NCBI RefSeq assembly: GCF_030406905.1
Contig: NZ_CP129137.1
Location: forward strand, 3,147,001 to 3,211,000
Length of the DNA stretch: 64,000 nucleotides
Source of the DNA: Streptomyces sp. HUAS CB01
GTDB taxonomy: Bacteria > Actinomycetota > Actinomycetes > Streptomycetales > Streptomycetaceae
Direction: 5' to 3'
The notes below the pieces were generated by a model. The model was not told the DNA's origin. It saw nothing but the letters and a program-made list of their open reading frames with translations, and did not search any database. Both the position numbers and the translations under genes were made by a program. Shown piece by piece: positions 1 to 64,000 of the stretch (positions are counted from its first letter, which is position 1; each line of letters opens with the position of its first letter).

Positions 1-1206
1 CCGGTCGTCGCCGTGCTCGTCGTCTTCGCGCCGCTGATCCTCGCGCCGTTCGGCGCCGACTACGCCGAGCACGGCACGACCGTGCTCCGGCTGCTCGCCG
101 CCGCCGCGCTGCCCCGGGTCGTCGTGGAGCTGTACATCGGCGTCCTGCGCGTCCAGGGCCGTACGGGCGTGCTCGCCGCGCTCCAGGGCACGATGTGCGC
201 GATGGTGCTGGGCAGCGCGGCGGTGCTGACGGGCCCGGCCGGGATCTCCGGCGCGGGCCTGGCGATGCTGCTGTCCATGTCGCTGATGGCGCTGGTCTCC
301 GTGCCGGGCGTCCGAGCGGCGCTCGCCGGACGCCGGCCCCGTCCGCCGCGCAGGGCGCGGCCGTTCGCGCGGCGCCGTAGCCCGGCGGCCGACCCCTACG
401 GCACGACCTGGGCGCGCCGGGCGGCCGAGCGGCGGGCCTCCGCCGCCGCCGGGCAGGACCCGGACTGGACCCGGGAGACCGTGTATCTGCGGGGTGTCCA
501 CGAGGCGGCGACCCCGGCGTTCGGGATATCCGTGTACGGGCCTCCGGAGCGGCCGGCGGCCACCGGGCGCGAGGAGGCCGGGACGGCCGTCCGGCTGTGG
601 CTGCTGCTCGGTCTGGCCGCCGGTCTGTTCTGGGTTCCGCTGGCCCGCGCCCGGGACGTCCCGCCCGGACCGCTGACGGGGCGGGAGTTGCTGCACGCGC
701 TGCCGCCGCTGACGGTGACGGCGGGCGTGCTGCTGGTCGTCGTGTACTGCGGGGCCGTGGCGCTGGGGCGGCTGCGCCCGGTGCTGCTCACGGCCGCCCT
801 GCTCACCACGGCCGCCGCGCTGCACACCGCGCCCGCGCTGCTGGGCGTACGGCCCGCTCCCGCCGCCGGGCCCGGGCACGAGGCGCTGGCGGATCTGCTG
901 ACCGGGCTCGCCGGGTCCGCCCGGACCGCGGACGTGCTCACGGTCCTGCCGCCGGTCCTGCAGTCGGTGTGCCTGGGGCTGGCCGCGACCGCCCTGTGGG
1001 CCCTCCGCGTGCCCGGGCGGACCACGGCGGGGACGGTGTGGGTCCTGGCGGTGGCGGGCTGGGCGGCCCAGGGCGCCTTCGCCGCCGCGGCGCTGCCGGT
1101 GTCCGCCGCTTTCCTGGCGGCGGCGGTGGTAGGGCTCGGCTTCCGCCGGACGGGCCGAGGCGCCGCCCGGCGGAAGTCCCTCAGCGGTTCGGGACCGGCT
1201 GTCTGA
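1..1206 (+). CDS. Polytopic membrane protein, C-terminal part; polysaccharide flippase-like
   Basis: The frame is open to the left edge, so the N-terminus is missing; about 401 residues are seen. The first part has hydrophobic segments like the last helices of an oligosaccharide/MATE-type flippase. An Arg/Pro-rich cytoplasmic linker follows (RRPRPPRRARPFARRRS). Five or six further hydrophobic segments then run to the C-terminus. Lipid-linked sugar export is inferred from this architecture and from the glycosyltransferase, deacetylase and acyltransferase next door. The two-block layout with a charged linker is not that of a minimal flippase. The last 26 bases overlap the convergent glycoside hydrolase gene. 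It could instead be an uncharacterised envelope membrane protein. Confidence 0.6.
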   Translation, partial: PVVAVLVVFAPLILAPFGADYAEHGTTVLRLLAAAALPRVVVELYIGVLRVQGRTGVLAALQGTMCAMVLGSAAVLTGPAGISGAGLAMLLSMSLMALVSVPGVRAALAGRRPRPPRRARPFARRRSPAADPYGTTWARRAAERRASAAAGQDPDWTRETVYLRGVHEAATPAFGISVYGPPERPAATGREEAGTAVRLWLLLGLAAGLFWVPLARARDVPPGPLTGRELLHALPPLTVTAGVLLVVVYCGAVALGRLRPVLLTAALLTTAAALHTAPALLGVRPAPAAGPGHEALADLLTGLAGSARTADVLTVLPPVLQSVCLGLAATALWALRVPGRTTAGTVWVLAVAGWAAQGAFAAAALPVSAAFLAAAVVGLGFRRTGRGAARRKSLSGSGPAV

Positions 1207-2290
1207 ACCAGTCGTCCCGGCCGGCGAGCCGGTAGCCCTCCAGGCCCGGTCCGTCGTCGACCGTCAGATCGCAGCCCTCGCCCGGCACCGCGCGGTTCCA
1301 GTGGACCATCGCCTTCACCCTGGGCATCGTCCTGGCGACCTGCGGGATGGCGGCGTACCACGCGCGCTGCCGGTCGGGATCGGCCGGATCGGGGACGGTC
1401 GCGAACTCGGCGAGCATCAGCGGCTTCTCGTCCGAGATGTTCGCGACCAGCCAGTCGTGGCTCGGCCGCTGGCTGCGTTCGAAGTCCTTCCAGTCCGTGG
1501 TCTTGTGGCAGGTGTAGTAGTTGTACTGGTCCATGGCGAGCCAGTCGACGTACTCGTCCCCGGGGTAGAGCCGCTTCATCAGGTCGGCGCTGCCGAGGTA
1601 GCCGGAGACCGTCCACACCCACACCACGTTGCGTGCGCCGAGCTTCTCGAAGCGGTCCCGCAGGTGCCGGTAGGCGGCGACGTACTCCTCGGGGGTCCCG
1701 GCGCCCTCCTTGATCCGGGCGTCGACCTCCTGGTCGAAGGAGAGGAAGACCCGCTTCCCGTAGGCCTTGACGCGGCGGATCTGCGGGTCGACGATCTCGG
1801 TGTCGTAGCGGCCCGACGCGATGTTCCTCCAGCCGAGCTGGGTCTCGGTCCAGTTGGCGTGGTGCGGTTCCTTCCACACCGTGGACTCCCAGGCGAGCAT
1901 GAGGAGCCGGTCGCGGCCCAGTTCCTGTTCGTCGGGGGTGAGCAGCTGCCCGTCGAGCTCGTTCCCCGACATGTCGTGGTACGTGTACACGAGGTCGAGC
2001 CTGCGGCCGATCTTCTTCTCGAACGCGTGCACCGGCGCGGTGAGCGAGCCGTTCCCGTCGTACGGGATGTACGCGCCCCACCAGGCGCCGCAGCGCGGGG
2101 CGAGCACGTCGTCGGGGGCGCAGGGCCCGCTGAGGGGTTCACCGGACACGGCGTTGCCCGGTAAGTCGTCGTCCGCGGTGCCGTCGTCGGCGGTGGCCCA
2201 GATCCCGATCCCGGCGAGGCAGACGGCGACGGTGGCGAGGACGACCGCCGCGCCCGCGCGCCGGCGGGTTCCCGCATGACGTCCGCTCAT
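1181..2290 (-). CDS. Exported glycoside hydrolase, GH26 (beta-mannanase-like)
   Basis: The 369-residue product starts with a basic stretch and one hydrophobic segment (AGAAVVLATVAVCLAGIGIW), a signal anchor or signal peptide. The rest looks like a GH26 (beta/alpha)8 barrel. VYTYHDM, LSFDQEVDARI (candidate acid/base Glu), VWVWTVSGYLGSADLM and LMLAEFAT (candidate nucleophile Glu) fall in the right order. GH26 enzymes cleave beta-mannans and related polymers outside the cell; here it may trim the cluster's own polymer (inference). The ATG start overlaps the stop of the preceding gene by 4 bases (ATGA), so translation is probably coupled. Codon 43 is TTA (plus-strand bases 2162-2164), so expression should need the bldA tRNA. 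The 3' end overlaps the convergent membrane gene. Confidence 0.78.
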   Translation of the reverse strand: MSGRHAGTRRRAGAAVVLATVAVCLAGIGIWATADDGTADDDLPGNAVSGEPLSGPCAPDDVLAPRCGAWWGAYIPYDGNGSLTAPVHAFEKKIGRRLDLVYTYHDMSGNELDGQLLTPDEQELGRDRLLMLAWESTVWKEPHHANWTETQLGWRNIASGRYDTEIVDPQIRRVKAYGKRVFLSFDQEVDARIKEGAGTPEEYVAAYRHLRDRFEKLGARNVVWVWTVSGYLGSADLMKRLYPGDEYVDWLAMDQYNYYTCHKTTDWKDFERSQRPSHDWLVANISDEKPLMLAEFATVPDPADPDRQRAWYAAIPQVARTMPRVKAMVHWNRAVPGEGCDLTVDDGPGLEGYRLAGRDDWFRQPVPNR

Positions 2291-2745
2291 CCGCCACCGC
2301 CATCTGCACCGGGTTCGGCACGTCCGGCCGTGCCGTCGGCGGCGGAACGCGAGAGCGCCGGGGGTCCGGGCACACGCGCACGTCCGGCCGCGCCGCGCGT
2401 GGCCGCGGGGAGCGGGAGTCCCGGCAGTGCGGCGACGACCGTCGCGAATCCCGCGAGGGGCAGCAGGAAGGCCGTCACCGTGAATCCGCCGACCAGGAAC
2501 AGCGAGGTGGCGGTGAGCACGCCCAGCGACAGGCTGATCGGCGCGGCCAGGGCGAACGCCTCCAGCCGGGCGCCGGGCCGCAGGCCCTCCGGCTGCGGCT
2601 GCAGCAGCGCGAGGCCCGGACCGAAGCAGACGAACAGGAGCACCGGTATCCATCGCGCCGGCGAGCCCCCGGGCAGCAGGGTCGCCGCGAGCGCCACCCA
2701 GCCGGACAGCGCCACGGCGGCTCTGAGCGGGATCTCTTTCGGCAT
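2287..2745 (-). CDS. Small membrane protein of the polysaccharide cluster
   Basis: This is a 152-residue protein with about four hydrophobic segments: VALSGWVALAATLLPGG, WIPVLLFVCFGPGLALL, a stretch around SLSLGVLTATSLFLVGG, and VTAFLLPLAGFATVVAALPG. A polar Pro/Ala-rich tail ends in a run of glycines. I recognise no family, although short membrane partners are common beside large sugar-transfer membrane proteins. The start is 5 bases after the stop of the 633-residue membrane protein, and the stop overlaps the GH26 start by 4 bases. The three genes are therefore almost certainly cotranscribed and translationally coupled. Confidence 0.7.
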   Translation of the reverse strand: MPKEIPLRAAVALSGWVALAATLLPGGSPARWIPVLLFVCFGPGLALLQPQPEGLRPGARLEAFALAAPISLSLGVLTATSLFLVGGFTVTAFLLPLAGFATVVAALPGLPLPAATRGAAGRARVPGPPALSRSAADGTAGRAEPGADGGGG

Positions 2746-2750
2746 CGGTC

Positions 2751-4652
2751 TCACCTCACTGGTGATCGGTATTCGAGTACGACGCCGTAGGGGTGGTCCT
2801 CGACGACGGTGAAGAGCGGGGACGCGGCCAGCTCGCCGCGCAGCGTGGCGAAACCGCCCGGCGGCAGCAGCCCCTCGCCCGCGGTGTAGACGTCCTGGGT
2901 GCGGGTGAGGATGACGTACGCCCGGGTCCCGGGTGGGATGCCGTCGGCCAGATACCGGGCCGGGTCGGCGAGCATCCGCTCGTTCTCGGGGAGTTCCTGC
3001 TCGGCGAAGAACCAGTGCTCCAGCCGGTCGTAGCGGTGCAGCGCCCGCGGGAAGGACCCGGTGGCGGCGAGGACGAGACTGCCCTCGGGGGCGCGGTCGA
3101 TGGCCCGGGTGACCAGTGCCGTCTCGGCGGGCGGGGTGTAGTTCATCCTTTCCTTGCCGTAGTACGACGGCAGGAACCCGGCGGCGAGCGCGACCAGCGA
3201 CACGGGCAGCGCGACGGAGGCCACGCGCCGGCGCACGGTTCTGGCGCGCGCCGAGGCGCCCCGGGTGGCGCCGGCGGCGGGGACGAGGGCCGCGGCGGCG
3301 AAGAACGCGGCACCGGGCAGGCCGAACAGATAGACGCGGAAGAGCATTTCGCCGCCGTAGTCGTTGACGACGAACAGCGGGAGCGGCGCCGCCGACACCA
3401 GCAGCAGCGGCAGGGCGCTCCGGGTCAGCCTGCGGCGCGCGAACACGGCGACGGCGGCGAGCACGGCGACCGCGAGCACCATCAGGACGTTGGCCCGCCC
3501 GGCGAGCTCCGGCCCGGGGCCCGTGAGCTGGCCGGCGTATCCCGCACGGGAGTTGCGGGTCAGTTCGCCGAGGGACTCGCGCAGCGTGCCGAGCGTCTCG
3601 GTGAACAGCGGCCGTCCCATGGTCAGGTCCCAGGCCAGCATCAGGGCCCCGGCGACCGCGAGGAGCCCGAGGTTGCGGTAGCGGCGGGTGAACAGCAGGG
3701 CGAACAGCGAGACGCACAGCATCACCGGGGTCAGCTGGTGCGAGGCGTTGATCGCCACGATCAGCGGGGCGAGGATCAGCACGCAGACCGCGCGCTGGCG
3801 CCGGCCGGTCGGCGGTGGCACGGCGGCCGCGGCGGGGTCGAGGAACGTGCGGTCCCGCAGCCTCCCGGCCGACCCGGGCAGCACGAAGTGGCGCAGCACC
3901 ACGGCCAGTACGGTCAGGTGCAGGAGGTACGCGAAGCCCTGCGGGGCCAGATAGTCCTGGCCGACCCAGTTGGCGAGCTGGAAGACCCAGACGCCGGTCC
4001 ACACCAGCCGCCAGTCCTCGGTGAAGGTCCGGTACAGCAGGACGAGCACGGGCAGGAGCAGCAGCCCCAGCACCACCGGGGCCCAGTTGAGGTACGCGGT
4101 GGCGCTCTCGACCCCGAAGGCGCGCACCAGGGCGGCGTTGAGGCCGAAGAAGCCCGGCCACTGGTCGTAGGCCGACATGTTCCCGGACAGCGCGGCGTAG
4201 GGCCGCAGTTCGCCGTTGGCGAGGAGGGTGTCGATGACGGCGTCGTGCTTGGAGGCCCACGGGTAGCGCACCGAGTCGTACAGCACCGCGGGCGGGGCCT
4301 TGAGGGCGACCAGCATGCCCACGCAGTACGCGGCCGGCCACCAGGGCGCGGTGCCGGCGCGCCGCAGCGCGAGCAGGAAACCCCCGGTGAGCACCAGGAG
4401 CGCGACGAAGAACACGACCGGCAGCCGGTCGAGGAGCCCGTAGTCCCCCATCGTCCGGAAGCCGATGCGCGGCAGCGCGTACCCCCACAGGCCGAGGCCG
4501 AGGAGCAGCGGGAGCCAGGCGAGGTCGGGCAGGGCCGGCCGGCCCCGCGGCAGGGCGCCGGCTCCGGCGGGTGGTCGGTGGTCCTCGGTCCGTTCCGCGG
4601 CCGGCAGCGCGCTGCTCCCGGTGACCGGTGTGGGCACGCGTTGCTGCTGCAC
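2751..4652 (-). CDS. Large polytopic membrane protein, GT-C glycosyltransferase-like
   Basis: The protein has 633 residues and about 12 hydrophobic segments, beginning near residue 45 (WLPLLLGLGLWGYALP). A C-terminal non-membrane domain follows from about residue 530 (YYGKERMNYTPPAETALVTRAI onward in part). The topology resembles polyprenyl-phosphate-sugar-dependent (GT-C) transferases. The first loop has acidic residues (TMGDYGLLDRL), but I cannot identify a firm catalytic DE or DD motif. Start choice: GTG at 4652 with GGGGGAG seven bases upstream. It heads the run of three coupled genes ending with the GH26 hydrolase. Likely role: adding sugars to, or polymerising, an exported glycan (inference). 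It could alternatively be an O-antigen-ligase-like protein. Confidence 0.65.
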   Translation of the reverse strand: MQQQRVPTPVTGSSALPAAERTEDHRPPAGAGALPRGRPALPDLAWLPLLLGLGLWGYALPRIGFRTMGDYGLLDRLPVVFFVALLVLTGGFLLALRRAGTAPWWPAAYCVGMLVALKAPPAVLYDSVRYPWASKHDAVIDTLLANGELRPYAALSGNMSAYDQWPGFFGLNAALVRAFGVESATAYLNWAPVVLGLLLLPVLVLLYRTFTEDWRLVWTGVWVFQLANWVGQDYLAPQGFAYLLHLTVLAVVLRHFVLPGSAGRLRDRTFLDPAAAAVPPPTGRRQRAVCVLILAPLIVAINASHQLTPVMLCVSLFALLFTRRYRNLGLLAVAGALMLAWDLTMGRPLFTETLGTLRESLGELTRNSRAGYAGQLTGPGPELAGRANVLMVLAVAVLAAVAVFARRRLTRSALPLLLVSAAPLPLFVVNDYGGEMLFRVYLFGLPGAAFFAAAALVPAAGATRGASARARTVRRRVASVALPVSLVALAAGFLPSYYGKERMNYTPPAETALVTRAIDRAPEGSLVLAATGSFPRALHRYDRLEHWFFAEQELPENERMLADPARYLADGIPPGTRAYVILTRTQDVYTAGEGLLPPGGFATLRGELAASPLFTVVEDHPYGVVLEYRSPVR

Positions 4653-4760
4653 CGTGCGACTCCCCCCACGGAGGTGGGCGCGGCCGTCACGCCGCTGTCC
4701 CCTTCAGCGAAGTATAGGAACCTGATTCGGTTTTGGGTGGCTCTCGACCATCTTCACCCG

Positions 4761-5633
4761 TCAGCCCGCGAATTCCGGGCCCTTCACGGCCGCCCGGGCC
4801 CTTCGGTAGAGCCGCCAGCCCACGGTGGGCAGCGAGTCCGGGTACGGGGCGACCCGTGCGCCCGTGCCGCCCATCCACGCCTCGACGTCGGCGACGGTGT
4901 GGCCGCGGCGCACGATGAGCCGGGCGATCCGGTACGCCTCGTCGGTCTCCGAACTGAGCGCGTGGCGCACGGCGACGGCCGACTCGTAACCGGCGGCGCG
5001 GACGGCCCGGCGCACGGCACGGCTGTTGTACCCGTGCGGATAGGCGAGATGGCGCACCGCGTGGCCGAGGGTGTCCTCCAGGACGGCCTTGGAGTGGCGC
5101 AGTTCGTACCGCAGCCGCCGGGCGCCGAGCGTGTCGAGCTGTGCGTGGGTGACGGTGTGGCCGCCGACCTCCATGCCGTGCTGCTCCAGCAGCGGCGCCT
5201 GGGCGAGCGTCATCATCGGCGCGGGCGGCAGCAGGCTGCGGAGACCCGGGGTGATGGCGCCGGTGGTGAGATACGCGGTGGCGGGCAGGCCGCGGGCGGC
5301 GAGTGCCTCGGCGGTGGGCCCGGGCAGATCGGCGAAACCGTCGTCGAAGGTGAGGACGACGGGCCGGGGCGGCAGGGGTGCGCCGCGTCCGGCGAGATGG
5401 TCGGAGAGATCGCCGATCGTGATCGGCGTACGGCCGCTGGCGACCACGGCGTCGAGCTGGGCGGCGAACTGCGCGGGGCTGACGGTGAACTCCGCGATCC
5501 AGGCCGGGGGGTCGTCCGTGACGGCGTGGTAGAGCAGCACGGGGATGCGCGGTTCTCTTGGTGGTCGGGGGGCTCGCGCCGTGCGGGGTTCGGGTGGTTC
5601 AGATGTCTCGTGCGGTGCGCGGGGTTCCCTCAT
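4761..5633 (-). CDS. Polysaccharide deacetylase (CE4, NodB domain)
   Basis: The 290-residue product has the NodB-type metal-dependent deacetylase core. LLYHAV opens the domain and TFDDGFAD carries the catalytic base and metal Asp pair. GGHTVTH is the metal-binding HxxxH motif, and LAYPHGYNSRAVRRAV is the later conserved segment. These enzymes remove N- or O-acetyl groups from polysaccharides. There is no clear signal peptide; the first 30 residues are Pro/Arg/Glu-rich, so the protein may act at the inner membrane face or be exported in an unusual way. The ATG overlaps the stop of the glycosyltransferase gene by 4 bases, with GGAGGAG just before it. This indicates coupling and work on the same glycan. 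Confidence 0.88.
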   Translation of the reverse strand: MREPRAPHETSEPPEPRTARAPRPPREPRIPVLLYHAVTDDPPAWIAEFTVSPAQFAAQLDAVVASGRTPITIGDLSDHLAGRGAPLPPRPVVLTFDDGFADLPGPTAEALAARGLPATAYLTTGAITPGLRSLLPPAPMMTLAQAPLLEQHGMEVGGHTVTHAQLDTLGARRLRYELRHSKAVLEDTLGHAVRHLAYPHGYNSRAVRRAVRAAGYESAVAVRHALSSETDEAYRIARLIVRRGHTVADVEAWMGGTGARVAPYPDSLPTVGWRLYRRARAAVKGPEFAG

Positions 5634-7075
5634 CTCTCCTCCCAGGGGAGCGGCAGTCCTCGGACCCGGATGCGGGCCCTGACGTATCCGAGGGGTCCGG
5701 CGAGCATCCCGCGCCGCTCCAGCCGGGAGAGGCTGCGCGGCCAGGGGTGGCTTGCGGTCCCGTGCTCCCCGGGTACGCCCCCGCCGCCGTCGCGGTGGGC
5801 GGTCGTCGCGCGGGCGTGGGCGAGGCCGCGGGGCAGCCGGGCGAGCAGCGCCGGAAGCAGGCCGGGCCGGCGGGCGACGAGCGCGGTGAGGTAGGCGGTG
5901 AGGCCGGCGCCGTAGCCGTACGCCTGGTTCCGCAGGTCGCGCTCGGTCTCCCGGTGGTGGTGCCAGACCAGCGCGTCGGGCGTGTACCGCAGCCGGTGGC
6001 CGTCGGCGAGGATCCGTACGAAGGCGTAGAGGTCGTCACCGCCGCGGGCCGCCGTGCCGGTGCCGGTCGCCGGGTCGAAACCGCCGGCGGCCCTGAGCGC
6101 CCGGGCGCGGAACGCCATGTTGGCGCCCGAGCCGAAACGGCCCGCGGCGAACGGGAACAGCGGCTCGTCGGCGGGCGGCCGCGCCGGGTCGTACGTGCGG
6201 GGAGCGAAGCCCTTGGCGAAGCCGCCGTGGCTCTCCAGCAGGATCTGGGCGGGCGTGGTGAGCCGCGCGGGGAGGATCAGTCCCGTGACGCAGCCGATGC
6301 GGGCGTCCTCGGCGAACGGCGCCGTGAGCGCGGTCAGCCAGTGCGGGTCCGCCACGACGTCGTCGTCGGTGAAGGCGAGCACGGGCCCGTCGGCGGCGGC
6401 GACACCGCGGTTGTGGGCGACGGCCAGGCCCGGCACGGGCTCGAGCACGTACCGCACCCTCTCGCCGTACTTGCGCTCGATCAGCTCCCGGGTGGCGCCG
6501 GTCAGGGGCGCGTTGTCCACGACGACGATCCCGAAGTCCGGATGGTCCTGGGCGAGCAGCGAGTCCAGGGCGCGGGCGAGCCGGCCGGGGCGCTCGCGGG
6601 TGGCGACGACGACGGTGGTCCGGGGCGGACCGGCCCGGCGCGGATCCCCTGCGGGAGCGACGGAGGCCGCAGGGCCCGTGGAGGTCCCGAAAGCGTCGGG
6701 GGTTCCGAAGGCCTCGGAGGTCCCGGGGTCCGGCGCGGCGCGGCGGCGGGTGGCTCCGGACGACGGACGGTCCGCGGGGCGCGGCGCCAGGCGGTCCCGG
6801 GCCGCGGCGGCCAGGACCTCCGCCGGGTCGGCTCCTTGCGGCACGGTGGCGGTGAGCGTGCCGACGGGCCGGCCCCGGTGCCGTACGAGCACGAACGCCT
6901 CCCCCGGTCCGACCGGGGCCCCGCCCGGTCCGGGGCGCAGGGCGAGCACACCCGGGCCGGGTGCGCCCCCGGCCCCGTGGGATCCGGCCTGCGGCGGCGG
7001 TTCGAGCGTGTCGAGGTCGAGCTCGGCGACCTGCATCGCGCGCGGTCGCGGCGCGGCGGGTGGGATGTGCGGCAC
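5630..7075 (-). CDS. Family 2 glycosyltransferase
   Basis: The 481-residue protein has a GT-A glycosyltransferase domain starting near residue 150. TTVVVATRERPGRLARALDS is the beta1-alpha1 nucleotide-binding segment and VVVDNAP follows. VLAFTDDDVVADP holds the metal-binding acidic DxD motif. GGFDPATGTGTAARGGDDL resembles the acceptor-side acidic motif. About 150 N-terminal residues are Ala/Pro/Gly-rich around one compact segment (AFVLVRHRGRPVGTLTATVP) that I cannot name; it looks like an accessory domain of actinobacterial GT2 enzymes. A GTG start at 7075 has GGGGAGA at a good distance. Residue 14 (ATG) is an alternative. It is coupled to the deacetylase downstream. The donor sugar cannot be inferred. 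Confidence 0.88.
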   Translation of the reverse strand: MPHIPPAAPRPRAMQVAELDLDTLEPPPQAGSHGAGGAPGPGVLALRPGPGGAPVGPGEAFVLVRHRGRPVGTLTATVPQGADPAEVLAAAARDRLAPRPADRPSSGATRRRAAPDPGTSEAFGTPDAFGTSTGPAASVAPAGDPRRAGPPRTTVVVATRERPGRLARALDSLLAQDHPDFGIVVVDNAPLTGATRELIERKYGERVRYVLEPVPGLAVAHNRGVAAADGPVLAFTDDDVVADPHWLTALTAPFAEDARIGCVTGLILPARLTTPAQILLESHGGFAKGFAPRTYDPARPPADEPLFPFAAGRFGSGANMAFRARALRAAGGFDPATGTGTAARGGDDLYAFVRILADGHRLRYTPDALVWHHHRETERDLRNQAYGYGAGLTAYLTALVARRPGLLPALLARLPRGLAHARATTAHRDGGGGVPGEHGTASHPWPRSLSRLERRGMLAGPLGYVRARIRVRGLPLPWEER

Positions 7076-7134
7076 GGAGGTCTCCCCGGGTGGTGTCGTC
7101 GGAGCCTTGGCGGTGCGGTGCGGTGCCGTACGGC

Positions 7135-7238
7135 GCCGTGCGACCGGTGCCGTACGGGCGGTCGGCCCGGTGCGGCCGCGTGTCCGGTGCGCCGCGTGTC
7201 CGGTGCGCCGTGCGACCGGTGCGCCGCGTGTCCGGTGC
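7135..7238. repeat. 16-bp tandem repeat in the spacer upstream of the GT2 gene
   Basis: Four head-to-tail 16-base units lie at 7175-7190, 7191-7206, 7207-7222 and 7223-7238. Units 1, 2 and 4 read gccgcgtgtccggtgc; unit 3 is the variant gccgtgcgaccggtgc, which also occurs alone at 7135-7150. The array fills most of the 169-base gap between the acyltransferase and glycosyltransferase genes. I see no coding role. Confidence 0.85.
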
Positions 7239-7244
7239 GTCCGG

Positions 7245-8321
7245 TCAGTCCCCCCGCAGCCGGCCGATGCCGCTGAGCGTCCGCTGCGCGTACGCGGCGA
7301 GCCGGGGCCGGCTGCGGACGAAGCGGTGGGCGCGCCGCCCCGGCTCGCGGCTCAGCCGGTGGAGCGCCGCCCCCGGGCCGGGCCGGACGGACGAGCCCTC
7401 GTGGACACGGAGTTCACCGGTCTTGAGGGCGTCCTTGTACTCGGCGGCGCCACGGCCGAGATCGAGCACCCCGATACCCGCGGCCGCGGCGGCCTCGGCC
7501 ATCCGCAGATGCAGGACCAGGCCCGGCGAGAACTTGGCGTACGCGGTGTCGTACGCCGGGAACCAGCAGGACAGGACCGTGCGCGAGCGGAGTCCGAAAT
7601 GTGCGGCGACGGGGCGCTCCGCCGCGTACAGCACGGACAGGACGCCGGAGCAGCCCGGCGCCCGCGTGTCGTGGAGCCGCCGCACGAGCGTGCTGATCCA
7701 CTCCTGGGCGAAGCGGTCCCGGCGGCCCGTCCTGCGGTACTGGGCGGACTTCCAGGCCATGAGCGTGCGCAGCGCCGAGGGGTCGCGCTCGTCGAAGACG
7801 AACCGCACCTCGCCCGCCTGGCGGCCGAGTCTGCGCTCCTTGGCCGTGGTGGTCCTGAAGAACTTGGGCGACTGCTCGCGCAGCCGCTCCTCGTACGCGG
7901 CGTACCCCTCGCCGACGTCGATCACCGGGGAAGCGAACTCCTCGGCGCTGCCGGGCTCGAAGAGGCCCTGCCCCGCCTCCAGGTTGTCGAACTCCCACAC
8001 GGAGAGCCCACAGGCCCTCAGCAGGCCGCGCGCGGACAGGTCCAGCCCGGGCCGCAGCACGGCCCCCTGGCAGTCGGAGACGCCGAGCCCGATGGCCCGG
8101 CCGTGTCCGAACAGTCCCTTCTCGTAAGGGAAGAAACCGGCCGGTACTCCGTCGTCCTCGACGACCGCGACCCTGGCCCGCGGCCGCACCACGGCCACGG
8201 CCTGGGTGAACTCCGGCTCCATGAAGGGACTGGCGGGGGCGCCGGACTTGGCACGCAGCTCACGCCAGGACTCGGCCTCCCCCTCGTCCAGCTCCCCGGG
8301 CCTGACCACACGAATGTGCAC
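7245..8321 (-). CDS. GNAT-fold acyltransferase, BioF2/FemAB-like
   Basis: The product has about 358 residues. The second half matches the BioF2-like GNAT fold, related to FemAB aminoacyl/acyl transferases: SPKFFRTTTAKERRLGRQ, an SVLYAAERPVAAHFGLR strand pair, CWFPAYDTAYAKFSPGLVL and LDLGRGAAEYKDAL. Such proteins are frequent in exopolysaccharide clusters and probably acylate a sugar or lipid-linked intermediate. No membrane segment is seen, so the site is cytoplasmic. The start is uncertain. I chose GTG at 8321, where the conserved protein seems to begin; TTG at 8330 is closer to a GGGGGG tract. It is the first gene of the leftward polysaccharide cluster. Confidence 0.78.
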   Translation of the reverse strand: MHIRVVRPGELDEGEAESWRELRAKSGAPASPFMEPEFTQAVAVVRPRARVAVVEDDGVPAGFFPYEKGLFGHGRAIGLGVSDCQGAVLRPGLDLSARGLLRACGLSVWEFDNLEAGQGLFEPGSAEEFASPVIDVGEGYAAYEERLREQSPKFFRTTTAKERRLGRQAGEVRFVFDERDPSALRTLMAWKSAQYRRTGRRDRFAQEWISTLVRRLHDTRAPGCSGVLSVLYAAERPVAAHFGLRSRTVLSCWFPAYDTAYAKFSPGLVLHLRMAEAAAAAGIGVLDLGRGAAEYKDALKTGELRVHEGSSVRPGPGAALHRLSREPGRRAHRFVRSRPRLAAYAQRTLSGIGRLRGD

Positions 8322-8358
8322 ACCGCTCAACTCGACCCCCCGGTCTCCCCCTTGAGCT

Positions 8359-8414
8359 ACCCGGGACAGGACGGTACCGGCCGAAATCGACCCGGGACAG
8401 GGTGCGAAGGTCAA
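8359..8414 (-). promoter_or_regulatory. Candidate promoter and direct-repeat operator of the polysaccharide cluster
   Basis: On the minus strand a -35-like TTGACC (bases 8409-8414) is followed after 17 bases by GTCGAT (8386-8391). A 12-base direct repeat acccgggacagg sits at 8359-8370 and 8390-8401, 31 bases apart or about three helical turns. One copy lies in the promoter spacer and one just downstream. The rest of the 304-base gap (8322-8625) shows no credible gene. Confidence 0.4.
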
Positions 8415-8625
8415 GCTGTGACCAACCCGGGAAGAGGTGTTAAGTCCTGTGAAAGGTGGTGCCAATGGGGCGAAGCGGGGACTCCGCTCGGGGTGCTGCC
8501 GCCCCGGGACCGGTTCACCGCCGCACGCGGTCGCCGACCGTTCTCGGCCCGCCCGCGACGACGGTCCTCCGTCGCCGACGGGGCCGCGGCGGCGACCGGA
8601 CGGGTTCGTCCTCCTCGGGGCGGTC

Positions 8626-9798
8626 TCAGACCGCCCGCGCCCCCCGCCGCCACACCTCGCGCACCAGCGGAACACCCGGCCGGTAGGCGAGATGCACATG
8701 GCTCGGGGCGTCCAGGACGGCGAGGTCGGCACGGGCGCCGGGCGAGAGGCGGCCGATGTCCGTGCGGCGCAGCGCGGCGGCGCCGCCCGCCGTGGCGGAC
8801 CAGACGGCCTCGTCCGGCGTCATGCCCATGTCGCGTACCGCCAGGGCGATGCAGAACGGCACGGAGGACGTGAACGACGAGCCCGGGTTGCAGTCCGTGG
8901 ACAGCGCGACCGTCACGCCCGCGTCGATCAGGCGGCGGGCGTCGGGCCACTCGGCGCGGGTGGAGAACTCGGCCCCCGGGAGCAGCGTCGCGACGGTGCT
9001 CCCGCTCGCGAGGGCGTCCACGTCCTGGTCCGTGAGGTGGGTGCAGTGGTCGGCGGACGCCGCGTCCAGTTCGACGGCGAGCTGCACGCCGGGGCCGTAC
9101 GTGAGCTGGTTGGCGTGCACGCGCGGAACGAGGCCCTTCGCCATGCCCGCGGTGAGGACCGCACGGGCCTGGTCCCCGTCGAACGCGCCCTTCTCGCAGA
9201 ACACGTCGACCCAGCGGGCGTGCGGGGCGCACGCGTCGAGCATCTCGCCGGTGACGAGCGCGACGTACGCGGCCGGGTCCTCGGCGAAGTCCGGGGACAC
9301 GATGTGGGCGCCGAGGTACGTCACCTCCTCGGTGTGCCGCGCGGCGATGCGCAGGGCGCGCGCCTCGTCCGCCACGGTGAGGCCGTACCCGGACTTGGTC
9401 TCGAACGTGGTGGTGCCCTGCCGCAGCGCCTCGTCGAGGTAGTGCGTGAGGTTCGCCTCGAGCTCCGCGTCCGAGGCGGCGCGGGTCGCGGCGACGGTGG
9501 TCCTGATGCCGCCCGCCGAGTAGGCGCGGCCGGACATACGGGCGTTGAACTCGGCGGTGCGGTCGCCGGCGAACACGAGATGCGAGTGCGAGTCCACGAA
9601 ACCCGGGATCACGGCGCGGCCGCCCGCGTCATGGCGCTCGTCGGCGTCCGGGGCGTCGGCGGCACGGCCGGCCCAGGCGACGGTGCCGCCGTCGAGGACG
9701 AGGGCCGCGTCCTCGATCAGACCGAGGGGGCCGCCGTCGCCGAACGCGGGGTCGTTGGTGACGAGGGTGCCGATGCGGGTGATGAGAGTGCTGCTCAT
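8626..9798 (-). CDS. hutI: Imidazolonepropionase
   Basis: The 390-residue amidohydrolase is the third step of histidine breakdown: imidazolone-5-propanoate to N-formimidoyl-L-glutamate in the cytoplasm. The metal-binding HxH lies in [26 protein letters not shown] is characteristic of HutI. Further ligands are in [17 protein letters not shown] and [10 protein letters not shown], where the Asp is the late metal/catalytic residue. The length is normal. The ATG has GGAGAGG eight bases upstream. It is separated from the hutU operon by two unrelated genes, so it needs its own promoter. No hutH (histidine ammonia-lyase) is in the window. Confidence 0.96.
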
Positions 9799-9924
9799 GG
9801 TTCCTCTCCGTGGCCTTTCGTCCCCCTACGGAGAGGGGCACACCGTGACGGGCCCCATGCTTCCACAGCCACCCGTCACCGCGGCCCCGGCCGGCGCCCG
9901 GAGGCCCGGGTAGGGTCACTGGCC

Positions 9925-11247
9925 ATGCACGGACCCCGATGGGCCTCGCGCGGACGCAGCCTGCTGCGCCGGTCCGGCCGGCTGCTCGCCGCGCTGGTGA
10001 GCCTCTGCGCGCTGGTCGGCGCGGTGCGGCTCGTCGCCCCCGCCACCGCGGGGCCGGACGATGAACCACCCGGCGTGGCACGCCAGTTGGCGTTCATACG
10101 CTCGGCCCTGGACGAGGGTGCCGGCGACGAGGCGCAGGGCCTCTTCCCCGAGGGGTACTTCTTCCTCCACGCGCTGTACGGCCTGGCCGAGGTCGAGCTC
10201 GGGATGCGCGAACCGGCCGGTGAGCGGGCGGACGCACTGCGGGAGGCGCGCTGGGCGCTGGGGCGGCTGGACTCGCCGGCCGGGCGGGCGCCCTTCAGCG
10301 CGGAGCTCGTCCCGTCGTACGGCGTCTTCCACCGCGGCTGGACCAACTGGCTGCGCGGCGGGGTGCTGGCCCTGCAGCCGGCGGCGGAGCGCGACCCGGC
10401 GGAGGTGCGCCGCCTCGCCGCGGACTCCGCCGCACTCGCGGCCGCGTTCGACGCGTCGGAGTCCCCGTACCTGGAGGCCTACCCGGGTCAGGCGTGGCCG
10501 GTGGACTCCACCGTGGCGATGGCCTCGCTGCGGCTCCACGACACCCTGCTGCCGCCCCGGTACGCGGGGACGGCCGACCGCTGGCTCCGCGGGGTGCGCG
10601 AGCGGCTCGATCCGCGGACCGGGCTGCTGCCGCACCGGGCCGACCCGGCCACCGGCGCCCCGGCCGAGGTGGCGAGGGGAACCTCGCAGAGCGTGATCCA
10701 CCGCTTCCTGGTGGACATCGACCCCGACTTCGCGCGCGAGCAGTACCTGCGCTTCCGCGACCGGTACGTCGCCACGCCACTCGGTCTCGGTCCCGCCGTC
10801 CGGGAGTACCCCGCCGGCACCGACGGCCCCGCCGACGTCGACTCCGGCCCGCTGCCGCTGGGGGTGAGCCTGTCTGCGTCGGTGGTCACCGCGGGCGCGG
10901 CCCAGGTCCACGGCGACACCGCGCTCGCCGAGGGCCTGACGAACCACGGCGAACTGCTGGGCGTACCCGTCGACACCCCGTGGACCAAGCGGTACGCGTT
11001 CGGCCTTCTCCCGATCGGTGACGCCTTCGTGGCGTGGTCGAAGACCGCACGCCCCTGGGTGACGGACTCACCCGCCCCGCCGCCGCCGGCCCTGTCGTGG
11101 TGGTGGCGGCTGCCACTGCTCACGCTGCTGGCCGTGGTCGCGGTCCTCCCCTGGGTCCCGGCGGCGGCGCGCCGCTTCCGGGGGCGGCGCGAAGCGCAGG
11201 CGGGCGACGCGGTGGGGTTCCCGGCACCGGAGCCCCGAGCGGGCTGA
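9925..11247 (+). CDS. Exported protein with N- and C-terminal membrane anchors, function unknown
   Basis: This is a 440-residue protein. An N-terminal basic stretch and hydrophobic segment (RLLAALVSLCALVGAVRLV) form a signal anchor. A soluble domain of about 340 residues is rich in aromatic and helical segments (GYFFLHALYGLAEVELGM, YLEAYPGQAWPVDSTVAMAS). A C-terminal membrane helix (WWWRLPLLTLLAVVAVLPW) ends in a basic tail. The helical pattern suggests an (alpha/alpha)-barrel-like fold, but no catalytic motif is certain. It lies between hutI and the hutU operon on the opposite strand and is convergent with the next gene. A role in histidine use is not supported. Confidence 0.72.
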   Translation: MHGPRWASRGRSLLRRSGRLLAALVSLCALVGAVRLVAPATAGPDDEPPGVARQLAFIRSALDEGAGDEAQGLFPEGYFFLHALYGLAEVELGMREPAGERADALREARWALGRLDSPAGRAPFSAELVPSYGVFHRGWTNWLRGGVLALQPAAERDPAEVRRLAADSAALAAAFDASESPYLEAYPGQAWPVDSTVAMASLRLHDTLLPPRYAGTADRWLRGVRERLDPRTGLLPHRADPATGAPAEVARGTSQSVIHRFLVDIDPDFAREQYLRFRDRYVATPLGLGPAVREYPAGTDGPADVDSGPLPLGVSLSASVVTAGAAQVHGDTALAEGLTNHGELLGVPVDTPWTKRYAFGLLPIGDAFVAWSKTARPWVTDSPAPPPPALSWWWRLPLLTLLAVVAVLPWVPAAARRFRGRREAQAGDAVGFPAPEPRAG

Positions 11248-11307
11248 GCACGCCTCCGCGGCCCGGGTCGCCGGACCGGGCTGCCTGGCTGCGGGGCCGG
11301 GCGCGTG

Positions 11308-11739
11308 TCAGACGATCTTCGAGCCGTACACGTGGTCGACCGGCATCGTCATGAGCACCCTGCGGTCGGACACCATCACCGACCGGTACTCGTCCCAGTC
11401 CGGGTGCTCACCGGCGGCGCGGCGGTAGTACGCCACCAGCGCCTCCACCTCGGGACCGTGGGGGTCCGTGCCCGGCCCGGTGAGGGTCACCGTGCCCTCG
11501 GCCGTCGCCCAGGCCCAGCCGTCGGGGCTGGTCACCTCGAGCGCGGCGCGCGGGTCCCGGCGGAGGTTCGCCGTCTTGGCCCGCCCCTCGGTCATCGAGA
11601 CGTAGAGGACGTCGGCGTCCCGGTCGTAGTAGGGCATGACCGGCGAGAGCTGGGGGCGCCCGTCCGACTTGATGGTGGCCAGCACGCCGAGACGGCTCTC
11701 CGCGAGCAGTGTGCGCGGGTCGAACGGGGTGGCGTTCAT
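11308..11739 (-). CDS. PPOX-class flavin/F420-dependent split-barrel oxidoreductase
   Basis: The 143-residue protein has the pyridoxamine-oxidase-like split-barrel fold. It opens LLAESRLGVLATIKSDGRPQ, then SPVMPYYDRDADVLYVSM, KTANLRRDPRAALEV and a C-terminal YRSVMVSDRRVLMTMPVD. The family binds FMN or F420, and many actinobacterial members use F420. The substrate is unknown. The start is ATG at 11739; an in-frame upstream extension is low-complexity and was not used. Its 3' end faces the exported-protein gene, leaving a 60-base spacer. Confidence 0.85.
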   Translation of the reverse strand: MNATPFDPRTLLAESRLGVLATIKSDGRPQLSPVMPYYDRDADVLYVSMTEGRAKTANLRRDPRAALEVTSPDGWAWATAEGTVTLTGPGTDPHGPEVEALVAYYRRAAGEHPDWDEYRSVMVSDRRVLMTMPVDHVYGSKIV

Positions 11740-12240
11740 GTCCGGTGCAACCCCGGCCCGGTCCGGGCCATTCCCGGACGGGTCCGGCCGCCCGGCACGG
11801 CTTCCGCCCGACGCGCTCACCGGTCCTGACCGGAGCGGTGGCCGGCCCCTGGAGACTCCCGCCGGTTCTCACCAAGTCCCGGGGCCGGCACCCGGACCCG
11901 TCCGGTTCTCACCAAGTCCCGGGGCCGGCACCGGGACCGTACGGCCCGAGCGACCGCCCGAAGCCCGGAAAGCCGCGGATTCCCGGATCCTCGGACATCA
12001 CGGTTCGGGGCATGGAGCCAAGAGAGGTGCGCGTTCCTCTCCGCCGGAAGCGGAGGACGTCACGATCGCCGACTGGACCATCTCCACCGGGAACCCGCCC
12101 CGTTACGAGTGACCCCGGCCCGTCCCGGGCCCTGCCTCGGCCCTCACACCCCTGCGCCGTCCCGGACGCCCCGGTGCGCCCGGTGTGCGGGGCCACGGCC
12201 CCCGGCCCGCGGCACGGTGCCGTGCCCCACACCCGTCCGA
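11740..12240. repeat. 501-base spacer with a 31-bp direct repeat
   Basis: A 31-base sequence beginning ccggttctcaccaagtcccg occurs at 11862-11892 and again at 11902-11932, exactly 40 bases apart and identical. To the right, a short plus-strand frame ending at 12112 reads DVTIADWTISTGNPPRYE before its stop, which looks more protein-like than the rest. I could not link it to a start or a family. No RNA gene is recognised. Confidence 0.6.
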
Positions 12241-13593
12241 TCAGCCGCGCAGCGCCCCGATCGCCTGCGACAGCGCCGACGGCACGTCCGGCACCAGGGT
12301 GTGGACCCCGTCGCGTACGACGTGACGGCCTGCCACGACCGTGTGGCGGACGTCCGCCGAGGTGGCCGCGAAGACCGCGGTCTCCGCGCCCAGCCGCGGC
12401 AGCGGGCCGGCCGTGCGCACCGAGTCCAGCGCGACGGTGGTGAAGTCGGCGAGCGCGCCCGGCTCCAGCACTCCTGCGTCGCTCCAGCCGAGCGCCGCGT
12501 GCCCGTCCGCTGTGGCGGCGCGCAGCAGGGAAGCGGCCGTCCAGTGGCCTCGGGTGCGGCTGCGCAGCCGTTCGTCCATCTCCATCGCGCGGGCCTCCTC
12601 CAGGAGGTCGATCACCGCGTGGCTGTCGCTGCCGAGCGAGAGCGGTGAGCCCGCTTCCTGGAGGGCCTTCGCGGGGCCGATGCCGTCGGCGAGGTCCCGC
12701 TCGGTGGTCGGGCACATGCAGGTGCCGGTCCCGCTGTCGCCGAGGAGCCGGATGTCCTCGTCCGTCAGATGGGTGTTGTGGACGCCCGTGGTGTGCCGGC
12801 CGAGCACGCCGTGGTCGGCGAGCAGCCGTGCCGGTGTGCAGCCGTGGGCCGCGAGACAGGCGTCGTTCTCGGCGGTCTGCTCGGAGAGATGGACGTGCAG
12901 GGGGGCGCCGCGCTCCGCCGCCCAGGCCGCCACCACCGGCAGTTGGGCCGCCGGGACCGCGCGCACGGAGTGGACCGCCGCGCCGATCCGGGTCAGCTCC
13001 CCGCCCTTGAGCAGGGACACCCGCTCGGCCCACGCCTCGGCCGTGCCGTCGGAGAAGCGGAGCTGGTGCTGGTTCGGGGGCTCCCCCCGGTGCTCGTCCG
13101 CGATGGCCGAGGACAGGTACGCCGTGTCGAGCAGCGTGATGCGGATGCCCGCGTCCGCCGCCGCGGCGATCATCGCCTCGCCCATGGCGTTGGGGTCGGC
13201 GTAGGGCTTGCCGCCGGGCGCGTGGTGCACGTAGTGGAACTCGCCCACGACCGTGATCCCCGCCAGCGCCATCTCCGCGTACACGGCGCGGGCCAGCGCG
13301 TGGTAGTTCTCCGGGGTGAGCCGGGAGGCGACCTGGTACATGAACTCGCGCCACGTCCAGAAGGTCCCGGAGCCGACCTGCACCAGGCCGCGCAGCGCCC
13401 GGTGGAAGGCGTGCGAGTGGGCGTTGGCGAGTCCGGGGACCGTGAGGCCGCGCAGTACCTCGGCGCCCGGTTGCGGGGTCTCCGCCCCGGTGCGGACGGC
13501 CGTGATCCGGCCGTCCGCGACGTCGAGCGCCACGCCCGGCTCGACGTGCGTGCCGAGCCAGGCATGCTCCAGCCAGTACGTCGTCACCTGCAC
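12241..13593 (-). CDS. hutF: Formimidoylglutamate deiminase
   Basis: The 450-residue amidohydrolase converts N-formimidoyl-L-glutamate to N-formyl-L-glutamate and ammonia, the actinobacterial/pseudomonad branch of histidine use. Metal-site motifs are in order: ANAHSHAFHRAL, FHYVHH, LHVHLSEQ, GVHNTHL and SLGSDSHAVIDL. The start is GTG at 13593, preceded by GGAGG with a 7-base spacer; it overlaps the upstream amidohydrolase gene by 10 bases. It is the last gene of the hutU operon. Confidence 0.93.
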   Translation of the reverse strand: MQVTTYWLEHAWLGTHVEPGVALDVADGRITAVRTGAETPQPGAEVLRGLTVPGLANAHSHAFHRALRGLVQVGSGTFWTWREFMYQVASRLTPENYHALARAVYAEMALAGITVVGEFHYVHHAPGGKPYADPNAMGEAMIAAAADAGIRITLLDTAYLSSAIADEHRGEPPNQHQLRFSDGTAEAWAERVSLLKGGELTRIGAAVHSVRAVPAAQLPVVAAWAAERGAPLHVHLSEQTAENDACLAAHGCTPARLLADHGVLGRHTTGVHNTHLTDEDIRLLGDSGTGTCMCPTTERDLADGIGPAKALQEAGSPLSLGSDSHAVIDLLEEARAMEMDERLRSRTRGHWTAASLLRAATADGHAALGWSDAGVLEPGALADFTTVALDSVRTAGPLPRLGAETAVFAATSADVRHTVVAGRHVVRDGVHTLVPDVPSALSQAIGALRG

Positions 13594-14849
13594 GCGAGGC
13601 CCTCCAGTACGTCGGCGAGTGCGAGGACCCCGGCGACGCAGTCGTCCTCGGCCGCGTACTCGGCCGGGGAGTGGGAGACGCCCGTCGGGTTCCGTACGAA
13701 CAGCATGGCGGTCGGCACCGCCGCGGAGAGGATTCCCGCGTCGTGTCCCGCGCCGGTCCCGAGCAGCGGGGCCCGTCCGCCCAGCAGTGCGCCGATCTCG
13801 TCGCGCAGCGCGTGCCCGAACTCGACGACGGGGGTGAACGACTCCCGTACGACGGCGAGGTCGACGCCGTCGCGCCGGGCGCGGTCCTTCGCCGCCTGCT
13901 CGATCGCGGTGACGACCGTGTCGAGCGTGGCCTGGTCCGCGGCGCGCGAGTCGAGCCAGCCGCGGACGAGGGACGGGATGGCGTTGACGCCGTTCGGCTC
14001 GACGGAGACCTTGCCGAACGTGGCCACCGCTCCGGCCAGTTCGGCCTCGCGGCGGGCCGCGAGGACGGTCTCCGCGTACGTCAGCATCGGATCGCGGCGG
14101 TCGGCGAGGCGAGTGGTGCCGGCGTGGTTGGCCTCGCCGCGGAAGTCGAAGCGCCAGCGGCCGTGCGGCCAGATGGCGCTGGCGATGCCGACGGGGTCGC
14201 CGGAGATGTCCAGGGCGCGGCCCTGCTCTACGTGGAGTTCCACGAACGCGCCGACGCGGGCGAGCCGTTCGGGATCGGCGCCGATGGTCTCCGGGTCGTG
14301 GCCGGCGGCCTCCATGGCCTCGGGCAGGCTGACGCCGTCGGCGTCGCGCAGCGCGTACGCCTTCTCCTTCGTCAGCTGCCCGGCCGTGAGGCGGGAGCCG
14401 ACGCAGGCCAGTCCGAAGCGCGCCCCCTCCTCGTCGCCGAAGTTGGTGATCGCGAACGGCCGGGTGAACACGGCTCCCCTGCGGCGGAGTTCGTCGAGCG
14501 CCGCGAAGGAGGACACGACGCCGAGGGGGCCGTCGAAGGCCCCGCCGTCGGGTACGGAGTCGAGGTGGGAACCGGTGACGACGGCGTCCCCGGCGGTGGG
14601 GTCGCCCAGCCAGGCCCACTGGTTGCCGTTGCGGTCGGTCTCGTGGGCGAGGCCGCGGGCCTCGGCCTGCTCCTGGAACCAGGTGCGGCAGTCGGCGTCG
14701 GCGCCGGTCCAGGCGTACCGGCGGTATCCGCCGCTGTCCGCGTCGCGGCCGATGCGCTTCAGGTCGGCCCACATCTCCTGGAACGAGCGTGGCCGCGCCG
14801 CAGCGCCGCCCGCGGAGGGGCCGCCCGTCACCCGGTCGTGCACGGTCAC
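13584..14849 (-). CDS. M20-family amidohydrolase in the hut operon (allantoate amidohydrolase/carbamoylase-like)
   Basis: The 421-residue enzyme has the binuclear zinc-site pattern of the M20 hydantoinase/carbamoylase group. Motifs in order are [20 protein letters not shown] (metal His and Asp), [11 protein letters not shown] (catalytic Glu pair), [21 protein letters not shown] and [10 protein letters not shown] (late metal His). By homology alone it would be called allantoate amidohydrolase. Its place between hutU and hutF, overlapping both (4 and 10 bases), points to the missing last step, N-formylglutamate to glutamate plus formate. That assignment is inference from context; no HutG-type deformylase is present in the window. 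Confidence 0.88.
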
Positions 14850-16510
14850 CGGGAGTCACCCTCCCGCATCGGGACGCGGACGCCCTTCGCCTCGGAGACG
14901 GACTCGGCGAGGTCGTAACCGGCGTCGACGTGCCGGATGACGCCCATCCCGGGGTCGTTCGTCAGCACCCGGCGGATCTTCTCGCCGCCGAGCCTGGTGC
15001 CGTCCGCGACCGTGACCTGGCCGGCGTGGATGGAGCGGCCCATGCCGACGCCGCCGCCGTGGTGGATGGACACCCAGGAGGCGCCGGAGGCCACGTTGAC
15101 CATGGCGTTCAGCAGCGGCCAGTCCGCGATGGCGTCCGAGCCGTCGAGCATCGCCTCGGTCTCGCGGTACGGGGAGGCCACGGAGCCGCAGTCGAGGTGG
15201 TCGCGGCCGATGGCCAGCGGGGCCTGGAGCTCGCCGCTCGCGACCATGTCGTTGAAGCGCTCGCCCGCGCGGTCCCGCTCGCCGTAGCCGAGCCAGCAGA
15301 TACGGGCCGGGAGCCCCTGGAAGTGGACGCGCTCCCCGGCCATCCTGATCCAGCGGGCCAGCGACTCGTTCTCCGGGAAGAGGTCGAGGATCGCCTTGTC
15401 GGTCCTGGCGATGTCGGCGGGGTCGCCGGACAGCGCGGCCCAGCGGAACGGGCCCTTGCCCTCGCAGAAGAGGGGCCGGATGTAGGCGGGGACGAAGCCG
15501 GGGAACGCGAACGCCCGGTCGTAACCGGCCAGCTGAGCCTCGCCGCGGATCGAGTTGCCGTAGTCGAAGACCTCGGCGCCCGCGTCCATGAAGCCCACCA
15601 TGGCCTCGACGTGCCGGGCCATGGACTCGCGGGCACGGGTGGTGAACCCGGCCGGGTCCTTCGCCGCGTACGAGGCCATGTCGTCGAGGTCGACGCCGAC
15701 GGGGAGGTACGACAGCGGGTCGTGGGCCGACGTCTGGTCGGTCACGATGTCGATCGGGGCGCCCTCGGCGAGCATCTGCGGCAGCAGCTCCGCCGCGTTG
15801 CCGAGAAGACCGATGGAGAGCGGGCGGCGCGCGTCCCGGGCCTCGGTGGCCAGCCGGAGGGCGTGGGCCAGGTCGTCGGCCTTCACGTCGAGGTAGCGGT
15901 GCTCGATACGGCGCTCGATGGCACGGGGGTCGACGTCGATGCAGATGGCGACGCCGTCGTTCATGGTGACGGCGAGCGGCTGGGCGCCGCCCATGCCGCC
16001 GAGTCCGGCGGTCAGCGTGATCGTCCCGGCGAGCGTGCCGCCGAACTTCTTGGCCGCCACGGCCGCGAAGGTCTCGTACGTGCCCTGGAGGATGCCCTGG
16101 GTGCCGATGTAGATCCAGGAGCCGGCGGTCATCTGGCCGTACATGGTGAGGCCGAGGGCCTCCAGGCGCCGGAACTCCTCCCAGTTCGCCCAGTCGCCGA
16201 CGAGGTTGGAGTTGGCGATCAGCACACGGGGCGCCCACTCGTGGGTCTGCATCACGCCGACCGGGCGGCCGGACTGGACGAGCATCGTCTCGTCCTGCTT
16301 CAGCGTCCTGAGCGTGCGGACCATGGCGTCGAAGGAGCGCCAGTCGCGGGCGGCCTTGCCGGTGCCGCCGTAGACGACGAGCTTGTCGGGGTGCTCGGCG
16401 ACCTCCGGGTCGAGGTTGTTCTGGAGCATGCGCAGTGCGGCTTCCTGCTGCCACCCAAGGGCGCTCAGTTCCGTACCACGCGGTGCCCGTACGGGGCGGG
16501 GTCCAGACAT
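14846..16510 (-). CDS. hutU: Urocanate hydratase
   Basis: The 554-residue enzyme uses tightly bound NAD+ to hydrate urocanate to imidazolone propanoate. Diagnostic segments are [17 protein letters not shown] near the N-terminus, the glycine-rich [27 protein letters not shown], and the C-terminal [32 protein letters not shown] carries the active-site Cys region. The length is typical. The ATG at 16510 has GAGGAGG with a 7-base spacer. It is first in the operon; its stop overlaps the next start by 4 bases. Confidence 0.97.
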
Positions 16511-16540
16511 GCCGATGCCTCCTCGCGGCGTTGATTCTTC

Positions 16541-16576
16541 TATTCACATCCTGGCCTCATGAATAAATCCAGTCAA
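16541..16576 (-). promoter_or_regulatory. hutU operon promoter with overlapping inverted repeat
   Basis: On the minus strand TTGACT (16571-16576) and CAGGAT (16548-16553) are exactly 17 bases apart, a good match to a Streptomyces housekeeping promoter. A perfect inverted repeat with arms TATTCA and TGAATA (16541-16546 and 16560-16565, 13-base gap) covers the -10 element. This is a natural place for a repressor of histidine use. The start codon is about 30 bases further on. Confidence 0.62.
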
Positions 16577-16713
16577 CAGGGCGGGCGGCGGGAAGAGGGG
16601 GCGGTGCGGGCAGCGCCGTGGGGCGGCTGTGCGGGGGCGGGCCGCGGGGGCGGGGGGCGGTACCCCCGGTACGGGTGGGCCCTCCCCCCGGGACGGATGA
16701 TTGACTGGCGACC

Positions 16714-18045
16714 ATGGCTTATCTGGCTTCAGACCGTCGTGACCAGGCCGTACGAGCAGCCGTGGAGCAGGGCCTGCTCACGGAGACCGATCCCGTCGTG
16801 GGGCTTCTCGACATCGCCGGGGTCCGGGCCTCCGCCGCCGCGCTGCGGACCGCCTTCGAGGAGGTCACCGACGCCCCCGTCCTGCACGCGTTCGCCGTGA
16901 AGGCCGCCCCGCTCGTGCCGGTGCTGCGTCTGCTGGACTCCGAGGGCATCGGCGCGGAGGTCGCGAGCCCGGGCGAGCTGGCGCTGGCGCTCGCCGCCGG
17001 TGTGCGGCCGGAGCGCATCGTGCTGGACTCGCCCGCGAAGACCCGCGCCGAGCTGACCGAGGCGCTCGGCCTCGGGATCGCCGTCAACGCCGACAACCTC
17101 CAGGAGCTCGACCGCATCGACGGCCTGGTCGGCTCCGGGGCCGGGCTCGGGTCCGGTGGCTCACAGCTCGGGCTGCGCGTCAACGCCCAGATCGGCGCCG
17201 GGGCGATCGGCGCGCTGTCCACGGCCACCGCGACGTCGAAGTTCGGCGTCGCCCTGCGCGACGAGGGCGCCCGCGAGCGCGTCGTGCGCGCGTACCTCGA
17301 CCGCCCGTGGCTGACGCGCCTGCACACCCACTCCGGCTCGCAGGGACTGGGGCTGGAGCTCATGACCCAGGGCGTCCGGGCCGTGTACGAGCTGGCCGAG
17401 GAGATCAACGCGGCCGCCGGCCGGCAGCAGATCGACACCGTCGACATCGGCGGGGGCCTGCCGGTCAACTTCACCTCCGACGAGGAGAGCCCGACCTTCG
17501 CCGAGTACGCCCGGGCGCTGCGGGACGCGGTCCCCGGACTGTTCGACGGCCGCTACGGGCTGGTCACCGAGTTCGGCCGGTCGCTGCTCGCCAAGCACGG
17601 CACGGTCCTCACCCGCGTCGAGTACACGAAGACGACCGGCGCACGACCCATCGCCGTCACCCATGCGGGGGTCCAGGTGGCCACCCGCACCGTCTACGAC
17701 CCGGCCTCCTGGCCGCTGCGGATCGCCGCGTACGACGCGAAGGGCGCGCCGAAGCCGGGGGACGCCGTGGTCCAGGACGTCGCGGGACCGGCCTGCTTCG
17801 CCGGCGACCTGCTGGCGGAGGCGCGGGAGCTGCCCCTGCTGGAGCCGGGCGACGTGGTGGCCGCGCTGGACACCGGGGCGTACTACTTCAGCAGCCACTA
17901 CGCCTACAACAGCCTTGCCCGGCCGGGCGTCCACGGCTTCCACGCGGACGCCGGAGGGGTCCGGTTCGCGACCGTGCGGGCGCCGCAGAGGATCGAGGAG
18001 ATCGTGGCCGAGTCGGGCGGGGACCGGCCGGACGCGCTGCTGTAG
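16714..18045 (+). CDS. PLP-dependent decarboxylase, fold type III (LysA/ODC-like)
   Basis: The 443-residue protein matches the Orn/DAP/Arg decarboxylase family 2. HAFAVKA contains the PLP Schiff-base lysine. GAEVASPGELALALAAGV, LHTHSGSQG, IDIGGGLPVNFT (read as VDIGGGLPV) and EFGRSLLAK are barrel and phosphate-binding segments. GPACFAGDLL is where LysA normally has a CESGD-type motif: the Cys is kept, the next residues are not. GAYYFSSHYAYNS is the late Tyr region. The true lysine-pathway LysA is usually elsewhere, so the substrate is open. Divergent from hutU with a 203-base gap, possibly with shared control. Confidence 0.82.
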   Translation: MAYLASDRRDQAVRAAVEQGLLTETDPVVGLLDIAGVRASAAALRTAFEEVTDAPVLHAFAVKAAPLVPVLRLLDSEGIGAEVASPGELALALAAGVRPERIVLDSPAKTRAELTEALGLGIAVNADNLQELDRIDGLVGSGAGLGSGGSQLGLRVNAQIGAGAIGALSTATATSKFGVALRDEGARERVVRAYLDRPWLTRLHTHSGSQGLGLELMTQGVRAVYELAEEINAAAGRQQIDTVDIGGGLPVNFTSDEESPTFAEYARALRDAVPGLFDGRYGLVTEFGRSLLAKHGTVLTRVEYTKTTGARPIAVTHAGVQVATRTVYDPASWPLRIAAYDAKGAPKPGDAVVQDVAGPACFAGDLLAEARELPLLEPGDVVAALDTGAYYFSSHYAYNSLARPGVHGFHADAGGVRFATVRAPQRIEEIVAESGGDRPDALL

Positions 18046-18081
18046 CGGGCGACTGCCGTACCCCGGTGGTTCCATGGAGCC

Positions 18082-18546
18082 ATGACCAGCAGAAGTGTCG
18101 TCGTCGAGCGGCGGATCGCCGCGCCCGTGGGCCGCGTCTGGGACGCGCTGACCGATGTCGAGGGCTCCCAGCACGTGCTGAGCGGTGTGGAGCGCGTCGA
18201 GAAGCTCACCGAGGGCGCCTTCGGTGTCGGCACCCGCTGGCGCGAGACGCGGCGGATGTTCGGCAAGGAGGCCACCGAGGAGATGCGGGTGACCGCCAGC
18301 GAGCCGACCGAGCGCTTCGTCGTGGAGGCCGACAGTCACGGCACGCACTACGTGTCGGAGTTCGCGCTCCGCGCCGACGGCCCGGAGACGACGACGGTCC
18401 GGATGACCTTCTCCGGCACCACGCCCGGAGGCGTCACCGGACTGCTCGCCAAGGTGCTCGGCCCGCTGGGGCAGCGGGCCGTGGCCAAGGCCGTGGCGAA
18501 GGACCTCGCCGACGTGGCGGCCGCGGTGGAGGCGCGCGGCGCCTGA
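18082..18546 (+). CDS. SRPBCC-family protein (START-like lipid/polyketide-binding fold)
   Basis: The 154-residue protein opens with VVVERRIAAPVGRVWDALTD, the classic first strand of the SRPBCC fold, and continues RWRETRRMFGKEATEEMRV and TTVRMTFSGTTPG. A C-terminal helix (AKVLGPLGQRAVAKAVAKDL) closes the cavity. These proteins bind hydrophobic ligands or act in stress responses; no catalytic residue is evident. It starts 36 bases after the decarboxylase stop, so cotranscription is possible. A GC-rich hairpin follows its stop. Confidence 0.85.
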   Translation: MTSRSVVVERRIAAPVGRVWDALTDVEGSQHVLSGVERVEKLTEGAFGVGTRWRETRRMFGKEATEEMRVTASEPTERFVVEADSHGTHYVSEFALRADGPETTTVRMTFSGTTPGGVTGLLAKVLGPLGQRAVAKAVAKDLADVAAAVEARGA

Positions 18547-18547
18547 C

Positions 18548-18574
18548 GCCGGGCGGGGCGGGCACCCGCCCGGC
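18548..18574 (+). terminator. Hairpin terminator after the SRPBCC gene
   Basis: A 10-base perfect stem (gccgggcggg with cccgcccggc) and a 7-base loop start one base after the stop codon. There is no clear T-run, as is usual in Streptomyces. Confidence 0.6.
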
Positions 18575-18760
18575 CGCGGAACCCGCGCGAGAGGGCGCGG
18601 CCGGACGAAGGACCGCGAGCACGGCGGTAACCCTCCCGGCGGCCGTCCCGGCACCACACCCGCACCCCGGACGGACCAACCCCCCGGCGTGCCGCAGGCA
18701 TCAAGGACCCATGGTCGGGCAGAGACTTTCCCAGCCGTCAACGGGAGCGGGAGAGGATTC

Positions 18761-20137
18761 ATGGCCACATCCACGTCCACGGGACCGCAGGAGCACGAGG
18801 GGGCGCTGAAACGCGCCATCGGCCCGAAACTGATGATCCTCTTCGTCATCGGCGACATCCTCGGCACCGGCATCTACGCCACGACCGGGAAGGTCGCGGG
18901 AAAGGTCGGCGGGGCGCTGTGGCTGCCGTTCCTGATCGGCTTCGTCGTGGCCCTGCTGACGGCGGCCTCGTACGTCGAACTCGTCGGCAAGTACCCGAAG
19001 GCGGCCGGGGCCGCGCTCTACACCCAGAAGGCGTTCCGGCTCCCCTTCCTGACCTTCATCGTCGCCTTCATGGTCATGTGCTCGGGACTGTCGTCGGCGA
19101 GCGCGGCGGCCCGCGCGTTCAGCGGTGACTACTTCCAGGAGTTCACCGACGCGATCCCGCCGACCGTGATCGCGATCGCCTTCATCCTCGGCCTCGCCGC
19201 CATCGCGCTGCGCGGTGTCGCGGAGTCGGTGAAGACGAACATGGTGCTGACGCTGGTCGAACTGTCGGGGCTCGCGGTGGTCCTCGGCATCGGGGCGTGG
19301 GCGGTGATGACCGGCGGCGGGGAGCCGTCCCGGCTGGGCGAGTTCCAGTCGAGCGGCACCGGCTACGCCCTGCTGACGAGCGTGCTCGGCGCCACCGCGC
19401 TCGGCTTCTTCGCCTTCGTCGGCTTCGAGGACTCCGTCAACATGGCCGAGGAGACGAAGGATCCGGTCCGGACGTTCCCCCGCGCCATCTTCATCGGTGT
19501 CGGGGTGACGGGCACGATCTACGTCCTCGTGGCACTGGTGTCGTCGCTGCTCGTCGACTACCGGGTGCTGGCGGAGTCCGACGGCCCGCTGCTGGAGGTC
19601 GTGAAGGCCGGCGGGGTCGACTTCCCGCCGAAGCTGTTCGCGGCCATCGCGCTCTTCGCGGTCACCAACTCGGCCCTGATCAACATCATGATGGCCTCGC
19701 GCCTCTGCTACGGCCTGGCCAACGAGAAGGTGCTGCCGCGCGGCATGGCCCGGGTGCTCCCCCGCCGCCGCACCCCCATCACCGGAATCGTCTTCGTCAC
19801 CGTCATCGCCATCGGCCTCGTCACGACCGGCGAGATCGAAGGGCTCGGCGACACCACCGCGTTCCTGCTGCTGTGCGTCTTCACGGTGGTCAACGTGGCG
19901 GTGCTGGTGCTGCGCAAGGACCGTGTCGAGCACGCCCACTTCCGCACCCCGACGGTCCTTCCGGTGCTGGGTGCGATCACCTCGGTCATCCTGGCCAGCC
20001 CGCTCTCCGAGCGCGGCTCGGACGTGTACATCCGGGCCGGCGTCCTGGTCGCCATCGGCATCGTGCTCTGGGGCGTCAACAAGCTGTGGATGAGGTTCCG
20101 GCACGAGGAGTCGGCCACCTGGGGCTCCGCGGGCTGA
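18761..20137 (+). CDS. APC-family amino acid permease
   Basis: The 458-residue integral membrane protein has about 12 hydrophobic segments. The first carries the unwound-helix motif GDILGTGIYATTGKVAGKVG expected of APC transporters; FFAFVGFEDSVNMAEETKDP is the conserved TM6-loop signature. TM8 and later segments are intact, including SALINIMMASRLCYGLANE. It probably imports an amino acid by proton symport; the substrate is unknown. The ATG at 18761 follows GGGAGAGG. An in-frame upstream ATG at 18689 would add a poor leader and was not used. It could supply histidine or the decarboxylase substrate, but no direct link is visible. Confidence 0.9.
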   Translation: MATSTSTGPQEHEGALKRAIGPKLMILFVIGDILGTGIYATTGKVAGKVGGALWLPFLIGFVVALLTAASYVELVGKYPKAAGAALYTQKAFRLPFLTFIVAFMVMCSGLSSASAAARAFSGDYFQEFTDAIPPTVIAIAFILGLAAIALRGVAESVKTNMVLTLVELSGLAVVLGIGAWAVMTGGGEPSRLGEFQSSGTGYALLTSVLGATALGFFAFVGFEDSVNMAEETKDPVRTFPRAIFIGVGVTGTIYVLVALVSSLLVDYRVLAESDGPLLEVVKAGGVDFPPKLFAAIALFAVTNSALINIMMASRLCYGLANEKVLPRGMARVLPRRRTPITGIVFVTVIAIGLVTTGEIEGLGDTTAFLLLCVFTVVNVAVLVLRKDRVEHAHFRTPTVLPVLGAITSVILASPLSERGSDVYIRAGVLVAIGIVLWGVNKLWMRFRHEESATWGSAG

Positions 20138-20315
20138 GCCACGCCGCACGGGGCTGAGCGGGCCGGCCCGGGGAACGGCGAGGTCCGGATTCGGCCGGGT
20201 CGCGGGCAGCCACGCGGGCCGATGCGGTTGCGGCCGGGCGGAGGGCGGACCCTAGCGGACCGATTGCATGTTCCGATGGAAAATGCCAGAACTTCCACCT
20301 GCCGACACTGCGGTG

Positions 20316-20349
20316 CGTAACCTTACGGCTACGGACATACGTCCGAGCC
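20316..20349. promoter_or_regulatory. Two adjacent palindromes upstream of the Roadblock cluster
   Basis: CGTAA-cc-TTACG (20316-20327) is a perfect 12-base palindrome. Immediately after it a hairpin-forming sequence with arms GGCT-CGGAC and GTCCG-AGCC spans 20327-20349. Both lie 32-65 bases before the first gene start. They are candidate operators; I did not find a convincing -35/-10 pair. Confidence 0.4.
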
Positions 20350-20380
20350 GTACGCACACGTGCTGGAGGGGGATTTCCGC

Positions 20381-20791
20381 GTGCCCGGGATCGACGAGTG
20401 TCTTCTCCACGCCATGCGGCTGCCGGGAGTGCGCGGCGCCGCCCTCGTCGACTGGACCAGCGGACTCGCCCTCGGCACCGTCGGGGACGCGGCCGGCAAC
20501 GACCACGAGACGGCGGCGGCCGAGACCGCGGAACTGGCGCGCATGGCGGCGGAGCACCCCACCTTCACCCCGGTGGGCACCGCCGACGGCCCGGGCGCGG
20601 ACCACGGCAAGAACCCTCCGGTGGAGGACCTCGTCGTCACCACCCGTACGTGTTACCACGTTCTGCGGTTCGTCGAGACGAGCTTCGACAGCAGCGTCCT
20701 GCTCCACCTCTGGCTCGACCGCGCGGACGGCAACCTCGCCCTCGCCCGGCTCAGAATGCGTGACCTGACCGAGCGGCTGGTGCTGGAGTGA
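20381..20791 (+). CDS. Roadblock/LC7-like protein, first gene of the cluster
   Basis: The 136-residue protein is related to the 124-residue protein at 22108. Both share ALVDxTSGxALGT near the N-terminus, a central acidic helix and a C-terminal strand/helix (LLHLWLDRADGNLALARLR). The Roadblock/LC7 fold binds and regulates small GTPases of the MglB/CvnB type. This copy has a central insertion rich in Gly/Asp (VGTADGPGADHGKNPP). Start choice: GTG at 20381 with GGAGGGGG eight bases upstream, rather than GTG at 20360. Its stop overlaps the next start by 4 bases (GTGA). Confidence 0.72.
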   Translation: MPGIDECLLHAMRLPGVRGAALVDWTSGLALGTVGDAAGNDHETAAAETAELARMAAEHPTFTPVGTADGPGADHGKNPPVEDLVVTTRTCYHVLRFVETSFDSSVLLHLWLDRADGNLALARLRMRDLTERLVLE

Positions 20792-21546
20792 CCGTCTCAC
20801 CGATGCTGCTGCGGCTCGCCTCCGAGCGGGCCACCGGCGCCCTCTTACGGGACCGGGGAACGCTCTACCTCGTCGAGGGCCAGGTCGTGCACGCCGAGAG
20901 CCCCGCGGCGCCCGGCATCGACGTCCTCCTCGCCGCCACCGGACGGCTGCGCGCCGACGGCTGGACGGAGGCCCTCCGCGAGGCCGGCGCGCACGGCGCG
21001 GTCGGCCGGTACCTCGTCGACAGCGGCCAGGTGTCCGGCGGCGAGCTGGAGATATGCCATCTCGGGGCGCTCTTCGACGCGGCGTTCTTCGCCCTCGCCC
21101 CCAGCAGCGGACCCACCCGCTTCCGCTACGGCGTGGCCCACTGGATCGGCCCCGTACGGCCCGTGGCCGCCGAGGCCGTCGAGCGCGAGACGCTGCGGCG
21201 CCGGGCCCTGCTGGACCGTCTCTGGGCCCATCCGGAGACGGACACCGCCCCCGTGGTGCCCTCCCCCCGGCGCCCCGTGCGGGCCGCCCCGCGCCAGCGC
21301 GCCGTGCTCGACCTGGCCGACGGGGTGCGCACGCCCGCCGACATCGCCCGGGCCCTGGGCCGTCCCGCGTTCCACACCCTCGTCGACGTCCGCAGGCTGG
21401 CCGCGGCCGGGCTCGTCGAGACCCCGCGCACGGGCGTCACCACGCCCGCCCCGCCACCCGATGTCGCGCGCGTGATGGAGATGTCCGCCGATCCGGACAT
21501 CGCCCTGCTCCGCCGGCTCCGTGACGCCCTGGAGGCAACGCTGTGA
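20788..21546 (+). CDS. DUF4388-like sensor protein with winged-helix C-terminus
   Basis: The 252-residue protein opens with a short beta-rich domain (LLRLASERATGALLRDRGTL, YLVEGQVVHAESP) like DUF4388, a module often found with Roadblock proteins. A helical middle part follows. The last 100 residues look like a winged helix (AVLDLADGVRTPADIARALG, VDVRRLAAAGLVETP). It may be a regulator or adaptor; DNA binding is unproven. Codon 20 is TTA (20845-20847), implying bldA-dependent translation. It is coupled to both neighbours by overlapping stop/start codons. Confidence 0.65.
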   Translation: MTVSPMLLRLASERATGALLRDRGTLYLVEGQVVHAESPAAPGIDVLLAATGRLRADGWTEALREAGAHGAVGRYLVDSGQVSGGELEICHLGALFDAAFFALAPSSGPTRFRYGVAHWIGPVRPVAAEAVERETLRRRALLDRLWAHPETDTAPVVPSPRRPVRAAPRQRAVLDLADGVRTPADIARALGRPAFHTLVDVRRLAAAGLVETPRTGVTTPAPPPDVARVMEMSADPDIALLRRLRDALEATL

Positions 21547-21584
21547 TGCGCGCGATGAGGCAGCGCGCCGAGAGGAGACAGCTG

Positions 21585-21968
21585 ATGACCGCGAGCACCG
21601 GAGTCCTCGACGAACTGCACCGGTTGAGGACCCGGTTACCGCAGCTCACCGGCGCCCTCGCGGCCAGCGTGGACGGTCTCGTGCTGGCCCGGGACACCCC
21701 GGACGCGGAGGCGGAGACGGTCGCCGCGCTGACCGCCGCGGCACTCGGCGTGGCCGTGCGGCTCACCGAGGCCACCGGCCAGGGCCGCTTCCGCGAACTG
21801 CTCGTCCGCGGCGAGAGCGGCTATGTGGCGACGTACGCGGCGGGCGCGGCCGCCGTGCTCACCGTGACCGCCGAACCCCGGGTCAACGTCGGCCGGTTGC
21901 ACCTCGAAGCCCGCAGGGCGGGGGCCCGTATCGGCGAACTCGTGGACGGAGCACTGGAACGCCCCTGA
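21585..21968 (+). CDS. Roadblock/LC7 domain protein
   Basis: The 127-residue protein has the MglB/LC7 pattern: ALAASVDGLVLARDT, a helix ETVAALTAAALGVAVRLTEA, then strands RELLVRGESGYVATYAAGAA and AVLTVTAEP, and a C-terminal helix. ATG at 21585 has GAGGAG seven bases upstream and is preferred to GTG 21543 or ATG 21546, which overlap the preceding stop. Codon 18 is TTA (21636-21638), the second TTA gene in this cluster. Known CvnB proteins of this size pair with a GTPase (CvnD) and a histidine kinase (CvnA); neither is here. Confidence 0.8.
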   Translation: MTASTGVLDELHRLRTRLPQLTGALAASVDGLVLARDTPDAEAETVAALTAAALGVAVRLTEATGQGRFRELLVRGESGYVATYAAGAAAVLTVTAEPRVNVGRLHLEARRAGARIGELVDGALERP

Positions 21969-22107
21969 ACCCGCCGGCGGCGACGGCCGGGGACTCCCGG
22001 GCCGGACCTCCGCGAACCGGAGGCCGTCGGCCTTCGGGCATCCCGGCAGACGCACACACAACACACCACTCGGACCGAACAGTTCCACAACAAGGAGAGA
22101 CACCACC

Positions 22108-22482
22108 ATGGCGAACACCGAGACGGCCCTCAAGGAAGCGATGACCGTGATCGAGGGCGCGGTCGGCGTGGCACTCGTCGACTACACCAGCGGCATGGCT
22201 CTGGGCACCCTCGGCGGCGGCAAGCACCTCGACCTGAACGTCGCTGCCGCGGGCAACACCGACGTGGTGCGGGCGAAGCTGCGCGCGATGGAGATGCTGG
22301 GCCTCCAGGACGAGATCGAGGACATCCTCATCACCCTGGGCGGGCAGTACCACCTGATCCGGCTGCTCAAGGCGCGCGGCGGCAACGGCCTGTTCCTGTA
22401 CCTGGCCCTGGACAACCAGCGCTCCAACCTGGCGATGGCCCGCCACCAGCTGCGCAAGATCGAGGCCGAGCTGGAGGTCTGA
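22108..22482 (+). CDS. Roadblock/LC7-like protein, last gene of the cluster
   Basis: The 124-residue protein contains VGVALVDYTSGMALGTLGGG, shared with the first gene of the cluster. EIEDILITLGGQYHLIRLLK and GLFLYLALDNQRSNLAMARH are core strands and the terminal helix. It has a strong ribosome site (AAGGAGAGA, 8 bases before ATG) and lies 139 bases after the previous gene, so it may be made in larger amount or from its own promoter. It has no TTA codon, unlike the two genes before it. Confidence 0.78.
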   Translation: MANTETALKEAMTVIEGAVGVALVDYTSGMALGTLGGGKHLDLNVAAAGNTDVVRAKLRAMEMLGLQDEIEDILITLGGQYHLIRLLKARGGNGLFLYLALDNQRSNLAMARHQLRKIEAELEV

Positions 22483-22508
22483 CGCCCCACCGGCGCCCCG
22501 CCGACCGT

Positions 22509-23099
22509 TCAGCGGCGCCGAGCCCCGCCCGGGGCGGCGTCGCCGGCGGCGGGGCCGGTGGTGCGGTAACCCTTCACGCGCGTCCCGGCGGGCCTGCCGT
22601 GCCCTGCCCAGTCGGTGCGGACCCACAGCAGCTTCTCGCTCGCGCTCTCCCGCCGCCCCAGGGCACGGGCCTTGAGCCAGAGCCCTGCACCGGCGCCCGC
22701 CAGCAGCAGCCCGCCCGCCGCCGGTACGGCGAAGGCGCTTCCCACGGCCGCGGCGAACGCCGCGAGCAGCCACCAGCGATGGGCGCGGCGCCAGTTGCGG
22801 ACGGTCACCGCCCGGTCCTGCAGGATGTCGCCGCGGGCGGCGCGGGTGGCGCCGCGCTCCAACTCCCGGTAGCGGCCCCCGCGGACGGCCGCCACGACGG
22901 CCGCCGCGACCAGGAACACCGCGGCGCCGCCGTACAGCCCGATCCTGCGCCCGGTGAGTCCCTCCGGCACCAGCCCGACGGCCGCGGCGAGCACGCCGAG
23001 CCACACCATCGGGGCCACCCCGGCCCGCACGATCACCGCCACGCGCGCCAGCGCGTGCCCTCCGCCGCGACCCACGACACCGCTCCCTTCACCCGTCAT
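22509..23099 (-). CDS. Membrane protein of unknown function
   Basis: The 196-residue protein has four hydrophobic segments in two pairs: VAPMVWLGVLAAAVGLVP and IGLYGGAAVFLVAAAVVAAV, then WWLLAAFAAAVGSAFAVPA and GGLLLAGAGAGLWLKA. A basic loop and Arg-rich ends suggest both termini are cytoplasmic. I do not recognise a family. The start is ATG at 23099; no strong ribosome site is visible, so the N-terminus is uncertain. It converges on the last Roadblock gene with a 26-base gap. Confidence 0.62.
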   Translation of the reverse strand: MTGEGSGVVGRGGGHALARVAVIVRAGVAPMVWLGVLAAAVGLVPEGLTGRRIGLYGGAAVFLVAAAVVAAVRGGRYRELERGATRAARGDILQDRAVTVRNWRRAHRWWLLAAFAAAVGSAFAVPAAGGLLLAGAGAGLWLKARALGRRESASEKLLWVRTDWAGHGRPAGTRVKGYRTTGPAAGDAAPGGARRR

Positions 23100-23262
23100 G
23101 CCGTTCAGGGCGGGGAGGTTAGCCGGGCTTTCTGAGGAACGCCTGAGAGGGGCCGGGCCGGGACGACGGGGGGCGCCCACCCGTCGGGCGGCGGCACGTC
23201 GGCCGGTCAGGCAGCCGGTCAGGCGCTCAGCCGAGCGGCCCGGCACGCACCCGGCCGGCCGG

Positions 23263-24102
23263 TCATTCGGTGAAGAGTCCGCGCTCCGCGGCGCGGACGT
23301 CGAACTCCTCCAGCCGCGCCTGCGCGTCCGGCAGGTCGTCGCACATCGCCTCCAGCAGCACCCGGCCCAGCAGCATCGGCGCGCACGCCGTGTCGAAGGC
23401 GAGGCCGGTGCCGACGGCGGCCGGGATCAGCACATCGCTGTGGGCGGCGACGGGCGCGAACGCCGAGTCCGCGACCGTGACGACGGTCAGCCCGGCCCCC
23501 CGCGCATACGCGAGCGCCTCCACGACCTCTTTGGGGTGGCGGGGCAGGGCGAAGCAGAGCAGCGCCGTCGCACCCGCCCGCCGTGCGGCGTCGATCCGGT
23601 CGGCCAGCAGGGAGCCGCCCTCGTCGAGCAGCCGGACGTCCGGGTGGACCTTGGCCGCGAAGTACGCGAAGCCTCGGGCCTGCGAGGAGGCCGCGCGCAG
23701 CCCGAGGACGGGGAGCGGCCGGGAGGCGGCGAGCAGCCGGGCGGCGCGTTCCACGGGGCCCGGGTCGGCGAGCAGTTCGGCGAGATGGCGCAGATTCTCG
23801 ATCTCGGCGTGCACGGCCTGCTGGTACTCGGTGAACTCCTGCCTCTTCTCCGCCGGTTCGGCGGGTGCCACCTCGCGCAGATGCCTGCGCAGCGCCGGGT
23901 AGCCGTCGAAGCCGAGGGCGACGGCGAACCGGGTGACGGAGGGCTGGCTGACCCCGGCGAGCTCGGCCAGCTCGACGCTGGACAGGAACGGCACGTCGGG
24001 CGCCCTGCGCACCATGCAGTGGGCGATACGGCGTTGGGTGGGGGTGAGCCGGTGGCCCTCGAAGAGCTGCTGCAGCCGTGCGGCAGGGCTGGTGTCGTTC
24101 AT
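23263..24102 (-). CDS. MurR/RpiR-family transcriptional regulator (HTH plus SIS domain)
   Basis: The 279-residue protein has an N-terminal RpiR helix-turn-helix (residues about 1-80). AELAGVSQPSVTRFAVALGF is the recognition region. A C-terminal SIS domain (from about 125) contains PLPVLGLRAASSQARGFAYF and ALLCFALPRHPKEVVEAL, where phosphosugars normally bind. It probably represses or activates a sugar or catabolic operon. No obvious target is adjacent. An imperfect inverted repeat at 24243-24276, 140 bases upstream, could be its own operator. Confidence 0.9.
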   Translation of the reverse strand: MNDTSPAARLQQLFEGHRLTPTQRRIAHCMVRRAPDVPFLSSVELAELAGVSQPSVTRFAVALGFDGYPALRRHLREVAPAEPAEKRQEFTEYQQAVHAEIENLRHLAELLADPGPVERAARLLAASRPLPVLGLRAASSQARGFAYFAAKVHPDVRLLDEGGSLLADRIDAARRAGATALLCFALPRHPKEVVEALAYARGAGLTVVTVADSAFAPVAAHSDVLIPAAVGTGLAFDTACAPMLLGRVLLEAMCDDLPDAQARLEEFDVRAAERGLFTE

Positions 24103-24405
24103 GCCGTCCCGTCCCCCAGTTCGTCTCGCCCGGCGCGCCGGAGGTGCCGGCCCGCTCCCGGACGCCCGGGACAGTACCGCGCGAGCCCGGCGCGGGGAGG
24201 CGGAACGGACACGAAGATCACCGAGAACTTCGGCACACCGGCTATTCAGTCACCTTTAACTCTGCATGACCATATACAGAGCGGGCAAGCGGCGCCCCGC
24301 GACCCCGCCGGGACCCGGGCCGCCCCGAACCCGCCGGTGGACCCGAGCCCGAAGAGGGGGGCAAGCCCCACCGACACGCCCTCGGCGGCTCCTTACGCTG
24401 TGCCC
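24103..24405. promoter_or_regulatory. 303-base spacer with an imperfect inverted repeat
   Basis: The spacer is locally AT-rich at 24236-24280, unlike its surroundings. TATTCAGTCA (24243-24252) and TGACCATATA (24267-24276) form an imperfect inverted repeat with a 14-base gap. This is a likely promoter/operator for the RpiR gene on the minus strand. No other feature is seen. Confidence 0.35.
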
Positions 24406-24834
24406 ATGGAAGCCCGCGACCCCGAGCTCACGAAGGAGCTCGACGCCACCCTCCGCGCCCGCCACGAGCTGGGCACGGAGTACGAGCCGGCGCTCATCGA
24501 GTCCTTCCTGGAGAAGGTCGAGCAGCGTCTGGACGCCACCGTCGACCGCAGGGTCCGGCGCCATCTCGCCGAACGGCGGATGAGCGAGGCGCGCGGCGGC
24601 GCCCGGCCGGAGCGCTTCGGGGAGAACTTCGGCGAGCGCCACGGCCTCGCGATCATCACGCTCGTCCTCGCCGTCCCGCTCTCGGCGATCAGCGTCGTGA
24701 ACGCCGGCATCGAGGGCCTGTTCGTCACCTGGGGCGGCATCGTGGGCGTCAACGCCGTGCACGCCTTCCGCGGCCGGAGCCTCGGCAGGCAGGAGAAGGC
24801 GACGGCGGGCGCGGGATCCGACTGGGAGGAGTGA
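24406..24834 (+). CDS. Small membrane protein with N-terminal helical domain
   Basis: The 142-residue protein starts with about 75 charged, helix-forming residues (ELTKELDATLRARHELGTEY, FLEKVEQRLDATVDRRVRRH), then two hydrophobic segments (GLAIITLVLAVPLSAISVV and LFVTWGGIVGVNAVHAF). The N-terminal part resembles the DUF1707-like or coiled regions common in actinobacterial membrane proteins, but I cannot name it. It stands alone between spacers. Confidence 0.68.
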   Translation: MEARDPELTKELDATLRARHELGTEYEPALIESFLEKVEQRLDATVDRRVRRHLAERRMSEARGGARPERFGENFGERHGLAIITLVLAVPLSAISVVNAGIEGLFVTWGGIVGVNAVHAFRGRSLGRQEKATAGAGSDWEE

Positions 24835-25207
24835 CCGGTCACCTGCCACGGAGGCCCGGCGCGGGATCCGACCGGAAGGACCGACCGTCCGCCGGCCCGG
24901 GCGGCGCGGAGCGGTGACCGTCCGCGGGCCCGGGCGGCCGGCCGGGCGGGCCGCCCACGGAGCTTCGCGGAAGTGGTACGAGCGCGACACGTCGGCGCAG
25001 CACTCGCTTAACACGCGTCCGGCACATTGAGGGGTGTCGGCGTCAAGGACCTCCGGAGCGGCTCCCGGACCTCCATGGACGCCCGGACGTGAGCCCGGCC
25101 CTGACCCGGACCGCGTCCCTCGCGGGGACCGCCGTCGTCCCGCCCCCCGGTCACGGGGGTGCGGCGGTCCCCGCGCACACGTTCCGCGCGGGGACCCGCC
25201 GTCCCGG
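24835..25207 (-). terminator. 373-base spacer; large hairpin terminator of the cystathionine synthase gene at 25122-25174
   Basis: Arms gcggggaccgccg (25122-25134) and cggcggtccccgc (25162-25174) are perfect complements. They enclose a second small stem (ccccc/ggggg). The hairpin lies 34 bases beyond the stop of the minus-strand gene. The rest of the gap shows nothing else. Confidence 0.6.
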
Positions 25208-26593
25208 CTACTTCCCGGACATCGCCAGGAACGACAGCAGGTCCTGGCGGCTCACCACGCCGGTGGGCTTGCCCTCGACCAGCACGATCGCCGCGTCGGC
25301 GGAACCGAGCACGGACATCAGGTCGCCGACCGGCTCACCCGAGCCGACCTGGGGAAGCGGGTCGCTCATGTGCTTCTCCAGCGGGTCGTTCAGCGAGGCG
25401 CGCTGCGTGAAGAGCGCGTCCAGCAGCTCCCGCTCCACCACGGAGCCGATGACCTCGGCGGCCATGACGTCCGGGTGGCCGGCGCCCGGCTTCACGATCG
25501 GCATCTGGGAGACGCCGTACTCGCGCAGCACCTCGATGGCCTGACCGACGGTCTCCTCCGGGTGCATGTGCACGAGGGACGGCAGCGCCCCCTCCTTGTG
25601 CTTCAGCACGTCGGCGACCCGCGGCTGGTCGCCGGCCTGCTCCAGGAAGCCGTAGTCGTTCATCCACTCGTCGTTGAAGATCTTCGACAGATAGCCGCGT
25701 CCGCTGTCCGGCAGGAGCACGACCACGACGTCGTCCGGGCCGAGCCCCTCGGCCACACGCAGCGCGGCGACGACGGCCATGCCGCAGGAGCCGCCGACCA
25801 GGAGGCCCTCCTCCTTGGCGAGGCGGCGCGTCATCTGGAACGAGTCCTTGTCGGACACGGCGATGATCTCGTCGGTGACGTTCGGGTCGTAGGCGGTGGG
25901 CCAGAAGTCCTCACCGACGCCCTCGACCAGGTACGGCCGGCCGGAGCCGCCGGAGTAGACGGAGCCCTCCGGGTCCGCGCCGACGACGCGCACCGTGCCG
26001 CCGCTGATCTCCTTCAGGTAGTTGCCGGTGCCGGAGATGGTGCCTCCGGTGCCGATCCCGGCCACGAAATGGGTGATTTTCCCCTCAGTCTGTTCCCACA
26101 GCTCGGGACCGGTCGTCTCGTAGTGCGAACGCGGGTTGTTCGGGTTCGAGTACTGGTCCGGCTTCCAGGCGCCCGGCGTCTCGCGCACCAGCCGGTCCGA
26201 GACGTTGTAGTACGAGTCCGGGTGCTCCGGGTCGACCGCCGTGGGGCAGACGACGACCTCGGCCCCGTAGGCGCGCAGCACATTGATCTTGTCCGTGGAC
26301 ACCTTGTCCGGGCAGACGAAGATGCACTTGTAGCCCTTCTGCTGGGCCACGATGGCAAGCCCGACGCCGGTGTTGCCGCTCGTCGGCTCGACGATCGTGC
26401 CGCCCGGCTGGAGCTCACCGCTCTGCTCGGCGGCCTCGATCATGCGCAGGGCGATGCGGTCCTTCACCGACCCGCCGGGGTTGAAGTACTCGACCTTGGC
26501 GAGGACGGTCGCCTGAATGCCCGCGGTCACGCTGTTCAGCTTCAACAGCGGGGTATTGCCAACCAGACTGATCATCGAGTCGTGGAATTGCAC
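25208..26593 (-). CDS. Cystathionine beta-synthase
   Basis: The 461-residue PLP enzyme condenses serine (or O-acetylserine) with homocysteine in transsulfuration. GGSVKDRIALRM carries the PLP lysine, TSGNTGVGLAIV binds substrate carboxylate, and GTGGTISGTG binds PLP phosphate. From about residue 340 a pair of CBS domains follows (VADVLKHKEGALPSLVHMHP; DPLPQVGSGEPVGDLMSVLG), the arrangement of actinobacterial and mycobacterial Cbs rather than plain CysK. The start is GTG at 26593 with GGAG seven bases upstream. Confidence 0.93.
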   Translation of the reverse strand: MQFHDSMISLVGNTPLLKLNSVTAGIQATVLAKVEYFNPGGSVKDRIALRMIEAAEQSGELQPGGTIVEPTSGNTGVGLAIVAQQKGYKCIFVCPDKVSTDKINVLRAYGAEVVVCPTAVDPEHPDSYYNVSDRLVRETPGAWKPDQYSNPNNPRSHYETTGPELWEQTEGKITHFVAGIGTGGTISGTGNYLKEISGGTVRVVGADPEGSVYSGGSGRPYLVEGVGEDFWPTAYDPNVTDEIIAVSDKDSFQMTRRLAKEEGLLVGGSCGMAVVAALRVAEGLGPDDVVVVLLPDSGRGYLSKIFNDEWMNDYGFLEQAGDQPRVADVLKHKEGALPSLVHMHPEETVGQAIEVLREYGVSQMPIVKPGAGHPDVMAAEVIGSVVERELLDALFTQRASLNDPLEKHMSDPLPQVGSGEPVGDLMSVLGSADAAIVLVEGKPTGVVSRQDLLSFLAMSGK

Positions 26594-26721
26594 CGTAAGT
26601 CTCCGGGATCTCCGTAGTGGTTCCGTCAGCGTATGCGCATTCGGCGCGAGATTGGGCGACGGCCGTTACGGGGCAGTTAGCTCATGGACGACTGCACGGC
26701 TACGAGGAGGTGGCTGGGACT

Positions 26722-27744
26722 GTGTCGAGGGCGAGGGTGGCGCGGCGCATCGCGGCGGGCGCGGCATACGGCGGCGGCGGGATCGGTCTGCTCGGAGCTG
26801 CGGCGGTGACTCTTCTGCTGGCCGAGGTGCAGCTGGCAAAAAGATCGGTGGGGGGCGGCACGGCACCCTTTCCCCCGGGGGCGGACGGCATCTACGGCAC
26901 GGCCTTCGGGCTCTCCGGGCCGCTGCGGCTGGTCCTGCTGGGGGACTCGACGGCCGCCGGGCAGGGCGTGCGCCGGGCGGGACAGACGCCGGGGGCGCTG
27001 CTCGCCTCGGGCCTCGCGGCCGTGGCCGAGCGCCCGGTGGAGCTGATGAACGTGGCCCAGCCCGGTGCGCGCTCCGACGACCTGGAACGGCAGGTGGGTC
27101 TGGCCCTGCGGGACCCGTCCCGGGTGCCGGACGTCTGCGTGATCATGATCGGGGCGAACGACGTGACGCACCGGATGCCCCCGACGCAGTCGGTGCGGTA
27201 CCTGTCGGCCGCGGTGCGGCGGCTGCGGACGGCGGGCGCGGAGGTGGTGGTGGGCACCTGCCCGGATCTCGGCACCATCGAGCCGGTGTACCAGCCGCTG
27301 CGCTGGCTCGCCCGCCGGGTCTCCCGGCAGCTCGCGGCGGCGCAGACGATCGGCGCGGTGGAGCAGGGCGGTCGTACCGTCTCGCTGGGCGACCTGCTGG
27401 GCCCGGAGTTCGCGGCGAACCCCCGCGAGCTGTTCGGCCCGGACAACTACCACCCCTCGGCGGAGGGGTACGCCACGGCGGCGATGGCGGTCCTGCCGAC
27501 GCTGTGCGCGGCGCTCGGCCTGTGGCCGGAGACGGACAGGCTGGACGCAGACCGCCGCGAGGGCATGCTGCCGGTCGCCAAGGCCGCGGCGGAGGCGGCG
27601 AGCGAGGCCGGCACCGAGGTCACGGGCGCCCGCGCCCCATGGGCCCTGCTCAAGCACCGCAGGCGCCGCCGCCTGCCGGTCCCGACGGAGCCCACACCCT
27701 CGGGAGCCCCGGCCGCGGAGGTGCGGGGACGAGCAGCGGAGTGA
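26722..27744 (+). CDS. SGNH/GDSL hydrolase with N-terminal membrane anchor
   Basis: The protein has about 340 residues. An N-terminal hydrophobic segment (AAYGGGGIGLLGAAAVTLLL) anchors or exports it. The SGNH esterase blocks are complete: block I LVLLGDSTAAGQG (nucleophile Ser), block II Gly in NVAQPGARSDD, block III IGANDVTH, block V DNYHPSAEGY (Asp/His). It probably hydrolyses an ester in the envelope. The C-terminal 80 residues are Ala- and Arg-rich. Start choice: GTG at 26722; GTG 26710 and an upstream ATG-like start at 26617 are also in frame. It is divergent from the cystathionine synthase gene. Confidence 0.85.
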   Translation: MSRARVARRIAAGAAYGGGGIGLLGAAAVTLLLAEVQLAKRSVGGGTAPFPPGADGIYGTAFGLSGPLRLVLLGDSTAAGQGVRRAGQTPGALLASGLAAVAERPVELMNVAQPGARSDDLERQVGLALRDPSRVPDVCVIMIGANDVTHRMPPTQSVRYLSAAVRRLRTAGAEVVVGTCPDLGTIEPVYQPLRWLARRVSRQLAAAQTIGAVEQGGRTVSLGDLLGPEFAANPRELFGPDNYHPSAEGYATAAMAVLPTLCAALGLWPETDRLDADRREGMLPVAKAAAEAASEAGTEVTGARAPWALLKHRRRRRLPVPTEPTPSGAPAAEVRGRAAE

Positions 27745-27822
27745 GGGCGCGGCCCCCGCGCCCGACCCGGCCCGGATCCGCGCCTGCGGGTCCGGGTCCC
27801 CTCCCCGCGGCGACTCCTGCCG

Positions 27823-27836
27823 TAAGCGAGCGCTTA
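27823..27836. promoter_or_regulatory. Inverted repeat upstream of the thiolase gene
   Basis: TAAGCG-AG-CGCTTA is a perfect inverted repeat about 100 bases before the thiolase start. It sits in a short AT-richer patch and resembles operators of TetR-type regulators in general shape. No cognate regulator gene is adjacent. Confidence 0.4.
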
Positions 27837-27938
27837 GAAAAGAGGCCCGCATCACACGGTCCGTACGGTGACCCGCGCGATACGTAGGGGTAACTTCCCC
27901 ATCAGACGCCCCCACGCACCCTTCTGTCTGGAGCCGTG

Positions 27939-29159
27939 ATGCCCGAAGCCGTAATCGTCTCTGCCGCCCGCTCCCCCATCGGACGGGCCTTCAAGGGCTC
28001 GCTGAAGGACCTGCGGCCGGACGACCTGACCGCGACGATCATCCAGGCCGCGCTCGCCAAGGTCCCCGAGCTGGACCCGAAGGACATCGACGACCTGATG
28101 CTCGGCTGCGGCCTGCCCGGCGGCGAGCAGGGCAACAACCTCGGCCGCATCGTCGCCGTACAGATGGGCATGGACCACCTGCCCGGCTGCACCATCACCC
28201 GCTACTGCTCGTCGTCGCTGCAGACCTCCCGCATGGCGCTGCACGCCATCAAGGCCGGCGAGGGCGACGTCTTCATCTCGGCCGGCGTCGAGATGGTCTC
28301 CCGGTTCGCGAAGGGCAACTCCGACAGCCTCCCCGACACGCACAACCCCTTCTTCGCCGAGGCCGAGGCCCGCACCGCCGCCGTGGCCGCGCAGGAGGGC
28401 ACGAGCTGGCACGACCCCCGCGAGGACGGGCTGGTCCCGGACGCGTACATCGCGATGGGCCAGACCGCGGAGAACCTGGCGCGCCTCAAGGGCGTCACCC
28501 GCCAGGACATGGACGAGTTCGGCGTGCGGTCCCAGAACCTCGCCGAGGAAGCCATCAAGAACGGCTTCTGGGAGCGTGAGATCACCCCGGTGACGACCCC
28601 CGACGGCACGGTCGTGGGCAAGGACGACGGCCCGCGCGCCGGCGTGACCCTGGAGGGCGTCCAGGGCCTGAAGCCGGTCTTCCGCCCCGACGGCCTGGTG
28701 ACCGCGGGCAACTGCTGCCCGCTGAACGACGGCGCCGCGGCGCTGGTCATCATGTCCGACACCAAGGCCCGCGAGCTGGGTCTGACCCCGCTCGCCCGCA
28801 TCGTGTCGACCGGTGTCTCCGGTCTCTCCCCCGAGATCATGGGCCTCGGCCCGGTCGAGGCGAGCAAGCAGGCGCTCGGACGCGCCGGGCTGACCATCGA
28901 CGACATCGACCTGGTCGAGATCAACGAGGCCTTCGCGGCCCAGGTCATCCCGTCCTACCGGGAACTGGGCATCCCGCTCGAGAAGCTGAACGTCAACGGC
29001 GGCGCGATCGCGGTCGGCCACCCCTTCGGCATGACCGGCGCGCGCATCACCGGCACGCTGATCAACTCGCTCCAGTTCCACGACAAGCAGTTCGGTCTGG
29101 AGACGATGTGCGTCGGCGGCGGCCAGGGCATGGCGATGGTCATCGAGCGTCTCAGCTGA
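27939..29159 (+). CDS. Acetyl-CoA acetyltransferase (thiolase)
   Basis: The 406-residue thiolase carries the acyl-accepting Cys in [15 protein letters not shown], the conserved NEAFAAQV segment, [12 protein letters not shown] with the catalytic His, and [10 protein letters not shown] with the second Cys. It condenses two acetyl-CoA or cleaves 3-oxoacyl-CoA in fatty acid or polyketide precursor metabolism. The ATG at 27939 has GGAG five bases upstream; a GTG directly before it is an alternative. It is monocistronic, with an inverted repeat upstream and a hairpin downstream. Confidence 0.93.
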
Positions 29160-29547
29160 GGACACCGGCGCCCGGGCTCCGCCCGGTGCGGGGCGTCGCG
29201 CCCGTGCGCGACGTCCCGCCCTGCGCGGGGTCCGTGCGAGGTCAGGGCCCCCGCGCGCACGCGGACCCGCCGTCCCGCGGAACGTGCCGGGAGGGGAACG
29301 CGAAACCCCTCCCCATCCCTCGGCAACCGCTTGCTCAACCTTGCCGTCTCCCAGCCGTGACCTAATCTCCCCCAGGATGTGACCTATCTCCCGCCGACTG
29401 GCGTTTGCCCAGGTCACGGGCGTCACGCAGGTAAACACCCGGCCCAAAGTCCTGTCCCTTTCGTGACGTATTGCACTGACACCAGGTGTGGGCTCACGAC
29501 AAGCTGATGTAGTAAGTCGGGGAATCCTCAGAACCGGGAGTACGTCA
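29160..29547 (+). promoter_or_regulatory. 388-base spacer: thiolase terminator and repeated GTGACC motifs
   Basis: A hairpin at 29191-29216 (11-bp stem with one G-T pair) follows the thiolase. Further on, GTGACCTAATCTCC (29357) and GTGACCTATCTCC (29379) are near-identical direct repeats 22 bases apart. An inverted copy GGTCAC lies at about 29415. These are probably sites for a regulator of the next gene. I could not fix its promoter with confidence. Confidence 0.4.
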
Positions 29548-30417
29548 GTGAGCGCCATGTCCCTCGCCCTGCTGCTGACCACGGCCGCTGCCACGGCCGT
29601 GGGCGCCGCTGCCCTGCACACCGTTCTCGGGCTGCGCAAGCAGGTCACCGCCCTGCGTTCGGAGCTGGCCGCCGTGAGCCGTCACGGCAGCGGCCCCTTG
29701 GGCACCGTGCCGCAGGCCCGCACCGCACCCGCCGCCGAGATACGCGCCGCCGTCGCCGAGGCCCTGGCCGAGGAGCGCGAGCGCGAACTGGCCGAGGCGC
29801 GCGCGTTCTGGGCCGCGCAGGAGGCCCGCGAGGCCGCCGACGCACCGCTCTACGCCGGTGAGTCGCCGCTGTCGATGCTGGGCGGGCTGGCGGACCTCGG
29901 CGAGGACGGTCCGCTCTACGTGCCGCGGCAGGCCGACTTCGCCGGGCTGGAGGCCATGGACCTGGAGGCGGCGGAGGCGCTCGACGAGCTCGCGGAGCCG
30001 GCGGACCTGACCGAGCCGCCGGCCGAGTTCGCGGAGGACTCCCCCGAGCTGGCCGCGGCCCGCCGGCGGCACCCTTCGCACCCCGACTTCGTCCCGGTGC
30101 AGACACCGGTCGTGACCGACCACGAGCGCACCGTGGCGCGGCTGGAGGAGCTCGCGGAGACCGCGACCGCCCTCACCGACGTACGGCCGGGCCCGCTGGG
30201 GACCCTCGACGTGTACGTGTTCGCCGACGGCACGACCCTCTGCATGACCCCGGGGCACCGCGAGACCGCGGAACAGCTCGCGGAGGCGCTGCGCGCAGGC
30301 CGGACGCCGGTCCTGCTCGGCGGCTCGGGCGTCTCCGGTGCGTACGCCCTGACGTTCTGCTGCGGCGGCGGGGAGAACGTCTACATCCTCGCCGACCGCG
30401 TCATCGCCTCGCTCTGA
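29548..30417 (+). CDS. Membrane-anchored coiled-coil protein, function unknown
   Basis: The 289-residue protein begins with a single hydrophobic helix (SLALLLTTAAATAVGAAALH). A coiled-coil-like, Glu/Ala-rich region follows (IRAAVAEALAEERERELAEA). A very acidic middle part leads to a compact C-terminal domain (TLDVYVFADGTTLCMTPGHR, YALTFCCGGGENVYILADRV) that looks folded and conserved. The start is GTG at 29548 with GGGAG seven bases upstream. I do not recognise a named family. Confidence 0.75.
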   Translation: MSAMSLALLLTTAAATAVGAAALHTVLGLRKQVTALRSELAAVSRHGSGPLGTVPQARTAPAAEIRAAVAEALAEERERELAEARAFWAAQEAREAADAPLYAGESPLSMLGGLADLGEDGPLYVPRQADFAGLEAMDLEAAEALDELAEPADLTEPPAEFAEDSPELAAARRRHPSHPDFVPVQTPVVTDHERTVARLEELAETATALTDVRPGPLGTLDVYVFADGTTLCMTPGHRETAEQLAEALRAGRTPVLLGGSGVSGAYALTFCCGGGENVYILADRVIASL

Positions 30418-30471
30418 GCCCCGCCCGGCCAGGGGCCCGCGCCCCGGCCCCAGGGCCCCATCGGGGCGCCG

Positions 30472-30795
30472 TCAGAGCCCCGCCCGCCGCGCCGCCGCCT
30501 CGACCAGTTCCACGGCCTCGTCCAGTTCCTCCGGCGAGGCCGTTCCCGTGCGTACGGCTTCGGCCAAATCCGTCCCGGCGACCACCAATTGGTCCGCGAC
30601 CGCGAAGACGCCCGCGTCGGGCATGATCCACGGCTGCCGCCCGGGCGTCTCGATGCGCTGGGCGCGCACCGCCAACTCCCTGGCCAGTGCCAGGCCTTCC
30701 GCCGCGGCCCCGCGCCGGAGCCGGCTCTGCGGGGCCGCCCGCAGCCGGTCGGCGAACCGCTCCACGGCCGCCGTCAGAGGTGTCGTATCAAGCAC
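30472..30795 (-). CDS. Small helical protein of unknown function
   Basis: The 107-residue protein is predicted mostly helical: TAAVERFADRLRAAPQSRLR and PEELDEAVELVEAAARRAGL flank a segment PWIMPDAGVFAVADQLVVAG. No family is recognised. The start is GTG at 30795. It is convergent with the preceding gene and divergent from the DUF4287 gene. Confidence 0.65.
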   Translation of the reverse strand: MLDTTPLTAAVERFADRLRAAPQSRLRRGAAAEGLALARELAVRAQRIETPGRQPWIMPDAGVFAVADQLVVAGTDLAEAVRTGTASPEELDEAVELVEAAARRAGL

Positions 30796-30894
30796 GACGC
30801 GACCCTATGCGCCGGTACGGGACTGTTGCCAATACGCGAACACTCAGGCACGGTGACGTGAAGGACCACACGCGCAATGCGTCCGGAGGCGCCG

Positions 30895-31125
30895 ATGTCC
30901 CAAGTCTTCTCCGAAGAGACCCATCGCAACCTGCTCTCCCGCATCCCTCACTGCACCGGTCGTGAAGTCGCCGACTGGCTTCGCACCGTCGACGAAGGAC
31001 CGTCCCTGTTCCGTTTCGAGGAGAAGGTCAGCTGGCTCCGGAGCGAACACAATCTCGCGTACGGCCATGCGAAAGCGATCATCCATGAGTACGACCTGAG
31101 GAGGGCGGCCCGCAAGCTGCTCTAG
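30895..31125 (+). CDS. DUF4287 domain protein
   Basis: The 76-residue protein matches the DUF4287 pattern. Conserved helices HRNLLSRIPHCTGREVADWL, then WLRSEHNLAYGHAKAIIHEY. The function is unknown; the family is small and helical and often fused to DUF5655. The ATG at 30895 has CCGGAGG six bases upstream. A strong bidirectional terminator follows. Confidence 0.85.
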   Translation: MSQVFSEETHRNLLSRIPHCTGREVADWLRTVDEGPSLFRFEEKVSWLRSEHNLAYGHAKAIIHEYDLRRAARKLL

Positions 31126-31176
31126 GTCGGGTTGCCAGGCCGCGGCACGGCCTGGCGGAACCGGCTCGAGGACGAG

Positions 31177-31214
31177 CGAAGGGCCCGCCCGGCGGATGCC
31201 GGGCGGGCCCTTCG
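31177..31214. terminator. Bidirectional hairpin terminator
   Basis: Arms at 31177-31193 and 31198-31214 are perfectly complementary over 17 bases (core gaagggcccgcccggc) with a 4-base loop. It lies between the convergent DUF4287 and Bax-inhibitor-like genes and can serve both. Confidence 0.88.
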
Positions 31215-31249
31215 TCGGTTCACCGGACGGCCGTGCGGCCGCCCGGGCG

Positions 31250-32137
31250 TCAGTCGTCGCCCTGCAGGATCGACAGCAGACGCAGCATCTCCAGGTAGAT
31301 CCACACCAGGGTCATGGTGAGGCCGAAGGCGGCCAGCCAGGACTCCTCGCGGGGAGCGCCGTAGTTGATGCCGTCCTCGACCTGCTTGAAGTCCAGGGCG
31401 AGGAAGCAGGCACCGAGGATGATGCCGATGACACCGAACAGGATGCCGAGGCCACCGCTGCGGAAGCCGAGCCCGTCGCCGCCGCCGAAGACGGCGAACA
31501 GCAGGTTGACGGCCATCAGCAGCAGGAAGCCCATCGCGGCCGCCATCACGAAGCCGTAGAAACGGCGGGTGACGCGGATCCAGCGCATCTTGTACGCGAA
31601 CAGCACACCGGCGAAGACCGCCATCGTGCCGAGCACGGCCTGGGCGACCACGCCGTCCGCGATGTAGGTGGAGACCGCGCTGGAGATCACACCGAGGAAG
31701 ACACCCTCGAACGCCGCGTAGGCGAGGATCAGCGCGGGCGACGGCTTGCGCTTGAAGGACTGGACGAGCCCGAGCACCAGCGCCACCAGCGCGGCGCCGA
31801 TGGCGATGCCGTACGACTTGCCGATGTTGGCCGGGTCGACGGGCAGGAGCACCCACGACAGGATCGCCGTGAGCACGACGGTGCCGAGCGTCATGGCGGT
31901 GCGCGCCACGACGTCGTCCATCGTCATCACGTTGGTGCGGGCGGGCGCCTGCGGCGGGGCACCCAGCTGGGCGTCCGCGGGCGCGTAGGGGTTGGTGGCG
32001 TACGGGTTCCCCGCGCCCTGGGCGTACGGGTTGCCGCCGACTGCGGGGCCCCCGGCCTGCGGCGCGGTGTTGAAGCCCGCGTAGCCGTTGTCGCGGCTGA
32101 ACCCCCGTCGCGAGAAGACCGGGTTGCTGCTCCTCAT
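31250..32137 (-). CDS. Bax inhibitor-1/YccA-family membrane protein
   Basis: The 295-residue protein has a Gly/Asn/Pro/Tyr-rich N-terminal region with repeats of NPYA (residues about 20-55). Seven hydrophobic segments follow from about residue 75. The C-terminal half carries YAAFEGVFLGVISS and GILFGVIGIILGACFLALDF, and ends with WIYLEMLRLLSIL. The BI-1/TMBIM family forms pH-sensitive ion leaks; the bacterial role is not settled. The ATG at 32137 has GGAGGAG just upstream. Confidence 0.9.
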   Translation of the reverse strand: MRSSNPVFSRRGFSRDNGYAGFNTAPQAGGPAVGGNPYAQGAGNPYATNPYAPADAQLGAPPQAPARTNVMTMDDVVARTAMTLGTVVLTAILSWVLLPVDPANIGKSYGIAIGAALVALVLGLVQSFKRKPSPALILAYAAFEGVFLGVISSAVSTYIADGVVAQAVLGTMAVFAGVLFAYKMRWIRVTRRFYGFVMAAAMGFLLLMAVNLLFAVFGGGDGLGFRSGGLGILFGVIGIILGACFLALDFKQVEDGINYGAPREESWLAAFGLTMTLVWIYLEMLRLLSILQGDD

Positions 32138-32502
32138 CTCACTCCTCCATGGCCGCCCTGCGCGGCCTTGACACAAGAGTAATGCGGGGGCAAAGACCTC
32201 GGACTAGTGCTGAAGGAGGATCTTTCCTCGATCGTGACTGACCGGTCGCTCCGGACCCCGCCGTGCTCTCTCTCCTTCCCCTACAGCCAGTGAATGGACT
32301 CACTCATTCCCGGGTCGGCGAGGTTCACGCCGGAAGCGCTGCCGGGGAGTACCGGCGGAGGGAGCGGGCAGGAGTCCTGGCGGGTCGGGGAGGCGCCGGC
32401 GGGAACGGGCCGGCTTCGGTCCGGCCGCACCGACGGCCACGCGGGCGCGAGCAAGCATTCAAGAATTCAATGATTGCCGCTCGCGCCGCAGACGCATGAA
32501 CG
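32138..32502. other. 365-base spacer between the Bax-inhibitor-like gene and bldA
   Basis: It must hold the promoter of the minus-strand membrane gene and the downstream end of bldA. The only pattern seen is GAATG-N8-CATTC at 32292-32309. No gene is supported. Confidence 0.5.
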
Positions 32503-32584
32503 TGCCCGGAGCCGGACTCGAACCGGCACGGCCCGAAGGCCAGCGAGGTTTAAGCTCGCCGTGTCTGCATTCCACCATCCGGGC
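32503..32584 (-). tRNA. bldA: tRNA-Leu(UAA), the bldA tRNA
   Basis: Read on the minus strand it forms a full class II tRNA. The acceptor stem GCCCGGA pairs with TCCGGGC and the discriminator is A. Anticodon stem GCGAG/CTCGC holds the loop CTTAAAC, giving anticodon UAA (plus-strand 32550-32552). A long variable arm (TGGCCTTCGGGCC region) marks leucine, and the T-arm is GGTTCGAGTCC. The 3' CCA is not encoded. In Streptomyces this is the only tRNA that reads UUA well; it accumulates late and controls aerial growth and antibiotic genes through rare TTA codons. Three genes in this window contain such codons. Confidence 0.97.
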
Positions 32585-33009
32585 TGGTTGCGCGGTCCTG
32601 CTTACGCGGCTCTGCGTTCGCACACGAGCCTATCCGTACGGCTCACCCCAACAGCGGAACACCGACCCGATGTTGTCTTATTTTATTGACGCCTGAGGGT
32701 GCGTCAGCCCCCGTGAGCGGCTGTTTGCACCTGCCGAGACGCGCTCCTCACGGACCCGGTGCCACCCGTGGGAATGACGGAAAGTCGCCGCCCGGGCACA
32801 CCCCGGACAACCCGCAGGCGGAGGCCGGGAAACGCGCGCCGGACCCGGAGGCGGCCCCGGGGGCGCCGTCATACCAAAGGAGGACGGGGGTGCCGCCCCG
32901 TCAGACCCGAGAGGGCCACGGGAACGGGCACCGGGACGGACGATCCGGCGGGGTCGCGGGCAGCACGATGGTGCGGTCCCCACGAACGCCGTGACAGGAG
33001 AGCCGACTC
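32585..33009 (-). promoter_or_regulatory. 425-base spacer: bldA upstream region and ABC operon leader
   Basis: About 43 bases upstream of mature bldA the minus strand reads TAGGCT (plus 32627-32632), a good -10 element. No convincing -35 is seen 16-18 bases before it. An AT-rich patch lies at about 32672-32695. The right end carries the ribosome site (AGGAGAG) of the ABC transporter gene. No coding gene is supported. Confidence 0.4.
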
Positions 33010-33780
33010 GTGACCACCACACCCACCGCCGCCCGCGCCACCGCGGTGGCCGCCCGCGCCATGGATCTGTCCAAGGTCTACGGGGAGGGCGAGACCCAGG
33101 TGGTCGCCCTCGACCGGGTCACCGTGGACTTCCGTCAGGGGGAGTTCACCGCGATCATGGGCCCGTCCGGCTCCGGCAAGTCGACGCTGATGCACTGCGT
33201 CGCCGGCCTCGACAGCTTCAGCGGCGGTTCGGTGCGGATCGGCGAGACCGAGCTCGGCTCGCTCAAGGACAAGCAGCTGACCCAGCTGCGCCGCGACAAG
33301 ATCGGCTTCATCTTCCAGGCCTTCAACCTGCTGCCGACGCTGACGGCCCTGGAGAACATCACGCTCCCCATGGACATCGCCGGCCGCAAGCCCGACCAGC
33401 AGTGGCTGCAGCTCGTCATCGACATGGTGGGACTCTCCGGGCGCCTCGGCCACCGGCCCACCCAGCTGTCCGGAGGCCAGCAGCAGCGCGTCGCCGTCGC
33501 CCGCGCGCTCGCCTCCCGCCCCGAGATCATCTTCGGCGACGAGCCGACCGGGAACCTCGACTCCCGGTCCGGCGCCGAGGTCCTGGGCTTCCTGCGCAAC
33601 TCGGTACGGGAACTGGGCCAGACCGTCGTGATGGTGACGCACGACCCGGTGGCGGCCTCGTACGCGGACCGCGTCATCTTCCTCGCCGACGGCCGGATCG
33701 TGGACGAGATGATCGCCCCGAGCGCCGACGGCGTCCTGGACCGCATGAAGGAGTTCGACGCCAAGGGCCGGACCAGCTGA
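33010..33780 (+). CDS. ABC transporter ATP-binding protein, MacB/LolD type
   Basis: The 256-residue ATPase is complete. Walker A GPSGSGKSTLMHC, Q-loop FIFQAFNLLPTLTALENI, signature QLSGGQQQRVAVARAL, Walker B EIIFGDEPTGNLDSRSG and H-loop VMVTHDPVA. The wording places it with MacB/LolD/FtsE-like ATPases that drive mechanotransmission rather than import. The GTG at 33010 has GGAGAG ten bases upstream. It is followed 52 bases later by its permease. Confidence 0.95.
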   Translation: MTTTPTAARATAVAARAMDLSKVYGEGETQVVALDRVTVDFRQGEFTAIMGPSGSGKSTLMHCVAGLDSFSGGSVRIGETELGSLKDKQLTQLRRDKIGFIFQAFNLLPTLTALENITLPMDIAGRKPDQQWLQLVIDMVGLSGRLGHRPTQLSGGQQQRVAVARALASRPEIIFGDEPTGNLDSRSGAEVLGFLRNSVRELGQTVVMVTHDPVAASYADRVIFLADGRIVDEMIAPSADGVLDRMKEFDAKGRTS

Positions 33781-33832
33781 CCCACGGCTCCACCGCAGAC
33801 TTCCGGCCCTCACCTCAGGACTGACTCACACC

Positions 33833-36364
33833 ATGTTCCGTACCGCCTTGCGCAATGTGCTCGCGCACAAGGCCAGGCTGCTGATGACCGTGCTCGCCGT
33901 GATGCTCGGCGTGGCGTTCGTCTCCGGCACCCTGGTCTTCGCCGACACCCTCTCCAACGCCTTCCGCAACCAGTCGGCCAAGAGCTACGACGACGTCGCC
34001 GTGGCCGTCACCTCGTACGCCGACGAGAACGACGCCGAGCAGGAGCCCGGCCTCTCCGAGAAGACCCTCGGCAAGGTGGCCGCGCTGGACGGCGTCGCCG
34101 CCGCCCACGGCCGGGTCGACGGCTTCGCCGGGGTCGCCGATCCCGACGGCAGGCTGATCGGCGTCGGCTGGTCGAACAAGGGCTCCAACTTCGCCCCCGG
34201 CAAGGACGGCAAGGACCCCGCCTACACCTTCACCGACGGCAGCGGTCCCGCGAAGGCCGACCAGATCGCCCTGGACGCCGACAGCGCCGCCACGGGCAAG
34301 TACGCGGTCGGCGACCGGGTCCGCGTCGCCACCAACGGTCCGGTGAAGGAGTACACCCTCAGCGGTGTCTTCACCACCAGGGACGGTGCCGTGAACGCCG
34401 GCGGCAGCCTGGTCCTCTTCGACACCGACGTGGCCCAGAAGCTCTATCTGAAGCCCGGCTACTACCGGGACATCACCGTCACCGCGGCACCCGGCGCGGA
34501 CGACGCGAGGATCCTCGACGCGGTGAAGCCGCTGCTGCCGGAGAACGCCGAGGCGCAGACCGGAACGGCGCTCGCCGACAAGCAGGCCGCGGACATCGAG
34601 GAGGGGCTCGGCGCCCTCAAGCAGATCCTGCTCGGCTTCGCCGGCATCGCGCTCTTCGTCGGCGTCTTCCTGATCTCCAACACCTTCACGATGCTGGTCG
34701 CCCAGCGCACCAGGGAGCTGGCCCTGATGCGGGCCGTCGGCGCCTCCCGCCGGCAGATCACCCGCTCGGTGCTGATCGAGGCCGCGATCGTCGGCGCCGT
34801 GGCCTCGGCCGTCGGCTTCGTCCTCGGCATCGGGCTGACGATGGGTCTGCGCTCGGGAATGGCCGCCTTCGGCATGAAGGTGCCGGACGGGCCGCTCGTG
34901 ATCTCCGCGACGCCGGTGATCGCCGCGTTCGCCGTCGGTGTCCTCGTCACCATGTTCGCCGCGTGGCTGCCGGGACGCCGGGCCGCGAAGATCCCGCCGG
35001 TCGCGGCCATGGGCAGCGTCCACGCGGCGGCCAGCGTCAAGTCGCTGGTGCTGCGCAACTCCATCGGAAGCGTCCTGACGGGTCTCGGCGGCGGCGGCAT
35101 CGTCTGGGGCGCCTCCGCCGCCGGCGACACCGGGCGGATGCTGATCGCGGCAGGCGCCTTCCTCGCGCTGATCGGCGTGATCGTGCTGATCCCGCAGCTC
35201 TCGCGGCCCGTCATCGCCCTCGTACGGCCGCTGCTCGTCGGCGTCTTCTCCGTGGCCGGCAAGCTCGCCGGGCGGAACGCGGTCCGCAACCCGCGGCGCA
35301 CCGGTGCCACGGCCTCCGCACTCGCGATCGGACTGACCCTGGTCACCGGCCTCTCCGTCCTCGGCGTCACCGTCGGCAGGGCCGTCGACAAGATGACGAC
35401 GGACAACATCAAGGCCGACTACATGGTCACGATGGCCAACGGCGGGGACCTCGACCAGTCCGCGCTGGCCGCGCTGGAGAAGGCCCCGGGCGTCTCGGCG
35501 GTCTCCCCCCAGCAGGCCGTGTACTTCGAGGTGAAGGGCGACTTCGCGTCCGCGTCGGCGGTCACGCCCGGTGCCATCGAGAAGGTCCTGAACGTCGAGG
35601 TCGTGAACGGCAGCCTGGACACCCTCGCGAAGGGGGGCATCGCGGTCGCGGAGAAGACGGCCACGAAGAAGGGCTGGAAGGTCGGCGACACCCTTCCCGT
35701 CACCTTCAACGACAAGAAGAAGGGCAGCCTGGAGGTCGGCGCGGTCTTCAAGGACAGCGAGTTCCTCTCGCCGGTCCTGGTGAGCACCGAGGTCGCCAAC
35801 CCGCACGAGGTGAAGCCGTACATCCCTGAGATCTTCGTGAAGACGGACGGCGGCCAGAGCGAGGCGAACGAGAAGGCCCTGATCGACGCGCTGGGCGACA
35901 ACCCCGCCATCGCGGTGATGGACCGGCAGGACATCCGCGACCAGTTCGGCGGCATGATCAACACCATGCTGAACATCATGTACGGCCTGCTCGCGATGGC
36001 TCTGATCATCGCGGTGCTCGGGGTGGTCAACACCCTGGCGATGTCCGTCTTCGAGCGGCAGCAGGAGATCGGCATGCTGCGCGCGATCGGTCTGGACCGG
36101 CGCCGGGTCAAGCGGATGGTCCGCCTGGAGGCCGTCGTCATCTCCCTGTTCGGCGCGGTCGTCGGCATCGGCCTCGGCTCGTTCCTCGGCTGGGCGATCG
36201 GCGAGACCTTCCGGGACAAGATCCCGGGTTACGCCCTGGTCCTGCCCTGGGACCGCATCGGCCTCTTCCTGGTGCTCGCGGGACTGGTGGGCGTGCTCGC
36301 CGCGATGTGGCCGGCCCGCAGCGCCGCGCGGCTGAACATGCTGACCGCGATCAAGACCGAGTAG
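33833..36364 (+). CDS. ABC transporter permease, FtsX/MacB superfamily, duplicated
   Basis: The 843-residue protein has two MacB/FtsX halves. An N-terminal helix (LLMTVLAVMLGVAFVSGTLV) is followed by an extracytoplasmic domain to about residue 255. Three helices lie at about 260-385, two more in the middle, a second outer domain from about 530, and three final helices ending WPARSAARLNMLTAIKTE. Motifs RTRELALMRAVGASRRQI and RQQEIGMLRAIGLDRRRVKR are the paired cytoplasmic coupling loops. It probably moves a lipid or peptide at the outer membrane face or transmits force to an envelope enzyme; the substrate is unknown. Confidence 0.93.
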   Translation: MFRTALRNVLAHKARLLMTVLAVMLGVAFVSGTLVFADTLSNAFRNQSAKSYDDVAVAVTSYADENDAEQEPGLSEKTLGKVAALDGVAAAHGRVDGFAGVADPDGRLIGVGWSNKGSNFAPGKDGKDPAYTFTDGSGPAKADQIALDADSAATGKYAVGDRVRVATNGPVKEYTLSGVFTTRDGAVNAGGSLVLFDTDVAQKLYLKPGYYRDITVTAAPGADDARILDAVKPLLPENAEAQTGTALADKQAADIEEGLGALKQILLGFAGIALFVGVFLISNTFTMLVAQRTRELALMRAVGASRRQITRSVLIEAAIVGAVASAVGFVLGIGLTMGLRSGMAAFGMKVPDGPLVISATPVIAAFAVGVLVTMFAAWLPGRRAAKIPPVAAMGSVHAAASVKSLVLRNSIGSVLTGLGGGGIVWGASAAGDTGRMLIAAGAFLALIGVIVLIPQLSRPVIALVRPLLVGVFSVAGKLAGRNAVRNPRRTGATASALAIGLTLVTGLSVLGVTVGRAVDKMTTDNIKADYMVTMANGGDLDQSALAALEKAPGVSAVSPQQAVYFEVKGDFASASAVTPGAIEKVLNVEVVNGSLDTLAKGGIAVAEKTATKKGWKVGDTLPVTFNDKKKGSLEVGAVFKDSEFLSPVLVSTEVANPHEVKPYIPEIFVKTDGGQSEANEKALIDALGDNPAIAVMDRQDIRDQFGGMINTMLNIMYGLLAMALIIAVLGVVNTLAMSVFERQQEIGMLRAIGLDRRRVKRMVRLEAVVISLFGAVVGIGLGSFLGWAIGETFRDKIPGYALVLPWDRIGLFLVLAGLVGVLAAMWPARSAARLNMLTAIKTE

Positions 36365-36385
36365 CGCACCGAGGACGGTACGGAC

Positions 36386-36430
36386 ACGCGCCCGGGCCGG
36401 GCCCCGTGACGGGGCCCGGCCCGGGCGCGT
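36386..36430. terminator. Bidirectional hairpin terminator
   Basis: A 20-base perfect stem (36386-36405 with 36411-36430) and a 5-base loop gtgac lie between the convergent ABC permease and methyltransferase genes. Confidence 0.9.
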
Positions 36431-36462
36431 ACGGGGCCGGGGCAACGCCCCGGCCCCCGGTC

Positions 36463-37770
36463 TCAGCTGCCCCCCGCCTCCGTCCATCTGCGTGCCCTCA
36501 GCGGCATGCCCGAGTCCCCGCCGTCCCGGCTCTTCACCGCCAGGATCTGGTTGACCCCGATCCTGTTGCGCTCGAAGGCGACGGCCGACGCGGCCATGTA
36601 GAGCCGCCAGATCCGCATACGGCCCGGCGAGGAGTGACGCACCGCCCGCTTCCGGTCGGACTCGAGGTTCGCCACCCAGGCGCGCAGGGTGAGGGCGTAG
36701 TGCTCGCGGAGGGACTCGACGTCGCGGGCCTCGAAACCGGCCTCCTCCAGGATGGACAGGGTCCGCCCGAGCGGTGCCAGCTCTCCGTCGGGGAAGACGT
36801 ACGCGTCGATGAAGTCGTCCACGCGGTAGGCGTCTTCGTCCTGCTCGGGGCGGCGCGCGATCTGGTGGTTGAGGAGTCTGCCGCCGGGCTTCAGCAGGCC
36901 GTGGAGCACGTCGGCGTACTCCCGGTACCGGACGGAGCCGACGTGCTCGGCCATGCCGATGGACGAAATCGCGTCGAACGGACCGTCCTTGACGTCCCGG
37001 TAGTCCTGGACCCGGATCTCGATGCGGTCGGTCAGTCCCTCCTCGGCGATCCGCTTGCGGGCGTACGCGGCCTGCTCCCGCGACAGCGTGACCCCGGTGA
37101 CCCGGGCGCCGTACTCCCGGGCCGCGTGGATCGCCATCGAGCCCCAGCCGCAGCCGACGTCCAGCAGCCGGTCGCCTTCCCGCAGGGCGAGCTTGCGGCA
37201 GACGAGGTCGAGCTTGTCGCGCTGTGCGTCCTCGAGCGAACCCCCGTCCTGCCAGTAGGCGCACGAGTAGACCATCGAGGGGCCGAGCACCTGCTCGTAG
37301 AACGCGTTGCCGACGTCGTAGTGGTGGCTGATCGCCTGCCGGTCGCGCGACCTCGTGTGCAGCGGGCCCCGGCGGCCCGCGATCTCCTCCGCGGGCGGCG
37401 GCACCGGCAGCCAGGAGCGGGGCCCGGCGAGGGCGACCAGCTCCCGGACGGCCGAGCGGACCCGTGGATCGCCCAGTGAGCGCAGCCCGGGGCCGGGCTC
37501 GGAACGCTCCCAGATCAGCCCCGCGAGTGCCCCCAGGGCCTCGTACAGATCGCCCTCGACGTCGATCTCCCCGGCCACCCAGCCGCGGGCCAGGCCGAGT
37601 TCGCCGGGCTTCCACAGCAGCCTGCGCAGGGCGCGTGGGTGCCGGACGACGAGGACCGGGCCCTCGGCGGGACCGGACTCGCTTCCGTCCCAGGCCCTGA
37701 GGCGGACCGGGGGCGGTGCCCCCAGCAGTTCCTCGGCGAGAGCGGTGAGCCGCGAAGCGGCATCGGCCAT
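36463..37770 (-). CDS. Cyclopropane-fatty-acid synthase-like SAM methyltransferase
   Basis: The 435-residue protein has an N-terminal CFA-type helical domain, then HHYDVGNAFYEQVLGPSMVY, the classical entry to the catalytic domain. The SAM-binding motif I is RLLDVGCGWGSMAIHAAREY. SIGMAEHVG and FPDGELAPL are further CFA signatures. These enzymes methylate or cyclopropanate unsaturated membrane lipids. The ATG at 37770 has GGAGGTG seven bases upstream. It has its own upstream region, separated from ndh by a strong terminator. Confidence 0.9.
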   Translation of the reverse strand: MADAASRLTALAEELLGAPPPVRLRAWDGSESGPAEGPVLVVRHPRALRRLLWKPGELGLARGWVAGEIDVEGDLYEALGALAGLIWERSEPGPGLRSLGDPRVRSAVRELVALAGPRSWLPVPPPAEEIAGRRGPLHTRSRDRQAISHHYDVGNAFYEQVLGPSMVYSCAYWQDGGSLEDAQRDKLDLVCRKLALREGDRLLDVGCGWGSMAIHAAREYGARVTGVTLSREQAAYARKRIAEEGLTDRIEIRVQDYRDVKDGPFDAISSIGMAEHVGSVRYREYADVLHGLLKPGGRLLNHQIARRPEQDEDAYRVDDFIDAYVFPDGELAPLGRTLSILEEAGFEARDVESLREHYALTLRAWVANLESDRKRAVRHSSPGRMRIWRLYMAASAVAFERNRIGVNQILAVKSRDGGDSGMPLRARRWTEAGGS

Positions 37771-37910
37771 GGCGCACACCTCCGTGATCGCTGTTTGACG
37801 GAAATGCCCAACACCACGTAAACACCCTCGACGTGCGGACGCAGTCCCCCTGGTGGGCAAATGGACGGCAAAACAGACAACTTCCCCGTACGGAGCGTGC
37901 CCAAAGTACG

Positions 37911-37954
37911 CCGAAGGGGCCGTCCGCACCACGGATGGCGGACGGCCCCTTCGG
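37911..37954 (-). terminator. Hairpin terminator of ndh
   Basis: A 17-base perfect stem (37911-37927 with 37938-37954) and a 10-base loop, 22 bases beyond the ndh stop. Confidence 0.88.
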
Positions 37955-37975
37955 GGGGGTACTACAGCGGGGGAA

Positions 37976-39355
37976 TCAGGACGCCTTGGCCTTCTCCGGG
38001 GCGGGCTGGGCCACCGCCGGGGCCGGCTTGGCGGCCTCGTAGAACTCCTCGCGCGGCGACTCGATCGCGCCCAGCGAGACGACCTCGCGCTTGAGGAACA
38101 TCGCGAGGGTCCAGTCGGCGAAGACGCGGATCTTGCGGTTCCAGGTCGGCATCGCCATGCCGTGGTAGCCACGGTGCATGTACCAGGCCAGCCGGCCCTT
38201 GAGCTTGATCTTGATCTTGCCCATGACGATCATCGCGACGCCCTTGTGCAGGCCGAGACCGGCGACCGCACCCTTGTTGGCGTGGCTGTACTCCTTCTGC
38301 GGGAAGCCCCGCATACCGGAGATCACGTTGTCGCCGAGGACCTTCGCCTGACGCAGCGCGTGCTGGGCGTTCGGCGGGCACCAGGCGTTCTCGACACCGG
38401 CCTTGCGGGCGGCGATGTCCGGCACCTGGGCGTTGTCGCCCGCGGCCCAGATGTAGTCCGTGCCCTGGACCTGGAGCGTCGGCTGGGTGTCCACGTGGCC
38501 GCGCGGGCCGAGCGGCAGGCCGTAGCGGGCCAGGGCCGGGTTCGGCTTCACGCCGGCGGTCCAGACGATGGTGTTGGAGTCGACCTCGAGGCCGTTCTTC
38601 AGCACCACGTGGCCGTCCACGCAGGAGTCCATGGACGTGTTGAGGTAGATCTCGATGCCGCGGGCCTCGAGGTGCTCCTTGCCGTACTTGCCGAGCTTGG
38701 GGCCGACCTCGGGAAGGATCTTGTCCGCGGCGTCGACGAGGACGAAGCGCATGTCCTCGCGCTTGATGCTCTTGTAGTACTTGACCGCGTCGCGGGCCAG
38801 GTCCTCGACCTCGCCTATGGTCTCGGCGCCCGCGAAGCCGCCTCCGACGAAGACGAAGGTCAGCGCCTTGCGGCGGACCTCCTCGTCGGTGGTGGAGTCG
38901 GCCTTGTCCAGCTGCTCGAGGACGTGGTTGCGCAGGCCGATGGCCTCCTCGATGCCCTTCATGCCGATGCCCTGCTCGGCGAGGCCGGGGATCGGGAAGG
39001 TGCGGGAGACCGCGCCGAGCGCGATGACCAGGTAGTCGAAGGGGAGCTCGTAGGCCTCGCCGACGAGCGGCGCGACCGTGGCGACCTTGCGGTCCTGATC
39101 GATGGTGGTGACCCGGCCGGTGAGTACCTCGGCCTTGGGCAGCACACGTCGCAGCGGGACGACGACGTGCCGCGGCGAGATGCTGCCGGCGGCGGCTTCG
39201 GGGAGGAAGGGCTGGTACGTCATGTACGACCGCGGGTCGACGACCGTGACGGTCGCCTCCCCGTACCGCATCTTCTTCAGAATGCGACGAGCTGCGTACA
39301 GGCCTACGTACCCACCGCCTACTACGAGGATCCTGGGACGCTCCGTGGTGCTCAT
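37976..39355 (-). CDS. ndh: Type II NADH dehydrogenase
   Basis: The 459-residue flavoprotein oxidises NADH and reduces quinone without proton pumping. The first dinucleotide site is ILVVGGGYVGLYAARRIL (FAD), the second FVFVGGGFAGAETIGEVEDL (NADH), and IWAAGDNAQVPD is the late FAD motif. The C-terminal part (VFADWTLAMFLKREVVSLGA) is the amphipathic membrane-binding region; an Ala/Pro/Lys tail follows. The ATG at 39355 was chosen at the start of homology. A TGTGAA-N4-TTCACG site 320 bases upstream suggests control by the NADH sensor Rex. Confidence 0.95.
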   Translation of the reverse strand: MSTTERPRILVVGGGYVGLYAARRILKKMRYGEATVTVVDPRSYMTYQPFLPEAAAGSISPRHVVVPLRRVLPKAEVLTGRVTTIDQDRKVATVAPLVGEAYELPFDYLVIALGAVSRTFPIPGLAEQGIGMKGIEEAIGLRNHVLEQLDKADSTTDEEVRRKALTFVFVGGGFAGAETIGEVEDLARDAVKYYKSIKREDMRFVLVDAADKILPEVGPKLGKYGKEHLEARGIEIYLNTSMDSCVDGHVVLKNGLEVDSNTIVWTAGVKPNPALARYGLPLGPRGHVDTQPTLQVQGTDYIWAAGDNAQVPDIAARKAGVENAWCPPNAQHALRQAKVLGDNVISGMRGFPQKEYSHANKGAVAGLGLHKGVAMIVMGKIKIKLKGRLAWYMHRGYHGMAMPTWNRKIRVFADWTLAMFLKREVVSLGAIESPREEFYEAAKPAPAVAQPAPEKAKAS

Positions 39356-39555
39356 GCCATCGAGTATCCACCCCCCTCGGAGGGGGTGCTCGTGAGCCCC
39401 TTCACAAGCATGGGGGGACCCTCTGCTACACTCCGCCGCCCACGTGACCGAGGTCATGGCACGTCACGGGAACCCGGGTGTAACGGGAGACGTTGTGAAG
39501 GCCCGCTGAGCTGGCCCCACGCTCCCCCCGCAAGGTGAACCGGGGCCCTTTTTCA
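39356..39555 (+). ncRNA. Candidate structured transcript and hairpin terminator in the ndh leader region
   Basis: On the plus strand a -10-like TACACT (about 39428) is followed by complementary segments (TGACC-ga-GGTCA at about 39447; ACGTGAC/GTCACG). A GGCCCC/GGGGCC hairpin then runs directly into TTTTT (about 39549-39553). That T-run is unusual in this window. It could end a small RNA antisense to the ndh leader, or be chance. No -35 is clear. Confidence 0.25.
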
Positions 39556-39674
39556 TGTGTACGCAATACGACGGTCACCTGCCGGAGGGCGGGCCGACGG
39601 GCCGAGTTGGACACAAAAACAGGCCCGGCGAGCCCTCTGGGGGCACTTTCGACGGCCGGTCGGGCCCATTTCCT

Positions 39675-39690
39675 TGTGAAGAACTTCACG
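39675..39690. promoter_or_regulatory. Rex-type operator upstream of ndh
   Basis: TGTGAA-GAAC-TTCACG is one mismatch from a perfect 6-4-6 palindrome and fits the known Streptomyces Rex consensus (TGTGAA, N4, TTCACA). It is 320 bases before ndh and 120 bases after the ppx stop. The ndh transcript would then have a leader of nearly 300 bases. Confidence 0.7.
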
Positions 39691-39809
39691 AACTTTCTCG
39701 CGGAGGGCGCGCCGACGGCCGGAAAACGCCCCCGAAAGCCCCGACGCGCCCCCTGCGGCCCTGCGCTCGGGCGAGAGGAGGCGATGGCGTCGAGGGTCGC
39801 GCACGAAGG

Positions 39810-40733
39810 TCACACGGTGGGCGCGCAACTCCACGCGATGCCGTCGAGGATGTCGTGCTCCGAGACGACGACCTCCGGCACCCCGGCCCGGTCCATGATC
39901 GCGAGCAGCACCAGGGCCCCCGCCATGATCACGTCCACCCGTCCCGGGTGCATGACCGGGATCGCGGCGCGCTCGTCGTGGGTGGACCGGATCAGCCGCT
40001 CGGTGATCTCCGCGACCCGGTCCCGGGAGACGCGGGAGTGGTGGATCGCCTCGGAGTCGTACGCGTCGAGGCCCAGGGCGATCCCGGCGACGGTGGTCAC
40101 CGAGCCGGCCAGGCCGACCAGGATGCCCGCCTCGCGCACGGGCACGACCTCCTCCGCCAGGTCCAGCGCCGCCTCGATGTCCGCGCGGACGGCAGCGATC
40201 TCCTCCGGCTCCGGCGGGTCGCTGCGCACATGACGCTCGGTCAGCCGGACACAGCCGATGTCGACGGAGCGGGCCGCCTCGACGTGCCCGCGGCCGATGA
40301 CGAACTCGGTCGAGCCGCCGCCGATGTCCACGACGAGCCGCTCCTCGTGGCCCGGCAGTTCCCTGGTGGCGCCGGTGAAGGAGAACTCGGCCTCCTGGTC
40401 GCCGGTGATCACCTCGGGCTCGACCCCGAGGATGCCGACGACGCCGTCCACGAACTCGTCGCGGTTCTCCGCGTCCCGGGAGGCGGAGGTCGCCACGAAG
40501 CGGATCCTCTCCGCCCCGTGCTCCTTGATGATCCCCGCGTACTCCCGGCAGGCCGCGAAGGTGCGCTCCAGGGCCTCGGGGGCGAGCCGGCCGGTGCGGT
40601 CGACGCCCTGCCCGAGCCGGACGACGGTCATCCGTCGGTCCAGTTCGGTCAGTTCACCGGTGGAGGCGTCCACGTCGGCGATGAGCAGACGGATCGAGTT
40701 CGTGCCGCAGTCGACGGCGGCGACGCGGGTCAC
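39810..40733 (-). CDS. ppx: Ppx/GppA exopolyphosphatase-family phosphatase
   Basis: The 307-residue protein belongs to the ASKHA fold. AAVDCGTNSIRLLIADVD is the first phosphate loop and RLVVDIGGGSTEFVIG the second. FVATSASRDAENRDEFVDGV follows the family pattern. It hydrolyses polyphosphate or the pppGpp 5'-phosphate; it is the short form without the HD domain. The GTG start at 40733 overlaps the DUF501 stop by 4 bases (GTGA). It is last in a divIC-DUF501-ppx run. Confidence 0.92.
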   Translation of the reverse strand: MTRVAAVDCGTNSIRLLIADVDASTGELTELDRRMTVVRLGQGVDRTGRLAPEALERTFAACREYAGIIKEHGAERIRFVATSASRDAENRDEFVDGVVGILGVEPEVITGDQEAEFSFTGATRELPGHEERLVVDIGGGSTEFVIGRGHVEAARSVDIGCVRLTERHVRSDPPEPEEIAAVRADIEAALDLAEEVVPVREAGILVGLAGSVTTVAGIALGLDAYDSEAIHHSRVSRDRVAEITERLIRSTHDERAAIPVMHPGRVDVIMAGALVLLAIMDRAGVPEVVVSEHDILDGIAWSCAPTV

Positions 40734-41308
40734 GCGCCGTCCTCCGCACCCGTGTTCGCGCCCCCGCCCGCGCCGGGGGCCGCGCAGCCCCCCGCTCCGG
40801 CGGTCACGCACGGGCCCTTCGCCCACCACTCCGGGAGCATCGCGATGGCCTCGTCGCCCAGGGGGTTCACCCCGGGGCCGGCCGCGAGCGAGTGGGCGAC
40901 CAGGACGTGCAGGCACTTCACCCGGTCCGGCATGCCGCCGGCGCTCGGGAAGTTCTTCAGTTCCTCGATCTCGTCCCGGCGCCGGATGTAGTCCTCGTGC
41001 GCCGCGCGGTACGCCGCCGCCAGCTCGGGATCGCCCTGCAGGCGCTCGGTCATCTCCTTCATGACGCCGTTCGCCTCCAGCGTGCCGATGGCCGAGGCCG
41101 CACGCGGACAGGTCAGGTAGTACAGCGTCGGGAAGGGCGTGCCGTCCTCCAGCCGCGGTGCCGTCTCGACCACGTCGGGCCGGCCGCAGGGGCAGCGGTG
41201 GGCGATGGCCCGCAGACCGCGCGGCGGGCGGCCGAGCTGCTCCTCGAACGCGGCGATGTCCTCCGCGGTGGGCGGGGTGGGCGCGGTGGTAGGCGGTGGC
41301 GTGTCCAT
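40730..41308 (-). CDS. DUF501 domain protein
   Basis: The 192-residue protein has the conserved DUF501 core: AFEEQLGRPPRGLRAIAHRC, PCGRPDVVETAPRL, TLYYLTCPRAASAIGTLEA, ELKNFPSAGGMPDRVKCLHV. The Cys residues (RCPCG, TCP, KCLH) suggest a metal site. The function is unknown, but the gene lies between divIC and ppx in many Actinobacteria. The tail is Gly/Ala-rich. The ATG at 41308 precedes the first conserved block; translation is coupled to ppx. Confidence 0.9.
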   Translation of the reverse strand: MDTPPPTTAPTPPTAEDIAAFEEQLGRPPRGLRAIAHRCPCGRPDVVETAPRLEDGTPFPTLYYLTCPRAASAIGTLEANGVMKEMTERLQGDPELAAAYRAAHEDYIRRRDEIEELKNFPSAGGMPDRVKCLHVLVAHSLAAGPGVNPLGDEAIAMLPEWWAKGPCVTAGAGGCAAPGAGGGANTGAEDGA

Positions 41309-41345
41309 GGGATGTGTATGTCTCTTCGTCGGTTCCGTGTCTTGG

Positions 41346-41810
41346 CTAGCGTCGCGCGTCGGCGCGGTCCACGCCGTCCCAGACGTTCGAGTACCAGGGA
41401 CGGCCGACACCGGCGTCCTCGGCACGGGGCTTCCGGGCCGCCCGCGGGTCGACCACGATGTACCCGGTCTCGCCGGGCAGGACCATGTGCAGGTGCTCAC
41501 GGGCCAGCCGCATGACGTACGCGTCGTCCTGGAGGCGGGCCTTCTCGTCGCGCAGCCGCTCCACCCGTTCCCGGGCCGCGGCGGCGAGCCGCTGCTGCTC
41601 GGCGATCTCGTTCTGCTGCGACACGTACGCCCGCATCGGATAGGCGAGCGCGACGATCATCGAGCATACGACGAGGGCGAGGAAGGCGGCCCGGCCGGTG
41701 AGCCGGGAGCGGCGGGCCTGGCGGCGGGTCTGCGAACGGTAGACGCGGGCGGCGGTCTGCTCACCGAGCAGCCGCAGCCTGGTCGCGGTGGAGAACCGGT
41801 CCCGGGCCAT
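41346..41810 (-). CDS. divIC: Septum formation initiator, DivIC/FtsB family
   Basis: The 154-residue protein has a basic cytoplasmic N-terminus, one membrane helix (AAFLALVVCSMIVALAYPM), then a coiled coil (VSQQNEIAEQQRLAAAARER, VERLRDEKARLQDDAYVMRL). The short outer domain AREHLHMVLPGETGYIVVDP is diagnostic. It links FtsL and FtsQ in the division complex. In Streptomyces the gene is needed for efficient sporulation septation. It starts after a strong terminator that isolates it from eno. Confidence 0.93.
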   Translation of the reverse strand: MARDRFSTATRLRLLGEQTAARVYRSQTRRQARRSRLTGRAAFLALVVCSMIVALAYPMRAYVSQQNEIAEQQRLAAAARERVERLRDEKARLQDDAYVMRLAREHLHMVLPGETGYIVVDPRAARKPRAEDAGVGRPWYSNVWDGVDRADARR

Positions 41811-41830
41811 CAGTGCGCCTCCCCTTCACG

Positions 41831-41879
41831 TGCGTACGTCCCCGCACACGGTACGGGACCGTGTGCGGGGACGTACGCA
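41831..41879 (-). terminator. Very strong hairpin terminator between eno and divIC
   Basis: A perfect 22-base stem (41831-41852 with 41858-41879) and a 5-base loop, 46 bases after the eno stop. It is the longest perfect hairpin I found in the window. Confidence 0.92.
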
Positions 41880-41924
41880 ACCCGCGACCCCGCCGGAGCC
41901 GGTGCCCGGCGGAGTCGTCCGGAC

Positions 41925-44417
<2,493 letters not shown>

Positions 44418-44435
44418 TCAGACCGTAGACACACG

Positions 44436-44469
44436 TCTCCCCGATGTTCAAAGACGAACATCGGGGAGA
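44436..44469 (-). terminator. Hairpin between the second Rpf gene and the rpfA leader
   Basis: Arms tctccccgatgttc (44436-44449) and its complement (44456-44469) form a 14-base perfect stem with a 6-base loop. It lies 140 bases after the upstream gene's stop and before the riboswitch. It may be a terminator or part of the rpfA 5' region. Confidence 0.6.
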
Positions 44470-44608
44470 AATCGCCCAAATCTGATGGGGCAACATGTCC
44501 GTTTTCGCAGGTGAGAGCCGTGATGGCCGGAGTTGACCGCCGAGCGGCGCCGGTTGACCGGAAGAGACGCTTGTCTCACTCACGCAGAACCGGACATAAG
44601 CACCCGAA

Positions 44609-45553
44609 CTACTCCTTCAACTGCCCCTTCCCCAGGGCCAGATCGAGGCTCTGGCCAGGCAGGATGAGGTCCTCGTCGGAGCCGACGACCTCCCGGTTCG
44701 CCTCGTAGAGGGCGGGCCAGCCGCCGGGCACCTGGTTCGCTTCGGCGATCGACGAGAGGTTGTCGCCGGTGCGGACGACGTACTCATCTCCCGTGGTGGC
44801 GCCGTCTCGTGCCGATCCGTCACCCCGTGAGGCATGACGACCTGATTCACGCTCATCGCCCGAATTGCCCGGCTCATCCCCTTCGGTGGCGGGGTTGCCC
44901 CGGTGCTTGCCGGAGCCCGACTCCGCGGCGGCGGCGCCGGACGCCCCGGCGTTCCCGCCGGAGCCTCCGGCGGAGCCGGCCGCCTCCGAGGGCTCGGACG
45001 ACTCCGACGGCGATCCGGACGGCTCGGACGGGGACCCGCCACCGGCCGGCTCGGCCCCGGCGGGCGAGGAGCTCCCGGCGTCCGGCTCGGGCGAGACGTC
45101 GGCCCCGTCGCCGAACGACGGGTCCTTCACGAGGTCGCCCAGCGGATCGACGGACGGGGTACCGGCGGGCTCGGAGTCACCGGCGGCCAGACCCGTGATG
45201 GCGGCGCAGCTCTGCCAGGCGGCGGCACCCTGGGCGGCGAGCACCATCTCGGCGACGGAGATCTGCTGGGAGCGGTCGGCGAGGTCGGGGCGCGGCGCGT
45301 AGGCGGTGCCGCCGTACGCCTCCCAGGTCTCCTGGGACATCTGCAGACCGCCGTAGTAACCGTTGCCGAGGTTGGCGCTCCAGTCGCCGCCGCTCTCGCA
45401 GTCGGCGACGCGGTTCCAGGTGGCGGTGTCGGCGGCGGAGGCGGACCCCGCGCCGAGCAGCGGGATGGCGATGGCCGATCCGGTCACCCCTGCCGCGACG
45501 ATGAGAGCGGGGGCCTGACGAGGTCGGCGGTGTCGGCCGTTCCCGGACAGCAT
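44609..45553 (-). CDS. Secreted Rpf-like transglycosylase with LysM domain
   Basis: The 314-residue protein parallels rpfA: signal peptide ending ASAAD, Rpf domain TWNRVADCESGGDWSANLGN with catalytic Glu, GYYGGLQMSQETWEAYGGTA, and a C-terminal LysM (EYVVRTGDNLSSIAEANQVP). The linker of about 130 residues is very long, rich in Ser/Gly/Glu/Pro (for example PSEPSGSPSESSEPSEAAGS), and likely spans the cell wall. It probably is a tandem paralogue of rpfA. The ATG at 45553 has GGAAGG upstream. Its own upstream region lacks the riboswitch. Confidence 0.92.
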   Translation of the reverse strand: MLSGNGRHRRPRQAPALIVAAGVTGSAIAIPLLGAGSASAADTATWNRVADCESGGDWSANLGNGYYGGLQMSQETWEAYGGTAYAPRPDLADRSQQISVAEMVLAAQGAAAWQSCAAITGLAAGDSEPAGTPSVDPLGDLVKDPSFGDGADVSPEPDAGSSSPAGAEPAGGGSPSEPSGSPSESSEPSEAAGSAGGSGGNAGASGAAAAESGSGKHRGNPATEGDEPGNSGDERESGRHASRGDGSARDGATTGDEYVVRTGDNLSSIAEANQVPGGWPALYEANREVVGSDEDLILPGQSLDLALGKGQLKE

Positions 45554-45716
45554 GCGGTGTGCCTTCCGTGTGACTACAGAAAACTCCTCAGGTTGTCGTG
45601 GCGGTTGAAACCTCGATGACCCGGAGTCGGGGTGAACGTAGCCGCACTCCAACCTCAGTCACAAGTCGATGCAGCGGAGATCACGTAAAAGTCACAGTCT
45701 TGACTGACCGTCAGAT

Positions 45717-46967
45717 TCAACGAGGGGTGAATTCAACGGGCAGAGTGCGCAATCCGCGCATGATGAGCCCCCCACGCCACCGCAATTCCGACGGATCGAC
45801 CGCAAGCCGCAAGTCGGGCAGCCGGCTGAGGACGGTCGCGAGGGCCGTCTGCCCCTCCAGCCGCGCGAGCGGCGCCCCCAGGCAGTAGTGGATGCCGTGT
45901 CCGTACCCGAGGTGCTGGTTGTCGCGCCGGGCGAGATCGAGGGTGTCGGGCTCCGCGAACCGCTCCGGGTCGCGGTCCGCGGCGGCGAGCACGACGAGGA
46001 CGGGGTCCCCGGCGGCGATGTCCCGGCCGCCGAGCGTCAGCGGCTCGGTCGCGTACCGCCAGGTGGCGAGTTCGACCGGTCCGTCGTAGCGGAGCAGTTC
46101 CTCGACACCGGTGGCGAGCAGGCCGGTCTCACCGGCGGCCAGCGATTCCTGGAGCCGCCGCCGCTGCCCCGGATTGCGCAGCAGCGCGTACATGCCGTTC
46201 CCGATGAGGTTCACCGTGGTCTCGAACCCGGCGAAGAGAAGGATGAAGGCCATCGCCGCGGCCTCGTTCTCGGTGAGGTGCTCCCCGTGGTCGGACGCCT
46301 TGATGAGTCCCGAGATGAGGTCGTCGCCGGGGGCTTCGCGCTTGCGGTGGATCAGGTCGGCGAGATAGCCGCGCATCTTCTTCACGGACCGGGCGACACC
46401 GCCGCGCGGGCCCCCGCCGTGACGGATCATCATCCCCGCCCAGTCCCGGAAGTCGTCCTGGTCCTCGCGCGGGACGCCGAGCATGTCGCAGATGGCGTGG
46501 ATGGGGAGGGGGAAGGCGAACTCGTGGATGAGGTCCGCACTTCCCCGCTGTGCGAAGCCGTCGATGAGTCCGTCCGTCAGCTCCTGGACCCGCGGTGCGA
46601 ATTCGGCCACCCGGCGGGGGGTGAACGCCTTCGACACGAGCCTCCGCAGCCGGGTGTGGTCGGGCGGGTCGATGTTCAGCAGATGCGTCATCAGCTCCGC
46701 CTTGCGCTCCCCCGGGATCCCCGTCTTCCCCTTCGCGTGCGCGGGCTCGTCGTGGTGCGCCGGGTTCTTGCTCAGCCGCTGGTCCGCGAGGGCCTGCCGG
46801 GCGTCCGCGTACCGGGTCACCAGCCATGCCTCCACCCCGCTGGGCAGCCGGGTCCGGTGCACGGGCGCGTGCTCGCGGAGCCAGGCGTAGGCCGGGTACG
46901 GGTCGGTGGCGAACTCCCAGGTGAAGAGCTCGGGGGCGTCGGGGACGCGGGACGGCTGGTCGTGCAT
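45717..46967 (-). CDS. Cytochrome P450
   Basis: The 416-residue soluble monooxygenase has the I-helix LLFAGFETTVNLIGNG (oxygen-binding Thr), the K-helix GVEELLRYDG (ExxR region EELLR), and the heme loop LGYGHGIHYCLGAPLARLEG with the cysteine ligand. The overall pattern fits CYP105/107-type actinobacterial enzymes. The substrate is unknown; no ferredoxin gene is adjacent, so it depends on general redox partners. The ATG at 46967 starts the conserved region. Confidence 0.95.
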   Translation of the reverse strand: MHDQPSRVPDAPELFTWEFATDPYPAYAWLREHAPVHRTRLPSGVEAWLVTRYADARQALADQRLSKNPAHHDEPAHAKGKTGIPGERKAELMTHLLNIDPPDHTRLRRLVSKAFTPRRVAEFAPRVQELTDGLIDGFAQRGSADLIHEFAFPLPIHAICDMLGVPREDQDDFRDWAGMMIRHGGGPRGGVARSVKKMRGYLADLIHRKREAPGDDLISGLIKASDHGEHLTENEAAAMAFILLFAGFETTVNLIGNGMYALLRNPGQRRRLQESLAAGETGLLATGVEELLRYDGPVELATWRYATEPLTLGGRDIAAGDPVLVVLAAADRDPERFAEPDTLDLARRDNQHLGYGHGIHYCLGAPLARLEGQTALATVLSRLPDLRLAVDPSELRWRGGLIMRGLRTLPVEFTPR

Positions 46968-47077
46968 GGGTCGACGTTAACCCGCGCGGGGCCGGTCACC
47001 GGTTCGGCGGACCTCTCCGGATACCCCCTGGGTAGGCTGACCGTACACGCCGGACTCCGTGCCGCATGGGAGCACTG

Positions 47078-47226
47078 ATGAGTGCCGCAGCCGAAGACCG
47101 GCGGGAAGACCAGGACGGCCGGGAGGAGCGGTACGTGTTCCCGGTGCCGCCCCCGGTGGGTGGACGGCGGACGACCTCGACCGGATCAAGGCCGCCGTGG
47201 ACCGGCGGCGCGGACGGCAGGGCTGA
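47078..47226 (+). pseudogene. Short frameshifted gene
   Basis: ATG at 47078 (GGGAG six bases before it) starts SAAAEDRREDQDGREERYVF then PVPPPVG. Near 47158-47162 the good reading continues one base out of phase as WTADDLDRIKAAVDRRRGRQ to a TGA at 47224-47226. The two halves join into a plausible protein of about 50 residues if one base is restored. The first half resembles the start of Uma2-type proteins, but the second does not. It may be a sequencing error or a decayed gene. Confidence 0.4.
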
Positions 47227-47256
47227 AGCGAAGCCGTTCCCGGCCGGGCGCTCCCG

Positions 47257-48258
47257 TCAGTCCCGGGCCGTGGCCTCCGCCGCGCGGATCGCGTCGCGGT
47301 AGGCGCGGGCGGCGGCGCGGAGGGCGGCTTCCGGGTCGTGCCCCTCGGCTTCGGCGCGCACGGCCATGGCGAGCAGTTCGTACCCGACGGCGCGGTCGCC
47401 GTCCTCCTCCGTCGGCAGCTCCACGTCCAGCCCGGCCGTCCGCACCCGGCCCGCCAGTTTCGCGGCGAGCGCGAGGCCCGGCTGGCCGAGCGGGACGCCG
47501 TCGGTCACCGAATCCCGCTGCTTCTCGATCGCCTTGGTGCGCAGCCAGTGCTCCTTCACGTCCTCGGGGGTCTCGGCGCGGGCGTCCCCGAAGACGTGCG
47601 GGTGGCGGTGGACGAGCTTGTCGACGATGGTCCCGGCGACGTCGTCGATCGAGAACGGCTCGTCGCCCTCCTCCCCGCTCGCCTCCTGCGCGATGCGCGC
47701 GTGGAAGACGACCTGGAGGAGTACGTCGCCGAGTTCCTCGCGCAGTTCGTCGCGGTCGCCGTCCTCGATGGCCTCGACGAGCTCGTACGCCTCCTCGATG
47801 CCGTACTTGGCGAGGCCCTTGTGGGTCTGCTGCGAGGACCACGGGCACTCGCGGCGGATCCGGTCCATGACCTGGACGAGGTCGAGGAGCCGCGCGCCCG
47901 GGAGGTCGTACGAGCCGGGCAGCAGCTCCAGGTCGGGCATCCGCACCCGGCCGGAGCCGGCCATGCGGGCCAGGCCGTCGGTGAGGGCCCGGTCGCCCTC
48001 GCCGGTCGTGAGGACCACGACGGTCCTGCCTCCCGCACAACGGTCCACGAGCTCCTGGGCGGTGGGCGCCGCGATCTCCACGGCGACACCGGCCTCCCTC
48101 AGGTACGGCAGCTGCGGGTGCTCCGCGTCCGCGCACAGCACGCGGTCGGCGGTGTGCAGGGTCTGCCACGCGGGCCAGGACAGCAGTCCCGGCGCGACAC
48201 GATGGCTGGCGGTGAGCAGGACGACACGGCCGGGCTCGACGGGCGCTTCAGCGTTCAC
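47257..48258 (-). CDS. mazG: Nucleoside triphosphate pyrophosphohydrolase MazG with degenerate methylase-like N-terminus
   Basis: The 333-residue protein has a MazG domain from about residue 125: VMDRIRRECPWSSQQTHKGL, then EEAYELVEAIEDGDRDELRE and ELGDVLLQVVFHARIAQEA with the acidic metal-binding ExxE/ExxD pairs. HRHPHVFGD is the typical later motif. It hydrolyses noncanonical NTPs. The first 120 residues (VVLLTASHRVAPGLLSWPAW) look like a tetrapyrrole-methylase domain, as in YabN, but without a clear SAM loop. The start is GTG at 48258. Confidence 0.93.
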   Translation of the reverse strand: MNAEAPVEPGRVVLLTASHRVAPGLLSWPAWQTLHTADRVLCADAEHPQLPYLREAGVAVEIAAPTAQELVDRCAGGRTVVVLTTGEGDRALTDGLARMAGSGRVRMPDLELLPGSYDLPGARLLDLVQVMDRIRRECPWSSQQTHKGLAKYGIEEAYELVEAIEDGDRDELREELGDVLLQVVFHARIAQEASGEEGDEPFSIDDVAGTIVDKLVHRHPHVFGDARAETPEDVKEHWLRTKAIEKQRDSVTDGVPLGQPGLALAAKLAGRVRTAGLDVELPTEEDGDRAVGYELLAMAVRAEAEGHDPEAALRAAARAYRDAIRAAEATARD

Positions 48259-48547
48259 CCCTCGACCTTACGTCGGGGCGGTGGGGCGCCGGGGCCGGGC
48301 CCGACGGTCCGGCGGGGCCGTCCCCGCCGGGGCCTCACGGTCCGGCGCGGCCACTCCCGCCGGCCCGCGTCACCGCGACCGACGCGACGGACGCGACCAC
48401 GCGACGAGGACGTCCATGACCGTGGGGCCGCGCACTCCGGGGCCGCGCGCCCGCGCCCGTCGCCGGCGCCCGGCCCCTGTCGCCGGGGGCGGGTTGCGCG
48501 AGCGGCTCCGTCCGCCCGCAGGGCGGGAGGGACTTCCGCAACACGCC

Positions 48548-49201
48548 CTACGCCCCGGCCTGGACCGCCTCCGGCTGCTTGGTGACCTGGGTGATCCACG
48601 GGGCCTTGTAGTCTCCGAGCTGGATCTTCGTGTCGTCCCACCGGCCGTAGCGCGGGTTCACGTCGATGTCGAGTTCCTTGGACGCGGCCGTCAGCGCGGC
48701 GCCGACCTTCTGCTGGCCCTCCGGAGTGCCGAGGTCGGCACCGAGCGCACGGGCCAGCCCGGTCAGCAGGACCTCCTCGCGCACGGCCTGCTCGATCTGG
48801 TCGGGAGCGACCCCGCGCTGCTGGAGGAGCATCGCGGCGAGCTGCTCCTCACCGCCGGACTGCTGGGCCGCGGCGACCCTGGCGTCCTGGACCTCCTTGC
48901 GGGAGACGGTGACGCCGTGCTTCTCGGCGGCGTGCTCCAGGATCCGGTCGAAGATCATCCCGTGCAGCTTGGCCCGGTTCAGCTGCCCCGTGTTCTTGAT
49001 CAGCTGTGCGGCCTCGGGCGACGCCTCCTGGGCCGCCCGTACGTCCTTCACCTCCGCCTGGAGCGCGGACACCTCGATCCGGTCGCCGCCCACGACGGCC
49101 GCGGCGCCGGGGTGTGCCTCGTTCCCGCAGGCGGCGAGCAGGGGCGCCGCCGCGACGAGCGCGGCGGAGAGGGCGAGCGCGGTGCGACGGCGGCGGTGCA
49201 A
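48548..49201 (-). CDS. SurA-like lipoprotein (N-terminal chaperone domain)
   Basis: The 217-residue protein begins RRRRTALALSAALVAAAPLL with a lipobox LLAACG, so it should be lipid-anchored outside. The rest matches the SurA N-terminal helical domain: VVGGDRIEVSALQAEVKDVR, AKLHGMIFDRILEHAAEKHG, VTVSRKEVQDARVAAAQ. No peptidyl-prolyl isomerase domain follows. It probably assists folding of secreted proteins. Start choice: TTG at 49201 with AGGAGG five bases upstream; upstream in-frame ATG/GTG lack a ribosome site. It precedes mazG on the same strand with a 289-base gap. Confidence 0.85.
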   Translation of the reverse strand: MHRRRRTALALSAALVAAAPLLAACGNEAHPGAAAVVGGDRIEVSALQAEVKDVRAAQEASPEAAQLIKNTGQLNRAKLHGMIFDRILEHAAEKHGVTVSRKEVQDARVAAAQQSGGEEQLAAMLLQQRGVAPDQIEQAVREEVLLTGLARALGADLGTPEGQQKVGAALTAASKELDIDVNPRYGRWDDTKIQLGDYKAPWITQVTKQPEAVQAGA

Positions 49202-49436
49202 AGGGGCCTCCTGGCGTGCGGTGGTGATCGTGACGCGGAGCGTTTGTGACGCGGTGCACAAAGACCTTGCGGTGATCGATGGTAGGCAGTCGGCGTGGCG
49301 CAGGCCACTACTTCGCCGCCACTGATTCGGTCAACGATTCGGGAGGCGGTCGGGGTGCGGTACGGCGCACGGTTCCGTACGGGCAGGTCTGATCCGCGCG
49401 GACCGGGGCATCCGTAGGGCGAGGGAGGGCCGGGCT

Positions 49437-50084
49437 ATGGGTGCGCTCAGGGCTGTGTCGTGGTGGGTCAAGGTGTCGGTCGGTGTCCTGCTGGTGCTCG
49501 CGCTGCTGGTGGTGGGCACACAACTGCGCGGCCTGCCGGGGCTCGGCGGCCTGTTCGGCGAGGAGACGCGCGACCGCTCCGGGCCGGCCGTGCTGGAGTC
49601 GATCCAGGACATGAGCCGCTACCAGGCGGCCACGGGGAACTTCCAGGTCGTGGTCGACCTGGAGAAGGACACCAGGTACCTGCCGGACGCGCTGCGCGGC
49701 ACCAGGGTGCTGTACGTCGGGGCGGGCACCGTGGACGCGTACGTCGACATGGGGGCGCTCGGCGAGAAGGACGTCACCGTGAACGAGGCGCGCACGGCGG
49801 CGACGATCCGGCTCCCGCACGCCGTCCTCGACCGGCCCGCGCTGGACCCCGACCGGTCCTACGCCGTATCGAAGCAGCGCGGGCTGCTCGACCGGCTCGG
49901 CGACCTCTTCTCCGACAACCCCAACAGCGAACAGGCGGTCCAGCAGCTCGCGGTGCGGCACATCGCCACCGCCGCCGAGAAGAGCCGTCTGACGGCGCAG
50001 GCGGAGCGGAACACGACGCGGATGCTGGAAGGGCTGCTTCGCTCGCTCGGGTTCGACAAGGTCACGGTGGTCTACGGGGCGTGA
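49437..50084 (+). CDS. DUF4230 membrane-anchored protein
   Basis: The 215-residue protein has one N-terminal helix (WWVKVSVGVLLVLALLVVGT) and an extracellular or periplasmic-side domain. The DUF4230 pattern is visible as VLESIQDMSRYQAATGNFQV, GTRVLYVGAGTVDAYVDMGA, ATIRLPHAVLDRPALDPDR and a C-terminal helical part (TRMLEGLLRSLGFDKVTVVY). The function is unknown. The ATG at 49437 follows GGAGGG. Confidence 0.85.
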   Translation: MGALRAVSWWVKVSVGVLLVLALLVVGTQLRGLPGLGGLFGEETRDRSGPAVLESIQDMSRYQAATGNFQVVVDLEKDTRYLPDALRGTRVLYVGAGTVDAYVDMGALGEKDVTVNEARTAATIRLPHAVLDRPALDPDRSYAVSKQRGLLDRLGDLFSDNPNSEQAVQQLAVRHIATAAEKSRLTAQAERNTTRMLEGLLRSLGFDKVTVVYGA

Positions 50085-50098
50085 GGCCCGGCCCCGTC

Positions 50099-50147
50099 GT
50101 ACACGGGCGTCGTACACGGGCGTCGTTCACGGGCGTCGTTCACGGGG
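50099..50147. repeat. 13-bp tandem repeat
   Basis: Nearly four head-to-tail copies: gtacacgggcgtc at 50099-50111 and 50112-50124, gttcacgggcgtc at 50125-50137, and a partial copy to 50147. It starts 15 bases after the DUF4230 stop. Confidence 0.88.
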
Positions 50148-50297
50148 TGCGGCGTGGCCGCCTGCGCTCGACGGACGGGCGGCAGCCCGCACCGCTACCC
50201 TCTGTACGGGCGCGTCAACGGAAGGACACCAAGACTTCACCCGAATGGCCCCCGTCGGTGGCCCCTTGAGCGGAAATCCCGGCGTAACCTCCCGGCC

Positions 50298-51194
50298 ATG
50301 CCCTCCCTCCTGAGCAACCGGCTGGCGAAGCGGATGCTGCGTCCGGCCTTCTCCCTCGTGGAACAGCGGCTGGAGCGTGCCACCACGGCCCTCCAGGCCG
50401 ACCTCGACGCCCTCCACCACGAAGTGGCCGACCTGCGCCGGCAGAGCTACGGGCTCGGGCTGCTGCTCGACCACGCCGGACGGGACGCCCACCGGATGCC
50501 CACCGCGACCCAACTGGACTCGCTGGTGCGGGAGGTGACCACGGTGACGGGCGCGTCCGGCGAGCACGCGCGCCGCGATCTGACGGTGGCGTACCGCACC
50601 GTGGTGGCCCTGGAGGCCCTGGGCGTCGGCCGGCTCGCGGGCTCGACCTCGGACATCTGCGGGAAGCTGGCGTCCGTGCCGCTGCTGGCCCCGCCGAACG
50701 ACGAGGTGCTGGAGATCGGCACCCAGCACGGGCTGTTCGCGGCCGCCCTGCTGCGCATGCTGCACCGCGCGGGTGTCGAGCCTCGGCTGACGGTCGTCGA
50801 CCCGCTGGCCGGCGCCCTCGTGCCGACGGGCACCGCACCCGTCCCGGTCCGGGAGGACGTCGTGCGGGCCAACCTGGCCCTGTGCGGCAGCCGTTCGGGC
50901 ACACAGGCCCGAGTGCTCCGGGGCGCGTCCGCCGACGCCGGTGTGCGCGCCGAGGTCTCCGACCGGCGCTACGGCGTGGTCGTCCTGGCCGGCGACCCGT
51001 CCGTGGAGGGCGTGCTCGCGGACCTCGACCTCACGGAGCAACTGGCCGCCGACGGCGCGGTCGTCGTCCTCGACGGACACGGCGACGACACCCGCCCCGG
51101 CATCGCCGAGGCCCTCGCCAAGCGCCTCGCCGACGGCTCCCGGCTGAGGCTCCTCGGCATCGTCGCGGGGACGGCGTACCTCCGGGCCGTGTGA
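50298..51194 (+). CDS. Class I SAM-dependent methyltransferase-like protein
   Basis: The 298-residue protein has a coiled-coil N-terminal half (LVEQRLERATTALQADLDAL, HHEVADLRRQSYGLGLLLDH). A Rossmann-like part follows: NDEVLEIGTQHGLFAAALLR (motif I region), LTVVDPLAG, then YGVVVLAGDPSVEGVLADLD and GAVVVLDGHGDD. The motif I is degenerate (EIGTQHG). The order of strands fits Methyltransf_24-type enzymes or a non-catalytic relative. The ATG at 50298 is the first good start; no strong ribosome site. Confidence 0.7.
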   Translation: MPSLLSNRLAKRMLRPAFSLVEQRLERATTALQADLDALHHEVADLRRQSYGLGLLLDHAGRDAHRMPTATQLDSLVREVTTVTGASGEHARRDLTVAYRTVVALEALGVGRLAGSTSDICGKLASVPLLAPPNDEVLEIGTQHGLFAAALLRMLHRAGVEPRLTVVDPLAGALVPTGTAPVPVREDVVRANLALCGSRSGTQARVLRGASADAGVRAEVSDRRYGVVVLAGDPSVEGVLADLDLTEQLAADGAVVVLDGHGDDTRPGIAEALAKRLADGSRLRLLGIVAGTAYLRAV

Positions 51195-51246
51195 CCCCCA
51201 CCGGGCCGCGGCCGCCCCGGCACCCACCGGCAGCGCCCCGGCGCCC

Positions 51247-52785
51247 TCAGCCGGTGCGGAACTGGCGCTGCCGGTCCAGCGACCGGCGCAGCTCGACGGC
51301 GAGCGGGTGACCGGGGCCGTAGACGCGTTCCGTGTCGAACAGCAGGTTCTGCAACTGCTGATGGCCTGCGGTGTGGTCGCCCATCGCCAGCAGCAGATGC
51401 CCCATCCGGTGCCGGATGTCGAAGGCCCGTGCCGGGTCCCCCCCGGCCCGGTGAAGGCTCTCGTAGTACGGCAGCACCGACCGGTACTCGGCGAGCGCCG
51501 CGGCCGTCTCCCCCAGCTGTTCCAGGCACTGCGCGGCGTCGTAGCGGAACTGGAGCGTCTGGGGGTCGCCCGGCCCCGCCTCAGCGGCCCGGTCGTCCGC
51601 GAGACGGCGCAGCTCGGGCAGGGCCCGGCGGTACTGGCCGTCGTCCATCAGCGTCGTCGCGTACTGCTTGCGCAGGATCCGGACGACCGGGGACTGCTCC
51701 CCGTGCTCCGCCGCGGCCGCCGGGAGGATGCCGCCGAGGATGTCGACGGCACGGGTGATGCTGCCCTCGCCGAGGAGGCGCTTGACCTCGTCGACGGCGG
51801 CGGCGACATCGGGGCGGTCGGCCGCCGGGGCAGCCGCGGCCACCACGCGCGGATCGGGCGGTGGCGGGGCCGTCGCCCGGTCCGGCCAGGGCGCGTGCGG
51901 GCGCAGGAAGGGGCGGGTCGGATCGAGCGGACCGGTGGGCGCGCCGTGCCGCGTGGGCAGCAGCGGTGTCAGCGCCTCGTACACCTCCTGGGCGCCCGAG
52001 GGCCGGTGCTGCGGGTCCTTGGCGAGCAGCCGCAGCACCAGCGCCTCGAGCTGCTCGGGGATCTCGGGCCGGAGCTGCCGTACCGGCAGCGGGGGCTCGT
52101 AGAGATGGCGGTGGAGCACGCCGAGCGCGGTGGAGCCCGCGAACGGCACGTTGCCGCTGAGCAGTTCGTGGAGCAGCACGCCGAGGGCGTACAGGTCCGT
52201 GTACGGCCCGACGGCGCCGCCCATGGCCTGCTCGGGCGCCATGTACGCGGGGCTGCCGATCGGCGATCCGGTGTGGGTGAGGCGGGTGGTGTCCGTGTCG
52301 ATGACGGAGGCCACGCCGAGGTCGAGCACGGTGACCGTGCCGTCCGGCTTCACCATCACGTTCCGCGGCTTGAGGTCCCGGTGGACGATCGGGACGGCGT
52401 GCACGGCACCGAGCACGGAGCAGAGCTGGGCGGCGACGGAGACGGCCCACTCCCAGGGGTAGGGGTCGTGCTCGGCCAGGTGGTCCGCGAGGTCCGCGCC
52501 CTCGACGTACTGCATGACGAGGTACAGGTCGTCGTGGTCGCTGCCGGCGTCGTGCACGGTGACCAGGCCCGGGTGGGTCACCTGGGCGGTGACGCGGCAC
52601 TCGCGGACGAAGCGGCGCCGCATCTCGTCGGCGGCCGTGGCGGGCGCCATGTGGTCGGGCCGGAGCAGCTTCACCGCCACGCGGCGGTCGAGCCGCTGGT
52701 CGTAACCCGTCCAGACCTGGCCCATGCCGCCCTGGCCTATGACGGTGGAGAGTTCGTAACGTCCGGCGATGACGCGTCCGTTCAC
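51247..52785 (-). CDS. Soluble serine/threonine protein kinase with TPR-like C-terminus
   Basis: The 512-residue protein opens with a Hanks-type kinase domain (about 8-275). Gly-loop VIGQGGMGQVW, VAVKLLRP (ATP lysine), HRDLKPRNVMV (catalytic loop), VLDLGVASV at the metal-binding position (DLG instead of DFG), and GSPAYMAPEQ. A Pro-rich linker follows. The last 170 residues are TPR-like helices (LPELRRLADDRAAEAGPGD, DAAQCLEQLGETAAALAEYR). No membrane helix is present. The GTG start overlaps the upstream membrane-protein stop by 4 bases, so the partner membrane protein is made with it. Confidence 0.93.
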   Translation of the reverse strand: MNGRVIAGRYELSTVIGQGGMGQVWTGYDQRLDRRVAVKLLRPDHMAPATAADEMRRRFVRECRVTAQVTHPGLVTVHDAGSDHDDLYLVMQYVEGADLADHLAEHDPYPWEWAVSVAAQLCSVLGAVHAVPIVHRDLKPRNVMVKPDGTVTVLDLGVASVIDTDTTRLTHTGSPIGSPAYMAPEQAMGGAVGPYTDLYALGVLLHELLSGNVPFAGSTALGVLHRHLYEPPLPVRQLRPEIPEQLEALVLRLLAKDPQHRPSGAQEVYEALTPLLPTRHGAPTGPLDPTRPFLRPHAPWPDRATAPPPPDPRVVAAAAPAADRPDVAAAVDEVKRLLGEGSITRAVDILGGILPAAAAEHGEQSPVVRILRKQYATTLMDDGQYRRALPELRRLADDRAAEAGPGDPQTLQFRYDAAQCLEQLGETAAALAEYRSVLPYYESLHRAGGDPARAFDIRHRMGHLLLAMGDHTAGHQQLQNLLFDTERVYGPGHPLAVELRRSLDRQRQFRTG

Positions 52786-53450
52786 CGGTCACCGCCGTCG
52801 GGGCGGGGCTCCTTGCGGAGGAGGTCGCTGAGTTCGTCGAGCTCGGCGCGGACCTGGTCGATGCGCCGGTTCGGCTCATGGCCCGGGGTCGGTCCGGGGA
52901 CCCCGCCCGAGGCCGACGGCTGCGGCCCGGACCTGGAGGGCGACTGCCGCGGCACGGGAGGGGGCTGCACCGGCGCGGTGTACGGATTCGGCGTCGACGC
53001 CCCGGTGCCCTGGGGGGCGGTCTGCGGATAGCCGTACCCCGACGCGGCCGGGTGCGGCGGCAGTCCGTAGCCGGCGACCGGCCCCGGGCCGGCGGAGAGC
53101 CGCTCGTAGTGCCGGGTCTCCGCCATCACGTAGTACGTGATGGTCCCGACCATCACGAGCGTGACCCAGCCGAGGAAGGTGAAGGCCACGGCGTCGGTCA
53201 TCTCCCCGTCCTCCGGGGTGGAGACCCCGGCGAAGATCAGCAGTCCCACGTTGGCCGCGACGGTGGCGCAGAAGAGGATCCAGTCGACCGGCTTGCGGGT
53301 GACGATCGCCAGCCGCAGCATCGGCACCCAGGCGAGCAGGCTGCAGCTCAGCACGGCCAGCGCGATGAAGACGACGCGCAGGGTGACGAGCGTGCCGTCG
53401 GAGGGGCGCCCGGCTGGACGAGGCGGGTAGCCGTGGCCGTGGCCCTGCAT
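52782..53450 (-). CDS. Membrane protein coupled to the kinase
   Basis: The 222-residue protein has three hydrophobic segments: VVFIALAVLSCSLLAWVPML, ILFCATVAANVGLLIFAGV and FLGWVTLVMVGTITYYVMA. A Gly/Pro/Tyr-rich cytoplasmic tail follows, ending in a short helix (RRIDQVRAELDELSDLLRKE) that could bind the kinase. The ATG at 53450 has AGGAG six bases before it; an in-frame GTG 27 bases upstream is less likely. The 4-base overlap with the kinase start suggests a membrane receptor or anchor for the soluble kinase (inference). Confidence 0.8.
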   Translation of the reverse strand: MQGHGHGYPPRPAGRPSDGTLVTLRVVFIALAVLSCSLLAWVPMLRLAIVTRKPVDWILFCATVAANVGLLIFAGVSTPEDGEMTDAVAFTFLGWVTLVMVGTITYYVMAETRHYERLSAGPGPVAGYGLPPHPAASGYGYPQTAPQGTGASTPNPYTAPVQPPPVPRQSPSRSGPQPSASGGVPGPTPGHEPNRRIDQVRAELDELSDLLRKEPRPDGGDR

Positions 53451-53702
53451 GGCTGCTCCTGGGACTGGTGTGTTCACTGGCGTGAGTTCACGGACTGCTC
53501 ATGGGACGAGGTCCGAGCGTATACATCGACACCGGCATCCGGCCGTGGGTTGTACCGAACCGTTGTTGAACCGATCACGCCACGGCGGGCCCGGCCACAC
53601 GGTGTCAGGACGGCCGGCCGACGGCGTCGGTACCAGCCGGCCGCCGGACCCCCGGCCGCGGGGCTCGGGACCGCCCGGGCCCGGCGTCGCCGCCCCGCGG
53701 GG

Positions 53703-55760
53703 TCAGGCCTCGACCGTGCCGTCGGTCAGCCCGTCGTACAGCCCCTGCACCAGCCGTTCGCCCAGCCGCCCCGCGAGGCGCAGCGCGGTCTCGAACTCGG
53801 CGAGTGCCCGGAAGCGGTCCCCGTAGCGGCGCTGTTCGGCGAGCGGCAGCCGGGGCAGCTGGAGACGGCGCACGTCGAGGCGGGTGGCGGTGGAGGCGTA
53901 GCTGCTCGCCTGGCGGTTGTTCGCGGTGCCCCGCAGGAAGCCCGCGAGGAACCACGGGTCCAGTGCCGCGGGGTCGGGGCGCAGCAGCTGGAGGTTGCGG
54001 CCGAGCGCGGCCCCGGCCGTGGTCTCGTCGACGACCCGGGCCGACGGGCCGACGCCGAGGACGGGTACGACGACGTCCCCGGCCCGGAGCAGGACCGGCT
54101 CGACGGGCTCCTCGCCGGGTGCCGGACCCTCGGGGAGCACCCCCGAGGGCGCGGTGCCGTCGAGGACGTCCTGTTCGGTGAGGACGGGCACCGCTCCGGT
54201 GCCGGTACCGCCGGACCGCAGCTCCAGGGCTCCCGCCCGGACCAGCTCGCCGACGGTGGTGCCGGGGCGGACCGCCGGCCCTTCCGCCACCGGCACGGCG
54301 GCCTCGGGCGTGAGGTCGCCGGTGAGCCTCAGCGTCTCGGTCAGCCGCTCGCGCACACGGGTGAGCTCCGCCGCGCCTCCCCCGGCCGCGGGCGGCGGCA
54401 GATGGCGGGCCGGGGCCAGGTCCACGTCGTCGTCGAGGAGTTCGATGACGGGCACGGAGCGGCTCCGGCCGGGCTGCTCCTCCACGCCGCCGTCGCGGTC
54501 GAAGGGCTGCCAGGCGTCGAGGACCGTGCGCTGCACGCCCTGCCAGTCGAGTTTGTCGCGCCCGCCGCCCGGCTCCGCGAGCTCGGCGGTGTCGACCAGG
54601 AGCAGTTCCTGCCCGGGGCGTTCGCCGGCGACCGGGCGGCGCAGCACCCAGAGGTGGAGCGGGATGCCGTACGGCGGCGCCGCCCCCGCGGGCAGGGAGA
54701 CGACGGCGCGCAGGGCCCCGCGCCGCAGCAGGTCCGCGCGGATCCGGCGGCCCGACTTGCGGGACGCGACGGCCGGCGGCATCAGCAGCACCGCCGTGGC
54801 ACCCGGGCGCAGCCGGGCGAGCGCGTGCTGCACCCAGGCCAGTTCGGACTCGGTGCGGGCCGGGAAGCCGTACTCCCAGCGGGGGTCGTAGGCGAGTTCG
54901 TCGTGGCCCCAGTTGCGCTCGTTGAACGGCGGGTGGCAGAGCACGGCGTCCGCGGTGAGTCCGGGGAAGGCGTCGGCGCGGAGGGTGTCGCCGGCGGCCG
55001 CCCGGATGTCGGCATCGCCGTGCAGGGCGAGGCGCAGCGCGGTGAGCGAGGCCAGTTCGGGGTCGGCGTCCTGGGCGTACAGGGCGGCGGGCTGCCGTAC
55101 GGCGCGCAGGAGCTCGCCCGTGCCGGAGGCGGGGTCGAGGACGGTCCGGCCCGGGTTGTCCGCACCGGCGAGGGCGGCCATCAGTTCGGCCGGACCGGTC
55201 GGAGTGAGCGTGTACTGGCGGGGGTTGGCGTCCAGGTGACGGCCGAGGAGGAACTCGAACGCCTGGCGGGCGCCGATCTCGGCGGCGAGCTCGGCGGCGC
55301 CCCGCAGGAGGGGCACCGACGGTTCCAGTTCAGCCGAGGTGGGCGTCGGCACGGCGGCACGCTGGTCACCGAAGCGGGTCTCGAGCACGGGGTCCAGGGC
55401 CGCGGGGAGCACGGCGAGCAGCCGCTTGTCCGACACGGCGGCCAACTCCAGCCAGGCCGTGGGCCGGTCACGCACGAGCAGCAGTACGCGGCCGGCGTGC
55501 CCCAACGCGTTGACCGCGCCCGCCGGATGGCCGGAGAGCTGCTGCCAGACCCTTTCCCGCAGCGGCACTTCCGCGAGCTTGCCCTGGGCTCGCAGCCACT
55601 CCTCGACCTCCGGGAGCGCGAAGGACGGGCTGGTCTCGGTGCCGCCGACGGGCTTGGGGAAATCGGCGTGCCGGCGCCGCCAGTTGCTGACCGCGGCACG
55701 CCCGACACCCGCCAGCCGGGCGATCCCGGCAGCGGTCACCTCTGCTGCGTTCTCCGGCAC
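53703..55760 (-). CDS. HTH/N6-adenine DNA methylase/specificity-like fusion protein
   Basis: The 685-residue protein has three parts. Residues 1-60 look like a helix-turn-helix domain (GIARLAGVGRAAVSNWRRRH). Residues about 150-400 are an HsdM/N6-type methylase: VLDPASGTGELLRAV (SAM motif), then DAVLCHPPFNERNWG, where the catalytic motif should be NPPF; the Asn is His here (codon CAC). RIRADLLRRGALRAVVSLPA is typical of type I methylases. From about 500 the sequence resembles HsdS/target-recognition regions (LLRAGDVVVPVLGVGPSARV, LDVRRLQLPRLPLAEQRRYG). No nuclease gene is adjacent. It is divergent from the DUF4190 gene across a palindrome-rich spacer. Confidence 0.85.
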   Translation of the reverse strand: MPENAAEVTAAGIARLAGVGRAAVSNWRRRHADFPKPVGGTETSPSFALPEVEEWLRAQGKLAEVPLRERVWQQLSGHPAGAVNALGHAGRVLLLVRDRPTAWLELAAVSDKRLLAVLPAALDPVLETRFGDQRAAVPTPTSAELEPSVPLLRGAAELAAEIGARQAFEFLLGRHLDANPRQYTLTPTGPAELMAALAGADNPGRTVLDPASGTGELLRAVRQPAALYAQDADPELASLTALRLALHGDADIRAAAGDTLRADAFPGLTADAVLCHPPFNERNWGHDELAYDPRWEYGFPARTESELAWVQHALARLRPGATAVLLMPPAVASRKSGRRIRADLLRRGALRAVVSLPAGAAPPYGIPLHLWVLRRPVAGERPGQELLLVDTAELAEPGGGRDKLDWQGVQRTVLDAWQPFDRDGGVEEQPGRSRSVPVIELLDDDVDLAPARHLPPPAAGGGAAELTRVRERLTETLRLTGDLTPEAAVPVAEGPAVRPGTTVGELVRAGALELRSGGTGTGAVPVLTEQDVLDGTAPSGVLPEGPAPGEEPVEPVLLRAGDVVVPVLGVGPSARVVDETTAGAALGRNLQLLRPDPAALDPWFLAGFLRGTANNRQASSYASTATRLDVRRLQLPRLPLAEQRRYGDRFRALAEFETALRLAGRLGERLVQGLYDGLTDGTVEA

Positions 55761-55840
55761 GGGCTGCTCCTGTTCTCCGTCGGCGACCCGATCGGCCCTG
55801 ATGTGACACCGAGCATAGCGATGCCCGCAAGACGCATCGC

Positions 55841-55906
55841 TTCACAGTGTGTGTGAACCTGAATCGCGTGAACCGTGTTGACTCGGTTCACAAGCTCTGC
55901 TCTTAT
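55841..55906 (+). promoter_or_regulatory. Divergent promoter region with nested palindromes
   Basis: A perfect inverted repeat GTGAACCG-N8-CGGTTCAC (55868-55891) overlaps a -35-like TTGACT (55878-55883). A TCTTAT -10 follows after 17 bases (55901-55906), pointing to the rightward gene. A second inverted repeat TTCACA-N5-TGTGAA is at 55841-55857 and shares another GTGAACC half-site (55853-55859). It lies between the methylase fusion gene (left) and the DUF4190 gene (right). Confidence 0.65.
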
Positions 55907-56004
55907 TGACCCGTCGCACCGCTGGGCCGTCGAACGGCCCCGACCACGCGGCGCCCGTTGACCGCTGCAACCGGCGCCGATGACACGTCCCTTGGAGGAC
56001 ACCC

Positions 56005-56814
56005 ATGTCCCAGCACACGCAGCAGCCCCCGTTCCCGCAGGCGCCCGTGCCGGCCGGTCCGGCCCGCAACGGCCTCGGTACCGCCGCGCTGATCCTGGGG
56101 ATCATCGGCACCCTGTCCGGTCTGATTCCGTTCTTCTTCTGGCTGGCCGGCATCCTCGGCCTGATCGGGCTGATCCTCGGCCTCTCGGCGAAGGGCCGGC
56201 TGAAGCGCGGCGAGGCCACCAACAAGGGCGTCACCGTCGCGGGCGTCGTACTCGGCCTGGTGGCCCTTGCCCTGTCGGTGGTCGGCGCGGTCATCACGTT
56301 CAAGGCCGTGGACGAGGCCGTCGACGAGATCAACAAGGTCACGTCCGGGTCGCCCGCCGCCAAGAAGCCCGCCGGGAGCGACAAGCCGCTGGAGAAGGCG
56401 AAGGACGGCGAGGACGCGACCGGCAAGGCCCTCGCCGCCGGCGACTCCGCCGTCTACGACGACGACCTGACCATCACCGTGTCCGAGGCGAAGGCCTGGA
56501 CGCCGGGCGAGTTCGCCATCGGCCACACCAGGGGCAACAAGGCCTACAAGGTCAGCGTCGTCATCGAGAACAGCGGCAAGGAGAAGTTCGAGGCCGCGCT
56601 CGTGACCGCCGAGGCCCGCGCCGGCAAGGAGGGCGTGAAGGCCGAGGCGATCTACGACGGCAAGGTCGGCGAGCCCTTCACCGGCACGATCCTGCCCGGC
56701 AAGAAGGTCACCGCCGTCTGGGCCTTCGACGCCCCCGCCGACGCCGAGAACCTGACCGTCGAGGTCAGCCCCGGCTTCGAGTACAACGCCAGCGTCTGGG
56801 ACCTGAAGCTCTGA
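56005..56814 (+). CDS. Membrane protein with DUF4190 and DUF4352-like domains
   Basis: The 269-residue protein starts with a Pro/Gln-rich cytoplasmic stretch. Two hydrophobic segments form the DUF4190 pair (LILGIIGTLSGLIPFFFWLA; VTVAGVVLGLVALALSVVGA) around a basic loop (SAKGRLKRGEATNKG). The extracellular C-terminal domain is beta-rich like DUF4352 (YDDDLTITVSEAKAWTPGEF, YKVSVVIENSGKEKFEAALV), a surface immunoglobulin-like fold. The ATG follows GGAGG with a suitable spacing. The promoter lies in the palindromic spacer upstream. Confidence 0.85.
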   Translation: MSQHTQQPPFPQAPVPAGPARNGLGTAALILGIIGTLSGLIPFFFWLAGILGLIGLILGLSAKGRLKRGEATNKGVTVAGVVLGLVALALSVVGAVITFKAVDEAVDEINKVTSGSPAAKKPAGSDKPLEKAKDGEDATGKALAAGDSAVYDDDLTITVSEAKAWTPGEFAIGHTRGNKAYKVSVVIENSGKEKFEAALVTAEARAGKEGVKAEAIYDGKVGEPFTGTILPGKKVTAVWAFDAPADAENLTVEVSPGFEYNASVWDLKL

Positions 56815-56890
56815 GCCTCCGGCCCCTCCCCCTCACCCCCCGCCCCAGCACGACCCGTCCCGCCCACACCCGCCCCACGGAGAAGCCGCC

Positions 56891-57655
56891 ATGCCCGCCG
56901 TTCCGCCCAACCGCACCAAGCACCTCGCCCTGGCCTCGCTGTGCGCCGCCTCCGCCCTCGCGCTGACGGCGTGCGGGCCGCTCGACCAGGCGGCCGAGGA
57001 GAGCAAGCCGAGTTCCGAGTCCGGCCCCTACCCGGGCCTCTCGGGTCCCGAGATCCTCAACAAGGCCATCACCACGACGAAGCAGGCGACCGCGCTCAGA
57101 CTCAAGGTCAGCATGAAGACCGCGGACGGCCCGGTCCGGGGAGACCTCGCGGTGGACACCAAGGGTGACTGCGCGGGAACCCTCCACATGGGCACGGAGG
57201 GCACGACGGAACTCATCAAGACCGGCGACACGGTCTACCTGCGCTTCGACGAGAAGATGCTGCGCTCGCAGACCGAGGGCAGCTCCGAGGCGGAGACCCG
57301 CGCCGCCCTGGACATGCTGCTCGGCAAGTGGGTGCAGGAGAAGGCCGACGCCGAGGACGCCAAGGACCTCGCGCAGTTCTGCGACCTCGACAGCTACCTC
57401 GAGGGGTTCAAGGCCGACGACACCGAGGCGAAGCGGGCCGGCGGGTCGGCGGTCAACGGCACGCCGACGGTCGTCCTCACGGAGTCGTACCGGGGCGAGA
57501 AGGCCACCGCCCACGTGGCCGCGAAGGGCACGCCGTACCTGCTCCGGTTCCAGGTGACCGGAGGCGCCGAGCCGATCGACATGGCCTTCTCGGAGTTCGA
57601 CAAGCCGGTGCCCGTGAAGAGGCCGGCCAAGAAGGACATCGTGGACCTCGGCTGA
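56891..57655 (+). CDS. Secreted lipoprotein, LppX/LprG-like
   Basis: The 254-residue protein has a signal peptide and lipobox (ALTACG). The mature domain has the alternating beta strands of the LppX/LprAFG lipid-carrier type: ALRLKVSMKTADGPVRGDLA, DTVYLRFDEKML, TPTVVLTESYRGEKATAHVA, PYLLRFQVTGGAEPIDMAFS. It may carry or sense a lipid, or simply bind a ligand. It lies 76 bases after the DUF4190 gene on the same strand, probably in one transcript, and is followed by a strong terminator. Confidence 0.82.
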   Translation: MPAVPPNRTKHLALASLCAASALALTACGPLDQAAEESKPSSESGPYPGLSGPEILNKAITTTKQATALRLKVSMKTADGPVRGDLAVDTKGDCAGTLHMGTEGTTELIKTGDTVYLRFDEKMLRSQTEGSSEAETRAALDMLLGKWVQEKADAEDAKDLAQFCDLDSYLEGFKADDTEAKRAGGSAVNGTPTVVLTESYRGEKATAHVAAKGTPYLLRFQVTGGAEPIDMAFSEFDKPVPVKRPAKKDIVDLG

Positions 57656-57681
57656 GCGGGGCCCGCGAGGAGCGGGGGACA

Positions 57682-57719
57682 GCCGGGAAGGCCGCACGGA
57701 GGGGGGCGGCCTTCCCGGC
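57682..57719 (+). terminator. Hairpin terminator after the lipoprotein gene
   Basis: A 14-base perfect stem (57682-57695 with 57706-57719), loop of 10, followed by ctttcc. It lies 27 bases after the stop. Confidence 0.88.
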
Positions 57720-57859
57720 CTTTCCGTGTCCGGAGTGACTGCCGCCGCGTCCGGCAGGGAGGCCACCCGCGCCCGGAGGGACGCCGCCGGACGCCCGGGA
57801 GGCCGGCGGCCCGTACGCCCTGACGCGCCTGTGCGGAGCGGAGACCGCGCAGGCGCACG

Positions 57860-58456
57860 TCAGCCGTCGAGGCGGCGGTCGTCCCGGTGGGCTCCGTAGT
57901 ACGCGGCCTGGCGCGCCATGATCGTCCGCATCGAGGTGCCGCGCGGGACGCCGTGGACCGTCCCGGGGAAGTCGAGTTCCCGCTGCTTCTCCCAGAGCTC
58001 GTCGTGGCGGTCCGGCGAGAAGAGTTCCGCGGGGTCGCCGGCGGCGATCCAGCCGATGGGGACGACCGTCCCCGGCTCCAGCCGCGAGTTGACGTGCAGC
58101 ACGCTGTTGATCCGCAGCTCCGATCCCGCCCCGGCGACGGCGCCGGGGAACATCGCCGCGCCGGTCGCCACGAACACCTCGTCCTCGGCGGTCGCCCCGT
58201 TGACGTGGGCGTGCGGCCCGACGAGGACGGCGTCCCCGATGACGGCAGGATGCCCCGCCCGGCCGCGGACGAGCGCGTTCTCCATGACCACCACGTCGGC
58301 GCCGGTCCGCACCTCGCCGTCCTCGGCGGTGAGCACGGCCCCGTGCAGGACCCGGGCCCTCTCGCCCAGGACGACGGCCCCGCACAGGACGGCGGAGGGG
58401 GCCACGTACGCCGACGCGGGGACGACGGGACGCCGCCCGCGGTGTTCGTACAGCAA
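57860..58456 (-). CDS. Hexapeptide-repeat protein, gamma-carbonic-anhydrase-like
   Basis: The 198-residue protein forms a left-handed beta-helix by its hexapeptide pattern: VPASAYVAPSAVLCGAVVLG, ARVLHGAVLTAEDGEVRTGA, HPAVIGDAVLVGPHAHVNGA. His residues (VLHG, GHP, GPHAHVNG) partly fit the gamma-class zinc ligands, but not all are in canonical spacing. A C-terminal helix follows (DELWEKQRELDFPGTVHG). It may be a carbonic anhydrase or a non-catalytic acyltransferase-like protein. It lies 23 bases downstream of the HNH gene. Confidence 0.8.
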   Translation of the reverse strand: MLYEHRGRRPVVPASAYVAPSAVLCGAVVLGERARVLHGAVLTAEDGEVRTGADVVVMENALVRGRAGHPAVIGDAVLVGPHAHVNGATAEDEVFVATGAAMFPGAVAGAGSELRINSVLHVNSRLEPGTVVPIGWIAAGDPAELFSPDRHDELWEKQRELDFPGTVHGVPRGTSMRTIMARQAAYYGAHRDDRRLDG

Positions 58457-58479
58457 ACGACCTCACCCTCCGATGTCTC

Positions 58480-59244
58480 TCAGCCCCCGCACTGACGCAG
58501 CATCATCCGCTTGTCCGCCGCCGTGACCGGCAGCTCGTACTTGAGCGCCACCTGGGCGAAGCGGACCGCGTACGCGCACCGTATCCGCCGCTCCGGGGGA
58601 AGCCAGGAGGCCGGGCCCGAGTCGCGCTTGGCCGAGTTGGCGCGACCCTCGACGGGCAGGAGGTTGAGCGCGTCGTTGGCGAACTGCCGGCGCCTGCTCT
58701 CCGACCAGCGGGAGGAGCCCATCTGCCAGCTGTACGAGAGCGGCACCACATGGTCGATCTGCACCTCGGCGGCATCGCGCTTGCGCCACTCGACGGTCTT
58801 GCCGGTGTACGGGTCGTGCAGGGTCATGGAGACGACGACGCAGTCGGAACCGTCCCGGAAACGGAGCTCCCGGCCGTCGCGTTTCAGCAGATCGTTCCGC
58901 GTGTCGCACCCGTTCCGCGCCAGGGGTACCCCGTCGGCGGTGTCCGTCCAGGCCCGGCCGAACTCGTCGCGGTCGTAACCCGTCCTGGGGCCGCGGCCCT
59001 TGACCGTCAGTCCCTCCACGACCCTGCGGGCCTCCGCACGGTCCGCCTCGGCGGTCAGGGGCGCGAGACCGGGCTTCGTGCCGTCCGGGTTGGCGAGCGG
59101 ACCCGTCGCACCGCCCGCCGACGGGCCGGCGGCGGAGTCCGCCCCACCGGACGCTCCGGAACCGGGTACGCAGCCCGCGAGGACGGCGGCGGACAGGACG
59201 ACGGCGAACAGCGCCGGGCGGGACTTGCGCAGGGAATCGGGCAC
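58480..59244 (-). CDS. Lipoprotein with HNH (DUF1524) nuclease domain
   Basis: The 254-residue protein has a signal peptide and lipobox (LAGCVPG), so it is exported and lipid-anchored. The C-terminal half is the GmrSD/DUF1524 HNH nuclease: VQIDHVVPLSYSWQMGSSRW carries the catalytic DH, and RQFANDALNLLPVEGRANSA the Asn residues, then KRDSGPASWLPPERRIRCAY. Secreted members of this family degrade DNA outside the cell. Two Cys pairs may form disulfides. The start is GTG at 59244. Confidence 0.9.
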   Translation of the reverse strand: MPDSLRKSRPALFAVVLSAAVLAGCVPGSGASGGADSAAGPSAGGATGPLANPDGTKPGLAPLTAEADRAEARRVVEGLTVKGRGPRTGYDRDEFGRAWTDTADGVPLARNGCDTRNDLLKRDGRELRFRDGSDCVVVSMTLHDPYTGKTVEWRKRDAAEVQIDHVVPLSYSWQMGSSRWSESRRRQFANDALNLLPVEGRANSAKRDSGPASWLPPERRIRCAYAVRFAQVALKYELPVTAADKRMMLRQCGG

Positions 59245-59560
59245 GCAGGGATCCTAGGGAACGACGGCCCCGGGCGGGGGCCGGATCCCGGCGAACGGCG
59301 GGCCGCCGGGGACTCGGCCGGGGCAGCCCCGGGGCGAGGCCCCCAACGGCCCGCGCCGCCGCCGGGGCGAGGGCCGCAGCCCCGGCCGGCGACGGGCCGC
59401 ACGGGAGGGGGCACTGATGAACGACCGCCGGCGGCGAGGCCCGGGGCGCCGGCCGGTGGCAGCCCGTGCAGCCGCCGGGGCGCCGGCCGGTGGCAGCCCG
59501 TGCAGCGTCGCCGGAGCAGGGCCGGAGTGCGGGACACGGCGTCCTCGTGGGGCCCCGAGC
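59245..59560. repeat. 316-base spacer with a 34-bp-period tandem repeat
   Basis: A 32-base identical block starting ccggggcgccggccggtggc occurs at 59441-59472 and again at 59475-59506. The rest is G+C-rich without a credible gene; a short plus-strand frame from 59417 is not supported by family or codon pattern. Confidence 0.8.
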
Positions 59561-60430
59561 TCAGACCTTGCCGATGCCCAGCGTCGTCTCGCGCGGCAGC
59601 AGTCCGGAGCTGAGGACCGCCACCCAGAGGGGGCCGAGGAGTTCGGCGAGCCTGGTGGTGTCGGACTCCCCCAGTGCCCGCCAGGGAGCGGCGGCCAGTT
59701 CGTCGGTACGGCGCTCCACCCGGGCACGCAGCGAGCGGCCCGCCTCCGTCGCGGTGCCGTCGGCCCCCAGCAGCCCGCGTGCCGCGAGCCGTTCCCGGGC
59801 CGCGGCCCATGCGCCGTCGCTCCAGCCGCGGCTGGAGAACACCCCGACCGGCGCAGCGCCGATCGCGGCGAACGACACGAGGGACTCGACCGGGTCGAGC
59901 CCGGCGTCGACGAGCGCGGACACATGCCCGTCGCCCCGGTGTTCGCGCAGGACCGTCGCGGCGTGCCACAGTGCGCGGTGCGGCTCCTCGGGCCAGGGCA
60001 GGGCCGCGTTGGCCGCGGCGAGCGGGCGGCCCCCGGTGTCGGCCGCCTCGGCGGCGCGCCGGGCCAGGGCGGCGGCCTGGGCGAGCGCGGGCCCGGTCAC
60101 CGTCTCGCTCCCGAGGACGGTGCGGTACGCCTCGCCGACCGCGCGGACACGGGCCTCCAGCAGTTTGTCCGGGGCGGCCACGTCCCAGGCGACCGGTACG
60201 TGCTCGGCGACCATGCGCGGGCTGAAGCTGTGGAACGCGGCGGTCACCTCCGCGGCGTCGGGCGTGCCGAGCGGTGCGGCGCGCCAGGCGAAGTAGCCGG
60301 GCCACCGCTCGGAGGTGCCGTAGCCGAGTGCGCGGGCCTCCGCGACGACCTCGGGCGCGTAGTACAGGACCGCGTGCAACGGCTCCAGCAGATGCCACAT
60401 CTGCCGTGTCCGTGCGTTCTCGTCAGCCAT
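59561..60430 (-). CDS. SCO6745-family protein (winged-helix-like C-terminus)
   Basis: The 289-residue protein begins ARTRQMWHLLEPLHAVLYYA, and continues YGTSERWPGYFAWRAAPLG, PWPEEPHRALWHAATVLREH and a C-terminal winged-helix-like part (AARERLAARGLLGADGTATE). This order matches the SCO6745 family; the function is unknown. The ATG at 60430 has GAGAGGG upstream. It stands alone between two spacers. Confidence 0.8.
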   Translation of the reverse strand: MADENARTRQMWHLLEPLHAVLYYAPEVVAEARALGYGTSERWPGYFAWRAAPLGTPDAAEVTAAFHSFSPRMVAEHVPVAWDVAAPDKLLEARVRAVGEAYRTVLGSETVTGPALAQAAALARRAAEAADTGGRPLAAANAALPWPEEPHRALWHAATVLREHRGDGHVSALVDAGLDPVESLVSFAAIGAAPVGVFSSRGWSDGAWAAARERLAARGLLGADGTATEAGRSLRARVERRTDELAAAPWRALGESDTTRLAELLGPLWVAVLSSGLLPRETTLGIGKV

Positions 60431-60562
60431 GGCGTTCCCTCTCCCCCGTCGTGCTCCCGAGCCATCTTGACGCTGACCAGATTCCTCCGGCCGGCCAGAA
60501 CTTGTCAATGGCAAGATAGGACCGGGAGGAAGGGCCGGACGCGAACCGGGAGGGACGCACGT

Positions 60563-60591
60563 CCGCCGCGCCCGGGAGATCCGGGCGGCGG
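60563..60591 (-). terminator. Hairpin terminator after the beta-helix gene
   Basis: cgcccgg-gagat-ccgggcg with outer ccg/cgg pairing across a short bulge, 24 bases beyond the minus-strand stop. Confidence 0.55.
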
Positions 60592-60614
60592 AGTAGCTCG
60601 GGGCCTCGGGGGCG

Positions 60615-62351
60615 TCAGCCGACGCAGCCGCGCACGGAGTCCGTCGGCCTGCAGTTGTTCGGGGTGTTGAACATGACCTGGGAGCCGAGGAGCCGGACGG
60701 TCCCCGACCGGCGGAAGATGCCGCCGCCGTCGATGGCACGGGTGCCGTTGATGACGGTCCGGTCCAGCGTCGACGTGCCCACCGCGTGGTAGAGGCCGCC
60801 GCCGAGCGCCGTGCCGTCCTGCGCGGTCACGGTGTTGTTCAGAATCCTCGCGCCGGTGCTCGCCAGCGTGCCGCCGTCCGGGTTGTCCACTCCGCCGCCC
60901 TGCGCCACGCCCTCGGCGGCGTCGACGACGTTGCCGACGACGGAGCTGCGCAGCAGTTTCAGCTGGCTCCCGGGCCCGAGCCGGATGCCGCCGCCGCGTG
61001 CCGTGCCGCCCTGCGCCGTCACCGTGTTGCCGCTGATGTGGGTGTTGTCGACGGTCATGGAGGCGGAGTTGGTGATGCCGCCGCCCTGGGCCGTCCCGTC
61101 CGGGGCGTCGGCGACGTTGCCGCGTACGAAGCTGCCGGTGACGGTCATCCCGCCGGACGCCGCCGGTGCGCTGTTGGTGACCGCGGCACGGGCGAACCCA
61201 CCCGGAGCGGACGAACGGTTGTTCCTGACCACGGAGTTCTTGACGGTGCTCTGCGCCATGCCGGCGAGACCCGAGCCGAACGCGAAGCTCCGGGTGCCCT
61301 CCCTCGCCCACGCCACGTTGTTGATCACCTGGGCGCCCTCGACCGTGAGCGGCCCGTCGTTCGCGATGCCGCCGCCCGCCGCCGCACCGCCCCGGTCCGA
61401 TCCCGAGTAGGCGACGGTGTTGCCGCTGACGACCGAGCTGCGGACCGTGGCGTTGCCGGGGTTGTCGATACCGGCCCCCTGCGCGTACAGCTTCGACTCG
61501 GCCCGGTTGCCGGTCACCCTGCTGCGGGTCAGGAACATCTGCCCGAGGTTGGCGATCCCCCCGCCGCAGGCCATGCCGGGGACGTCCGGGTAGGCCGGGC
61601 AGTCGGTCGCGCTTCCACCGCTGATCGTGGTGTCGTACATCGTCAGCCGCCCCGTCCTGGCGACGAGCAGGATGCGGAACCTCGGCGCGGTCGCGGCGCG
61701 GGTGATCGTCGCCCCCTGGCCGTCGACGGTCAGCGTGCCGGTGACCACCGGCAGTCCGTTGACGGGGTGGAAGGGGTTGGCCCCGGCCGTGAGCCGGTAG
61801 GTGCAGCCCGGCGCGAGCCGCAGGGTCTCCGGGGCGGCCGTTCCGTTGGCCGCGCGGATGGCGGTGAGGAGATGGGGGACGGAGCACGGTACGTCGACGA
61901 TGCCGGGGACCGCGGGCTTCGGCGGCACGGCGGGCCTGCTGGGAACGGCCGGCTTGGCGGGAGTGGCGGGTTTGGCGGGAGTGGCGGGTTTGGCGGGAGG
62001 GACCGGAGTGGGGGGCCTGGCGGGTCCCGGCGGTTTCGGGCCCACGGCGGCGCCTCCCGACGCGGCGGGGGACGGGGCGGCCGCCTGCGGCGCCTGCCGG
62101 GGAGGGGCCGGGGGAACCGGCGGGGCCGCACCCGGGCCGGAAGGCGCCGGAGCCGGCGGCACGACCCCGGCGGCGGGGGGCACGGGGACGGCGGGAGCGG
62201 CCGGGGCGGCGGGGGCCACGGGCGCGGACGCCGGGGGTCTCTGCTGCTGCGGCGGAGGGGGCGACGGTGCGGCGCCGACGGCAGTGACGGGGACCGTGAC
62301 CAGAGCGCCCGCCACGAGACCGACGACGGCCGGAACGTGCTGACGAGACAT
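60615..62351 (-). CDS. Secreted Pro-rich right-handed beta-helix protein
   Basis: The 578-residue protein has a signal peptide (VVGLVAGALVTVPVTAVGAA), then about 130 residues of Pro/Ala linker with PAKPAT repeats. A parallel beta-helix follows: ISGGSATDCPAYPDVPGMAC, GGGIANLGQMFLTRSRVTGN, GGGITNSASMTVDNTHISGN, GGGVDNPDGGTLASTGARIL. The coil repeats are of the type seen in polysaccharide-binding or -degrading surface proteins. No catalytic Asp pattern is certain. The ATG at 62351 has GAGGAG six bases before it. Probably cell-wall or matrix associated. Confidence 0.85.
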   Translation of the reverse strand: MSRQHVPAVVGLVAGALVTVPVTAVGAAPSPPPPQQQRPPASAPVAPAAPAAPAVPVPPAAGVVPPAPAPSGPGAAPPVPPAPPRQAPQAAAPSPAASGGAAVGPKPPGPARPPTPVPPAKPATPAKPATPAKPAVPSRPAVPPKPAVPGIVDVPCSVPHLLTAIRAANGTAAPETLRLAPGCTYRLTAGANPFHPVNGLPVVTGTLTVDGQGATITRAATAPRFRILLVARTGRLTMYDTTISGGSATDCPAYPDVPGMACGGGIANLGQMFLTRSRVTGNRAESKLYAQGAGIDNPGNATVRSSVVSGNTVAYSGSDRGGAAAGGGIANDGPLTVEGAQVINNVAWAREGTRSFAFGSGLAGMAQSTVKNSVVRNNRSSAPGGFARAAVTNSAPAASGGMTVTGSFVRGNVADAPDGTAQGGGITNSASMTVDNTHISGNTVTAQGGTARGGGIRLGPGSQLKLLRSSVVGNVVDAAEGVAQGGGVDNPDGGTLASTGARILNNTVTAQDGTALGGGLYHAVGTSTLDRTVINGTRAIDGGGIFRRSGTVRLLGSQVMFNTPNNCRPTDSVRGCVG

Positions 62352-63065
62352 CAAAGGCTCCTCACTGCTGGGCGGTACGGCCGGCCACGCGGGACACAGC
62401 CCTCGCGAGCCAAGCCGAACACGTCCCGTCGCCGCCGTCGCCCGGGCCTGATCCGTCCGGGCGAGCCGTGCCCCGAACGGGCCACACCGTCTGCGCCACG
62501 GGGCGGGTCCGGCGACCCGGGGCCGTACGCCGCCGCGCCCCGATGTCCTCTCGCGAGACCGTTTCTGACGGCCCGTCGAACAGGCGGGCCCCGAGAGAGG
62601 GCCTCCGGCGGCTCGCATCCCGGCCGCGCTCTCGCGAGACCGGTTCTGACGGCCCGTCGAACAGGCGGGCCCCGAGAGAGGGCCTCCGGCGGCTCGCATC
62701 CCGGCCGCGCCCGCGCGTCGCCCCGCCGTGACGCCGCACCCGTACGGCCCGTGCGGCTTCCGCGCCCGCGTCCCCACGCCTCGCCCCGACGCCTCCCACG
62801 GCTCAGCCCGGCCCGCCGTACCCCGAGCATCCCCGCACCCGACAGCCGCCGGGGCCACGGCACCGCAACCCGGGGCACGCCCGCCCGGCCGGTGCCGCGC
62901 CCCGCGCCGCCAGAGGCCCGGCCCGCCGCACCCAGAGAACCCCGTACCCCGAGCCCCGCCCTACCCCGAGCCCCGCCCTACCCCGAGAACCCCGCACCCC
63001 GCACCCCGCCGCACCCGAGCGCCCCGGCCACCGTGCAGGCGGCGCCGGTGCCGGGCCCGCCCCGG
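62352..63065. repeat. 714-base spacer: 81-bp tandem duplication and short repeats
   Basis: Units 62548-62628 and 62629-62709 are tandem and differ at one base. Each has a tctcgcgaga palindrome and a GGCCCG/CGGGCC hairpin. Further right a 17-base unit (taccccgagccccgccc) is doubled at 62945-62978. The segment lies downstream of mfd on the minus strand and upstream of the beta-helix gene. Both minus-strand frames stay open because of base composition; I support no gene. Confidence 0.88.
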
Positions 63066-64000
63066 CTACGAGCCGAGGATCGACGTCAGGAACTCACCCG
63101 TCCACGCCAGCAGTTCCCGCCCGACCACCGGCTTGCCGCCGATCTTGCCGGTCGTCGGCCGCGGCACCAGGATCTGCTGGACCGCCGGCTTGATCACCGT
63201 GCGCGGGTAGAGCCGCTTCAGCCGAAGCTCCTGCGACTCGCGCAGCTCCACCGGCGCGAAGCGGATGTTCGGGCCCTGGAGCACGATCTCGCCGACGCCG
63301 CAGGCCCGGGCGAGCATCCGCAGCCCGGCGACCAGCAGCAGGTTCTCCACCGGCTCCGGCAGCTTGCCGTAGCGGTCGACGAGCTCCTCCCGCACCGCCG
63401 TGACGTCCTCCTCCGAGTTCGCGGCGGCGATGGCCCGGTACGCCTGGAGGCGCAGCCGCTCGCCCGGCGCGTAGTCGTGCGGGACGTGCGCGTCGACCGG
63501 CAGCTCGATCTTGACCTCCAGCGGGGGCTCCTCCTCCGCCCCGCCCTCCAGGGAGGCCCGGTAGTCGGCGACCGCCTCGCCCACCATGCGGACGTAGAGG
63601 TCGAAGCCGACGCCCGCGATGTGGCCCGACTGCTCGCCGCCGAGGAGGTTGCCCGCGCCGCGGATCTCCAGGTCCTTCATCGCGACGTACATGCCCGCGC
63701 CCATCTCGGTGTGCTGGGCGATCGTCGCCAGACGCTCGTGCGCGGTCTCGGTGAGCGGCTTCTCCGGCGGGTAGAGGAAGTACGCGTAGCCGCGTTCCCG
63801 GCCGCGGCCGACCCGGCCGCGCAGCTGGTGCAGCTGCGAGAGGCCGAAGTTGTCGCCGCGCTCCACGATGAGCGTGTTGGCGTTGGAGATGTCGATGCCG
63901 GACTCGACGATCGTCGTCGAGACGAGCACGTCGAACTTCTTCTCCCAGAAGTCGACGACGACCTGCTCCAGCGCGCTCTCGCCCATCTGGCCGTGGGCGG
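63066..64000 (-). CDS. mfd: Transcription-repair coupling factor Mfd, C-terminal part
   Basis: About 311 residues of a much longer protein are present; the frame is open to the right edge. The second RecA-like helicase domain is seen from STTIVESGIDISNANTLIVE (motif V) to LHQLRGRVGRGRERGYAYF (motif VI). KDLEIRGAGNLLGGEQSGHI is the RecG/Mfd helical module. The C-terminal D7 domain follows (RLRLQAYRAIAAANSEEDVT, ELVDRYGKLPEPVENLLLVA). Mfd removes stalled RNA polymerase and recruits repair. Transcription is leftward; the stop is at 63066. Confidence 0.97.
   Translation of the reverse strand, partial: AHGQMGESALEQVVVDFWEKKFDVLVSTTIVESGIDISNANTLIVERGDNFGLSQLHQLRGRVGRGRERGYAYFLYPPEKPLTETAHERLATIAQHTEMGAGMYVAMKDLEIRGAGNLLGGEQSGHIAGVGFDLYVRMVGEAVADYRASLEGGAEEEPPLEVKIELPVDAHVPHDYAPGERLRLQAYRAIAAANSEEDVTAVREELVDRYGKLPEPVENLLLVAGLRMLARACGVGEIVLQGPNIRFAPVELRESQELRLKRLYPRTVIKPAVQQILVPRPTTGKIGGKPVVGRELLAWTGEFLTSILGS

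Follow-up and report, generated by a model that had tools for sequence, protein, structure and literature searches.

TTA codons recur at shifting positions in three genes of a Streptomyces Roadblock operon and are nearly absent from the fourth

TTA-containing genes of Streptomyces have been described both gene by gene and as clusters. An average of 177 TTA-containing open reading frames per genome is reported, and 18 orthogroups have a TTA in 50% or more of the species; the same source gives 11 conserved TTA sites, one of them in a DUF742 protein (PMC10327506). The TTA-frequent clusters of Chater and Chandra include amf/ram, SCO0381-0383, SCO0683-0685 and celB-celS2 (PMC4255298 Table 2). About half of the genes listed there are regulatory or signalling, and the source describes clusters in which one gene or another has a TTA, with cvnC13 and the amf cluster among the entries (PMC4255298). 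A literature search, partial in its coverage, found no study that we recognised as treating the Roadblock operon analysed here.

The operon lies in a window of 64,000 nucleotides from Streptomyces sp. HUAS CB01 and consists of four genes on the plus strand, which we call g1 to g4. According to its structure model (pLDDT 80), the g1 product (20381-20791) is a Roadblock-fold protein. The model has the element order H-E-E-H-E-E-E-H and its best PDB match by Foldseek is 3kye, a Roadblock protein of S. avermitilis (E 4.4e-6); the Pfam Robl_LC7 match of g1 lies below the cut-off. The g3 product (21585-21968) scores 67.7 bits against Robl_LC7, above the cut-off of 23, and its relatives in the PDB are 7f8m, CvnB5 (3leq) and MglB. 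Its sequence marks it as a clear Roadblock protein and as kin to CvnB and MglB. The product of g4 (22108-22482) has no Pfam match; a BLASTP alignment to g1 (32% identity, E 2e-18) indicates that it is a Roadblock-like paralogue of g1. A second g4-like gene with 80% identity is located away from the operon, at G000:C1:2520961-2521329, and g4 has three matches in the genome. The g2 gene (20788-21546), which overlaps g1 by GTGA, is the least clear of the four. It appears to have a DUF4388-like N-terminus and a winged-helix-like C-terminus, based on weak Pfam matches to DUF4388, DUF742 and winged-helix families that are all below their cut-offs (18.7 bits for DUF4388, cut-off 25); one g2 homologue, P0047, carries PF14332. 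The g2 model is of low quality (pLDDT 62, highest in residues 151-210), and a fold search with this low-confidence model gave nothing better than E 0.18, while a PDB profile search with g2 gave no matches. Most of the named homologues among the 120 listed are called ‘transcriptional regulator’, which is an annotation label only.

Two of these signalling-type genes contain real TTA codons. One is at 20845-20847, codon 20 of g2 in the frame from GTG (20788-21546), and the other is at 21636-21638, codon 18 of g3 in the frame from ATG (21585-21968). Both are located inside conserved protein, and g1 and g4 of the window have no in-frame TTA, in agreement with the initial annotation, which had assigned the codons to a DUF4388-like gene and the next Roadblock gene and had called the flanking genes TTA-free. 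The codon numbers depend on starts that are open to small changes. The window’s own g2 protein (P0001) has 247 amino acids, a length suggesting a start at ATG 20803 and a TTA at codon 15, and an alternative GTG at 21543 would lengthen g3 and place its TTA at codon 32. The initial annotation had also described TTA as early in the frame. This is true of the two codons in the window and of all 53 TTAs of g3, but 35 of the 50 TTAs of g2 are in the last third of the gene (171 copies).

Of 246 genomes of the genus, 212 have a g2 homologue. Loci sharing an identical g2 were counted a single time; L221 and L222 fell out as duplicates, and L280 was dropped for having no forward g2 match. Among the distinct Streptomyces copies, TTA is present in 55 of 212 g1, 47 of 213 g2, 59 of 211 g3 and none of 210 g4 genes; 125 of 213 copies carry one or more TTAs in g1-g3, and the other 88 carry none. 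Regions of up to 20 kb from 109 genomes gave a similar picture, with at least one TTA in g1-g3 in 78 operons and none in g4 (0/108). In other genera, 9 of 38 copies carry TTA in g1-g3 and 1 of 37 in g4. The border of the genus is soft, as some loci that are Streptomyces by record title (e.g. L175 and L200) share g2 with genomes of other genera. L231, from another genus, is the only g4 copy found with a TTA. In a draw from the genus, 144 of the 212 genomes with a g2 match were examined, all from the better-scoring listed part, and 88 of these copies carry TTA. This fraction is probably too high for the genus; it would fall to 88 of 212 if all 68 left-out copies were TTA-free.

The individual codons are much less widespread. 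The column of the window’s g2 TTA also holds TTA in L031, L032, L033, L140 and L141, plus L084 from another clade, and that of the g3 TTA in L031 and L032 only. Other clades have their TTA at codon 14 of g3, codons 244 or 241 of g2, codons 79 or 124 of g1 and other sites, and every combination of TTA among g1, g2 and g3 occurs. At the level of the operon, TTA is kept or regained above background (125 of 213 copies, compared with 11 neighbouring genes), but not at exact codons. The initial annotation proposed a comparison of orthologous clusters and named absence of the codons from close relatives as evidence against its reading. The exact codons are indeed absent outside the near relatives, with L084 as the exception for g2, but TTA elsewhere in the operon is common. 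Its description of a gated middle and ungated ends stands at the g4 end, which is also TTA-free in 36 of 37 copies from other genera, and fails at the g1 end, where a TTA was found in 55 copies. As a fixed design the split is contradicted by the range of combinations; it is the momentary state of one lineage. What stays constant is a tolerance of TTA in g1-g3 but not in g4, a habit that is broad and above background, while the individual codons are local.

The bldA tRNA gene was claimed to lie about 11 kb away, and ARAGORN found it there: the only tRNA in the window is tRNA-Leu(TAA), at 32502-32584 on the minus strand, 11.0 kb from the end of g2. Of 101 regions that extend 13 kb or more downstream of the operon, 37 contain bldA on the opposite strand at a distance of 9.0-13.4 kb, and seven of these 37 operons are without any TTA. 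In ten genomes (G012, G038, G054, G058, G069, G074, G083, G096, G134 and G199) the operon is 1.0-5.6 Mb from bldA, and all ten operons carry TTA; the ten are part of 14 genomes chosen by hand, most of them because the operon is without its usual neighbours. Nineteen of 21 listed regions without the usual operon neighbours carry TTA, and the remaining two, L121 and L126, do not. The nearness of bldA, to which the initial annotation had attached importance, is neither needed nor enough, and we rejected it as a cause. It is inherited gene order.

Trees were built from 171 and 244 copies in which all four genes were found. On a FastTree tree of the 244 concatenated four-gene copies, a single tree without support analysis, parsimony has TTA gained about 71 times and lost 13 times across 42 columns of g1-g3, compared with one gain in g4. 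Gains of other leucine codons in g1-g3 and g4 numbered 61 and 8 for CTA, 152 and 14 for CTT, and 248 and 54 for TTG; scaled by these codons, about 12 TTA gains would be expected in g4. TTA is also enriched per leucine codon. It accounts for 163 of 14,513 leucine codons in g1-g3 (208 Streptomyces copies) and 11 of 19,585 in 11 neighbouring genes (109 regions), a difference of about 20-fold, compared with 3.6-fold for CTA (61/14,513 and 23/19,585). The neighbouring genes were counted where present and without matching for expression level, which is the main weakness of this comparison. For ten of the 11, the share of genomes with a TTA is 0-4%. The other, sgnh, has it in 9 of 69, contributes 9 of the 11 neighbour TTAs and is uncertain in its start. 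Since 8 of its 9 TTAs are at residues 16-21, before the domain, the (TTA/CTA)/(TTG/CTG) ratio of the neighbours is given both without sgnh (4.5) and with it (20); the ratio for g1-g3 is 56. In the window, a GDSL hydrolase gene (26617-27744) has a possible TTA at codon 21, and 8 of 9 TTA-bearing relatives have theirs at residues 16-21, which probably precede the true start. A simple gene caller found TTA in 70 of 1,335 genes. This background is an upper bound because some of the called starts are probably wrong, as in enolase, where the N-terminal domain begins at residue 100 and the TTA is codon 66. With TTA in 22-28% of g1, g2 or g3 copies, compared with the average of 177 TTA-containing frames per genome reported in PMC10327506, the operon carries TTA more often than by chance.

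As far as comparative sequence data can tell, the most probable reading is a bldA timing of g1-g3, and we assign it a probability of roughly 0.55. The three genes would belong to the bldA ‘expression space’ of a signalling operon, in which TTA arises and is kept at changing codons and g4 is kept free of it. The evidence comprises the presence of TTA in g1-g3 of 125 of 213 copies and in none of 210 g4 genes, the 71 gains compared with one, the excess per leucine codon, the ratio of 56 compared with 4.5, the few TTAs in 10 of 11 neighbours and the overlap of g1 and g2. This overlap is ATGA (132) or GTGA (39) in all 171 copies, 170 of them counted in the frame of g2, so that the effect of a UUA in g2 may not be cleanly separable from g1. 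The median gap is 47 nt between g2 and g3 and 82 nt between g3 and g4; a scan with consensus promoter and terminator patterns gave no promoter-like sites and one terminator-like site on the minus strand, where 0.5 were expected. When charged tRNA-Leu(UAA) is scarce, ribosomes would stall at UUA and at least one of the g1-g3 proteins would remain incomplete. Given the coupling of g1 to g2 and a probable joint action of the proteins, a single UUA among the three genes would delay the whole set until the bldA tRNA accumulates. Polarity caused by TTA has been suggested for a long operon (PMC2000904). The g4 gene follows a spacer and has a ribosome site of its own, and its protein would be produced in either case. 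Several observations count against bldA timing: 88 of 213 operons are TTA-free, other rare codons are raised as well, a TTA in g3 alone would not stop g1 and g2, and the neighbour ratio is 20 rather than 4.5 when sgnh is included.

The TTA-free operons and the other rare codons would both be expected if g1-g3 were simply expressed weakly or late, tolerated all rare codons and had the tRNA present whenever they were on, leaving TTA without a regulatory effect, while g4, expressed during growth, had been purged of such codons. We regard this permissive drift as possible though on balance unlikely. Rare codons such as AGA, ATA and CTA are more frequent in g1-g3 and less so in g4, and relaxed codon choice is part of the TTA pattern. 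It does not seem to account for TTA itself. A TTA requires an uncommon base at both the first and the third position; it is two bases from CTG where CTA is one, and yet TTA is raised about 20-fold per leucine codon and the nearer CTA 3.6-fold. Likewise, the other leucine codons imply about 12 TTA gains in g4, and one was found. The data on compensation between TTA sites are more favourable to drift. A requirement for one TTA somewhere in the operon should show as a shortage of copies without any. When the gains were relocated at random on the tree, coverage as high as that observed arose in 174 of 5,000 trials with 171 copies (p ~0.035), but in 682 of 4,000 with 244 copies (p ~0.17). In a 46-copy clade that mostly has the TTA at codon 14 of g3, another TTA is present in 3 of the 6 copies without that codon and in 16 of the 40 with it. 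Compensation was treated as unsupported, which keeps in play the view that late genes tolerate TTA.

The bldA timing of g1-g3 would also lose its force if UUA were read well enough without the bldA tRNA, in which case nothing would be gated. We consider this improbable. TTA is followed by C in 143 of 152 cases (26 of 34 when counted by column), and Trepanier 2002 is said to have linked a following C with misreading or leaky reading of UUA in a bldA mutant, which would weaken gating. However, C also follows the other A-ending codons of g1-g3 (171 copies; GTA 91%, CTA 85%, TCA 80%, compared with 94% for TTA), so the context is not specific to TTA and looks like a general codon-pair habit. Among the 1,335 other called genes, C follows TTA in only 38 of 78 cases. 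We examined the TTA-C context as a TTA-specific adaptation and attach no special meaning to it. UUA can be misread in bldA mutants (PMC4932002, PMC3814723), which counts against gating of g1-g3, and residual AdpA was found without bldA in S. ghanaensis (PMC3814723); in the same species MoeE5, with two TTA codons, was undetected without bldA (PMC3814723). A split by design, with gating confined to the two middle genes and helped by a nearby bldA, describes the window’s genome, L031 and L032 correctly and is otherwise largely refuted by the distribution, both by the 55 of 212 Streptomyces g1 copies with TTA and by the ten chosen genomes in which TTA persists 1.0-5.6 Mb from bldA while 7 of 37 operons near it have none, which leaves it with hardly any probability.

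The alignment before g1 revealed a 21-bp inverted repeat, GCAtgTTCC-N3-GGAAaaTGC, followed by CAGAAC, at 20266-20292 on the plus strand, ~95 bp before g1. No other feature examined is so constant. With up to 5 mismatches of 23 the repeat is present in 194 of 212 Streptomyces copies and 20 of 38 from other genera, mostly 90-120 bp before g1; 20 shuffled patterns searched at 120 loci never came below 7 mismatches. The core has one exact match in the whole genome, and looser matches are no commoner than those of a reversed control. Among 81 genomes of the genus, 59 have a site within one mismatch and none has more than one, compared with 0 for the reversed control. In G070, where no g2 was matched, the repeat is nevertheless found just before a g1. 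A second conserved block at 20310-20321 on the plus strand (consensus ACGTTGCGTAAC, from column frequencies in 214 anchored copies) lies at a fixed spacing from the repeat and may be a promoter or a second binding site. A further repeat, GTnAC-N6-GTnAC, follows the inverted repeat in 60 of 214 copies and is absent from the window’s own copy. The inverted repeat is present in 121 of 130 copies with TTA and 88 of 114 without. Its conservation and its uniqueness in the genome suggest that it is a probable dedicated operator of the operon; g2 as the protein that binds it is a guess.

These elements could be combined with the bldA timing of g1-g3 in a more specific proposal, which is speculative and, taken as a whole, rather doubtful. 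Selection for bldA control may act on a protein complex instead of on single genes. Any of the three subunits could then carry the UUA and the codon could wander between their genes, with the fourth kept UUA-free for growing cells. If the private operator were bound by the winged-helix-like g2, transcription would be autoregulated and translation timed by bldA.

The operon illustrates how such genes may escape notice. Although 125 of 213 operon copies carry TTA, g1, g2 and g3 at 22-28% each fall short of the at-least-half criterion of PMC10327506, and counting TTA per operon could uncover bldA targets overlooked gene by gene. Related copies that differ in the place or presence of TTA form a natural experiment that could tell whether late expression is regulated by the bldA switch or merely accompanied by it. 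The conserved, genome-unique inverted repeat offers a handle on a Roadblock signalling system.

The operon joins the already described class of TTA-frequent Streptomyces clusters (PMC4255298). Compared with the clusters of Chater and Chandra, the gene set here is different, and three genes share TTAs whose positions turn over often while the fourth is exempt; the operon is without a mapped SCO number, so a row of Table 2 may represent the same operon (PMC4255298). It resembles the conservons (cvnA-B-C-D) in that g3 is CvnB-like, g2 has a weak DUF742 match and a conservon component, cvnC13, is among the listed TTA entries. It differs from them as a four-gene cluster of three Roadblock-type genes and a DUF4388-like gene that includes no gene for a GTPase or a histidine kinase-like protein: the four genes and the scanned neighbours match neither kinase nor GTPase profiles, and the conservon combination of a kinase-like cvnA, cvnB, cvnC and a GTPase cvnD is absent from this same set. 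The MglA/MglB system of Myxococcus is similar in that g3 and the g1 model match MglB, but no MglA gene lies beside the operon. We know of no GTPase partner for the g1-g4 system. The closest parallel in logic is adpA, where timing depends on a UUA codon as proposed here. A TTA in adpA is reported for all streptomycetes analysed (PMC4255298), whereas in the Roadblock operon both the gene that carries the codon and its place change.
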